Shown here in pieces: positions 1 to 37,451 of a DNA stretch of 37,451 bases. The stretch spans positions 1-37,451 of the IMG/VR virus record IMGVR_UViG_3300043409_001538; one strand, 5' to 3'. How positions within the stretch are numbered: position 1 is the stretch's first letter; every line of letters begins with the position of its first letter. Both the position numbers and the translations under genes were made by a program. The notes below the pieces were generated by a model that did no database searches, was not told the DNA's origin, and worked only from the letters and a program-made list of their open reading frames with translations. The stretch comes from a virus.

Positions 1-54
1 GTTTCGCCCTAGGGTGGTTTTGGACTTTTCAACCGCCCCCCCCCCCCATCCATC
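1..54. other. Left window end, possible packaging-site region
   Basis: No gene is visible here. The segment contains an 8-bp palindrome CCCTAGGG at 7-14 and a run of 12 cytosines at 36-47. If the genome is circular or cohesive-ended, this stretch and 37407-37451 together form the only spacer between the HNH gene and the small terminase gene. That is the place where cos-type HK97-like phages usually carry their packaging site. This is an inference from gene order; no cos overhang can be recognised directly. Confidence 0.35.
36..47. repeat. 12-base cytosine homopolymer
   Basis: Twelve consecutive C residues lie 7 bases beyond the stop codon of the leftward HNH gene, so the HNH transcript would end in a G-rich tract. 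I noticed no other homopolymer this long. It could be a genuine element of the packaging end or an assembly/terminal-tailing artefact at a genome end. Confidence 0.9.
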
Positions 55-333
55 TCAAAAATTTTCTGGCCAGCCATCCACGCCGATTGGCGGTTTGTAT
101 TTTATTCCCAGATCTGCCGCCGATTTCTTTCTGTGGCACTCGACGCATAGCCCTTGGAGGTTGTCGTCGTCGTCCGAGCCGCCCTTGAATAGCGGGATTA
201 TATGGTCAAGCTCCTTCGCCTCTCGCACTTTACCAATCTGCTGGCATATCACGCACAACGGTTGTTCGCGAAAGATGCGCCGCCGCAACTTCTGTAGCGC
301 CTCGCCGCGAATCCTTTTGTTTGTTTTATCCAT
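55..333 (-). CDS. HNH endonuclease
   Basis: A 92-residue HNH-family nuclease. It has a zinc-knuckle pair C27-x2-C30, then the catalytic Asp43-His44 of the beta-beta-alpha-metal fold, Asn58, and a second knuckle C63-x2-C66 followed by His67. These are the full set of residues expected for a small phage HNH nuclease of the McrA/HNH type. The start ATG at 333 is preceded by GGGTGAAAT. If the ends of the window are joined, it sits directly upstream of the small terminase gene. In HK97-like cos phages such a nuclease works with terminase in DNA packaging or maturation, and that is the most likely role here. A free-standing homing-type HNH is the alternative. Confidence 0.9.
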   Translation of the reverse strand: MDKTNKRIRGEALQKLRRRIFREQPLCVICQQIGKVREAKELDHIIPLFKGGSDDDDNLQGLCVECHRKKSAADLGIKYKPPIGVDGWPENF

Positions 334-455
334 ATTTCACCCGAATATATCGCAACCAAGCCGCGACTCAAAAAGCACTTTGGAGTACCTGAGTACCCGT
401 TTGACCCGAGTTTCCCTATTGTTTACCTATTTATAATTAAAATACCTATTTCCCT

Positions 456-483
456 ATAATAAACATTATTTTAAAGTGTACAA
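456..483 (-). promoter_or_regulatory. Candidate leftward promoter inside the AT-rich core
   Basis: Read leftward, TTGTAC (complement of 478-483) is followed after 16 bases by TATTAT (complement of 456-461). The -10 matches the sigma-70 consensus at 5 of 6 positions, the -35 only at TTG. It would drive the HNH gene and, across a joined end, the terminase and head genes. AT-rich sequence makes chance matches easy. Confidence 0.25.
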
Positions 484-582
484 TATGCATCATCTCGGGT
501 ACTCAGGTACTAAATCAGTAGAATTTTCATATTCTTCGCGGCTCTCGCGAGTACCCGAGAAGTTTTAAACTCGGGTACTTCA

Positions 583-640
583 GCGAAAATCTCAGGTACT
601 TCATACTCATTCGCGGCTTAAAAGTACCCGAGATTTTCGC
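583..640. repeat. 19-bp near-perfect inverted repeat
   Basis: The arms 583-601 and 622-640 match as inverted repeats at 18 of 19 positions, separated by a 20-base loop. Each arm contains one copy of the decamer box, and the arms extend beyond it into GCGAAAAT. It lies just after the stop of the leftward helicase gene but has no T-run, so a simple terminator is unlikely. A dimer-binding site or a primase-recognised hairpin, as at plasmid ssi sites, fits better. Confidence 0.75.
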
Positions 641-655
641 GCCACATTTCTGCTT

Positions 656-2146
656 TTAAAAGCCCTCTTGCTCTGGCTCGGACAAAGTACCCGAGATTAG
701 GCTCATACCTCTTTCACGAATTGCTTTTAAAAGACTAACCTGCTCCGCTCCGCCAGCCATTTCCGCCTTGACGAAAGCGTAACGAGACCTGATCTTTTGT
801 TCCCCGTTAGTAAACTTCCAACGCTCGCCAACGGGGTTCTTGATCGCGACATAGCCCGCTCGTTGCATCCTATGGCTAATCTTTCGCGGCGACTTGAGCA
901 TCGCGGCGACCTCCTCTGCCCCGTCGAAACTAACCCCGAGTAATTCCGAACCGAAGACGATAGGTGGCTTCTCGAGGATGTCGAGAGCTTGCATAATCGC
1001 GTCGTCCGGCTCTCCCCAGCTCGTCGCTACCGCCTCCCAACCCGCTGTGCGCTCGACTTGCGCCTTGGGGTTAAAGGTCGAGAGGTCTCGCGCCGCGAGC
1101 CACGCCCCCACCGCCTTCGACCCACCAGCCTCGAACCACTCGAACAACCTCTCAAAGTACCTTGGGTCACCCTCCGTCTCGTGCCATCGTTGGGGGAGCG
1201 AGGAGTGCATAATGAACATTCGCCTATCCTCGGGCGGTATGAACATCGCCATCCAATCGTTCGTGGTAATGAACACGCGGAGGACGTTGATCACATAGCG
1301 GAGCTTTTGGTATTTATCGTTAAGAGGGAGCGTGTCGGGCGGCGCGACGATCATAGGCTTCAAAATATTGTACATCGAGGAGGCGTGGAAGTCGTCCTTG
1401 CTCGGGCGCACCTCGTCGATCGTGAGCATGAGCGTCTGGAGCCAAGGCTTATAGGGCGAGAAGAGTTCATCTGGATCCACGCCCTTACAATTCCAACTCC
1501 CCACCGCCGCCTTAATCGGCCACAGCGCCGCATCCTTCCCGATACCTTGCGTGCCCGAGAGTACGATCGCCGCGTTGCACTTCTCCTCGGGGCGCTGGAT
1601 CATGTGGGCGCAGTAGTTGAAGAAGAATTGATGTTCTTTTTGGTCTGGCCAAAGTTTCTTAATATGCTCAACCCACATCCACGCCTCGCCCGCATCCCCC
1701 TCGATCTCGGGCGGCGCTTTGTACTGGTTGTAGATGCGTCGTCCGGCGGCGGGATAAAACCCATCACGATCAATAAACCAATCGCGGATTATCTGGGGGC
1801 GACCTGGCCACCAAGTCGATCCCTCTACAAACTGATCGTTCTCGACGCGCAGTATATCCTTCGAGGGCGCGATAAGGCGCTCGCGCCGCCCCCTAGGGCG
1901 ACCTCTACCGCGTGGCGCGTCTTCGGCTGGGGGTTCGCCCTCAGTCACCTCTACCCGCCAGCTCTCGAGCGGTATCGACGCATCCACCGCTTTCTCCGAG
2001 TGTAGCGTCCCATCGCGCAAATCCCAGAACATCTCCTGCGATTTATCAAATATGTAATCCGCAGGCACTGCTAACCGCCGCGAACCGGATAGCGTCTCGA
2101 GGAGGGCTGCCTCTCGCTCGGCTGTTCTATCGTCAATATCACTCAT
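656..2146 (-). CDS. VapE/DUF5906-type SF3-like replicative helicase
   Basis: A 496-residue ATPase of the virulence-associated-E/DUF5906 type, related to superfamily 3 helicases. The N-terminal third contains a basic GRGRPRGRRER stretch. The ATPase domain has a Walker A loop GTQGIGKD, a Walker B strand ending in LTIDE and the sensor/arginine-finger segment ITTND followed by EDRRMFI. The C-terminal 100 residues look like a small helical, possibly winged-helix, domain. The ATG at 2146 is chosen over an in-frame TTG at 2164 because GGGAGCGGCGAGAG precedes it. Its partner is the RepB-like primase at the head of the same leftward operon, and the candidate origin begins in its own 3' end. The likely role is origin opening and fork unwinding, like the helicase half of P4 alpha. 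Confidence 0.85.
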   Translation of the reverse strand: MSDIDDRTAEREAALLETLSGSRRLAVPADYIFDKSQEMFWDLRDGTLHSEKAVDASIPLESWRVEVTEGEPPAEDAPRGRGRPRGRRERLIAPSKDILRVENDQFVEGSTWWPGRPQIIRDWFIDRDGFYPAAGRRIYNQYKAPPEIEGDAGEAWMWVEHIKKLWPDQKEHQFFFNYCAHMIQRPEEKCNAAIVLSGTQGIGKDAALWPIKAAVGSWNCKGVDPDELFSPYKPWLQTLMLTIDEVRPSKDDFHASSMYNILKPMIVAPPDTLPLNDKYQKLRYVINVLRVFITTNDWMAMFIPPEDRRMFIMHSSLPQRWHETEGDPRYFERLFEWFEAGGSKAVGAWLAARDLSTFNPKAQVERTAGWEAVATSWGEPDDAIMQALDILEKPPIVFGSELLGVSFDGAEEVAAMLKSPRKISHRMQRAGYVAIKNPVGERWKFTNGEQKIRSRYAFVKAEMAGGAEQVSLLKAIRERGMSLISGTLSEPEQEGF

Positions 2147-2306
2147 CTCTCGCCGCTCCCGCAATAATGCTCGGAGCGGACTCGATCGCCGAGCGCCGAA
2201 TAGGAAAGAAAACCCTCGCGAGGCGGAGCGGTTTGAAAAGCGGAGGAGTGCGTGGGGGAGCGCCTCGCGGTGAGGCGAGGGTGGTGTCTTTTGGTTTCTT
2301 GTTCAC
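2139..2306 (-). CDS. Possible 55-residue basic, proline-rich small protein
   Basis: A GTG-started reading frame exactly fills the otherwise empty 161-base gap between the 110-residue gene and the helicase. It starts one base after the upstream stop with AAGGAATAAC ahead of it, and its stop overlaps the helicase start by 8 bases. That is the coupling style seen throughout this phage. The product is rich in Arg, Lys and Pro and resembles no family I know. The Pro/Arg-rich composition is also what out-of-frame GC-rich sequence looks like, so its reality rests on the translational geometry only. Confidence 0.35.
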   Translation of the reverse strand: MNKKPKDTTLASPRGAPPRTPPLFKPLRLARVFFPIRRSAIESAPSIIAGAARDE

Positions 2307-2307
2307 G

Positions 2308-2640
2308 TTATTCCTTAAATACTTTTTTGATAGCGCGGGTGACCGCTTTCTTGGAGAGGGTAGCAGAGAGGCGCTCCGACGCGCCAAACGCCACATCGAG
2401 CGCTGGGGCTTGAATCGGGTTCCAGCGATCCGTCTCAATCATCGCATTACAAGCCGAGATCGCACCCCGCAGGATTTTCATCTCCGCCCGCGTCGTCTCG
2501 ACTCCATCGTACATCGCCGCGAAAGCGATTGTTTGGAACGAGAGACCAATCCCCTCGAGCAACTCCGCGCATGGCGCCCCCGAGGGCAATAAGTATAGGC
2601 GGATGAGTTGGGTCACGATCTGATCTCGCGCCTCGTTCAT
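2308..2640 (-). CDS. Conserved-looking hypothetical protein, 110 residues
   Basis: I do not recognise this protein. It is mostly helical, begins MNEARDQIV and ends in a basic KKAVTRAIKKVFKE helix. No cysteine or histidine clusters and no membrane segment are visible. Its ATG overlaps the stop of the preceding gene in an ATGA arrangement, so it is translationally coupled within the leftward primase-helicase operon. The position between primase and helicase suggests an accessory replication role, but that is inference from neighbourhood only. Confidence 0.75.
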   Translation of the reverse strand: MNEARDQIVTQLIRLYLLPSGAPCAELLEGIGLSFQTIAFAAMYDGVETTRAEMKILRGAISACNAMIETDRWNPIQAPALDVAFGASERLSATLSKKAVTRAIKKVFKE

Positions 2641-2813
2641 AGCCCACGCCTCAAAATCTCAATCGCCGCCACCACGTCGAGCGCCGCTCCAGTTTGGAGC
2701 GCGGCGAGTGCGGCGCGGATTTGGCGTTGAAGGCGCTGGATCTCGGAGTCTTGGTAAGTCACGTGGCGCTCGAGGTCGTCGATTGCTCTCTGGGCGGCGG
2801 TTTGCTCTTTCAT
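2637..2813 (-). CDS. Small coiled-coil protein
   Basis: A 58-residue protein whose central region (IDDLERHVTYQDSEIQRLQR) has heptad-like spacing typical of a short coiled coil, followed by an Ala/Leu-rich helix. The ATG at 2813 is chosen rather than an in-frame TTG at 2825 because GGGAGGCGAA lies just before it and because it overlaps the stop of the upstream zinc-ribbon gene as ATGA. No enzymatic motif is present. Such small coiled-coil proteins are common in phage replication operons as oligomerisation or anti-host factors; no specific job can be given. Confidence 0.7.
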   Translation of the reverse strand: MKEQTAAQRAIDDLERHVTYQDSEIQRLQRQIRAALAALQTGAALDVVAAIEILRRGL

Positions 2814-3217
2814 TTCGCCTCCCAAGGATCAGTCGCGTCATAAGGCAAGTCAGCGCCCTCGGGCGGATGAAAATACTGCTCCACCTCGCAGCGCAAGCAC
2901 TTCCTTCTCCAAGTCGAATGGGGAGCCCAATCATGCCTTTTTAAAAACCCCTCTTCATTCCATTTGTCGCATAATCTCGCTTCAACACGGAGCGCATAGC
3001 CCGCGCCCCATTCGTGTCCTTGTTCCTTCGAGCAAGGCGCTTTTCTCGAGGAAAAAGCGTAAGTGATAACTGTGTCCACGAGGTATTTCTCCTCGCAAGA
3101 CGGGCATTCAATTTCGTACCCGTCTTGATCTTCAAGCAACCCGCTGTACTCCCAGTGATCTTTCAGCTCATGATCGCAGTGTGGGCATATTGGGTGATGT
3201 TCAAATTTGTATTTCAT
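2810..3217 (-). CDS. Zinc-ribbon hypothetical protein
   Basis: A 135-residue protein with one clear N-terminal zinc ribbon: CPHC near residue 11 pairs with CPSC near residue 38. A second cysteine pair, CLRC, sits near residue 110 (motif WRRKCLRC), with a lone cysteine near residue 87 as a possible partner. The C-terminal tail is acidic and ends DATDPWEAK. The start ATG overlaps the 3' end of the primase gene by 4 bases. Stand-alone zinc-ribbon proteins of this size are frequent in phage early operons, and plasmid and phage primases often act with a zinc-binding partner. A role with the adjacent primase is a reasonable but unproven idea. Confidence 0.75.
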   Translation of the reverse strand: MKYKFEHHPICPHCDHELKDHWEYSGLLEDQDGYEIECPSCEEKYLVDTVITYAFSSRKAPCSKEQGHEWGAGYALRVEARLCDKWNEEGFLKRHDWAPHSTWRRKCLRCEVEQYFHPPEGADLPYDATDPWEAK

Positions 3218-4143
3218 TTCGCCGCTCCTTCTAGCTCTTCGATTGCTAGGTCATTAATCCAATCCGTTAGCTCCGCCCACCCACGATCGACGCAATGGCC
3301 GTGGTGACAGCGAAACGCCCCATAGTAATCATTCTCGGCGGCGGGTTCTCGGATAGCCGCCCCCGTGTCCGCGCCCCCAGTGTGATCCGAGACCCAAGGG
3401 CAACTCATCTCCGTCCATCCGCTCGGATCAGGCTCGTGCCGCTTTAGCATCCGCCGCTGACCCAAAAACCGATACGCCGCCCCAAACGCTCTATTCCTCT
3501 CGAGCGCCTCGATCGTCGGGAGCTTATCTCGGGTATACCTCCGCCCATTTATCGCTAACCCGAACCCGTTTAACAGCTCCTCGAGGCTATAACGCCGCGC
3601 GGTCAACTCGTGCATCTTACATCGCCACCCGCCATACTTCGGTTTCGCATTCTCGAACGTCGGAAGGCGACCCACTCGGGTGACTCCGGACATGCCTGGG
3701 TCTGCGCCGAGGAGTTTGGAGGAGATGAAGGCGCGTATTACTCCGTCAAACCTCATCGCGTCGCGCTCCGGCTCGCCGAGCAAGTACCACCACTGCTCGT
3801 TATTCGGACTCGTCTCAATCCTCACGCTTGGCGGCAACGCGGCGACCGTCGCGGGATCCACTTTTGTTCCCACGTCGTCCACCATTAGCGCCCTTCCCGC
3901 AGCAAACGTCTCCCCTCGCCGCCGAAATGACCCATCTCCCGCCCTCCCGAAAGAGGACACCGTCACGTACCCATTCCAACTGTTCGGCATCTCCAACTCC
4001 CGCCCGAGAGTCCAAGGGCGCGGCTTCCATGCGCTTGGGCCAGCCGTATTTGGATCGCCCTTAAAGCCGCACAGGATAAGCCTCTCGTCCTCGGGCAAAC
4101 CGCTCCCTAGGGCATCGAGGAATTCAATTGCTTCGTCGCTCAT
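3214..4143 (-). CDS. RepB-like DNA primase (archaeo-eukaryotic primase fold)
   Basis: A 309-residue protein resembling the RepB/AEP-type primases of phages and plasmids. The metal-site strand reads RALMVDDVGTKV near residue 88, followed by RIETSPNNEQWWYLL near residue 108. In this family these carry the acidic metal ligands and the substrate-contacting SPNN/SPGN loop. A zinc-type cysteine/histidine cluster (FRCHHGHC near residue 278) follows toward the C-terminus. The ATG has a strong TTAGAAAGGAAATTAA leader. It is the first gene of the leftward replication operon, with the SF3-like helicase as the last, so primase and helicase are encoded separately here rather than fused as in P4 alpha. Likely role: primer synthesis at the origin and fork. 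Confidence 0.8.
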   Translation of the reverse strand: MSDEAIEFLDALGSGLPEDERLILCGFKGDPNTAGPSAWKPRPWTLGRELEMPNSWNGYVTVSSFGRAGDGSFRRRGETFAAGRALMVDDVGTKVDPATVAALPPSVRIETSPNNEQWWYLLGEPERDAMRFDGVIRAFISSKLLGADPGMSGVTRVGRLPTFENAKPKYGGWRCKMHELTARRYSLEELLNGFGLAINGRRYTRDKLPTIEALERNRAFGAAYRFLGQRRMLKRHEPDPSGWTEMSCPWVSDHTGGADTGAAIREPAAENDYYGAFRCHHGHCVDRGWAELTDWINDLAIEELEGAAK

Positions 4144-4149
4144 TTAATT

Positions 4150-4163
4150 TCCTTTCTAAGTTA
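4150..4163 (-). promoter_or_regulatory. TAACTTAGAAAGGA leader before the primase gene
   Basis: The 14-mer TAACTTAGAAAGGA ends 6 bases before the primase ATG and provides its ribosome-binding site. The same leader occurs at 5554-5567 and, with one inserted T, at 8246-8260. A shorter version is at 15570-15579. Confidence 0.7.
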
Positions 4164-4237
4164 TCAAGAGTGCCAATTCTCGGGTATCTCGGGCGCTTCG
4201 GGAATCGCTCGCAGCGGTGCGGGTTACGCAGCAGATT

Positions 4238-4265
4238 TTGCGTTTTAAAAAATATGCGGCATAAT
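4238..4265 (+). promoter_or_regulatory. Candidate rightward promoter for the early operon
   Basis: TTGCGT (4238-4243) and CATAAT (4260-4265) are separated by 16 bases, in the 168-base divergent region between the leftward primase and the first rightward gene. A small GC hairpin (CCGCC/GGCGG, about 4273-4288) follows before the first rightward ribosome-binding site. The spacing and -10 are reasonable for a sigma-70 promoter, but the match is weak. Confidence 0.35.
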
Positions 4266-4311
4266 TTCCTCACCGCCACTTTCGGCGGCTTAACTTAGAA
4301 TGAGGTTGAAA

Positions 4312-4542
4312 ATGAAAGAACAAGTCAAAATCGTAATCGGCGCAAGGCTCACACTTTGCACTATCGTACGAAAAGCCCAATGGACGTTTATCCGCGCCGA
4401 CAAAGACCTCGGCGACGCTCGTTACATGGGGTTTGATTACTCTCGCGATTCGCAAGCCCTCCTGTCAGCAAACATGCGCGTACGACCAAATGATTTTTTT
4501 CGCGCCTCGACCTCCTTTGTAACTCCTTTGATCCTAGGATAA
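4312..4542 (+). CDS. Hypothetical protein, first rightward gene
   Basis: A 76-residue product that I do not recognise. It is basic at its N-terminus and has no cysteine pairs or membrane segment. The ATG at 4312 is preferred over one at 4300, because TGAGGTTGAAA places an AGG five bases before it, while 4300 has no such site. It opens the rightward operon, and its stop codon lies inside the AGGA-containing ribosome-binding site of the next small gene, suggesting coupling. Reading frames on the opposite strand overlap it, so coding status is moderately supported only. Confidence 0.5.
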   Translation: MKEQVKIVIGARLTLCTIVRKAQWTFIRADKDLGDARYMGFDYSRDSQALLSANMRVRPNDFFRASTSFVTPLILG

Positions 4543-4548
4543 CAAGCC

Positions 4549-4686
4549 ATGATCGACTTCGCTGACAAATCGTATTTGCGCCGTGCGCATATTTCTAACC
4601 CTTCGCGAGGAGAGGTTGCAAAATGGCTTGCCATATTTGCGCTATGCTTCGTGTCCGCTTTCGCCGCTTTGCACGCCCCCATTTAA
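4549..4686 (+). CDS. Small single-pass membrane protein
   Basis: A 45-residue reading frame with a hydrophilic N-terminal half (MIDFADKSYLRR) and one hydrophobic C-terminal segment, KWLAIFALCFVSAFAALHA, of membrane-spanning length. The ATG at 4549 follows CCTAGGATAACAAGCC, an AGGA at good distance. It fills the gap between the first rightward gene and the DUF932 gene. No family is recognised. Small early membrane proteins in phages often modify the host envelope or exclude competing phages; that is a generic possibility, not a prediction. Confidence 0.55.
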   Translation: MIDFADKSYLRRAHISNPSRGEVAKWLAIFALCFVSAFAALHAPI

Positions 4687-4705
4687 CTGTTTGGAGATCG
4701 AAACT

Positions 4706-5455
4706 ATGAACAACGCTACCCTTCCCCTCGCAGTGCTGTCTGCGACCGCCTCCCCCAAGACCTCGCACCGCTACGTCCACGTCAACTCCCACGAAGTCGT
4801 CCAGCGCATGGCGGACGAGGGCTATTATGTCGCCTCGGCGAAGATGAGCGCCCCAAGGACTCGTGACCCTCTTTTCGCTAAGCACTCTATCGAGTTTCGC
4901 CATCAAGACGCGCAAACCATCCAAGGCTCCACACCTCGCATCATCTTCGTAAACTCCCACGACGGTTCGACCTCCGCGAGCGCCATGGCTGGGCTGTACC
5001 GATTTGTTTGTTCCAACGGGCTTGTCGTCGGAAAGACGATTGACCGAGTGGCGCAACGGCACGCGGGCGACGCGGCGGCGGAGTTGATCGGGCGGATGAA
5101 CGAGATGGCGAAGAACACTGAGCGCGCATTTTCGCGGATTGAGGCTTGGTCCAAGATCCATCTCTCCTCGAATCAGCGCCGCACCTTCGCACGCCTCGCG
5201 GCACAACTCCGCTGGGGTTCGCCCGAGCTGTACCCCGAGGACGTAATCCTTGAGCCGCGCCGCGCGGAGGACGATAAGGGCGACCTCTGGAGCGTGTTCA
5301 ATACGGTACAGGAGAACACGGTGCGCGGCGGCTTGATCGGGGTTTCTCGCTCCGGTCGTCGCGCTACCTCCCGCCCCCTCGCGGATATTCAGCGTGACGT
5401 CGAGTACAACTCTGCGCTATGGACGATGACAGACGAGCTGGCTGAGGCTTGGTAA
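4706..5455 (+). CDS. DUF932-family phage/plasmid-like protein
   Basis: A 249-residue member of the DUF932 (phage/plasmid-like TIGR03299-type) group. Recognisable features are the opening HRYVHVNSHEVV, the central IEFRHQ strand and the GLYRFVCSNGLVVG block, which is the most conserved signature of the family. The start ATG at 4706 is chosen because TTTGGAGATCGAAACT precedes it; the frame is open further upstream but without a start supported by a ribosome-binding site. DUF932 proteins are widespread in phages and plasmids near replication and recombination genes, and their biochemical function is not established. Here it is followed by a 119-base regulatory gap. Confidence 0.85.
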   Translation: MNNATLPLAVLSATASPKTSHRYVHVNSHEVVQRMADEGYYVASAKMSAPRTRDPLFAKHSIEFRHQDAQTIQGSTPRIIFVNSHDGSTSASAMAGLYRFVCSNGLVVGKTIDRVAQRHAGDAAAELIGRMNEMAKNTERAFSRIEAWSKIHLSSNQRRTFARLAAQLRWGSPELYPEDVILEPRRAEDDKGDLWSVFNTVQENTVRGGLIGVSRSGRRATSRPLADIQRDVEYNSALWTMTDELAEAW

Positions 5456-5498
5456 TTTGTAGGTGTTTACCCTGATTTTGCTAAATTTCGCATTTTTA

Positions 5499-5551
5499 TT
5501 GGCGCAAAAAGCAAAAAAAGGGTAAATTATTGCTTACGGTAATTGTTACCG
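5499..5551 (+). promoter_or_regulatory. Promoter with operator-like palindrome before the zinc-ribbon gene
   Basis: TTGGCG (5499-5504) and TAAATT (5523-5528) are 18 bases apart and could form a sigma-70 promoter. Just downstream is a perfect palindrome, CGGTAA-TTG-TTACCG (5537-5551), a typical size for a repressor site near a transcription start. A wider inverted pair, TTTACCCT (about 5466-5473) and AGGGTAAA (about 5519-5526), surrounds the promoter. The layout suggests regulated transcription of the following operon. Confidence 0.45.
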
Positions 5552-5553
5552 GA

Positions 5554-5567
5554 TAACTTAGAAAGGA
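5554..5567 (+). promoter_or_regulatory. TAACTTAGAAAGGA leader before the zinc-ribbon gene
   Basis: An exact copy of the 14-mer leader found before the primase gene, ending 7 bases before the ATG at 5575 and supplying the ribosome-binding site. Confidence 0.7.
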
Positions 5568-5574
5568 ATTAAAA

Positions 5575-6282
5575 ATGTTAACTATTTCCCAAGTCGCCGC
5601 CATGAGAACCTCTGAGCTGGTCGCTTTTTACAATCACCACTCGATCAAGCCTGTCTCGAAATTCCAAGACCGCGCTACCGCCGAGCGCCGCGTCCTTGAG
5701 TTGGTCGCCTCGCTCCCTAGCGACGCTGACTATGCCGCTACGCCTAGCCTCGCCTCGATGGTCGCGCCTAACCCGCTCGCGATCCGCCCTGAAGCGGAGC
5801 GTGTCGCTGTTAAATCTAAGCTCTACACCTCCAACGCCGCGCCTCGTACAGCTGAAACTCCTTTCCCAGTCGCCCCCGAAGGCGCGGGCGAGTTGGCTTG
5901 CCCTAGCTGCGGCGCTACGCACGACCAAACGTATGCTGGCGAGGAAGGCACTGCGGCGGGCGAGCGGATGTTCTGCCATCACTGCTCGACCGAGTACCAC
6001 ACCGACGGCAAAATCTACAAACGCCCAGTTGCTAGCATTTCCCGCTCCGCCGCGATCGCTGCCTCTTGGGCTAACCCTGAAGTTGCGGCGGCTCGCGCCA
6101 CCCGCGTCGAGGTTGTTGTCGAGGGCATGGGCGCGTTCAAGTCTGTCCCAGCCGCCTTCCGCGCCCTTAACCTCCCGATGGGTCGTATGATCCCCTTCCG
6201 GCTTGTTATAAAGGCTCAAGGCGAGGCGACGTTCACCATGGGTGACCGAGAGTATTTCTTCCACTCCCGCGAAGCCGTATAA
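5575..6282 (+). CDS. Conserved phage protein with zinc ribbon
   Basis: A 235-residue protein of a type I recognise from many phage early regions, without an assigned function. It has three parts. The N-terminal segment contains SELVAFYNHHS and a conserved FQDRATAERRVLEL helix. The middle is a zinc ribbon with CPSC near residue 111 and CHHC near residue 139. The C-terminal domain includes FKSVPAAFRALNLP and ends in a beta-rich stretch. The last domain resembles small phage domains that follow or replace the N-terminal helix elsewhere. It has its own promoter-like region with an operator-like palindrome and the conserved leader, and a terminator follows, so it may be a separately regulated single-gene unit. 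Confidence 0.8.
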   Translation: MLTISQVAAMRTSELVAFYNHHSIKPVSKFQDRATAERRVLELVASLPSDADYAATPSLASMVAPNPLAIRPEAERVAVKSKLYTSNAAPRTAETPFPVAPEGAGELACPSCGATHDQTYAGEEGTAAGERMFCHHCSTEYHTDGKIYKRPVASISRSAAIAASWANPEVAAARATRVEVVVEGMGAFKSVPAAFRALNLPMGRMIPFRLVIKAQGEATFTMGDREYFFHSREAV

Positions 6283-6290
6283 GCCCACCG

Positions 6291-6309
6291 CGCCCTTCGG
6301 GGCGTTTTT
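6291..6309 (+). terminator. Rho-independent terminator after the zinc-ribbon gene
   Basis: CGCCC-TTCG-GGGCG (6291-6304), a 5-bp stem closed by a stable TTCG tetraloop, is followed by five T residues. It begins 9 bases after the stop codon. Confidence 0.75.
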
Positions 6310-6329
6310 CGCTTTAGGACTCCAAAAAA

Positions 6330-6500
6330 ATGCGCACTGTGTACAATACTGGCAAGGTCAAGATTGGCCTCACCTACACCCCGCCCCTTCGGCACCTTTC
6401 CGCCGAGGAGCGCCTCCTCCAGCGAGCGCTCCTCGGCGATCGCGTAACCCTGACTGAAGTTTTTGTCCGTTTACTTTCCCCAAGGAGAAAATTCAAATGA
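6330..6500 (+). CDS. Small conserved phage protein, 56 residues
   Basis: A short gene between the terminator and the next coupled chain. It begins MRTVYNTGKVKIGLTYTPP and ends SPRRKFK. The start is preceded by TTTAGGACTCCAAAAAA, with AGGA at a workable distance. Its stop overlaps the next start as ATGA, which strongly supports translation. The NTGKVKIG...TPP opening resembles short proteins I have seen in other phage early regions; their function is unknown. It is the first gene in a run of four coupled small genes leading into the FAD oxidoreductase. Confidence 0.7.
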   Translation: MRTVYNTGKVKIGLTYTPPLRHLSAEERLLQRALLGDRVTLTEVFVRLLSPRRKFK

Positions 6501-6850
6501 ATGAACCCAAAGCCCTCGAAGACATGACTGATGAGGAGTTGATGGCGACGTTGCCTGTTAACTCGATCGCCCGCCAACTTTTTGTCGCGACGCAAGCCGC
6601 GAAGAAAATCACACCCTACGCCGAGCGCGACGCAGCACCCCGCAAGTCCATCGCGCTCGTTCGTCCTACGCAAGGACGCTCGACTCTTCAAGAGCGCTCC
6701 GAGCGCCGGAAAATCTACAATTGGATACTCGATGCTGCGGAGGGCGGTAAGCCTGTGGCGCTGGAGGCTCTCGTCGCGGAGTTTGGAAAGCCAGTGCGCG
6801 GTCACGTTCAGAAACTCCTCGAGCTGGGTTGGCTAGAGGTGGCGCAATGA
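6497..6850 (+). CDS. Hypothetical protein with winged-helix-like C-terminus
   Basis: A 117-residue protein. The N-terminus contains DMTDEELMATLP, and the C-terminal half (RKIYNWILDAAEGGKPVALE followed by a second helix and GHVQKLLELGWLEV) has the helix-turn-helix-plus-wing pattern of small winged-helix domains. That would make it a DNA-binding or regulatory protein, although no specific family is recognised. It overlaps both neighbours by 4 bases (ATGA), so it is translated as part of the coupled chain 6330-8227. Confidence 0.7.
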   Translation: MNEPKALEDMTDEELMATLPVNSIARQLFVATQAAKKITPYAERDAAPRKSIALVRPTQGRSTLQERSERRKIYNWILDAAEGGKPVALEALVAEFGKPVRGHVQKLLELGWLEVAQ

Positions 6851-7170
6851 TTAAGATAATCAAAGCCCTTCGCACCTCCGTCGCGGCGCTTCGAGGCGTT
6901 ATCCGCGTCGCAGACCGCGACACCGAGGAGTTTGCTGCCGCCCGCGTCGCGATCGCGGCGGCGGAGCGCGAGATTGACCTCGAGTTGGACTCGTTCCTGT
7001 TCGGCGAAGGCTCGATTGAGATCACCATTCGCACCGTTCTCGACGGGAAGATGTGGGGCAATCGCCGCGTAATTAGCGACATCCATCACTTTAACAATTA
7101 CCCGCCCACCGCTGTCGTCTCTCAAGCCGCCACGCTCCTGTGGGAAGAGATCGAAAGGGAGGCAAAATGA
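6847..7170 (+). CDS. Hypothetical protein, 107 residues
   Basis: I do not recognise a family. The N-terminal 50 residues form a probable helical hairpin rich in Ala, Arg and Glu (ARVAIAAAEREIDLELDS). The second half is more beta-like, with GSIEITIRTVLDGKMWGNRR and an HHFNN motif. The start ATG at 6847 overlaps the upstream stop as ATGA, and its own stop overlaps the next start the same way. No membrane segment or metal-binding cluster is seen. Confidence 0.7.
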   Translation: MIKIIKALRTSVAALRGVIRVADRDTEEFAAARVAIAAAEREIDLELDSFLFGEGSIEITIRTVLDGKMWGNRRVISDIHHFNNYPPTAVVSQAATLLWEEIEREAK

Positions 7171-7322
7171 AACGCTACGCCCCCAGCAAGGCTCGCCCTC
7201 CGCGCTCCTTCCCTCCGCCCTTCACGAATAGCACCGCCCGCTACGTCGAGGAGTTTTACAAAATGAACCACCTCGGCACCCCTCCCTATGACTGCTCGAA
7301 ACAAACAAAGGAACAGAAATGA
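7167..7322 (+). CDS. Small hypothetical protein, 51 residues
   Basis: A short basic, proline-rich product (MKRYAPSKARPPRSFPPPF at the start) with a more structured segment containing YVEEFYKMNHLGTPPYDC. Support comes from position: it begins in an ATGA overlap with the preceding gene, ends in an ATGA overlap with the FAD oxidoreductase gene, and the ribosome-binding site GGAGGC... lies upstream. No known family is recognised. Confidence 0.6.
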   Translation: MKRYAPSKARPPRSFPPPFTNSTARYVEEFYKMNHLGTPPYDCSKQTKEQK

Positions 7323-8227
7323 AATACATCATTGGCGCTGGCCTCGCTGGGCTGCTCGCGGCGCATGCTTGGCCTTCGGCGCACCTCCTTGAAGCCGCGC
7401 CCTCTCCCGCCCCTAACCATCGCGCTCTCCTCCGCTTTCGCTCGGATTCCGTCTCGCGCCTAACGGGCATCGAGTTTCGACGGGTTCGCGTGAACAAGGC
7501 GATCTGGCTCGATGGAGCGTACTCCGCCCCCTCGATTCGTGCCTCCAACCTCTACTCCCGCAAAATCCTCTCCGGAGGCTTTCTAACGGGCGATCGTAGC
7601 ATCTGGGATATAACTCCAGTCGATCGCTTTATCGCGCCGGAGACGCTGTACGAACAATTGCTAGAGTCTGTCGGCGCTCGAGTCTCTTGGGGCACAACCG
7701 CTGATTTCGAGGCGCTCAACTTCCCGACAGTAAACACCGCTCCGTTGCCTGTTGTTTTGTCAGAGCTAAACATCCCTACTGGAGAGGCCAACTTTCATCG
7801 CGCTCCGATCTACGTGCGGCGCTGGAAAATCCCAAGGTGCGATTTATTTCAGACAATCTATTTCCCCGAGCTGGACAACCCCATCTACCGCGCCAGCATT
7901 ACCAAAGACCTCCTCATCATCGAGCAAACCGAACATACCTCTACGTTGCGCAACTTAGAAGAGTTAGAGCGCGCATTCGGCATCTCGCTCGACTCCGCCA
8001 CGGAGCTAGGCACGACGGATCAGAAGTATGGGAAAATTCTTCCAATCGACGACACCGCGCGCAAGGCTTTTCTATTCCGCCTAACCCACGACCATGGTAT
8101 GTATTCGCTCGGGCGATTTGCGACTTGGCGCAACATCCTCCTCGACGACGTTGTGAATGATATTGCCGTAATCAAAAAGCTCTCCCGCATCGGCGCGGCT
8201 TACGATCTCCGCGCCGCAGCGCAGTAA
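7319..8227 (+). CDS. FAD-dependent oxidoreductase-like protein
   Basis: A 302-residue protein beginning with a textbook dinucleotide-binding loop: MKYIIGAGLAGLLAA, matching GxGxxG at residues 6-11, then LLEAAPSP at the end of the second strand, where an acidic residue contacts the ribose. A following block with HRALLRFRSDSVSRLTGI is one I recognise from FAD oxidoreductase-like proteins in many phages. The overall topology resembles UDP-galactopyranose mutase or amine-oxidase-type flavoproteins, but the substrate is unknown. It ends the coupled chain and lies just upstream of a ThyX-like gene, which is also flavin-dependent. A role in nucleotide or DNA-base metabolism is suggested by context only. 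Confidence 0.75.
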   Translation: MKYIIGAGLAGLLAAHAWPSAHLLEAAPSPAPNHRALLRFRSDSVSRLTGIEFRRVRVNKAIWLDGAYSAPSIRASNLYSRKILSGGFLTGDRSIWDITPVDRFIAPETLYEQLLESVGARVSWGTTADFEALNFPTVNTAPLPVVLSELNIPTGEANFHRAPIYVRRWKIPRCDLFQTIYFPELDNPIYRASITKDLLIIEQTEHTSTLRNLEELERAFGISLDSATELGTTDQKYGKILPIDDTARKAFLFRLTHDHGMYSLGRFATWRNILLDDVVNDIAVIKKLSRIGAAYDLRAAAQ

Positions 8228-8245
8228 ACTTTCCCCTCAGCACTT

Positions 8246-8260
8246 TAACTTTAGAAAGGA
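8246..8260 (+). promoter_or_regulatory. TAACTTTAGAAAGGA leader before the ThyX-like gene
   Basis: A one-base-longer version of the TAACTTAGAAAGGA leader, ending 10 bases before the ATG at 8271. It marks a gene that does not overlap its upstream neighbour. Confidence 0.6.
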
Positions 8261-8270
8261 AATACCCAAA

Positions 8271-9029
8271 ATGAAAGTCACCCTTCTCAGCTCCACACCG
8301 GATGCGCTCAACCTGCTGCTTACCACAAAGAACACTCGCCTGACGCATGCGTCCGATCCCGCGACTTGGACGGAGAGCGAGCGCCTCGAGCATCTCGCCT
8401 ATATGCGCGACACGATCAAGTCATCTTGGGAGTTTGTCGATTACACCTTCAAGATCGAAGGCGTTACCCGCGCCTTCACCCATCAACTCGTCCGCACCCG
8501 CACAGGCTCTTACGCCCAGCAAGCGATGCGCGTCGTGGACGCTCGCACGCAGGAGGTCGATTTGCCGCCCTCGATCGAGGCGGATGAGGCATTCTTCGAG
8601 ATTTGGGAGCGCGGACGTATCGCGGCGCTCGGCGCATATGGGGATTTGATCGACGCGGGCGCACCCGCGCAAGATGCTCGCGGCTTACTCCCCACGAACA
8701 TCACCACCTCGATTATGGCCAAGTTCAACCTCCGCACTCTCCACGACATGGCCAAGCTCCGGCTCTGCACCCGAACGCAGGGCGAGTATCAAGACGTTTT
8801 CCGCTCGATGCGCGACGAGGTGATAAAAGTAAACCCTTGGGCAGAGGAGTTTCTCGAGGTTCACTGCGTCGCTACGGGCACATGCGCCTTCCCTCGGTAC
8901 GGGAAGAAAGAGTGCCCAGTGTATCTCCCCGAGATGGACAACGAGAGCGTTAAGGCGAAAGCCCGCGCGATTTTTTGGGCGGTGCGTCATGAAGCCGCAC
9001 CCGTAGCGAAAGATGGGAAGGCAATGTAA
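8271..9029 (+). CDS. thyX: ThyX-like flavin-dependent thymidylate synthase
   Basis: A 252-residue protein with the architecture of flavin-dependent thymidylate synthase, which makes dTMP from dUMP using methylenetetrahydrofolate, FAD and NADPH. The signature region at residues 75-87 reads RTRTGSYAQQAMR. Compared with the family pattern RHRxxSxNExSxR it keeps both first arginines, the serine and the last arginine, but has Thr for His and Ala/Gln at N and E. A second family block, ARGLLPTNITTS then the NLRTLHDMAKLRLCTRTQ helix, is well kept. Phage ThyX proteins often show variant signatures, so it is probably active. It may alternatively use a modified substrate such as dUMP hydroxymethylation. 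Confidence 0.8.
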   Translation: MKVTLLSSTPDALNLLLTTKNTRLTHASDPATWTESERLEHLAYMRDTIKSSWEFVDYTFKIEGVTRAFTHQLVRTRTGSYAQQAMRVVDARTQEVDLPPSIEADEAFFEIWERGRIAALGAYGDLIDAGAPAQDARGLLPTNITTSIMAKFNLRTLHDMAKLRLCTRTQGEYQDVFRSMRDEVIKVNPWAEEFLEVHCVATGTCAFPRYGKKECPVYLPEMDNESVKAKARAIFWAVRHEAAPVAKDGKAM

Positions 9030-9030
9030 C

Positions 9031-9834
9031 ATGAAACGAACAATATTTGATCTCGACAATTGCCTTGCGGACGATCGCCAACGCATCCCGAAAATCAACT
9101 GGGCGCTCCCCGCTACCGGAGGGCGCTGGGACGAGTACCACAATGGCGCGGAGGCGGATAATGCTTGGCACGTGTCGCTCGTCGCGCACTCTTTAAACCC
9201 TGTGTTTTTTACCGCACGCCCTGAGCGAGTTCGGGCGACGACTGAGGAATGGATTAGGCGAAATTACGGTATTGCCTCGCCCGAGGTTTACATGCGCCGC
9301 AACTTAGACCATCGTGCCTCCGTGACGTTGAAGGCGGACATGATGGCGCACTTGTTTACGTTCGGAGATTGCGATGAGGTTGTGAAGGCGTATGATGATC
9401 GGGAGGACATCGTGGAGATGTATCGCGGGTTTGAGGTAGATGCCGAGTTGCTTCGCATTCACGATGTTTGCGCCTACACCCCGCCGCCCGAGCCGAGCTT
9501 GGACGACAAGTTGCGCTCCTTTCTCTCGTTTCACGTCGCAGATAAACGCCGCGCACCTGATCTCCTCTCGGAGGGCGCGGATACCTTCCGCGAGCGCAAC
9601 GCGATCTATGGCGACACATACCTTGCGTTTGGGGAAGTCTGCGCGGCGCTCTTCCCCGAGGGTCTCTCGATTCGAGCGGGCGACGTGGACGGGTTTAATC
9701 GTCTCGGGGTTTTCGTTCAGTGCATTAGCAAGGTCGCCCGCTACGCTAGCAGCCTCCCCAAGGGCGGGCATTTAGACTCGGCGCACGATCTGATGGTGTA
9801 CGCGGCGATGCTTGAGGAGGTAACGAAATCATGA
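9031..9834 (+). CDS. HAD-type phosphatase fused to a DUF6378-like domain
   Basis: A 267-residue two-domain protein. Residues 1 to about 145 are a HAD phosphatase of the polynucleotide-kinase 3'-phosphatase type: FDLDNCLADD with catalytic Asp7 and Asp9, the TARPERVR motif II, and the DDREDIVEMYR motif containing the late acidic pair. Residues from about 180 carry a second domain with FRERNAIYGDTY, then KVARYASS and GGHLDSAHDLMVYAAML. This is the pattern of the DUF6378 group, related to nucleotide-modification-associated domains (Nmad1/DUF1599). The start is the ATG at 9031, one base after the thyX stop. Likely a nucleotide or nucleic-acid-end phosphatase working with the neighbouring dNTP genes. 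Confidence 0.75.
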   Translation: MKRTIFDLDNCLADDRQRIPKINWALPATGGRWDEYHNGAEADNAWHVSLVAHSLNPVFFTARPERVRATTEEWIRRNYGIASPEVYMRRNLDHRASVTLKADMMAHLFTFGDCDEVVKAYDDREDIVEMYRGFEVDAELLRIHDVCAYTPPPEPSLDDKLRSFLSFHVADKRRAPDLLSEGADTFRERNAIYGDTYLAFGEVCAALFPEGLSIRAGDVDGFNRLGVFVQCISKVARYASSLPKGGHLDSAHDLMVYAAMLEEVTKS

Positions 9835-10355
9835 TGAGCGTTCAGGAGTTATTCCAACTTGGAATGAAACGTAAATTGGAAACAATTTTTGAGCCGTCTT
9901 CGGTTTCCCCACCAAAACAGCCTTTGGTTTTGAATCTTGGGTCAGGGAACAGCCCTATGCCGCAAACCGTGTCGCTAGATTATCCTGCTTGGAATGCTGA
10001 ATGTGATCCCCTTCCATACGACGAAGGCGAGGTGGACGCGATCTATGCATTTCATTTCTTTGAGCACCTTAGCGGCAAGCACGTTATCGAGCTTCTCCGC
10101 GAATGCCAGCGCGTCTTGCGGCGCGGCGGCTTACTCACAGTCGTCATACCTCATCGCCTAGGGCAAATGGCTTACCAAGACCTTGACCATAAAAGTTATT
10201 GGACAGAGGAGACTTGGCGTGTTTTGTTTTCAAATCCATATTACAACAAAAATCGCGAAGAGCCTTGGAAGTTTCTTGTCAGTTTCAATGCGATTGTTGG
10301 CGTTAATGAGCGCAATCTTGCGCTGTGCAGCCAATTGATTAAAGGAAAGGATTGA
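9831..10355 (+). CDS. SAM-dependent methyltransferase
   Basis: A 174-residue class I methyltransferase of the Methyltransf_11 type. The SAM-binding loop is LVLNLGSGNSP at about residue 32, the acidic end of strand 2 is SLDYPAW, the motif around strand 4 is VDAIYAFHFFEHLS and the post-motif is ECQRVLRRGGLLTVVIPH. These are the standard landmarks of small-molecule, glycan or lipid methyltransferases rather than of DNA methyltransferases, which would show a DPPY or PC motif. The start overlaps the previous stop by 4 bases and has GAGGAGGTAACG ahead of it. The substrate is unknown; a phage polysaccharide or nucleotide derivative is possible. Confidence 0.75.
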   Translation: MMSVQELFQLGMKRKLETIFEPSSVSPPKQPLVLNLGSGNSPMPQTVSLDYPAWNAECDPLPYDEGEVDAIYAFHFFEHLSGKHVIELLRECQRVLRRGGLLTVVIPHRLGQMAYQDLDHKSYWTEETWRVLFSNPYYNKNREEPWKFLVSFNAIVGVNERNLALCSQLIKGKD

Positions 10356-10359
10356 TTTT

Positions 10360-10893
10360 ATGATCATCGTCTTCGATACCGAAACGACAGGGCTGACGTT
10401 ACACCCTGATGCGCCTGTGATTAAACAGCCGAAAATTATCGAGTTTGGCGCGGTACTCCTCGACATGAAGGGTAAGGTTGTTGAGGAATGCAACATCCTC
10501 CTTAACCCCCGCGAGAAACTCGACCCCGTCATCACCAAGATCACAGGACTCACTGACGCCGATCTCGAAGACGCGGCGACCTTCGAGGAGGCGTTGCCGC
10601 AAATTCGGCGAATCTTCTCCGAGGCGCATACCGTCTTCGCTCACAACCTCCCCTTCGACAAGGCGCTCGTTCGCGGCGAGTTGGCGCGGATAAATTGTCT
10701 GGACTTCGCTTGGCCTCGAAACGAGTTTTGCACAGTTGGGCTTTACAAGGAGCAATGGGGGCGGAATCCGAAGTTGCTTGAGCTGTACGAGCGGGTTGTG
10801 GGAGAACCCCTCGCGCAGACCCATCGAGCGCTCGACGACGTGATGGCGTTGGTGAAGATTATCCAACTCGAAAACCTTTGGGAGCTAGCATGA
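10360..10893 (+). CDS. DnaQ-like 3'-5' proofreading exonuclease
   Basis: A 177-residue DEDDh exonuclease similar to the epsilon subunit of DNA polymerase III. Exo I is IVFDTETTGL (Asp6, Glu8), Exo II is the HTVFAHNLPFDKAL segment containing the second catalytic Asp, and Exo III is QTHRALDDVMAL with the general-base His and final Asp. The length is that of a bare exonuclease domain. It ends in an ATGA overlap with the C-family polymerase gene, so polymerase and proofreading exonuclease are produced together, as polymerase III alpha and epsilon are in bacteria. Ribosome-binding site AAAGGAAAGGA precedes the ATG. Confidence 0.9.
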   Translation: MIIVFDTETTGLTLHPDAPVIKQPKIIEFGAVLLDMKGKVVEECNILLNPREKLDPVITKITGLTDADLEDAATFEEALPQIRRIFSEAHTVFAHNLPFDKALVRGELARINCLDFAWPRNEFCTVGLYKEQWGRNPKLLELYERVVGEPLAQTHRALDDVMALVKIIQLENLWELA

Positions 10894-13679
10894 CGCTCCC
10901 TCAACTCCGCGTCCGCACTGAGTTCTCCTTCCGCAACGCCTTCGGCACAACTTCCCGCGTCGCCGAGGCGCTCGAGTCTCTCGGCGCTCCGGCGGCGGCG
11001 ATCGTGGATGGTGGGACTTGGGGTCACGTTCGTTTCGCGAAGGCGGCGAAGGCGCGAGGCATTCGCCCTATGTTTGGGACAGAGTTGGTCGTGCCGAATG
11101 AGGAAGGGATGAAGCCTGTGGCATGGGCGCTCGCCGAGGACACCCGCGCCTTCTATCGGTTCTCGACCGCCGCGAGACGCAAAGACGCGGACATTGCTTC
11201 ACTTTTCCTCGAGACGCAAAAAGGCGTTTTGCGATTCGCGGGCGCGGCTTTAAAAGACCCAGAGAGCTTTGATTACATCGACCTCAACCCCGCGTCTCCC
11301 CTCGTCCAACGCGCCTCGCTACGGCTCGCTAAACAAACCGGAAAGCCCCTCGTACTAACCTCAGACAACTACTATCCATTGAAAAGCGATTACGCCGCGT
11401 TCATGGCCATCGTCGGACGGGAGCGCGTAACCCCTCAGCACCTCCTTTCGCTCGAGGAGATGCGCCGCGCATTTTCGATTCTCGACGACGACGAGTTTAA
11501 CCTCGCCGTTCGCAATACCTTCGAGGTCGCGGAGCGGGCGGCGAGCGTGCTACCTACTGCGCCGCTAATCTCTGTCGAGGGCGATCTCCGAGCGTTAGCC
11601 GAGGAGGGTAAGGCGCGGCGGCTCGCGGCGGGGCATCTCCCCGATTGGCCGCCCGAGTACGAGGCGCGGCTTCAGCGCGAGTTGCGCGAGATTGAGGCGA
11701 AGGCGTTTGAGAGTTATTTCATCGTGGTGGCTGATCTCGTTAGCTGGGCGAAGGAGAGGATGCTTGTTGGCCCAGGGCGAGGCTCTTCGGCGGGTTCGCT
11801 GCTTTGTTACTTGATCGGGATTACGGAGGTTGACCCGATTCCGCATGGCTTGCTCTTCGAGCGGTTTATCGACGTGACGCGGAAAGACCTGCCCGATATT
11901 GACATCGACTTCTCCGACGCAAAGCGAGACGAATGTTTTACTTACCTCGCCGAGAAGTATGGCCGCGACAACGTCGCACGCATCGGCAACGTCAACACCC
12001 TCAAGCCGCGCTCCGCGATCGCGGAGGTGTGTAAACGGTTCGGCATCCCCGACAACGAGCGGTTCGACCTTCTGAACGTCCTCATCGAGCATTCGAGCGG
12101 CTCGTCGCTGTTTGGAAAATCCCTCGAGCAAGCGATCAACGAGACCGATACAGGGCGCAAGTTCATGCTCCGTAACCCGAAGGCGGTGATAATGAGCGAG
12201 GTCGAGAACCACGCTTGGCACACTGGAGTCCACGCCGCCGGAGTCATCGTTTGTAACGTGGCGGTGAGCGAGTTTTGCACCGTCTCGGCGGACGGGGTGG
12301 CGCAGATTGATAAGCCGGACTCCGAGGCACTAAACCTCCTGAAGATTGACGCGCTGGGGTTGCGGACGTTGGGCTTGATCGAGGACTCGGGCGTGGTAAG
12401 CGCAGAGAAGTTGTACGGGCTAAAGCTCGATGACCCCGAAGTGTTCGCAGTTTTGAATGATCGGAAGTTCTCGGGCGTGTTTCAATTCGAGGGTCAGGCG
12501 CAACGGCTCGTCTCCTCGAACATTCACATAGACAGCTTTCAGAAAATCGACCACATAACCGCCCTAGCCCGCCCTGGGCCACTAGGCGGCGGCGCATCGC
12601 AACATTACATTAACCGCGCCGAGGGTAAGGAGCCAGTCACCTATCGACACCCCTCCATGGAGGAGTATCTCGGCTCCACGCTCGGCATCGTGCTCTACCA
12701 AGAACAGGTAATGCGCATCTGCTTCGAGATTGGGAAGTTTAGTTGGGATGTCGTCGCGGAGATTCGCAAAGCGATGAGCGCCTCGAAGGGCGTGGAATAC
12801 TTCAACCGCCGAGGCGCGGAGTTTATCGAGGGCGCAGCCACCCTCGGAATCCCGAAGGCGGACGCGGAGACGATCTGGGCTGAGATTTGTACGTTTGGGG
12901 CTTGGGGCATGAACAAGTCTCACACCTGCGCATACTCGGTGATTTCGTATTGGTGCGCGTGGATGAAGCGGTACCACCCGCTGGAGTACGCGGCGGCTTG
13001 TTTACGGAATGCGAAAGACGACGACCAAACGCTCGAGATTCTTCGCGAGATGCGCGACGAGGGGATCGAGTACACGCCGTTTGACATCGAGTCTTCGGAC
13101 GTGAATTGGTCGGTGCAGGACGGGCGGCTCGTCGGAGGGTTTATGAACCTGAATGGTTTTGGCCCAGCGAAATCCGTCACCGCAGTCGAGTCGCGGCGGC
13201 TCGGGAAATTAAAACGCGAGAAAATTCTCGAGGCGCATGTAAAGTTCACTGACCTCTTTCCGCTCCGCACGAGGTTCGCCGCGATATACGACAACCCCGA
13301 GGCGTACGGTTGCCGCGAGGGTTCGATCATCCGTACCACCGACACTTTCCCCGAGAAGGGCGACGTGCTATGGATCGCGGCGGTCACGGATAAGAAAAGC
13401 CGCGACATGAACGAGAGCGTGTTGATTAAAAAGCGAGACGGCAAGGTGATCAAAGACCCAACCGCCTTCGTCGATTTTCGCCTCCGCGACGACACTGGTG
13501 TGCCGATAATCGGGCGGATTGATCGGTTTGAGTTTGAGCCAATGGGACGCATTGCGCTCGAGCGCCTTCGACCTAACGAGGACTTTGTTTTGGTTCGTGG
13601 GGAGCGGATAAAAGGCTTCAGCATGATCAAGATTAAAAAGATCAAATGCCTCAATCGACCGGAGGCGCTCGATGCGTAA
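10890..13679 (+). CDS. DnaE-like C-family DNA polymerase (polymerase III alpha type)
   Basis: A 929-residue replicative polymerase of family C. The palm catalytic pair is in LPDIDIDF near residue 333, and the third aspartate is in LLKIDALGLRTL near residue 485. The GPGRGSSAGSLL, ALARPGPL, LYQEQVM, IRKAMSASKG and MNKSHTCAYS motifs all follow in order. The C-terminus ends in an OB-fold-like region. The N-terminal PHP domain is degenerate: the H-x-H motif reads RVRTEFS and the DHG motif reads VDGGT, so metal-dependent PHP activity is probably lost. At 929 residues it is shorter than typical DnaE (about 1,100-1,160). Phages more often use family A or B polymerases. Likely the phage's own replicase, with the preceding exonuclease. 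Confidence 0.9.
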   Translation: MTLPQLRVRTEFSFRNAFGTTSRVAEALESLGAPAAAIVDGGTWGHVRFAKAAKARGIRPMFGTELVVPNEEGMKPVAWALAEDTRAFYRFSTAARRKDADIASLFLETQKGVLRFAGAALKDPESFDYIDLNPASPLVQRASLRLAKQTGKPLVLTSDNYYPLKSDYAAFMAIVGRERVTPQHLLSLEEMRRAFSILDDDEFNLAVRNTFEVAERAASVLPTAPLISVEGDLRALAEEGKARRLAAGHLPDWPPEYEARLQRELREIEAKAFESYFIVVADLVSWAKERMLVGPGRGSSAGSLLCYLIGITEVDPIPHGLLFERFIDVTRKDLPDIDIDFSDAKRDECFTYLAEKYGRDNVARIGNVNTLKPRSAIAEVCKRFGIPDNERFDLLNVLIEHSSGSSLFGKSLEQAINETDTGRKFMLRNPKAVIMSEVENHAWHTGVHAAGVIVCNVAVSEFCTVSADGVAQIDKPDSEALNLLKIDALGLRTLGLIEDSGVVSAEKLYGLKLDDPEVFAVLNDRKFSGVFQFEGQAQRLVSSNIHIDSFQKIDHITALARPGPLGGGASQHYINRAEGKEPVTYRHPSMEEYLGSTLGIVLYQEQVMRICFEIGKFSWDVVAEIRKAMSASKGVEYFNRRGAEFIEGAATLGIPKADAETIWAEICTFGAWGMNKSHTCAYSVISYWCAWMKRYHPLEYAAACLRNAKDDDQTLEILREMRDEGIEYTPFDIESSDVNWSVQDGRLVGGFMNLNGFGPAKSVTAVESRRLGKLKREKILEAHVKFTDLFPLRTRFAAIYDNPEAYGCREGSIIRTTDTFPEKGDVLWIAAVTDKKSRDMNESVLIKKRDGKVIKDPTAFVDFRLRDDTGVPIIGRIDRFEFEPMGRIALERLRPNEDFVLVRGERIKGFSMIKIKKIKCLNRPEALDA

Positions 13680-14082
13680 ACGGGAACAAAGACTCTGGGA
13701 TCGAATGCGCCAAGCGTTAAACGGGCGCGTAAGGCTCGAGCGAATTGAGAATGTAGTCTCGAATGGGACTGCGGATGTTTTTGCCCTAGCCAATGGAATA
13801 ACAACCCCTATGGAGCTTAAAAGCGTCGAGGGCTTTCCGGTTCGCGCCGCGACGCGGGTACTTGGGGCGAGCGGGCTGAGTCAAGATCAGAAGAATTGGC
13901 ACCACGAATGGCAACGTTGGGGCGGGCGCTCGCTGATCGTGATCTCGGTTGGGTCGCGGGAGTTGTTTGTTATCTCGGGAGGGGTGGCGGATAAAGTAAA
14001 CGAGATGCCCGCGCACGAGTTGGCGGCGTTCGCTCTTGCGCGGGATTGGGACGGGCTAATCGTAATATTGGAAAGAAAATGA
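13672..14082 (+). CDS. PD-(D/E)XK (VRR-NUC/Holliday-resolvase-like) nuclease
   Basis: A 136-residue nuclease-like protein. The core motifs are NGTADVFA (the Asp of the PD-(D/E)XK site), MELKS (the ExK pair) and LSQDQKNWHHEWQRWGG, the QxxW-type helix seen in VRR-NUC and related resolvase-like enzymes, followed by SLIVISV. The length is that of a single nuclease domain. The ATG at 13672 is preceded by GGAGGCGCTC and overlaps the polymerase stop by 8 bases. Its place between the polymerase and an SNF2-type helicase suggests a role in recombination or branch processing during replication. Confidence 0.8.
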   Translation: MRKREQRLWDRMRQALNGRVRLERIENVVSNGTADVFALANGITTPMELKSVEGFPVRAATRVLGASGLSQDQKNWHHEWQRWGGRSLIVISVGSRELFVISGGVADKVNEMPAHELAAFALARDWDGLIVILERK

Positions 14083-15566
14083 AAACAACTGGCATGACGC
14101 ATCAAATCGAGGCGCTCCGCCGCATGAGCAATCGGGAGACGTTTGCCCTCTTCATGGAGCAAGGCACTGGCAAGACATGGACACTCCTCGCCGATAGCGA
14201 GCGCCTATACAGCGCGGGCAAGATTGACGCAATTTTCGTTATCGCCCCCAAAGGCGTTCACACCAATTGGGTTAAGCGGGAAATCCCCGCGCATATGGAC
14301 GCGGCGGTTATCACGCGGGCTTGGCGCTCGGGAGCGGGTAAGCGGGAGATGAAGCGGATGGAGGAGTTGTTCCGCCCTCGGGAAATTGGAGAGGCGACTC
14401 CGTTGCGGGTGTTGTCGATGAATATTGATGCTGTGATGACGAAAGACGGGTATGCGTTTGCGCGGCGGTTTCTCTTGGCGACGCGGGCGATGTTTATTAT
14501 TGACGAATCGTCGAGGATTAAAAACCCAGACACAGGGCGAACAAAGATCATCCTCAAGCTCCGCCCCCTTGCCGCATGCGCTCGGATCGCGACTGGCACG
14601 CCTATCACTAACGCTCCGGTGGACGTATTCTCGCAATTCGAGTTTCTCGAGAGCGGGTTGCTGGGCACGACGAGCTACAGGGCGTTTGTCGCGGAGTATG
14701 CGGAGTTGATGCATGCTAACCACCCCATGCTCCAGAGCCTCATCCGCCGCAACCCTCGCGCAGCGCAAGCCCAGATCATCCAGCGCAATCCTGACGGTTC
14801 GCCTCGGTGGAGGAATCTCGACAAGCTCCAAAAACTCCTCGAGCCGCATTCCTTCCGCGTGCTAAAGCGGGATTGTCTCGATCTACCGGAGAAAATCTAC
14901 AAGACACACTTCTTTGATCTCAACTCGGATCAGGCTCGGGCGTACGCCTTAATGCGCGACGAGTTGCGGTTGGAGATTGGGGAGGAGGTCGTGACGGTGA
15001 AGGCGCTCGCCGCGCTCGTCAAGCTCCAGCAGATCACCTCCGGCTTTACAATTCCACCTGGGGGCGGCGATCCAGTCTATGTGTCCGAGAAAAATCCTCG
15101 GCTCGCGGCGCTACTCGATCTCGCAGAGGATTTGAACGGGCAATTTATCGTCTGGGCGCGATTCCGCGAGGAATTATTCACCGTCGCGGCGGCGCTCCGG
15201 AAGGCGGGCTTGCGCGTCGTGGAGTATCACGGCGGCGTCAATACCGCAGATCGAGAGATTGCTGTGGACTCGTTTCAGGCGGGCGAGGCGGACGTGTTTG
15301 TTGGCCAGCCGCAGAGCGGCGGCATCGGGCTAACCCTCACCCGCGCGGAGTCTGTTATCTACTACAGCAATGACTTTAATCTCGAGACACGCCTCCAATC
15401 CGAAGACCGCGCCCACCGCATCGGCACTCGGCATAACGTCGTGTATATTGACGTCATCGCCTCTGATACGATAGATGAGTCGATTGCTCGCGCTCTACAA
15501 AGGAAGTCAGACGTAGCAGCAAACGTCCTAGGCGGCCTCCGCACGCCGAATCTCAGCGATAATTAA
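14079..15566 (+). CDS. SNF2-type superfamily 2 DNA helicase/translocase
   Basis: A 495-residue SNF2-family ATPase. Motif I (Walker A) is EQGTGKTW at about residues 27-34, motif Ia is VIAPKGVHTNWVKRE, motif II is IIDESSRIKN (DESS instead of DEAH) and motif III is RIATGTPITN. The second RecA lobe shows VVEYHGGV, then GGIGLTLTRAESVIYY (motif V) and the arginine-finger motif VI QSEDRAHRIGT. All key residues look intact. The ATG at 14079 is chosen because it overlaps the nuclease stop as ATGA with GGAAAGAA ahead. Stand-alone phage SNF2 proteins are thought to remodel protein-DNA complexes or assist replication and recombination. Confidence 0.9.
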   Translation: MKTTGMTHQIEALRRMSNRETFALFMEQGTGKTWTLLADSERLYSAGKIDAIFVIAPKGVHTNWVKREIPAHMDAAVITRAWRSGAGKREMKRMEELFRPREIGEATPLRVLSMNIDAVMTKDGYAFARRFLLATRAMFIIDESSRIKNPDTGRTKIILKLRPLAACARIATGTPITNAPVDVFSQFEFLESGLLGTTSYRAFVAEYAELMHANHPMLQSLIRRNPRAAQAQIIQRNPDGSPRWRNLDKLQKLLEPHSFRVLKRDCLDLPEKIYKTHFFDLNSDQARAYALMRDELRLEIGEEVVTVKALAALVKLQQITSGFTIPPGGGDPVYVSEKNPRLAALLDLAEDLNGQFIVWARFREELFTVAAALRKAGLRVVEYHGGVNTADREIAVDSFQAGEADVFVGQPQSGGIGLTLTRAESVIYYSNDFNLETRLQSEDRAHRIGTRHNVVYIDVIASDTIDESIARALQRKSDVAANVLGGLRTPNLSDN

Positions 15567-15569
15567 ACC

Positions 15570-15579
15570 TTAGAAAGGA
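15570..15579 (+). promoter_or_regulatory. TTAGAAAGGA ribosome-binding leader
   Basis: The conserved TTAGAAAGGA core, here without the preceding TAAC, lies 9 bases before the ATG at 15589. It serves the first gene after the SNF2 helicase and its 22-base gap. Confidence 0.6.
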
Positions 15580-15588
15580 GAACGAGTT

Positions 15589-15924
15589 ATGAACAAAGTG
15601 TATGTACCCCAACAGCCGTCTCGGTTCGATTCCGCGACAAAGCTCTGGATCCCCACCATCAACGTCGATTCCGCTCGGGAGTACGGTGAAATCGTCGTCA
15701 TGCTCCCGCCTAACGCCAACCGCCTCCATACCGCTCCGCTCGTCGCGGCACTCAAGGAGCAACTCGCCTCATTCACTCGCGACGATTACATCGTGGCGCT
15801 CGGCGACCCATCCCTCATCGCCGCCGCCGCGTGCATCGCAGCGTTAAAAACGGGCGGCAAGTTTAACATGCTGAAGTGGGATCGAATGACTAGCAACTAC
15901 ATCCCTGTGGAGATCGTAATATGA
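15589..15924 (+). CDS. Conserved phage protein of unknown function
   Basis: A 111-residue protein of a kind I recognise from early regions of other phages, where it also tends to lie near helicase genes. It opens with KVYVPQQPSRFD, has a central YGEIVVMLPP strand and a FTRDDYIVALGDPSLIAAAA block that is the most recognisable part. No catalytic function is known. Start is supported by the TTAGAAAGGAG leader; the stop overlaps the next gene as ATGA. Its constant partnership with the downstream helix-rich protein and the following abundant-looking protein suggests a shared role in DNA metabolism. Confidence 0.75.
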   Translation: MNKVYVPQQPSRFDSATKLWIPTINVDSAREYGEIVVMLPPNANRLHTAPLVAALKEQLASFTRDDYIVALGDPSLIAAAACIAALKTGGKFNMLKWDRMTSNYIPVEIVI

Positions 15925-16427
15925 GCGAGTTGAAACGAGTTATTGACCTAGCAAACCTCCTCGTCGCCCAGCGTGCGAAGGTCGAGGGAATGACAAAGGA
16001 TTTGACGGAGGAAAAGGCGAGCCTCCTCCGGCTAGAGACGGAAGACCTGCCCGAGTTGATGCGAGAGATCGGCATGAAATCGGTTACGCTGGAAGATGGT
16101 TCCAGCGTCGAGGTCGTCGAGGAGGTGGACTGCTCGATCTCGGAGGAGCGCCGCGCGGGTGCGCATGCGTGGTTGGTGGAGAATAATTTTGGCGGGTTGA
16201 TCAAGACCGAGGTGGTGGTGGCTTTCGGGCGCGACGACTTCGACAACGCTCAGGCGCTCGCCGAGGAGCTGCGCGGCGAGGACTTAAACCCCACGCTTAC
16301 CGAGCGCGTTCACCCCACCGCCCTCAAGAGCTTTGTAAAGGAGCAAATGTCCAAGGGCATCGCTATCCCCTTCGACCTCTTCGGCATCCACCCTTACTCT
16401 AAAGCCAAAATCAAGAAAGCGAAGTAA
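15921..16427 (+). CDS. Conserved phage protein with N-terminal coiled coil
   Basis: A 168-residue protein. Residues 1-50 form a helix with heptad character (RVIDLANLLVAQRAKVEG), followed by a compact beta unit with VTLEDGSSVEVVEEV and a C-terminal part containing LTERVHPTALKSFVKEQ. The order helix, beta hairpin and helix-rich tail is one I know from proteins found beside single-stranded-DNA-binding-like genes in other phages; the function is not established. Coupled to the preceding gene through an ATGA overlap, and followed after 60 bases by the next gene. Confidence 0.7.
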   Translation: MSELKRVIDLANLLVAQRAKVEGMTKDLTEEKASLLRLETEDLPELMREIGMKSVTLEDGSSVEVVEEVDCSISEERRAGAHAWLVENNFGGLIKTEVVVAFGRDDFDNAQALAEELRGEDLNPTLTERVHPTALKSFVKEQMSKGIAIPFDLFGIHPYSKAKIKKAK

Positions 16428-16487
16428 TGCAAGGCGGGCGATCTGCGCTGCCCGATTTAAAAGCGCGGAATTACTATGGAGCCTATC

Positions 16488-17333
16488 ATGGCCAATAAGC
16501 AAACTGAGAAAGGCAAGACTGAAGTTGCAATCCCCCAAACCGCCGCCCTCGCTATGCCCGCCCTCGATTTCGCGGCGGACGCGGGCGCAGGGATGGAGGG
16601 TACAAGCTCCGATTCGTTCGCAATCCCCTTCCTCGGCATTCTCCAAAAAGGCTCGCCGCAGGTAGACGAGGCGAGCGGAGCGTCGATTGAGGGCGCGAAG
16701 GCGGGCATGCTGTACGAGAACGTCACAGGCAAGATGTTCGACGGGAAGAAGGGCACCATTATCGTTCCATGCGCTTACCGCCGCGTGTTTCTCCGCTGGG
16801 CGCCAAAGTCCAACGATGGTGGCGGGTTTAAGGGCGAGTTAGCTCCCGAGGTCGTCGCGGAGATGCGCTCCAAAGGGCAAATTTCTGAGCTTGATGGGCG
16901 GTTGTACATTCCGCTCGACGATGGGACGGTGAACGACAAGAAGTGCGACTCGATCAAAGACACCCGCAACCATTACGTTTTGATCATTGACTCCGAGACG
17001 GGAGCTTGGAAAGAGGCGCTGCTGTCGCTGACTTCGACTCAGGTGAAGAAATCGAAGATGCTAATGTCGGCGCTCGCCTCGGTTAAAGTAAATGGCCCAA
17101 GCGGTATGTACACCCCTCCGACATTTGCCAATCTCGTCCGCCTCTCGACTATCCCCGAGAGCAACGACAAGGGCACTTGGTTTGGGGCGAAGTTTGAGTT
17201 GGCGGGTAACGTCGATCGCGCCGAGGTCTACTCGGCGGCTAAAGCCTTCCACGCCTCCGTCTCTAAGGGCGCTGTGGTAGCGAAATACGAAGAGGAAGCT
17301 GGCGGCTCTAACGAGGCTGCAGGCGGGTTCTAA
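16488..17333 (+). CDS. Conserved phage protein, possible ssDNA-binding or replication accessory protein
   Basis: A 281-residue protein whose homologues are common at the end of phage early operons. Recognisable blocks are FAIPFLGILQKGSPQVDE near residue 46, then IIVPCAYRRVFLRW, and a long central part ending in LSSTQVKKSKM-like helices (here LSLTSTQVKKSKMLM). The C-terminal tail is acidic and Gly/Ala-rich (EEEAGGSNEAAGGF), a feature shared with single-stranded DNA-binding proteins, which is why that role is suggested. I see no conclusive OB-fold signature. The ATG at 16488 is preferred over 16476 because TATGGAGCCTATC gives it a GGAG at good spacing. A strong terminator follows, so this ends the main early operon. 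Confidence 0.7.
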   Translation: MANKQTEKGKTEVAIPQTAALAMPALDFAADAGAGMEGTSSDSFAIPFLGILQKGSPQVDEASGASIEGAKAGMLYENVTGKMFDGKKGTIIVPCAYRRVFLRWAPKSNDGGGFKGELAPEVVAEMRSKGQISELDGRLYIPLDDGTVNDKKCDSIKDTRNHYVLIIDSETGAWKEALLSLTSTQVKKSKMLMSALASVKVNGPSGMYTPPTFANLVRLSTIPESNDKGTWFGAKFELAGNVDRAEVYSAAKAFHASVSKGAVVAKYEEEAGGSNEAAGGF

Positions 17334-17350
17334 TCCTTTTCGCAGGTCTT

Positions 17351-17391
17351 CGGCTCGGGGTGCTACTAAAAACAGCGCCTTGAGCCGTTTT
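17351..17391 (+). terminator. Strong rho-independent terminator ending the early operon
   Basis: A 14-bp stem, arms 17351-17364 and 17374-17387 (CGGCTCGGGGTGCT paired with AGCGCCTTGAGCCG, including three G-T wobbles), closes on a 9-base A-rich loop and is followed by TTTT. It lies 17 bases after the stop of the 281-residue protein gene. Confidence 0.85.
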
Positions 17392-17414
17392 AACAATTCT
17401 CGGAGGCACTCGAT

Positions 17415-17522
17415 GTGGATATATTCTATGGAGTTCTGGTTGTGCTGGGGGCTTTGGGTATTTCTTTGTTGTTGCTGGTTTGCGTTTGTGCCGCAGCGAT
17501 TCTAATCAGTAGAGACCTTTAG
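17415..17522 (+). CDS. Tiny membrane protein, 35 residues, GTG start
   Basis: A GTG-started frame encodes an acidic short N-terminus (MDIFYG) and one long hydrophobic segment containing VLVVLGALGISLLLLVCVC, ending SRDL. GGAGG lies 8 bases before the GTG. An overlapping ATG frame two bases upstream (17413) encodes a 30-residue Trp/Cys-rich peptide that looks less protein-like. The gene sits beyond the early terminator and its last 4 bases overlap the 3' end of the convergent endolysin gene. Small single-span proteins at this position occur in other phages; the function is unknown. Confidence 0.55.
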   Translation: MDIFYGVLVVLGALGISLLLLVCVCAAAILISRDL

Positions 17523-17941
17523 ACCAACTCGAAGTGTGGGTTGTCGTACTCGCCGCGCTCGTGCGGCGTTTCATTCATGTTCCAGTCGCCGCCCCAACGA
17601 AGTTTCACCCCAGCCTCCTTCGCCGCCGCGAACATCGCCTCAGCCACCAACTCGAACCGCTTCACGTCGCTCCAGTCGATTGGGTATGGGGCGAGGTCTA
17701 CTGCGTGCCCATAGCCGTCAGGCTGAATGCCGTGTGTGCCGGAGGTCTGAACCCACGTGACCACTGGGCCAGCTTTGGTTCTCCCTTGCGCCCAAAGATC
17801 GTTTTGACGCTCCTGAGAGCGCACGCCCTCGAGCACAGTAAAGTCGCACGAGCTTAACTCCAGCGCTCGTTTTACGATTGCGACCAATTTTGGATGTACG
17901 CCCTTGAGGTTATTTAGCGAGCGATCGGAGAATGAGAACAT
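17519..17941 (-). CDS. M15-family peptidase endolysin
   Basis: A 140-residue L-alanyl-D-glutamate-type peptidase that cleaves the peptide bridges of peptidoglycan. The zinc ligands are in SGTHGIQPDGYGHAVDLAPY (His and Asp of the HxxxxxxD pattern) and in the C-terminal DNPHFEL, with WGGDW between, all typical of the M15 VanY/endolysin group. There is no signal peptide, so release depends on the holin. It is the last gene of the lysis cassette and of the leftward late operon. Its start overlaps the Rz-like stop as TAATG. Placing the endolysin after the spanins reverses the common order. Confidence 0.9.
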   Translation of the reverse strand: MFSFSDRSLNNLKGVHPKLVAIVKRALELSSCDFTVLEGVRSQERQNDLWAQGRTKAGPVVTWVQTSGTHGIQPDGYGHAVDLAPYPIDWSDVKRFELVAEAMFAAAKEAGVKLRWGGDWNMNETPHERGEYDNPHFELV

Positions 17942-18435
17942 TATTTAGCCCCTAGTTTTTTGACCCACTCGTAGCAGGTTTGGGCATAAGCGGCTGCCTC
18001 GTCTGCTCGGCGGGATTCGGTAAGAAGTAATTGCGTAAGCGAATCTGAAAGTTTGGCTCCGGCGGGCGGCTTAATAGGATTGGCGGAGGCGCTGGGGGCG
18101 GCGGGCATGGGGCAATTATCTGCGGCGGCGCGACTGTCGTACAACCCGCCAAGCTCAGAAGTAATGCGAAGATTATCAGCATAAACCTCGTCCAGCTTAG
18201 ACTTGTATTCATTATGTGCTACCTCCAGTTCAGTTGCCAACCTGTTATTTTCCCTTTCCTGCTCCGTAGCGCGGCGAGTCGCCTCGGTTAGGGCGTTTGC
18301 GGCGTCAATTTGCATCTTCGAGATCGCGGAGGTGTACTTAGCCTCTTTGTAATCTGCCGTTATCCACCAAGCCGCGCCCGCGCCCACTAGGAAGGCGGCG
18401 ACCGCCGCGAGGATCATCGTTCTAAGATCCAACAT
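17941..18435 (-). CDS. Rz: Rz-like inner-membrane spanin
   Basis: A 164-residue protein with an N-terminal signal-anchor (MILAAVAAFLVGAGAAWWI) followed by a long periplasmic helix rich in Ala, Glu and Arg (EATRRATEQERENNRLATEL). This is the layout of an inner-membrane spanin subunit. A second frame with a lipobox is nested entirely inside it, which is the hallmark of the Rz/Rz1 pair. The two proteins span the periplasm and fuse inner and outer membranes at the end of lysis. The start overlaps the upstream holin-like gene by 14 bases. Confidence 0.85.
   Translation of the reverse strand: MLDLRTMILAAVAAFLVGAGAAWWITADYKEAKYTSAISKMQIDAANALTEATRRATEQERENNRLATELEVAHNEYKSKLDEVYADNLRITSELGGLYDSRAAADNCPMPAAPSASANPIKPPAGAKLSDSLTQLLLTESRRADEAAAYAQTCYEWVKKLGAK
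17952..18212 (-). CDS. Rz1: Rz1-like outer-membrane spanin lipoprotein (nested in Rz)
   Basis: An 86-residue lipoprotein encoded in a different frame wholly within the Rz-like gene. The signal peptide FMLIIFALLLSLAGC ends in a lipobox LAGC, whose cysteine would be lipidated. A proline-rich stretch (CPPPPAPPPILLSRPPEP) follows, characteristic of outer-membrane spanins. GGAGGT lies 8 bases upstream of its ATG, a better ribosome-binding site than most nested genes have. It pairs with the Rz-like protein through their C-terminal ends and proves the expected host is Gram-negative. Confidence 0.9.
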   Translation of the reverse strand: MNTSLSWTRFMLIIFALLLSLAGCTTVAPPQIIAPCPPPPAPPPILLSRPPEPNFQIRLRNYFLPNPAEQTRQPLMPKPATSGSKN

Positions 18436-18643
18436 TGCTTAACCTCTTCCATTTATCATCCACCGTCGCAAACCCAATGTATGTGCCGACAACCGAGCCA
18501 ACAAACAAATAAAACGGCATCGCAATTTGCCCGAGCGCCGCCGAATCTGTAATTGTAATCAAGAGCGGATAGACGACTCCCGCCACTGCGCACATCCAAG
18601 CCATGCGGCGGCGGTTTTTCCAGCGCTCCGAGTCGTTTAACAC
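18422..18643 (-). CDS. Holin-like two-span membrane protein
   Basis: A 73-residue protein with two hydrophobic segments, MAWMCAVAGVVYPLLITI and IAMPFYLFVGSVVGTYIGF, and charged ends. The size and topology match class II-type holins, and the place just upstream of the spanins and endolysin supports that. The start is GTG at 18643, with AAAGGGGGCTAGAGAC ahead of it and 4 bases after the upstream stop. A general membrane protein of the lysis region is the alternative. Confidence 0.7.
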   Translation of the reverse strand: MLNDSERWKNRRRMAWMCAVAGVVYPLLITITDSAALGQIAMPFYLFVGSVVGTYIGFATVDDKWKRLSNVGS

Positions 18644-18647
18644 GTCT

Positions 18648-18962
18648 CTAGCCCCCTTTAATCTTATCCCATAGCAAAGTCGCCGCCGCGCCGATAATAA
18701 ATAGCACGCCGCGATCTACCCAAACGCTCGTCTTCGTCGAGGCTGGCTCGAGTCTTTCGAGCGCCGTGATCCTAGCCTCTAAACGCTCAAGCGCCAAAAA
18801 CATCCGCTCTTGCGCCGCCGCGACGTTAGCCTGACGCTCCTCGACTAGCGCCAGCTGGGTTATCGCGGCGGTCAGGTCGCGCATAACGCTTTTTATCTCG
18901 GACACGTCCGAGTGTAGCGAGGAAAGGCGCTCGGCTAGGATTGCAACATCTGCATTTTCCAT
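18648..18962 (-). CDS. Coiled-coil protein with C-terminal membrane anchor (XhlA-like)
   Basis: A 104-residue protein. Residues 1-70 form a long coiled coil with repeated RL/ERL heptads (AERLSSLHSDVSEIKSVM, then FLALERLEARITALERL), and a C-terminal hydrophobic segment GVLFIIGAAATLLW is followed by a short basic tail. That is the architecture of XhlA-type proteins, which associate with the membrane and cooperate with a holin in lysis. It lies directly upstream of the two-span holin-like gene, so a two-component lysis membrane system is plausible. Confidence 0.65.
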   Translation of the reverse strand: MENADVAILAERLSSLHSDVSEIKSVMRDLTAAITQLALVEERQANVAAAQERMFLALERLEARITALERLEPASTKTSVWVDRGVLFIIGAAATLLWDKIKGG

Positions 18963-18973
18963 TTTTTATCTGC

Positions 18974-19345
18974 TTAGGAAATAGTAGAGATTTGGATCCA
19001 AGTTAACGTCGCCTCATCCCATTGGTACTGTTCGCCATCATTAGGCATCGGGGTTGGGGCTTGCCACAAGCAAGAATCTTCATTAAGCACCCAGCTTGGA
19101 TAATCTTTCGGCGGGATATAAGCATCACGGTTTAAGTCAAGCGTGTAGCCGATCCCAGCAAAATTCTTGCGCAATGGCGTACCACCGAGCAAGTGAACGC
19201 CGCCGCGAGTGTTGTAGCTGGTCTGGTAGAAAGCCTCGGGCGTGCCGAATAGTCCTGTGTCGATTACGTCTTGCTCAATAACTAAGACGCGCTCGACTGT
19301 GCCGATTCCGTCAATGAGGTTTGGTACATAGGCAAAGTGACTCAT
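18974..19345 (-). CDS. Phage tail-associated protein of the aquatic-phage YNTRGGVH family
   Basis: A 123-residue protein belonging to a family common in marine and freshwater phages. It begins MSHFAYVP and contains VERVLVIEQDVIDTGLFG, the hallmark YNTRGGVH block, LRKNFAGIGYTLD, and ends with PPKDYPSWVLNEDSCLW. Its function is not proven; it is usually found next to tail fibre genes or structural genes. The start at 19345 is chosen because it forms an ATGA overlap with the glycine-rich gene upstream; an ATG nine codons earlier is less likely. Confidence 0.8.
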   Translation of the reverse strand: MSHFAYVPNLIDGIGTVERVLVIEQDVIDTGLFGTPEAFYQTSYNTRGGVHLLGGTPLRKNFAGIGYTLDLNRDAYIPPKDYPSWVLNEDSCLWQAPTPMPNDGEQYQWDEATLTWIQISTIS

Positions 19346-20202
19346 GCTGTGTATGTTCCCGTAGAGTTCCATTTAACGACGGTATAGAGTCCATCGACCG
19401 TAACGGTTGGGCTGCCTGTGACTTGGCCTGTGTAGAGGGTAGTGAGGATTCGCATCGTATCTGAGCCCGAACCGCCATTCCCGCCGCCGTATGAGCCTGG
19501 GTTATAAGTGCCACCACCACCGCCGCCGCCAGTATTTGCAGTGCCAGCTACACCAATGGAGTTGTTACCGCCATTTCCGCCGCCGCCGATGCCACCTGGG
19601 CCACCCGTGCCTCCGTATGCGCTTCCGCCGCCGCCGCCGCCGCCGCCTCCACCGTAATAGACGTTTGCGCCAGTAAGCGTACTTAAAATTCCATCGCCGC
19701 CTTTTGCGCCAATACTAGTAGCTGCTACGCCTACGGTATTTGCGCCTCCGCCGCCGCCACACCCCGCAGGGTTTGGAACATATCCGATGCCGCCATTATT
19801 CCCTTGACCTAGAATTCCAGTACCAGCGGCATTAGACCCATAGCTACCACCGCCTGAACCGCCATTACCACCCACAGCAGCGTACGATCCGTATCCTCCG
19901 CCTGTTGCGGTCAATGACCCAAAGGAAGAATTTGATCCAGAAGTGCCGCTTGTTATCGCTGCGCCACCGTTGCCGCCAGCTCCAATAGTGACAGCGTAAG
20001 TTGTGCCGGAAGTGAGAAGTAATGTTTTGGGTATAACACCGCCAGCACCACCACCACCGCCAAATCCACCACCACCGCCGCCGCCAGCGACCAAAAGGTT
20101 TTCGACTAAATACGTCAAACCTTGTTGCAAATCACGCGCCTTCCAAATCCCACTTGTAGTGTCTGCAGCTACAAGCGAAGTGCCGCTTGTTCGCGTAGCC
20201 AT
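19342..20202 (-). CDS. Glycine-rich tail tip/receptor-binding-type protein
   Basis: A 286-residue protein of which residues 40-250 are dominated by glycine runs (for example VAGGGGGGGFGGGGGAGG), with short strands between them. The N-terminus carries WKARDLQQGLTYLVENLLVAGG and the C-terminus ends VDGLYTVVKWNSTGTYTA, a pattern known from phage glycine-rich tail proteins. Such glycine repeats can form polyglycine-II helix bundles, as in the T-even gp38-type adhesin. Likely part of the tail tip and involved in host recognition. It lies in the tail-tip cluster, with a TAATG overlap to the preceding gene. Confidence 0.75.
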   Translation of the reverse strand: MATRTSGTSLVAADTTSGIWKARDLQQGLTYLVENLLVAGGGGGGGFGGGGGAGGVIPKTLLLTSGTTYAVTIGAGGNGGAAITSGTSGSNSSFGSLTATGGGYGSYAAVGGNGGSGGGSYGSNAAGTGILGQGNNGGIGYVPNPAGCGGGGGANTVGVAATSIGAKGGDGILSTLTGANVYYGGGGGGGGGGSAYGGTGGPGGIGGGGNGGNNSIGVAGTANTGGGGGGGTYNPGSYGGGNGGSGSDTMRILTTLYTGQVTGSPTVTVDGLYTVVKWNSTGTYTA

Positions 20203-20555
20203 TAGGAAATATCCTCGTAAGAAGCAATGACTTCTATTTTGCTCGCTGCCGAGGCTGTCAGGCGCAGCGAATCGCCCTCTTCAAGGTAGAGTGATTTACC
20301 AAGGACATCGAGCGTAGCTTTTGCGGGGATCGAAACCGTTGCGATAAAGCGATAAGCCACCGATGAGCGAAATAGGTCTACGGTCAAATTGTAGGCTGTC
20401 GTTGCGTCAACGTTGCCAGCCAGCAGCGCGTTAACTTTTAAAACCTTTCCGCTTGCTGCTGAATTTGTAATGATTGCAGTCGGAGATACCCCAACAAGCT
20501 GTACTGCCGTTTTACCAAAAATTGCTGCGACGTTAACTATGTTTGGTGCGGACAT
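20202..20555 (-). CDS. Virion structural protein, aquatic-phage type
   Basis: A 117-residue protein that resembles small structural proteins of marine phages: MSAPNIVNVAAIFGKTAVQL, then IITNSAASGKVLKVNALLAGNVD and a TAYNLTVDLFR strand. The predicted all-beta fold fits a tail-tip or decoration component. The ATG at 20555 is preceded by GGAGGTTAAA; a longer frame would need a TTG. It sits between the tail fibre-like protein and the glycine-rich protein. Confidence 0.75.
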   Translation of the reverse strand: MSAPNIVNVAAIFGKTAVQLVGVSPTAIITNSAASGKVLKVNALLAGNVDATTAYNLTVDLFRSSVAYRFIATVSIPAKATLDVLGKSLYLEEGDSLRLTASAASKIEVIASYEDIS

Positions 20556-20556
20556 T

Positions 20557-20961
20557 TTAACCTCCAAAAATCATTGCTAGGGCGGCGACTTTGCCAGTTG
20601 AGACTCCGGACGAAATCCACTTTGTAGAAACCCCAGGCACTTCAGCTGCAACATTAGAAACGCTCGCAGTCAAGATCCAGACTTTGCCATCAGAAGACAC
20701 CGACGCAGGAATCTCTAATGCCCCTGTAAGGGTAGACCACTCACCCTTAAAGTTAGCCGCGCCTGTCGCTGCTAAAGCTGCGCTTTCTGCGCTCGTGGCA
20801 TCCGCCGCCGCGCTCGCTGCGTTGTCATTAACATCGACCGCGAGCGCGTTTGCTTCTGTCCCAAAGGTTTGGAGAGCCGCGACGAATTCAAATGCTTTGG
20901 AGTTAAACACCGCCGTAGAATCGGTGGGCAGCGGAGCGTCTGGGAGCGGAGTAATCGCCAT
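20557..20961 (-). CDS. Tail fibre-like protein, short
   Basis: A 134-residue protein. The N-terminal PLPDAPLPTDSTAVFNSKA leads into an alanine/asparagine-rich coiled-coil-like segment (DNAASAAADATSAESAALA), then a beta-rich C-terminal part with FKGEWSTLTGALEIPASV. The first segment and the alanine-rich repeat are typical of the base of phage tail fibres and of cyanophage fibre-adapter proteins. One-base TAATG overlap with the upstream gene. Probably links the tail tip to the distal receptor-binding proteins. Confidence 0.7.
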   Translation of the reverse strand: MAITPLPDAPLPTDSTAVFNSKAFEFVAALQTFGTEANALAVDVNDNAASAAADATSAESAALAATGAANFKGEWSTLTGALEIPASVSSDGKVWILTASVSNVAAEVPGVSTKWISSGVSTGKVAALAMIFGG

Positions 20962-21887
20962 TATGTCAATCCCTCAATGTCAAGCTCGCAATCCGCGTGC
21001 TCTGGGTAGTTTATAAGAATATCAAAGTTTTTGTAAAAGCCATAAATGGTCATCGCCTCGTACTCTGCACTTCCAATCCACAAACATACCGTGGCTCGTA
21101 CCGAGGTGAGGAAATTTTGGAGAGAGTCTACCTCCGCCTTGTCCACTAGCATGCCGAAACTAGCACGCTTGGCGAAGGCGCGTTGGACGAGAATCGTGTC
21201 CCCAAAATCATTTGTCTCTTTCCGAGAGTAATCCTGTATGCCGACGCGAGCGCCGTATTTGACCCCGAGACCGAAGGCGCGTTGCTGCCCAATTAAAAGG
21301 GCGGCGACCGAGAGCGCCGCGCCGCCAATAAACTCAACCTCAAGGATGCAATCGGTATAAGATGGTAGATCGGTTTTGATTACCTGCGTTTGCGCGAGGC
21401 GAGCGCTGTAAAAGAAACTCCACCAATCGGGCGCAGTTGGGAGCGGGTTGAAGTCGATCGTCTCCGAATAAACCAACCCTGGGCTGCCAGTGTATGGGCT
21501 ATAGAGCTTAATGTTTACTTCAGTTGCGTTTTGCACGTTCAGCGCTGCGACCGCGTTAATGGCTTGCCCAGGTTCAATTCTATATGTAATGTTTGTTGCC
21601 TGAGTGGTTGCGCTAGTCAGAGAGCTGTCAAACAACTTCCAGCGGTTCGTCGGAGAGACCTCGATCCACCATAGAGGTTCTGTAACGGGGTTTTTGTTTG
21701 TGTTTGCTGCTTGGAGGCTTTGATACACTTTATGAGTCGAGGTCAAAATCACTCGGGCATTTAAGGCGTAAGTCGTGGCGCCTGACCAAGCCGCGTAATC
21801 GGTCTCTGGGACGTTAGTGCTCAGGATCATTGCCTGAGTAATCTCGATTGGGCTTACAACAATGAGTGCATTTACATCGGTGCTCAT
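20961..21887 (-). CDS. Tail tip protein with possible carbohydrate-binding module
   Basis: A 308-residue protein. An N-terminal region contains YAAWSGATTYALNARV and then VYQSLQAANTNKNP and WWIEV, a layout resembling small carbohydrate-binding modules found on phage tails. The rest is beta-rich with an LEVEFIGG strand and a C-terminal SLQNFLTSVRATVCLWIG part. Position immediately after the tape measure gene is that of the distal tail or baseplate hub in siphophages. Overlaps the tape measure stop by 4 bases. No enzymatic motif is seen. Confidence 0.65.
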   Translation of the reverse strand: MSTDVNALIVVSPIEITQAMILSTNVPETDYAAWSGATTYALNARVILTSTHKVYQSLQAANTNKNPVTEPLWWIEVSPTNRWKLFDSSLTSATTQATNITYRIEPGQAINAVAALNVQNATEVNIKLYSPYTGSPGLVYSETIDFNPLPTAPDWWSFFYSARLAQTQVIKTDLPSYTDCILEVEFIGGAALSVAALLIGQQRAFGLGVKYGARVGIQDYSRKETNDFGDTILVQRAFAKRASFGMLVDKAEVDSLQNFLTSVRATVCLWIGSAEYEAMTIYGFYKNFDILINYPEHADCELDIEGLT

Positions 21888-24800
21888 ACAGTTTCCACCC
21901 TAGTCTCCGGCAACCCATCCCCATCCCAACGCTCAAACACCCGCGTCATACGCAGGTTAAGCGCGGCGATCGAGCGAGCCTGTACCTTGTTATCATCGCG
22001 GAGCGAACGCAGCTCCTGCACAACCTCCGAGCCTCCCGAGCCGCCGAGAAGGGCGGCGGTTTGCGCGGCGGTATATACCATGCCTGGGTTTGAGAAGTTT
22101 ATCATCTCTGGGCCATCTTCTCCCACCATCGCCAGCCCGCCCGAGTAATAACCCCCGAGCGCAAAGCCGCGAGCCTCTGGGCTGTTTTGGATGCCTTCGC
22201 GGATTTGATCAATGGATAGCCCTGAATTGTTCCATGCGTCTAACCCGCCTTGCTCGGCGGAGCGTCCGAGGATTTCTTGGTACAGACCATTGATCTGGCC
22301 AGACCTCCCTGAATCGGGAGCGGAGGATCCACCACCGCCTCCTCCGCCTCCGCTGCTGCCCTGCATCCTTGCTGCGTCGATCGCCGCGCCCAAAGCGGAC
22401 ATAGCGCTCGCAACCGTTAAGGTCGAGCTATTGACGTTGCGCAGTTCGTTTATCTGCGTTTGCGCGTAGATGAGTTGTTGTTCGTAATACGCATTCGTCA
22501 TCTCCGCTTGGAGCGTAAACTCCTCAACCTGCTGTAGCGCGACCTCGAGTTGCAACTCCGCAGTCGTCTTTTGTTCCTCGGCAACAAGCCTCAAATCCGT
22601 AAGTTGCGCCGCGAGACGCATCTGCGCGAGCTTTTGCTCATAGGCTGATGCGTAATTTGCCGAGTCCATTTCGGCGCGTACTGCCGAGACTGCGCCCTCT
22701 AGCTCGGCTTGATCGGGAAGGTATCCTGTGAGGCGGGCTGTTTCGATCGCGGTTTGAATAAACGCCGCGCCCTCGGCGGCGGATTTCGCTGCGGTCACCG
22801 ATCCCGTTAACTCATCAATCTGCGAAGTAAGATAATCAAAAATCGAGCTCAGAGCGTCTACGTTCTCCCGCGCAACCTCCGCCTGAGCTTGAGCGATAAC
22901 TTTTTGTTTCTGAATCCTATCAAGCGCATCCTTTTGCTCGGCGGCAATCGCCGTTTGGAGGTCTTGGTACGCCGCATCGACAAGCGAGGCCAAAGAGTTT
23001 TTCAGGTTGCTGAAGGCGGGCGCGAGCTTAATAAGGTTTGCGAACAGGGTATCATCTCCCGCCGCCCGCGCCGCCTCGACGAGCGAGCGGAATTGCGCGT
23101 TTGTGGAGGGCATCTGAAGCCCGAGTTGGTCAAACACCTTCCCGAGGTTTTCGGTCGTCTCGGTTGCCCGCTCTTGTGCGCTGTAAAAATTTTGGTAATA
23201 AGCGTCTGTCGCTGCAACAAACTTATCCATCCCGCCGAAAGCCTCCGCGAGGCGGCTTGCCGCGTCCGCGCCTGACGCGGAGGTATCGTAGAGGGCTATG
23301 TTAAGGATGCCAAGCGTATCGTTCGCAACCTTTAAGCTCGAGCCGAGCCGCGCGAGAGTATCGACGAATTGCTCTCCGTCTCGCTGATACGCGGCGATCT
23401 CTCCGGCGGCGAACGTGGCCAAGCCGTTTGCGTACGCTTTGACTGATTCGTCGATCGCTTTCTTTGCGTCCTCTGGGGAAAGCCCCTCGAGACTGCGCTG
23501 GACTTCTTGCGTGTACTGGGTCAGGTCGCGTGCGGGCAACTGGAGTATGTCTGTGTATTGCTTGATCGAGAGGGCGACTGCGCCCACTGAAACGTCAATG
23601 TATTTTTGCACATTAGCATCAACATCTTTTAGTTCTGTGCCTTTTGATCCTCCGCTAATAAAGCCGCCCTTTTTGCTCCAATCTTCGTACTGCTTGACTG
23701 TGGTGGCCATTGAGTTAAAGGTAATCTTCAGGCCAGTGTCGTCGATTACTTTTTTGCCCGTCCCAAACGCGGCATTCGCCAACCCGCCAACCACGCCGCC
23801 GATCGCCGCGCCGAGTGGCCCACCAACCGCGAAACCAATTGCCGTTCCAACCCCAGTAGCAATCATTGGGTCTGTGCCGCCGATGCCCTTTCCGTCGGAG
23901 ATTAAATTGCCGAGCATAAGGCCAGCGCCAACTCCAGCAAGCGCTGAAGCTGCTGATCCGATTGCTGTGGCGGATTGAGCTAAAGCGACGCCAGCTGCTT
24001 CTGTTGCGCTGCCAACCGCTGCGCCGCTAATCATTGATCCTGCGGTCTCTGCCACAAACTGCGTCACGGTTGTGCCAAGTGCAGCAAAGCCGCCTGTCAC
24101 CATTTGGTAGGCGCTCTTTAAGGTGCTTGCCATGCCCATCAAACCCATCGTGCCACCAACAGTGCCGCCGCCCGACGCATCCGCTGCTGCCGCGCCCCCA
24201 GCCATCCCAGCAGAAGTAAACCCGCCAACCAAGCCAGTAATAATCGGCTGTAGCATCGGGCGCAGGATCATCGTCTTGAACATCTTGATGAGGAAATCTT
24301 TTGCGTTAACGCCGCCCTCCATTAACGCATCAGTTAAGGATTGCCCGATCTGATTGTTAATCTGCTTGACTTCATCCGCGTACTTTTCCTCCGCTTTAAG
24401 GCGATCCGCAATCGCTTTCTCGTCAATTTTCTTACGATCGTTGACGAGCTTTGTCATCTGCTCTTTTTCAATAGTTGCGTAGATGACTGCCTCTGAGTAT
24501 TTCTTCCACTCCTCAGTGCCCTCTTTGATTCCAAGGCTAAGTAATTTTTGCAAAGCAATCGAAGTCTCTTTTTCAACGTTGCTCATCGTCAGAGCTTCAG
24601 TTTCAAATTTGATCGCAGCAACAAGTTGATCTGCTTTCTCGATTACTTTGTCGTAAGCGCCCGCCTCTTGCTTTTTATAATTAAGAAACGCCTCTGCATC
24701 TTTCTTCGCGACTGCTGCGGCGGCTGCGGCGGCGGCGGCTCTAGCGGCGGCTTGAGGGTCAGTAACCAAAGCGGTTTGACGCTGAAGCTCTTTTAGCTCG

Positions 24801-25786
24801 GCGGCATTTTTTCGCGCATTGAGCACCTTCTCAGTAAACGCCTCGATGTCCTCGCGAGCCTTCGCCGCGTCGATCTTCATCTGCGCACCAATTGCCGAGA
24901 AGGCGGAGAAATCTAGCGTCGCCAACGCCCCAATCTGCCTAGCAATGCCCTCGATTTCAAGATAGGTCTGTTTTAACACATACACCGTATTCGCCACGAC
25001 GACGATCACAGCCTCAAACGCTATCGCAATCCCATCCACAATAATGCTAAGGTTGCCTCCCGTTCGCTGAGACTCCGCGAATTCATCTGCTAGCACCTGA
25101 AGGATTGGTAGCAATCCCTCGGCGAGTTGCATAGTAGCGCCCTTCGCAGCCAACGCCACCTCAGCGAGCTTGTCATTAAAGTCGTCTGCCGCTTTGACTA
25201 GCTCTGGGCTAACCTTAGAGAGCGCAGCGCCCTTATCGACCATCTGCTGAATTCTCTCTCCGCCCTCCGCAAGCAAAGGCGCGGCAGATTGCCAACTCTT
25301 CCCGAGCGCCTCCGCCGCGAATGCCGCCCGCAGCTGTGGGTCTTCGATCTTAACGAACATGTCCGAGAGTTGCTTGAAAGCCTCGAGTGGATCTTTGGCG
25401 GTAACGCCGATCAACTTAAATTTTTCAGCGTCCTGCCCCATCTGGACAGACAACTTATTTATCGACTGCGCTATGCCGTCGAGATCGCCGCCGGACTGCT
25501 TCGCGGCAAGCTCCAAGCCCGCGAGATTCTCAACTGTGATTCCAGTCGCCTTGTTAAGATCATTGAGCTTATCGGCGGCATTGATTGCGCCAGTGACTAA
25601 CGTCGCAAACGCGCCAATCGAAAGCCCTACGCCAAGAGTTGCTAATGCGCTCTGAGCGGAGGAAACGCTTTTCTGTATTGACGACATAGCGCCATCTACT
25701 GTTTTGCGTGCAGAGGCCATGTCCTTTTCTAGCCGGACAAGGTTTGCTGCCATCTCGATTGTTAGCGTGCCAACGTTGGTGCTCAT
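21884..25786 (-). CDS. Tail tape measure protein
   Basis: A 1,300-residue protein, by far the longest gene of the window. It opens with helical, coiled-coil repeats (LVRLEKDMASARKTVDGAM), has Ala/Gly-rich hydrophobic stretches around residues 530-700, long helical regions after 880 and a glycine linker near 1,170. Near the C-terminus comes a DUF4214-like motif INGLYQEILGRSAEQGG. Position after the chaperone pair and before the tail tip is diagnostic. Tape measure length sets tail length; at about 1.5 angstrom per residue it predicts a tail near 195 nm. The DUF4214-type motif is unusual enough in tape measures to be noted. Confidence 0.9.
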   Translation of the reverse strand: MSTNVGTLTIEMAANLVRLEKDMASARKTVDGAMSSIQKSVSSAQSALATLGVGLSIGAFATLVTGAINAADKLNDLNKATGITVENLAGLELAAKQSGGDLDGIAQSINKLSVQMGQDAEKFKLIGVTAKDPLEAFKQLSDMFVKIEDPQLRAAFAAEALGKSWQSAAPLLAEGGERIQQMVDKGAALSKVSPELVKAADDFNDKLAEVALAAKGATMQLAEGLLPILQVLADEFAESQRTGGNLSIIVDGIAIAFEAVIVVVANTVYVLKQTYLEIEGIARQIGALATLDFSAFSAIGAQMKIDAAKAREDIEAFTEKVLNARKNAAELKELQRQTALVTDPQAAARAAAAAAAAAVAKKDAEAFLNYKKQEAGAYDKVIEKADQLVAAIKFETEALTMSNVEKETSIALQKLLSLGIKEGTEEWKKYSEAVIYATIEKEQMTKLVNDRKKIDEKAIADRLKAEEKYADEVKQINNQIGQSLTDALMEGGVNAKDFLIKMFKTMILRPMLQPIITGLVGGFTSAGMAGGAAAADASGGGTVGGTMGLMGMASTLKSAYQMVTGGFAALGTTVTQFVAETAGSMISGAAVGSATEAAGVALAQSATAIGSAASALAGVGAGLMLGNLISDGKGIGGTDPMIATGVGTAIGFAVGGPLGAAIGGVVGGLANAAFGTGKKVIDDTGLKITFNSMATTVKQYEDWSKKGGFISGGSKGTELKDVDANVQKYIDVSVGAVALSIKQYTDILQLPARDLTQYTQEVQRSLEGLSPEDAKKAIDESVKAYANGLATFAAGEIAAYQRDGEQFVDTLARLGSSLKVANDTLGILNIALYDTSASGADAASRLAEAFGGMDKFVAATDAYYQNFYSAQERATETTENLGKVFDQLGLQMPSTNAQFRSLVEAARAAGDDTLFANLIKLAPAFSNLKNSLASLVDAAYQDLQTAIAAEQKDALDRIQKQKVIAQAQAEVARENVDALSSIFDYLTSQIDELTGSVTAAKSAAEGAAFIQTAIETARLTGYLPDQAELEGAVSAVRAEMDSANYASAYEQKLAQMRLAAQLTDLRLVAEEQKTTAELQLEVALQQVEEFTLQAEMTNAYYEQQLIYAQTQINELRNVNSSTLTVASAMSALGAAIDAARMQGSSGGGGGGGGSSAPDSGRSGQINGLYQEILGRSAEQGGLDAWNNSGLSIDQIREGIQNSPEARGFALGGYYSGGLAMVGEDGPEMINFSNPGMVYTAAQTAALLGGSGGSEVVQELRSLRDDNKVQARSIAALNLRMTRVFERWDGDGLPETRVETV

Positions 25787-26274
25787 TTGCGCCTTGCCTG
25801 AATTAGAGCTTTGAAGGTGTTACTGATTTTACTTCCAACAACGTCGCGATCAAATTCCTTCACCACCTCACCATAAGGCGGAGGACACTCCTCTTTTTCG
25901 CTTTCTCGAGACTGAGACAGATACGCCCTTGACATTTCCCGAATCGCAGTAAACTCCCATGGCGACAATTCTATCGCTAACCCCTCCCGCCAAGCCGCGA
26001 TCTCCGCCGCCAATAAAACCACCCCACCCATCGCTCCCGCGCTAACTAGCCCGAGGTCTTGCCAATAGCCAACTAAGTACGCCGCCTCTCCAACCTCCGG
26101 CATTAAGGGTGTACCGCCGTTTCTTTCGATCTTCTGCCCTCTAGTCAGGGTTTGCTCCGAATCGCTTGCCTTGGCTGTTTTAACACCTTTAAATGCTGGC
26201 GTAGAATGGAACCACGCCAGCTGCCGTGCGTACAGGATTAAATCGTGGAGGGCGTTTTGGTAAAATTTGACCAA
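25783..26274 (-). CDS. Tail assembly chaperone, frameshift-encoded T part
   Basis: A 163-residue-length frame between the first chaperone and the tape measure. It contains YLVGYWQDLGLVSAGAMGG and IELSPWEFTAIREMSRAYL, typical of the second chaperone segment. The first possible start is a TTG at 26274 with no convincing ribosome-binding site, and the frame overlaps the upstream gene by 37 bases in the -1 register. The overlap contains the slippery heptamer A-AAT-TTT at 26268-26262. I infer that it is made mainly as a 289-residue fusion by -1 frameshifting, like lambda G-T. Its stop overlaps the tape measure start by 4 bases. Confidence 0.85.
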   Translation of the reverse strand: MVKFYQNALHDLILYARQLAWFHSTPAFKGVKTAKASDSEQTLTRGQKIERNGGTPLMPEVGEAAYLVGYWQDLGLVSAGAMGGVVLLAAEIAAWREGLAIELSPWEFTAIREMSRAYLSQSRESEKEECPPPYGEVVKEFDRDVVGSKISNTFKALIQARRK

Positions 26275-26651
26275 TCGCTAATTGCTTTGTTCACTTGCTC
26301 GGAAATAAACCCAATTGAGGTGTCCATGTAAGCCGCGCGGAACATCTCAATGCCGGAGAGGTCTTTGTAAACAAAGTTGTTGAACGAGACGGTACAGGCG
26401 GCAAGAAAATCCGCATCCATCTCGCGCTGCTCTTCGTCTTTAACTTTCTTGCCGCCCTTTCGGACATACTCAAGAAGGGCGCGGTTGCGGGTTGATTGGG
26501 CTTTCTGAAATTGTTTTGAGCCTGGGCCATAAACAGTAATCGAGATCGCCTCTCCATCCTCTCCCTTCAGTGAATCTCCGTCTGGGCTTTCTAGCTTAAC
26601 AATTGAGGTGGGGTTTACCGCAAGGTTTGAAATATCAAATGTTTTGTTCAT
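26238..26651 (-). CDS. Tail assembly chaperone, G part
   Basis: A 137-residue protein immediately downstream of the major tail protein. It starts MNKTFDISNLAVNP, contains VKLESPDGDSLKGEDG and helices with KAQSTRNRALLEYVRKGGKK, and ends in ISDWSNFTKTPSTI, whose codons hold the slippery heptamer. The gene order, size and overlap with the next frame fit the shorter chaperone that coats the tape measure before tail tube polymerisation. The ATG at 26651 is preferred over an upstream start in the same frame, since AAGGATG precedes it. Confidence 0.8.
   Translation of the reverse strand: MNKTFDISNLAVNPTSIVKLESPDGDSLKGEDGEAISITVYGPGSKQFQKAQSTRNRALLEYVRKGGKKVKDEEQREMDADFLAACTVSFNNFVYKDLSGIEMFRAAYMDTSIGFISEQVNKAISDWSNFTKTPSTI
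26262..26268 (-). promoter_or_regulatory. -1 ribosomal frameshift slippery site AAATTTT
   Basis: In the first chaperone frame the codons read TCA AAT TTT ACC, giving an X-XXY-YYZ heptamer A-AAT-TTT. Slipping back one base changes the pairing to AAA TTT and continues as TAC CAA AAC, precisely the frame of the downstream chaperone part. The heptamer is 7 codons before the zero-frame stop. Confidence 0.8.
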
Positions 26652-26694
26652 AATTTGAACATCCTTTTCGCTGGGGATAAATAAAGTGCCCGTG

Positions 26695-26737
26695 CTACTC
26701 GCGCCCAGCCCCAGCGAAGGAGCGGCGGCGCGAGTAG
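26695..26737. promoter_or_regulatory. 11-bp perfect hairpin between tail tube and chaperone genes
   Basis: CTACTCGCGCC (26695-26705) pairs perfectly with GGCGCGAGTAG (26727-26737) across a 21-base loop. It lies in the 114-base gap between the tail tube stop and the chaperone start. There is no long T-run, although CACTTTATTT follows in the leftward direction. It could trim transcription from the abundant tail tube message, protect its 3' end, or control chaperone translation. Confidence 0.7.
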
Positions 26738-26765
26738 TCGGTGCTTGGTACGTCTTTCGGGTCAA

Positions 26766-27242
26766 TTAAGCGGAGAGCGATTCAACCACACCAACCCCAG
26801 CGCTCGTCGTGGTCAATTCCAACGAGGCTGTAGCTGTGGTGATTTGATCCACGCCGCCAATACCAACCTTCCATGACATCACTTTCGCCTGAAAGTAATA
26901 CTTGTCGCCGTTCTGGGTCGTGACCAAGAAGGAGTAATTTGCGTCACTCAGGCTGGCTGTTTTCATGAGAATCTGGCCAGCGTCGTCGGTATCTAGCCCG
27001 AGCGATAATGACATTTGACCCTCGTTGAACGAGCCTTTGAATTTTTGCGTGCCGCGCGATCCTACAGGCATGTGGGTAACGACTGCAAACTCGCGACCAA
27101 ATTCACCAAAGTCTGTAATCTCCCCCACAGCAGCGGGAACAGGCGAGGCGGTAAACAAGGTGTTGTAGCCAGCGGCATCGAATGTCGCGGGAGCTGATGC
27201 TGAAACTCGCAGAGTTGTCCCTGCGGAGGTGCGGACTGTCAT
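26766..27242 (-). CDS. Major tail (tube) protein
   Basis: A 158-residue protein in the standard tail tube position: after the connector/completion proteins and before the chaperones. The sequence is beta-rich with a Thr/Ala-rich N-terminus (MTVRTSAGTTLRVSASAPA), a conserved-type FGREFAVVTHMPVGSRGTQK strand-turn and a C-terminal strand pair near VDQITTATASLELTTTSAG. It is preceded by a terminator hairpin and a clean ribosome-binding site TTTGAAAGGAAATTATC, as expected for a gene needing high translation. Confidence 0.8.
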   Translation of the reverse strand: MTVRTSAGTTLRVSASAPATFDAAGYNTLFTASPVPAAVGEITDFGEFGREFAVVTHMPVGSRGTQKFKGSFNEGQMSLSLGLDTDDAGQILMKTASLSDANYSFLVTTQNGDKYYFQAKVMSWKVGIGGVDQITTATASLELTTTSAGVGVVESLSA

Positions 27243-27256
27243 GATAATTTCCTTTC

Positions 27257-27282
27257 AAAAAAAGCGCCCGCAGGGTGCAGGC
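27257..27282 (-). terminator. Intra-operon terminator-like hairpin before the tail tube gene
   Basis: Read leftward, GCCTGCA-CCC-TGCGGGC (complement of 27266-27282, one wobble pair) is followed by GC and seven T residues. It lies in the 90-base gap between the tail completion gene and the tail tube gene and its T-run ends just before the tail tube ribosome-binding site. It should attenuate or end the upstream transcript. Confidence 0.7.
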
Positions 27283-27332
27283 AACCGAAAGATCGCCGGA
27301 ACATCCGACAATCTAACTCCTTCGCGAGGCGG

Positions 27333-27731
27333 CTATTCATACCACCTCAACATGTAATCAGCGGGCTGGATCCAAAATCCCGCCTCATTGTCCTTTTCCA
27401 TTGGCCAAAGCGTTTCCAAACGGCAACTCATAACTCTTTTCCCAGCAACAATTGAATTATGCCTAAAGTCTAACAATGTACGGAGCGCACTGTGAATCTC
27501 CTTGACCTTTGGGATGTCCTTGGCTAACACGTTAAATTGTATCCTTGCCGTGGCCAATTGTGCGCTCGAAGCATACGCAACAATCGGGGTTGGCGTGGAG
27601 CTAACAATGTCGTAAACAATCGCTGGCACAGCCGTATTTTGCGGAAGTTGGGAGAGAGCGCTCCGAGTACCAACCAAGCTCAAGATCAAGGCATCGGCGA
27701 GGAGCGCGGCTACAATAATTTCGGGGTTCAT
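27333..27731 (-). CDS. Tail completion protein, DUF3168 type
   Basis: A 132-residue protein with the look of DUF3168 tail completion/terminator proteins: N-terminal LLADALILSLVGTR, a conserved VPAIVYDIVSSTPTP, then ATARIQFNVLAKDIPKVKEI and a C-terminal strand. It follows the HK97 gp10-like gene and precedes the tail tube, the usual location. It would cap the tail at its head-proximal end. The start overlaps the upstream stop as ATGA. Confidence 0.8.
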   Translation of the reverse strand: MNPEIIVAALLADALILSLVGTRSALSQLPQNTAVPAIVYDIVSSTPTPIVAYASSAQLATARIQFNVLAKDIPKVKEIHSALRTLLDFRHNSIVAGKRVMSCRLETLWPMEKDNEAGFWIQPADYMLRWYE

Positions 27732-28285
27732 AATTTGGCGCCTTGTTTGTCGATTCTCTTTTTCATATACGCTGCCATTACCTTAACCGCCCCATCCCAA
27801 TTTTGATCATACGCTGGGCGCATAAATGGCTTGGGCTTACTGCCTGGGTGATCAATGACCTCTTTTGCTAGCCCTGCAAAAAACAAACTTTTCCTTTTTA
27901 TTGGCTTAATGAAATGCCGCCGCGTCCCAAACTCTACCATGTGCGCATAAAAGGCGGTTTTGTATTTCTTGACGCCATTTGGGTTGATCTCGAATATTGG
28001 CTCATTCTTAATCGGGCGACCTTTAGAGTTATAGACTTTGTCGCGACTTCCTGCAGTAACAATGCTATAAATTGTGCCTGTTGGATCTTTTCCTCCGCTC
28101 ATCCTGACAGAATTTCGCAGTTGATTTGATCGCTTTGGGACGCTGACCCGCGCCGCGTCGAGGAAGACCTTGCTGCCGGCGCGAAGACCGCCGCGAAGGA
28201 TGTTTGCCTCGAGCTTAACAGGGAAACTTTGAAGGACTTTATGAAGCTCGGCTAATCCTTTGATTTGTATTGCGCTACTGGCCAT
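27728..28285 (-). CDS. HK97 gp10-like head-tail/tail component
   Basis: A 185-residue protein of the HK97 gp10 family, which forms or helps assemble the connection between head and tail. Family features are the opening IKGLAELHKVLQSFP, the ILRGGLRAGSKVFLDAA helix and VSVPKRSNQLRNSVR, plus the later FYAHMVEFGTRRH turn and the PFMRPAYDQNW block near the end. The ATG at 28285 is chosen over a TTG eight codons upstream because TGTGGAGGGTTCAGCTG puts GGAGG at 9 bases. Overlaps the upstream gene by 11 bases. Confidence 0.9.
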   Translation of the reverse strand: MASSAIQIKGLAELHKVLQSFPVKLEANILRGGLRAGSKVFLDAARVSVPKRSNQLRNSVRMSGGKDPTGTIYSIVTAGSRDKVYNSKGRPIKNEPIFEINPNGVKKYKTAFYAHMVEFGTRRHFIKPIKRKSLFFAGLAKEVIDHPGSKPKPFMRPAYDQNWDGAVKVMAAYMKKRIDKQGAKL

Positions 28286-28619
28286 CAGCTGAACCCTCCA
28301 CACAGTCAAAGGTAATCGCTTTGTTGCCCTCTTCGATGTTTATTGAGGCTGTGATATTAAAGATGCGAGACCCAAACACGATTCGCCAAGCGTCCACAGT
28401 CTTCGGAGGTAAAAGAGCCGCGCTATAGCGCACGCTTACTGTATGGCTTAAATCCGAACCAATCGCAAATGCGCGGAGTTTTTCCCGCCCACCTATCGGG
28501 CGAACGTAAGCCCAGACCTCGGCAACCTCGATCCAGCTGTCGATCTCCTGCCCATAGGCATCTTTCGTCGCGGAGCGGCGCTGAATCGTTACACGCTGGT
28601 TCATTTGCCCAATTCGCAT
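28275..28619 (-). CDS. Head-tail joining/adaptor protein (SPP1 gp16-like)
   Basis: A 114-residue protein of the head-closure adaptor type. It starts MRIGQMNQRVTIQRRS, then has EVAEVWAYVRPIGGREKLRA, and a strand SHTVSVRYSAALLPPK. The opening QRVTIQ and the central WA.VRP.gG are hallmarks of the family (SPP1 gp16, HK97 gp9 and related). It closes the portal-connector channel after DNA packaging. TAATG overlap with the upstream connector gene. Confidence 0.9.
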   Translation of the reverse strand: MRIGQMNQRVTIQRRSATKDAYGQEIDSWIEVAEVWAYVRPIGGREKLRAFAIGSDLSHTVSVRYSAALLPPKTVDAWRIVFGSRIFNITASINIEEGNKAITFDCVEGSADGQ

Positions 28620-29233
28620 TACATCCCCATCTTAATTCGGTATGGCGTCATAAGGTGAATCGCTCCGAGCGGGAGCGTAACGACTTGGTTTGCGTATGCG
28701 ACCGCCTCGCGGTTTTCATACAAATGCCCGAGCATTAAAAGCATTGCCGCGCGGATAGCCTTTGGGAGCGGATAGGGGTTGGGGGAGTCGCCATCAGTAT
28801 GCCCCGCCGAAAAAGTAACAATCACGGAGTTTGGCGTGGAGGCGGTTTGAGGCCAAGTTTCCTTGGGGAAAAGTCTCGCGGGCTTTTCGTAATTATCCAA
28901 AATATATTTGGAGTAAGAAAGGGTTTGCGGGATGCCGTTGACGTCGGTATAAACCACGCTAACGACTCCCGTAACAGGCCATATTCCGAGCGCCAGCGCT
29001 TGGTCGTCAAACCCGTCATAGGCGGCGGAGTAAGTCTGCTGGACGACTGCTGTGCTCATGTAATTCTCCGCATCCTCCCGAACCGCCGTGATAAGAGAAT
29101 CGATAAGTGCGTCGTCGGGATGGCTTGGGGGCGAGCCTAAGGCATCGAGCCGGAGGTGAAGCCGAGCCTCCTCGAGCGAAATTAGCTCGAGCGACACATC
29201 ATTTTGAGGCAATATTGACTTTGGCTTCTTCAT
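28619..29233 (-). CDS. Head-tail connector, HK97 gp6-like
   Basis: A 204-residue protein similar to the gp6/SPP1 gp15 connector group. The family-like opening LISLEEARLHLRLD is followed by DDALIDSLITAVREDAENYM. A middle strand part (GIWPVTGVVSVVYTDVNG) and the helix KAIRAAMLLMLGHLYENREA come next. This helix is a common landmark in these proteins. The ATG at 29233 follows CTGAAAGGGAATGGA. It forms a ring beneath the portal. Confidence 0.9.
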   Translation of the reverse strand: MKKPKSILPQNDVSLELISLEEARLHLRLDALGSPPSHPDDALIDSLITAVREDAENYMSTAVVQQTYSAAYDGFDDQALALGIWPVTGVVSVVYTDVNGIPQTLSYSKYILDNYEKPARLFPKETWPQTASTPNSVIVTFSAGHTDGDSPNPYPLPKAIRAAMLLMLGHLYENREAVAYANQVVTLPLGAIHLMTPYRIKMGM

Positions 29234-29307
29234 TCCATTCCCTTTCAGCCACTGCACTTGTTAAAACATGTTAGGCGCTTAAATCTCGCTGGGTTGGTAC
29301 TTACCTA

Positions 29308-29901
29308 TCACTTAACCCTTTCAAACGCCAGCCACGTGTCTTTTACGTGTTGAATTTTAGCCCCTGCCGCGCATAAGTCATTTAGCGTTTGCGTTACCTC
29401 GACGACAGGCAAGCAATTATCATCGTGAAAGATGATTATGCCCCCAGATTTGATGATCTGCTTGGCGAGCGCATAATCGTTTTCTACTCCGAGGCGGGAG
29501 TGATCTGCGTCGATGAAAATGGCGTCTGCCTTCGGGAGGTCTTCGGCGGTTAGCTCGAACGTGCCGCGAGCGCGGACGATTACGCTGAACCTTGGATCTC
29601 CGAGCGCCAACTCCCCCGCGATCTGCGGCACTTCGGAGCGCTGAACGCGCATAATGGTTCTGTAATCGTGGCCAACGTCTACCCCAACATAACTCTCGAT
29701 GCCCTCGATGTTTCGGAGCGCCGCGACCGCGTTGCGCCCCGTATTGACGCCAAACTCAATAATGGTTTTCGGCTTTACTGATTCAAACAAACAAAGGAGC
29801 GCCTCTAGCTCCCCCTCGTTGAAATACCTTTTGGGCAGCCCGCTCGTATCGTACTCACGCGGTTTAAGTGCAATGGATTTGCGTTGTCTAATCAGTTCCA
29901 T
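29308..29901 (-). CDS. SAM-dependent methyltransferase in the head gene cluster
   Basis: A 197-residue class I methyltransferase of the Methyltransf_24 type. The SAM loop is IIEFGVNTGRNAVAAL near residue 47, the strand-2 acid is in YVGVDVGHDYR and the strand-4 region reads ADAIFIDADHS, followed by SGGIIIFHDD, which resembles O-methyltransferases and cephalosporin-hydroxylase-like enzymes. It overlaps the upstream glycosyltransferase-like gene by 14 bases, so both are coexpressed. It likely modifies a sugar or surface product rather than DNA. Confidence 0.8.
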   Translation of the reverse strand: MELIRQRKSIALKPREYDTSGLPKRYFNEGELEALLCLFESVKPKTIIEFGVNTGRNAVAALRNIEGIESYVGVDVGHDYRTIMRVQRSEVPQIAGELALGDPRFSVIVRARGTFELTAEDLPKADAIFIDADHSRLGVENDYALAKQIIKSGGIIIFHDDNCLPVVEVTQTLNDLCAAGAKIQHVKDTWLAFERVK

Positions 29902-31387
29902 TTATAAAGCTCCGAAGGCGTGGGAGGTAAGCCTCAATGTTAATCGTTTTATTGCAAGAATGCGCTTTGGAAAAGCACTCGCATGGCTCGTTTGGCTCGA
30001 TAAAAAAATCTGTCTTTGCGCCGTGAGAATAAAAGCGGGCGGACTCGTGACCGCCAAAAACCGCAACGACTCGAGCGCCCACTGCTTGGGCAAGGATAAG
30101 CGCAAACCCCGCCGAGCAAAACACCGCTCCGCTCATACGCATCAGCGCGGTAATTATCTCCACGCCTAGCTCGCCAGCGTGATACTCTACATCCGCCTCG
30201 ATCTCCTCGCTCACAATCCATTCGACTTGTGGCTCTAGGTCAGCAATAGACACGACAAAAAAATTTTTTCTTATCGAGCGTAGCAACTCGCCGTAAGCCC
30301 TTGGGTCAGGATTCCGCGCCGCGCATCCCGCCCACTCTACCCGCTCGACGAGAGGTCGATAAATCAAAATTGGCTTAGTCGTGCGCCAACTAGCAATAAG
30401 TCGCGCAGCCTCCTCAAGCCATTCAAATTTAATTGTGAGGGAAAATTCCGTTTTAGGCAACCCCGCCTCCGCGCACATCGCGCCGAGAAATGATCCTGTT
30501 TTCCGAACCTGATCCTGAGAGTACCAAATCCGAACCTCTCGCGAAAAGGATTGTGGGCGAGATGGGCTGTATTGAGAAAATTCTCGTTTAGAGTTTTTGC
30601 GTTGGGTTCTGAGGTTGGTTTCGCTCGGGAGGAGGCGAAGACCTTGGGAGGCGAGATCATGGTAGACGGATGGCCAAGGAGTTTTAAGCCAAACCTCGAA
30701 ATTCGCCATAAACTGCCGGACAACGGAGCGCTGGTGGAGGTTATCGCCTAGCCCTTGCATCCCTAAAACGAGTAGTGTGGGCTTTGCGCGTGGGCGCTCG
30801 GATAGGCTCGCCGCCGCGACCTCGATGGGGGCGCGATCGAAACATGTGAGCGCGGTTTCGCGGCTAGAATTTATAACACGAACACCGTCGCGGGCAAGGT
30901 CTTTCGCGAGGGCGGGAAAACGGGCTTGCCATAAGTCAAATGGTTGACGGTTTGTTAACCCATTTTTATGCTGGCCAAACCAATGTGCTTCCTTTCCAAG
31001 CGGTTGCGAGCAATCGAACCCAAGCAATACGATCGTCTTCGCGCCCCATAGGTATGCGAGATTGACCGCTTGGTATCCGCTATTGCCCCCTTGATGGATC
31101 GCGCCGTAGCGCCCCAACCCAGGCTTGTTCTCGCTACTGATTCGATTTAATCCGTATTTTTTTGCCGCGCCTTCGTCTTGCGTCCAGCGCTCGCCTTTGA
31201 AATCGGCTTTGACTCGCTCGGAGTGGACTCGCCACCAGTCTCCGTCGCAAGCATAGACGACCTCAGCGAAGGGCGCTCGGCGGTAGCTGTCGTTGACAGC
31301 GATGGTGCGCCATCCTTGTCGCTCGACAACAGCGCAATCGGCTTCGGTAAGGCTTGGTCCACTGGCGATAATTGCGACAACTCGCCC
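29888..31387 (-). CDS. Two-domain glycosyltransferase-like protein with N-terminus in a start-less frame
   Basis: The first conventional start is a TTG at 31117, but the frame is open upstream to 31567 and clearly codes for protein there. It gives RWWGRVVAIIASGPSLTE, then TIAVNDSYRRAPFAEVVYAC, DGDWW, FKGERWTQD and NKPGLG before HQGGNSGYQAVNLAYLWGAK. That is a full N-terminal domain of the DUF115/sialyltransferase-like phage family, found up to about residue 200. The rest resembles a GT9-type glycosyltransferase: LLVLGMQGLGDNLHQ and later CSAGFALILAQAVGARVVAV. No ATG, GTG or TTG lies upstream in frame. The upstream part overlaps the next gene in another frame. A frameshift from that gene, a -1 slip or a missing base in a G5 run at 31385-31389 would explain it. 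Confidence 0.75.
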   Translation of the reverse strand, partial: GRVVAIIASGPSLTEADCAVVERQGWRTIAVNDSYRRAPFAEVVYACDGDWWRVHSERVKADFKGERWTQDEGAAKKYGLNRISSENKPGLGRYGAIHQGGNSGYQAVNLAYLWGAKTIVLLGFDCSQPLGKEAHWFGQHKNGLTNRQPFDLWQARFPALAKDLARDGVRVINSSRETALTCFDRAPIEVAAASLSERPRAKPTLLVLGMQGLGDNLHQRSVVRQFMANFEVWLKTPWPSVYHDLASQGLRLLPSETNLRTQRKNSKREFSQYSPSRPQSFSREVRIWYSQDQVRKTGSFLGAMCAEAGLPKTEFSLTIKFEWLEEAARLIASWRTTKPILIYRPLVERVEWAGCAARNPDPRAYGELLRSIRKNFFVVSIADLEPQVEWIVSEEIEADVEYHAGELGVEIITALMRMSGAVFCSAGFALILAQAVGARVVAVFGGHESARFYSHGAKTDFFIEPNEPCECFSKAHSCNKTINIEAYLPRLRSFINGTD

Positions 31388-31584
31388 CCACCACCGCCCA
31401 GCGCTTCGGTCGATTGGGTTTCTTTGGCGGTTGTCGGCTTGGGGTTTACGGGCGCGACCAAGCCGAGCATTTCCATTTCCTCCGCGAGCTGAATCGGGAG
31501 GCGGAGGCGTTGCTTGCGGGAAACCGCTCCGATGCGCGTATCCGAAAAGTGCGCAAGCGAAATTACATCAACAACTTCTGTCAT
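31147..31584 (-). CDS. Small head-region protein with overprinted C-terminal extension
   Basis: A 145-residue frame. The first 50 residues (MTEVVDVISLAHFSDTRIGA, then RLRLPIQLAEEMEMLGL) resemble short proteins found between capsid and connector genes of HK97-like phages. The rest is low-complexity, rich in Ser, Thr, Pro and Lys, and is read across the same DNA that codes in another frame for the glycosyltransferase N-terminus. I judge the first part real. The tail from about residue 66 (GGG at 31389-31387) is doubtful: it may be an overprinted extension or an artefact of a frameshift. The start overlaps the upstream stop as ATGA, with GGGAAGAAAGACC before it. Confidence 0.65.
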   Translation of the reverse strand: MTEVVDVISLAHFSDTRIGAVSRKQRLRLPIQLAEEMEMLGLVAPVNPKPTTAKETQSTEALGGGGGELSQLSPVDQALPKPIALLSSDKDGAPSLSTTATAERPSLRSSMLATETGGESTPSESKPISKASAGRKTKARQKNTD

Positions 31585-32198
31585 GGTCTTTCTTCCCATC
31601 GTGTTCTGAAGATTCCGGTAGCCGTAGCACCGTCAGTATTTTGCATTGAAATGTAAAATGTACTAGGTGCAAATCCTTGCGGGCTTGCATCGGTAATATG
31701 CTCACCACTTGCTTTGTTTGCGTTTGCGCCAGAATAAAGTTTATACAAGTCAACAACTGTGCCGCCAGCATGTGCGCCGCCTGTTTGCATGGTAACCTGC
31801 GGGGTATAGCCTGACGCGGTTGTCATAGAGTTTGCAGCAATAATTGGCAAGTTTGTTGCCCAAGCGCCTGATGCTGTGCCGCCTACTCGCAGCTCTACGC
31901 GCAGCTCTGCCAATTCAAGCTCAAATTGCAGCATTTGAACGATCGTATTGATTGGGGAAATTACGCGAATAACCCTAGTTGTTTCTGTCGGTATGCTGTA
32001 CTCGTAAAATGTACGAAACTCGCGTCCTGCAAAGAATCCCGTTTGCCCTACGTCCACACGGATGCGAGAGTATTCTCCATCGTCGTCGGTCATTAATTTG
32101 GCTGGTGGATACGCCTCCACCCGCTCGGCATGCCGTCCGCCGCCGATGTCGGTGAATTGGCGAAATGCATTTTGCGGAGCTTCAAAAACAATATCCAT
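31581..32198 (-). CDS. Head decoration-type virion protein
   Basis: A 205-residue protein of a family I recognise from HK97-like phages, immediately downstream of the major capsid protein. Conserved-looking blocks are ERVEAYPPAKLMTDDDGEYS, RIRVDVGQTGFFAGREFRTF, VIRVISPINTIVQMLQFELE and LRVELRVGGTASGAW, ending in a TRWEERP motif. It is all-beta in appearance and follows the capsid gene after a terminator-like hairpin. A decoration or capsid-associated role is likely; its exact function is not established. Confidence 0.8.
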   Translation of the reverse strand: MDIVFEAPQNAFRQFTDIGGGRHAERVEAYPPAKLMTDDDGEYSRIRVDVGQTGFFAGREFRTFYEYSIPTETTRVIRVISPINTIVQMLQFELELAELRVELRVGGTASGAWATNLPIIAANSMTTASGYTPQVTMQTGGAHAGGTVVDLYKLYSGANANKASGEHITDASPQGFAPSTFYISMQNTDGATATGIFRTRWEERP

Positions 32199-32210
32199 TT
32201 CTATCGCCTC

Positions 32211-32240
32211 AAAAACGGGAGAGGCGAACCCCTCCCGTTT
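32211..32240 (-). terminator. Terminator-like hairpin after the major capsid gene
   Basis: Read leftward, AAACGGGAG (complement of 32232-32240) pairs perfectly with CTCCCGTTT (complement of 32213-32221) across a 10-base loop, and the T-run reaches five residues. It begins 9 bases after the capsid stop. It could raise capsid transcript levels over downstream genes by partial termination. Confidence 0.7.
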
Positions 32241-32248
32241 AACTTCGG

Positions 32249-33445
32249 TTACAGCGAGCCAGCGATAAAGCTTGCTGGGCGGAACACTGTCAGAGCAAGG
32301 CGCTCTTCAGCCAACAACGTGGCCATGTTCTTTTTGAAGTTGTCGCCGTCTTCGTAGCTGATCTGGACAGCCGCGTCCATACGATCCCAGATAGACGCGC
32401 CCATTATGAACGCGCCCGACAGGAACGTGCCCTGTGCGATCGAGTTCGTAACGACAACGCGGCGACCCCACAAGCGTGGGCCAAGGGCGTTGATTGGCCC
32501 CATGTCGTCAGCGAAGATGTACTCGCCAGTCGTGGTCTTCAGCAACTCGATGGCTTCCCAATCCTCTGGGTTTAACACAAACGCGTCAATCGGGTACTCG
32601 GCCAAAGCGGCTTGAGTAATCGACTTGCGCAGTGTGTCGAGAGCGGTGTCGCCTGTAGCGGTGCGGTTGTACGCAACGTGGTTGCCAGCCTTCAAGATGC
32701 CGCCGATATTGCCGGAAGCACCTGTGCCGTTTAACAACTGATCTTCCTCTTCGAGCTTCAAGCCGTAAGTCAAACGGCCATTCACATAGCTTTGCAGCTG
32801 AGGAGCGTCGTCCAGCACCTGACGCGAGACGGGAATAAAGTGAGCCAACGTCACAACTGGGGCATTCTCCAGCGTGAAGGTGATTCCTGATTCCGGCTTG
32901 GTGACGTTTTCGCGAGCCGGAGAGGCATACTGTGGCCCAGCGTTGTTTGTGAAGACGTTTTCGCGAGTAAACTGGATCAGGTTGCTGGTTGTGCGACCGA
33001 TAGGCAACATATCACGAATCGTCAAGACGCGGTTTGGATTCGCTACAATCCCTGGGACACGCATATCGCTAACGAGAGGCTGGTTTTGGCCAGCGGCATT
33101 AACAATAGCTGTTTTCAGTTCAATACGAGCGAATTTTGAGCGCCCAGCGACCATGGCTTGAAAAGCGTCTGATTTAATCAGCAAATCGCCTGCACTCTCG
33201 GCTTGTTTCTCGCGACCCTCTTCAGCGCCAGCCGCGAGTTTACGCTCCAACTCAATGCATTTTTCGCTCAAATCGGCGGCGGTGGTGCTTAGCTTTTCGA
33301 TCGCTGACCTGGTCTCGACTGACAACGCGGCATTGGCTTGGATCTCGCCATTCGCCTTCTCCATAAAGCTCTTCATCTCCCGAGTCGATTCGAGGAGTTT
33401 GCCTTGCGTTTCCGCCAAGCTTTTGATTTCTTGAATTTGGTCCAT
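32249..33445 (-). CDS. Major capsid protein, HK97 fold
   Basis: A 398-residue capsid protein. Residues 1 to about 100 are a helical scaffold-like delta domain (LAETQGKLLESTREMKSFM), removed in this family by the prohead protease; mature capsid begins around residue 105. The HK97-fold part shows LTIRDMLPIGRTTSNLIQ, then ENAPVVTLAHFIPVSRQVLDD, the RLTYGLKLEEEDQLLNGTG block and the P-domain FVLNPEDWEAIELLK. The ending ERLALTVFRPASFI is also characteristic. Adjacent to the prohead protease. Ribosome-binding site AAGGAAATACA. Confidence 0.95.
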   Translation of the reverse strand: MDQIQEIKSLAETQGKLLESTREMKSFMEKANGEIQANAALSVETRSAIEKLSTTAADLSEKCIELERKLAAGAEEGREKQAESAGDLLIKSDAFQAMVAGRSKFARIELKTAIVNAAGQNQPLVSDMRVPGIVANPNRVLTIRDMLPIGRTTSNLIQFTRENVFTNNAGPQYASPARENVTKPESGITFTLENAPVVTLAHFIPVSRQVLDDAPQLQSYVNGRLTYGLKLEEEDQLLNGTGASGNIGGILKAGNHVAYNRTATGDTALDTLRKSITQAALAEYPIDAFVLNPEDWEAIELLKTTTGEYIFADDMGPINALGPRLWGRRVVVTNSIAQGTFLSGAFIMGASIWDRMDAAVQISYEDGDNFKKNMATLLAEERLALTVFRPASFIAGSL

Positions 33446-33454
33446 TGTATTTCC

Positions 33455-34159
33455 TTAAAGGTTACGGGCTGATTTTAAATTCGCAGCGATTAGGCGCTGC
33501 AATTCCTCCGGCACTTCTAGCGTCTCGGAGTCGCTCCGATCCATAATGCGCTTTAGGCGGCTTGCCGAAGCCGTTGCCAAGCGTTTTGAGAAACCTCCTG
33601 CCTCTCGCAAGAAATCCTCGAAATCTTTTAATGTGGTAATTTCCTCGAGCGCTGATTTTACGCTGGCGAGATCAACGCGGGCGGAATCATCTGCTGGAAA
33701 AGTAACCACCGAAACTTCTGCCAACTCAGAGATATTTTTAATCAGGCGAACATACCCATCAGGCTTTTCAATGTACTCCACATCGTCAGGCGACAAACGA
33801 TACCCAATGCTTAACCCATCAATCGTCTCGTGCTGGAGGGCTGCCTTAACCATTTCAGACTCTGGGTTGTTAGGGGTCAATTCCCCATCAATAAGCAACC
33901 CAACGTCGTCCTCGGCGAGCTTTACCCACTTCCCAATTGGCAGCTCCCAAGAGCGATGATTGAGAAACATTTTTGGCATTCTTGCTTCGCCGCGCCCAAT
34001 CGCCTCAATCACATTTTTATACGCCCCAGCAACAATCATGTCGCCATACGAATCCACGCCACCAAAGGTCGAGGCGTATCCAGTAAATATGCCGGAGCTT
34101 TCGCCCGAGGCAAATTTAATTCCGCAACTATTGAGCTGTAGGTGCTTGCGTTTGATCAT
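33455..34159 (-). CDS. Prohead maturation protease, HK97 family
   Basis: A 234-residue serine protease of the HK97 gp4 family. Key parts are GYASTFGGVDSYGDMIVAGA near residue 22, then PKMFLNHRSWELPIGKW (catalytic His in the NH motif) and TIDGLSIGYR (catalytic Ser region). The acidic residue of the triad is probably in ELAEVSVVTFPADDS. The C-terminal helical part is likely removed during maturation. I take the ATG at 34159, since GAGGGAATGGAA places GAGGG at 7 bases; ATGs at 34165 and 34177 are alternatives. The start lies within the portal gene, overlapping it by 32 bases. It cleaves the capsid delta domain. Confidence 0.9.
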   Translation of the reverse strand: MIKRKHLQLNSCGIKFASGESSGIFTGYASTFGGVDSYGDMIVAGAYKNVIEAIGRGEARMPKMFLNHRSWELPIGKWVKLAEDDVGLLIDGELTPNNPESEMVKAALQHETIDGLSIGYRLSPDDVEYIEKPDGYVRLIKNISELAEVSVVTFPADDSARVDLASVKSALEEITTLKDFEDFLREAGGFSKRLATASASRLKRIMDRSDSETLEVPEELQRLIAANLKSARNL

Positions 34160-35390
34160 TTCCATTCCCTCTGGCATTTAATTGCGCCCCAAGTTTATCT
34201 AATGGCGCAAGATTGGTCTGCGCCGTTAATGTGTCCGCGCCATCCATCCGTGGAAGGCTCTCGAGTTGACGCCATTCGTTGCGCGTCATTAATCCATTTT
34301 GCACAGCCTTTGATCCCGCGTCGAGGCGCGTTGTAAGAGAGCCGCGAAGCAATGCGTCCAGCGAAAACTCCGCCGCGTATTTCTCGCGTTGGCGTGGCGT
34401 AAAAATGCGGCGCTCGATCGCTTGATCCAACGATTCGATAAGCGGGCGAAGGCGAAACTTGTAAAACCCCTCGATCAGTTGCTCGATGCCTGTGCCCCAC
34501 GCGGTGGTGTTTGACATGTCATTAATCAACGCGCTCGGAATCCCAAACCAACGCGCAATATCCTCGACCGAAAACCGCCGCGTATCAAGCAACTGGAGAT
34601 CGGCGGGAGTCATATTCAGCGGCTCGAATTTCGCGCCAGCCTCGAGCACTAGCAGATCATCATCGCTACCCTCGACTAATCCCCTAAAGCTCTCGCGAAT
34701 CTGCGTGCGCTGCTCTTCTTTTAGAGTTTTGTCGATCATAAACACACCTGGGCGTTTCCCAGATTTTTGAAATGTATTCTCTGTATGGTTTTGCGCGGAG
34801 ATTGCGACACCAACGCTAGAGCGCATGTAATCGAGCCGCGACATCCCTACGATTCCGTTGCCTTTATCGCGCCAATGGAAAATACTTTTTTCATCATATA
34901 CAACGATTTGCCCTTCATAGCTGTATTTGTATATGACCGAGCGATCTACAAGAACATCCACCTCAATCTGATCAGAGGAGAGTGGCCACATCTCAATTAC
35001 TTCGCCCGCGCTATTTTTAATCAGACGAGCGTAAGCGTTGCCGCGAAGGAGGAAATTCATGCACATAAACTGCCAAAATTCCATCGGCGTATGACGACGA
35101 TTTGGCGAGTTATGAAGCAAATTCCATAGCGGCGTATCTCGCGCAAGAACCTTGTTTCCATTAGCGTCGTTGGCACGCTCATACACGAAAAGCGGGAGCG
35201 AGGCGATATTGTCTGTGATAAGCTCTACTGCGCCCCAAACCGAGGAGATTTGCAGCGCTCCGTCGATCCCGTAATTTTTATTTGAGTCGAAGACTCGAGT
35301 AAACGGCTCGCCGTATTGGATGCCAGCTTGTTGGCCAGTTGACCCAACATTTCCGAACCATCGACGCAACGATTGAAAGAGTGTTGCCAT
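34128..35390 (-). CDS. Portal protein, HK97 family
   Basis: A 420-residue portal protein. It begins MATLFQSLRRWFGN and has the family's ALQISSVWGAVELITDNIAS, LLHNSPNRRHTPMEFWQFM and FHWRDKGNGIVGMSRLDYMR blocks. The ARWFGIPSALINDMSNTTAWG segment is a well-kept landmark of the central clip/stem region. The dodecameric ring is the DNA entry channel and the terminase docking site. It begins 4 bases after the large terminase stop without a strong ribosome-binding site, suggesting reinitiation. Its 3' end overlaps the protease gene. Confidence 0.95.
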   Translation of the reverse strand: MATLFQSLRRWFGNVGSTGQQAGIQYGEPFTRVFDSNKNYGIDGALQISSVWGAVELITDNIASLPLFVYERANDANGNKVLARDTPLWNLLHNSPNRRHTPMEFWQFMCMNFLLRGNAYARLIKNSAGEVIEMWPLSSDQIEVDVLVDRSVIYKYSYEGQIVVYDEKSIFHWRDKGNGIVGMSRLDYMRSSVGVAISAQNHTENTFQKSGKRPGVFMIDKTLKEEQRTQIRESFRGLVEGSDDDLLVLEAGAKFEPLNMTPADLQLLDTRRFSVEDIARWFGIPSALINDMSNTTAWGTGIEQLIEGFYKFRLRPLIESLDQAIERRIFTPRQREKYAAEFSLDALLRGSLTTRLDAGSKAVQNGLMTRNEWRQLESLPRMDGADTLTAQTNLAPLDKLGAQLNARGNGNDQTQAPTAQ

Positions 35391-35394
35391 AGAG

Positions 35395-36945
35395 TTAACG
35401 CGCCATTGAAATCGGTTTGTTTAAAAAGCCATCCAAATCACCTTCGTCTTCGGGAGATTTCCCTGAAGCCGCGCCAATTGCCATTGCTAAAGCGACAGCC
35501 CCATCGATGCGTCCGGTAGACTTTGCTTTGTTGAGTTTACGATTTCCCGCCGCATCGCGCTCGACGCGAGCATTTGCCATGCACATCGTCAAGACGGGGT
35601 TAGCTCCGTGCGCCATTTGCTCATTCAGCAGAATAGTCTCGAGGGAATCTACTGCCGGAGCCATGTCTTTGAACCCCTGACCAAATGGAATTAGTGGTAA
35701 TTCTGCCCCAATTTTGGTCAATTCTTTCTGAAGCAAATCAAATCGCCAGCGATCAAATGCGACCGCGACGACGTTGCAATCAGCTAAAGTGTCGGCAATT
35801 TCCTGCGCCACAGGCTCGTAATCGACCGAGGCGCCAAGAATCGTCCTGATAAACCCCTCGCTTTCCCACACGTCATAGGGCGCTCGATCCCTTTTTGCCC
35901 GCTCCTTTAGCCCTTTCTCTGGCGTCCAGAAGTACATCGCCACGTGCCAAACGGAATCCCTCTGCGCAATCATCGCCATCGCCGTCAAATCCGTCTTCGA
36001 CGACAAATCTATCCCAACAAAAACCTCCTCCTCATAAAACACGCTCATGTCCGGCTCGGCGCTGTTCGCGATCCAAACGCCGCGAGAAATAAACGGAGCA
36101 ACCATCTCCACCCGCTGGTTTAGCACGAGATTCCGAAACGTGGGCTCAAAGCTCGGCATCCGCAAGGCGCGATCCGCTTGTTCCTCCACATCCCGAAGGC
36201 TGCGAAACTTCCCCAGCGCAGGGTTAGCTGCCTTCCACGCCGCGCGATCGTCTAGGGCGCAGGATTTATCCGCCTCGTAAACGTGGCAAACAATCCTCGG
36301 ATCGCACGAGGTCTTTGCGTCGTCAAGCCAAATCGAGAACAAATCGTTGTCGTGGGGTGCTTGGGTAGAGATTGCGAGGAGGAGAGCATTGTCGTATGCG
36401 CCTTGAGAGGTGGTGATGGCGTCCACGAAATCGCTCGTTGGGCCACGCACCTGCCCCACTTCGTCGAGAATCGCCAGCACTGGCGACTTCCCATGCGCCG
36501 TTTTCCCCTCGGCGGAGATGGCTTGGTATTCGACGTTGCGCACGAGACCGTGAATTTTTTTGGAGCTGGGGATAACCCTCGACACCCGCCGCAGCGCGGC
36601 GGAGAGCGCGATCATTTTGCTCGCGTAGTTGTAGACCTCGGCGGCTTGCTCCTTCGACATCGCTCCGGAGATAATGCGGCTATTGGCGAGCGCCTCTGGG
36701 CCAACAATATGCGCGAGGAGGATACAGGCGATTGTTGCTGTCTTGGCGTTTTTGCGTGCTATTGACAGATAGCCGCGCCGCGAACCTGCGGGATTATCAT
36801 ACAACTCAAGAATAAATTTTGTTTGAAATGGCTCTAAAACAATGTACTTCCCAATGAGATCGCCCTCGGGCACGATACAATGTCGCTCGATAAACCCGAT
36901 TACACGCTCACCTCGAGTAAGTTTCCGAGCTTTTTTTGCGATCAT
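35395..36945 (-). CDS. terL: Terminase large subunit
   Basis: A 516-residue packaging motor and nuclease. The ATPase domain has a Walker A variant LSIARKNAKTATIA near residue 60, the Walker B strand VLAILDEVG near residue 156 with catalytic Glu, and the coupling motif LLAISTQAPHDND. The RNase-H-like nuclease domain begins with VGIDLSSKTDLTAM and has VVAVAFDRWRF and the closing GRIDGAVALAMAIGAA, supplying the acidic metal ligands. It resembles the phage terminase family with ARKNGKS-type Walker A. ATGA overlap with the small subunit gene. Confidence 0.95.
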   Translation of the reverse strand: MIAKKARKLTRGERVIGFIERHCIVPEGDLIGKYIVLEPFQTKFILELYDNPAGSRRGYLSIARKNAKTATIACILLAHIVGPEALANSRIISGAMSKEQAAEVYNYASKMIALSAALRRVSRVIPSSKKIHGLVRNVEYQAISAEGKTAHGKSPVLAILDEVGQVRGPTSDFVDAITTSQGAYDNALLLAISTQAPHDNDLFSIWLDDAKTSCDPRIVCHVYEADKSCALDDRAAWKAANPALGKFRSLRDVEEQADRALRMPSFEPTFRNLVLNQRVEMVAPFISRGVWIANSAEPDMSVFYEEEVFVGIDLSSKTDLTAMAMIAQRDSVWHVAMYFWTPEKGLKERAKRDRAPYDVWESEGFIRTILGASVDYEPVAQEIADTLADCNVVAVAFDRWRFDLLQKELTKIGAELPLIPFGQGFKDMAPAVDSLETILLNEQMAHGANPVLTMCMANARVERDAAGNRKLNKAKSTGRIDGAVALAMAIGAASGKSPEDEGDLDGFLNKPISMAR

Positions 36946-37406
36946 GAGGCGAGAAAATCCTCATTCTCGATCTGTTCTAGCGCCCTCTCCGCGTCCTGTT
37001 GTACGCGCCGCGCCTTGACCAAATCCTCTTTTCGCTCTCCTGTCGAGGATCCAGTGATCCGGAGAGAGCGCATAATGGCTAATTGTCGGCGAGAGAGTTG
37101 CTCAAGCACCGAGTGTCGCGGGTTCATGACCTGTGTGCCGCGAGCGTTTTCGATAACCGAGCCTTCATCCTCCAACGCCTCGCTCTCTAGCTCGATCTCC
37201 TGCTGGCAGCGGGCGAGTTGCGCCGCTGCGATAAGGTCTGCGTCTGTCCATTCATCGCGCGTACGAGCGCGCATGATCGCCTCCCAGAAAGGCATCGCGG
37301 AGGGCTTGAGCTTTACGCACGCGGGAACAGAAGGGAGCGGGCTTGCCGCCGCGACCATCGCCTTAATGGCGGAGGAGGCGCTGTTGCTTGGGGCTTTTTT
37401 GGCCAT
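36942..37406 (-). CDS. terS: Terminase small subunit
   Basis: A 154-residue protein upstream of the large terminase. Its central portion, with AMPFWEAIMRARTRDEWTDA, then DLIAAAQLARCQQEIELESE and HSVLEQLSRRQLAIMRSLR, matches the helical pattern of phage small terminases of the P27-like type. The basic N-terminal segment MAKKAPSN precedes it. It binds the packaging site and recruits the large subunit. The ATG follows GGGATAGGATTGAACC. The upstream spacer runs off the window end, where, if the genome is circular, the HNH gene follows. Confidence 0.8.
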   Translation of the reverse strand: MAKKAPSNSASSAIKAMVAAASPLPSVPACVKLKPSAMPFWEAIMRARTRDEWTDADLIAAAQLARCQQEIELESEALEDEGSVIENARGTQVMNPRHSVLEQLSRRQLAIMRSLRITGSSTGERKEDLVKARRVQQDAERALEQIENEDFLAS

Positions 37407-37451
37407 GGTTCAATCCTATCCCAAAAACTGCGGTTTACAATAAATCGAGGG
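37407..37451. other. Right window end, upstream of the small terminase gene
   Basis: A 45-base non-coding end that provides the ribosome-binding region of the small terminase gene (GGGATAGGATTGAACC read leftward). Nothing else is recognised in it. Joined to positions 1-54 it would form a 99-base spacer between the HNH gene and the small terminase gene, the expected neighbourhood of a packaging site. Confidence 0.5.

Follow-up and report, generated by a model that had tools for sequence, protein, structure and literature searches.

Programmed -1 ribosomal frameshifting as the likely route to a phage glycosyltransferase encoded without its own start codon

How can a complete enzyme be made from a reading frame that has no start codon? 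The question is raised by a locus on the minus strand of virus record IMGVR_UViG_3300043409_001538, which was analyzed over its whole length of 37,451 bases (the window; Table 1). The frame that ends at 29888 (stop codon 29888-29890) is open for 559 codons, back to 31567, where it is bounded by a TGA at 31568-31570. Its first ATG, GTG, or TTG is the TTG at 31117, with none between that codon and the TGA. The peptides AIIASGPSLTE, IAVNDSYRRAPFAEVVYAC, and GERWTQD are all encoded in this frame. The family phrog_4603, labeled "alpha-2;3-sialyltransferase," matches residues 67-253 of the open frame (E 9.8e-46), and the stretch before the TTG is thus part of a genuine domain. The same DNA is also open in the frame of a 145-aa open reading frame (ORF) running from an ATG at 31584 to a stop at 31147; a 150-aa version is possible from an ATG at 31599. 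A sequence-only reading of the window had described this layout accurately, including a run of five G residues at 31389-31385. It had left a choice among a -1 frameshift or an indel near that run joining the two genes into a fusion of roughly 565 residues, translation from a nonstandard codon, and real overprinting.

Table 1. Features of the locus and its surroundings in the window
Feature	Position	Strand	Remark
Major capsid protein	32249-33445	-	Upstream in the same cluster; context
205-aa protein, phrog_13935	31581-32198	-	Between the capsid gene and the small ORF; context
Small upstream ORF (0 frame), 145 aa	31147-31584	-	N-terminal beta-rich domain of ~45 aa plus low-complexity basic tail overlapping the glycosyltransferase frame
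Folded N-terminal domain of the small ORF, residues 1-45	31450-31584	-	Top Foldseek match is the lambda gpFI C-terminal domain (weak)
Proposed -1 slippery heptamer A_AAC_CCC	31441-31447	-	GTA AAC CCC in the small-ORF frame, codons 46-48
5' arm CGACAACCGCC of putative stimulatory hairpin	31426-31436	-	Begins 4 nt past the heptamer
3' arm GGCG-A-GTTGTCG of putative hairpin, one bulged A	31375-31386	-	Includes part of the G5 run
Predicted -1 frame product after the slip, 517 codons plus stop	29888-31441	-	Two-domain glycosyltransferase without its own start codon
Glycosyltransferase domain 1, GPSL domain, phrog_4603	30791-31402	-	Predicted fold like Maf flagellin glycosyltransferase and CstII sialyltransferase
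Glycosyltransferase domain 2, phrog_6804	29891-30790	-	Predicted fold like GT9 heptosyltransferases, including TibC
Dual-coding stretch	31147-31441	-	Small-ORF tail (0 frame) and glycosyltransferase start (-1 frame)
Methyltransferase, Methyltransf_24	29308-29901	-	Overlaps the glycosyltransferase end; gene order as in D3 orf12-orf13
Head-tail adaptor	28619-29257	-	Downstream; context

Judged from comparison with relatives, programmed -1 ribosomal frameshifting very probably makes a 565-aa fusion of the small domain and the two-domain glycosyltransferase. Both the kind of event and the length suggested in the sequence-only reading stand, as 46 residues, N47 and P48, and 517 further codons give 565. 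The position does not: the site is placed at the A_AAC_CCC heptamer at 31447-31441, some 55 nt upstream of the G5 run. A slip at the run itself was considered and rejected. It offers no good two-tRNA re-pairing into the -1 frame, and the run belongs to the 3' arm of the downstream hairpin.

The comparison draws on 181 distinct loci with a placed GPSL motif, taken from viral and genome collections. Already in the first viral relatives examined, the enzyme frame lacks a start codon and the small ORF is always one base ahead; overall, a startless enzyme frame with an overlapping small ORF, always in the -1 relation, is found in 78 of the 181. This recurrence bears on the idea that the gene was split, in this single phage, by a mistake in sequencing or by an indel that inactivated it recently. 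The homopolymer run would fit that idea, but many loci that were sequenced independently share the layout, as do several named phage records; its presence in dozens of lineages rules out the indel, and the chance that an error accounts for the locus is vanishingly small. In a second class, comprising 63 loci, an ATG, GTG, or TTG lies near GPSL, and the other frame is closed within three codons in 40 of them, as opposed to 2 of 91 in the overlap class. On a tree of 134 enzymes with many weakly supported forks, the state changes between frameshift and start at least 13 times. The relatives are not independent samples, so counts obtained from shuffles are not probabilities.

The length of the overlap was tried as an argument and set aside. 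Given codon usage, the chance that the small-ORF frame stays open over the enzyme is about 0.02-0.7 per sequence (0.205 for the window), which is individually unremarkable, and openness is therefore not used as main evidence. A separate observation concerns the enzyme itself: its two domains form one polypeptide in the window (29888-31402) and are separate genes in D3 (orf7 and orf12), in PAJU2, and in most relatives.

The slip site provides one line of evidence. In the window, the heptamer sits inside the overlap of the two ORFs, in the 0 frame. Among the 78 loci, a heptamer of the X_XXY_YYZ form occurs in the small-ORF frame in 69, compared with 14 and 15 in the two control frames; after 75% redundancy reduction, the figures are 42 of 54 against 9 and 11, and a canonical heptamer is absent from the other 12 of the 54 nonredundant loci with the overlap layout. 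The heptamer lies 29 codons before the G of GPSLT in the window and most of its clade, and exactly at -29 in 35 loci. Its position is conserved while its sequence varies among AAACCC, CCCAAA, CCCTTT, AAATTT, TTTTTT, AAAAAA, and GGGAAAG types, and other lineages carry CCCAAAC, CCCTTTA/C/G/T, AAATTTC, TTTTTTA/G, AAAAAAG, or GGGAAAG. The type changes at least 21 times on the enzyme tree, with the same weakly supported forks. The GGGAAAG found in one relative (L009) is the lambda G/GT heptamer. To our knowledge, AAACCCC is not among the strongest bacterial slip sites.

The codon before AAC ends in A whether the encoded residue is V, L, A, T, I, E, P, or Q in rows that were chosen for the presence of the heptamer; L110 (TCC AAC CCT), a row not so chosen, is an exception. 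Stops in the enzyme frame occur at 0.061 per codon just upstream of the heptamer and at 0 from the heptamer to GPSL, a zero that arises partly by selection of the loci. The nearest enzyme-frame stop is often only one or two codons upstream of the heptamer.

The heptamer also marks a change in which frame carries the coding signal, as measured by codon-position variability in 23 collinear sequences. Before the heptamer, the third position of the small-ORF frame is the most variable (1.59 bits vs 1.25 and 1.02). Right after it, the third position of the enzyme frame takes the lead (1.30 vs 1.02 and 1.06), and nearer GPSL it leads more strongly (1.03 vs 0.49 and 0.35). The tail of the small ORF past the heptamer shows little constraint of its own. 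Overprinting, as proposed in the sequence-only reading, is retained only as a by-product, in which the small-ORF tail overlaps the enzyme start.

Such a switch would follow from translation of the enzyme frame onward from the heptamer, and not from a start at an odd codon beside GPSL. The alternative would have translation begin at a nonstandard codon such as ATC or ATT just upstream of GPSL and yield a stand-alone glycosyltransferase. A G-rich stretch (31390-31381) does precede ATT and ATC codons in the window, GenBank annotates D3 orf7 from an ATC after GPSL, and the 63 loci of the start-codon class have a normal ATG, GTG, or TTG in that place. Because the coding signature of the glycosyltransferase frame begins at the heptamer, before any such codon, a nonstandard start is disfavored; it would also leave the frame-specific heptamers, the covariation of the hairpin, and the in-frame fused homologs unexplained, and we regard it as improbable.

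Downstream of the heptamer, a putative stimulatory hairpin starts after about 4-6 nt, formed by pairing of the two arms listed in Table 1. The stem is kept in relatives with other sequences (GGCAAC/GTTGCC and GGCGAC/GTCGCC; further arms are GACAGTTT/AAACTGTC, GGCAGTTGCTC/GAGCAACTGTC, and GACAGTTTGTC/GACAAACTGTC). Taken alone, the hairpin of the window does not exceed shuffled versions of its sequence in stability (z = -0.01), so comparative evidence, in the form of covariation, carries the case. The 5' arm changes register from one sequence to the next, which kept RNAalifold from finding a stem in the codon alignment; a duplex calculation with an arm-swap test was used in its place. With 25 nonredundant sequences, the summed duplex energy was -511.8 kcal/mol for each sequence's own arms and -408.5 kcal/mol (sd 13.7) for swapped arms, and 0 of 20,000 permutations reached the observed sum. 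A small table of 12 arm pairs was anchored by hand, with an artificial AAAA between the arms; 91.7% of its cells pair, compared with 20-51% in slid controls. Two-sided changes were seen in six of the seven tabulated pairs of the stem.

A hairpin that follows the site also speaks against transcriptional slippage, in which stuttering by RNA polymerase would yield the fusion. Homopolymer runs occur at the site in some relatives (T9 in L004 and A-runs in L024 and L114), as that explanation would have it, but the mixed heptamers of the window and most relatives (AAACCC, CCCAAA, and CCCTTT) suit two-tRNA slippage on the ribosome rather than stuttering. Polymerase stuttering is accordingly rated very improbable, below even the nonstandard start.

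The sequence-only reading had suggested searching related phages for a fused homolog, and the search was positive. Several relatives encode a similar small domain in frame with the same enzyme as one gene. A profile built from the small domains recognizes the fused N termini of L186 (1.5e-5), L097 (3.2e-5), L189 (0.0015), L099 (0.002), and L223 (0.029), where the E-values are for a nominal search of 1,000 sequences and reversed controls scored 97 or worse; it finds no convincing match in L134 (1.2), L203 (69), or L022 (110). In L097 and L099, the fused gene directly follows the major capsid gene. By comparison of sequences, these in-frame homologs independently support the fusion as a working protein, and as natural fusions they offer built-in controls.

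The predicted structures indicate what the fusion would join. The AlphaFold2 model of the enzyme is of high confidence, with a mean pLDDT of 88.7. Domain 1 resembles Maf (5mu5, Z 16.1 over 181 residues) and CstII (1ro8, Z 12.7 over 180 residues), and domain 2, which covers the match of phrog_6804 (a family of unknown function) to open-frame residues 265-543 (E 5.6e-40), resembles GT9 heptosyltransferases (3tov, Z 19.5; TibC, 4rb4, Z 19.1). The likeness lies in the predicted fold, while sequence identity to these structures is just 10-16%. The enzyme matches no Pfam GT42 or GT9 model, and on domain 1 the only Pfam hit is PF01973 MptE-like, below the cut-off (19.2 of 34.6 bits). Since the family sequence models are unmatched, these are described as fold resemblances and the domains are not filed as family members.

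The small ORF has a confident predicted fold over residues ~1-45 only. The C-terminal domain of lambda gpFI (2lsm) ranks first in Foldseek (E 0.015), with a VIA-align Z of 5.3 that is tied with unrelated folds. The small protein of the window matches nothing in Pfam or PHROGs, and a sequence search of solved structures gave a chance-level match only; DUF7302 (PF23976) is matched by 4 of 15 distant small ORFs (best 0.0026). The unshifted tails are basic, with 24% K+R and 6% D+E in the last 25 residues. An AT-hook-like [RK]GRP core is present in 32 of 92 tails from related sequences, against a shuffled mean of 0.5, and is absent from the tail of the window; such cores may reflect selection for DNA binding by the unshifted protein. 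They lie at differing places in different lineages (L060, L044, L114, and L015), even though the DNA also encodes the enzyme.

Under programmed frameshifting, ribosomes would start at the ATG at 31584, and the majority would read on to give the 145-aa small protein. Some, held up by the hairpin while AAC occupies the P site and CCC the A site (31446-31441), would move back by one base on A_AAC_CCC and go on in the -1 frame from the CAA at 31441. The predicted product is the 565-aa fusion, consisting of the small N-terminal domain, a short linker, and the two-domain glycosyltransferase, and its transframe peptide would contain ...LVAPVNPQADNR...; the unshifted protein would have the basic tail in place of the enzyme. 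The small domain may be a gpFI-like domain that binds in the capsid region, in which case the shift could keep the amount of enzyme low while the fusion holds it on the growing head, where it would glycosylate a virion protein.

Gene position, folds, and the fused homologs point to such tethering and virion glycosylation, to which we give slightly less than an even chance. The small ORF lies in the head cluster of the window, between the genes for the major capsid protein and the head-tail adaptor. In D3 and Psp6, too, the enzyme gene belongs to the head cluster; as in the window, L097, and L099, it follows the capsid gene either immediately or with one gene in between. The competing account accepts the frameshift and holds that the fusion is not head associated, the small domain serving only as a place to start translation and the enzyme acting on host surface sugars or on DNA. 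This is a substantial possibility, although clearly short of even. It gains from P1 pmgO and PAJU2, which encode the enzyme alone from its own ATG, and from the N-terminal domain of the window, which has no confident family match. It is opposed by the head-cluster position after the capsid gene in the window, D3, Psp6, L097, and L099, by the retention of the small domain in natural in-frame fusions, and by predicted folds that match protein-acting transferases. Maf and TibC both act on proteins. The record for PAJU2 ORF010, which labels it a structural protein, is a further point against it.

More broadly, many tailed phages, including the D3-like Pseudomonas phages, could use a conserved -1 shift to join a protein glycosyltransferase to a domain that binds the capsid, in a ratio that is low and fixed, and glycosylation of the heads would accompany their assembly; this generalization is plausible while falling somewhat short of an even chance. 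If the fusion rides on the head, it would offer a mechanism for virion glycosylation in which frameshift efficiency sets the copy number of the enzyme.

Several known systems share features with the locus. Phage proteins extended by a -1 frameshift include T3/T7 gene 10B, the head protein of Lactobacillus phage A2, and the major tail proteins of SPP1 and the 936 group (PMC5009743, PMC6669499). As proposed here, ribosomes slip late in a small gene of the structural region of a tailed phage, and part of the product gains a C-terminal module. In those cases, however, the modules are Ig-like or carbohydrate binding, whereas the window would add a complete two-domain glycosyltransferase to a small capsid-adjacent protein. 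The lambda G/GT system likewise has an X_XXY_YYZ -1 site that is fixed in position and changes in sequence, but it involves other genes; here, the site lies between the capsid and head-tail adaptor genes, the downstream module is enzymatic, and the hairpin covaries. FlmG, a modular flagellin glycosyltransferase of Caulobacter, reportedly joins a substrate-recruiting domain to a glycosyltransferase domain. It is an ordinary single-frame gene, whereas the joining here would need a frameshift and the recruitment is, presumably, to the head.

In lambda, the gpFI gene lies near the major capsid gene. Both gpFI and the small protein of the window are small and encoded close to that gene, with a weak fold match that is tied with unrelated folds. 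The basic tail of the unshifted product is a further point of likeness. Unlike the predicted fusion, gpFI carries no enzyme. The lambda protein is a head protein bound to the gpE lattice and a packaging helper (PMC4856287).

Frameshift-extended phage structural proteins are thus already known. The literature searched, which took in few subscription journals or preprints, reports no frameshift that adds a glycosyltransferase next to a capsid gene, as the window appears from its sequence to do. The GeneTack and PRFect papers, and the part searched of a 2016 recoding review, do not mention a glycosyltransferase frameshift. Mass spectrometry of a head cluster in another Pseudomonas prophage (PMC4936722) did not decide the matter. 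With this locus, conserved frameshifts in phage head genes become a candidate second family next to that of the tail chaperone G/GT, one that can be tested directly.

Cultured phages with the signal exist, namely Psp6 and the D3-like phages. D3, PMG1, phi1, U7, D14C, 5399, and phPA-G carry C_CCA_AAG 14 codons before GPSL. In the D3-like phages, position -22 of the enzyme frame is also occupied by a GTG or TTG, so initiation at that codon is possible in this group. The Pseudomonas putida phage Psp6 has T_TTT_TTG at -44 and Tetraselmis virus S20 has C_CCT_TTG at -22, both without a start codon. P1 pmgO and PAJU2 were considered as frameshift examples and rejected, both having normal ATG starts.

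Gene callers miss or truncate the N terminus of the enzyme. In the records of D3, PMG1, U7, 5399, and phi1, the enzyme is annotated in conflicting ways or omitted. The ATC-initiated annotation of D3 orf7 (L015) spans 5691-6409 of AF165214.2, and in phi1 (L279, KT887557.1) the small ORF and the enzyme are both unannotated. Citrobacter phage phiNP (L016, 3001-3606) and the P1 record MH445381.1 (L017, 3001-3503) contain the same glycosyltransferase domain with no or partial annotation.

Two further overlaps were seen in the window. A 67-aa ORF with an ATG start (31568-31771, minus strand) overlaps the 205-aa gene at 31581-32198 and is probably due to chance. After the major tail protein gene, two overlapping ORFs with TTG starts occupy 25783-26765 on the minus strand, with A_AAT_TTT in the first frame near 26270; this pair is probably a classical tail assembly chaperone (G/GT) frameshift.
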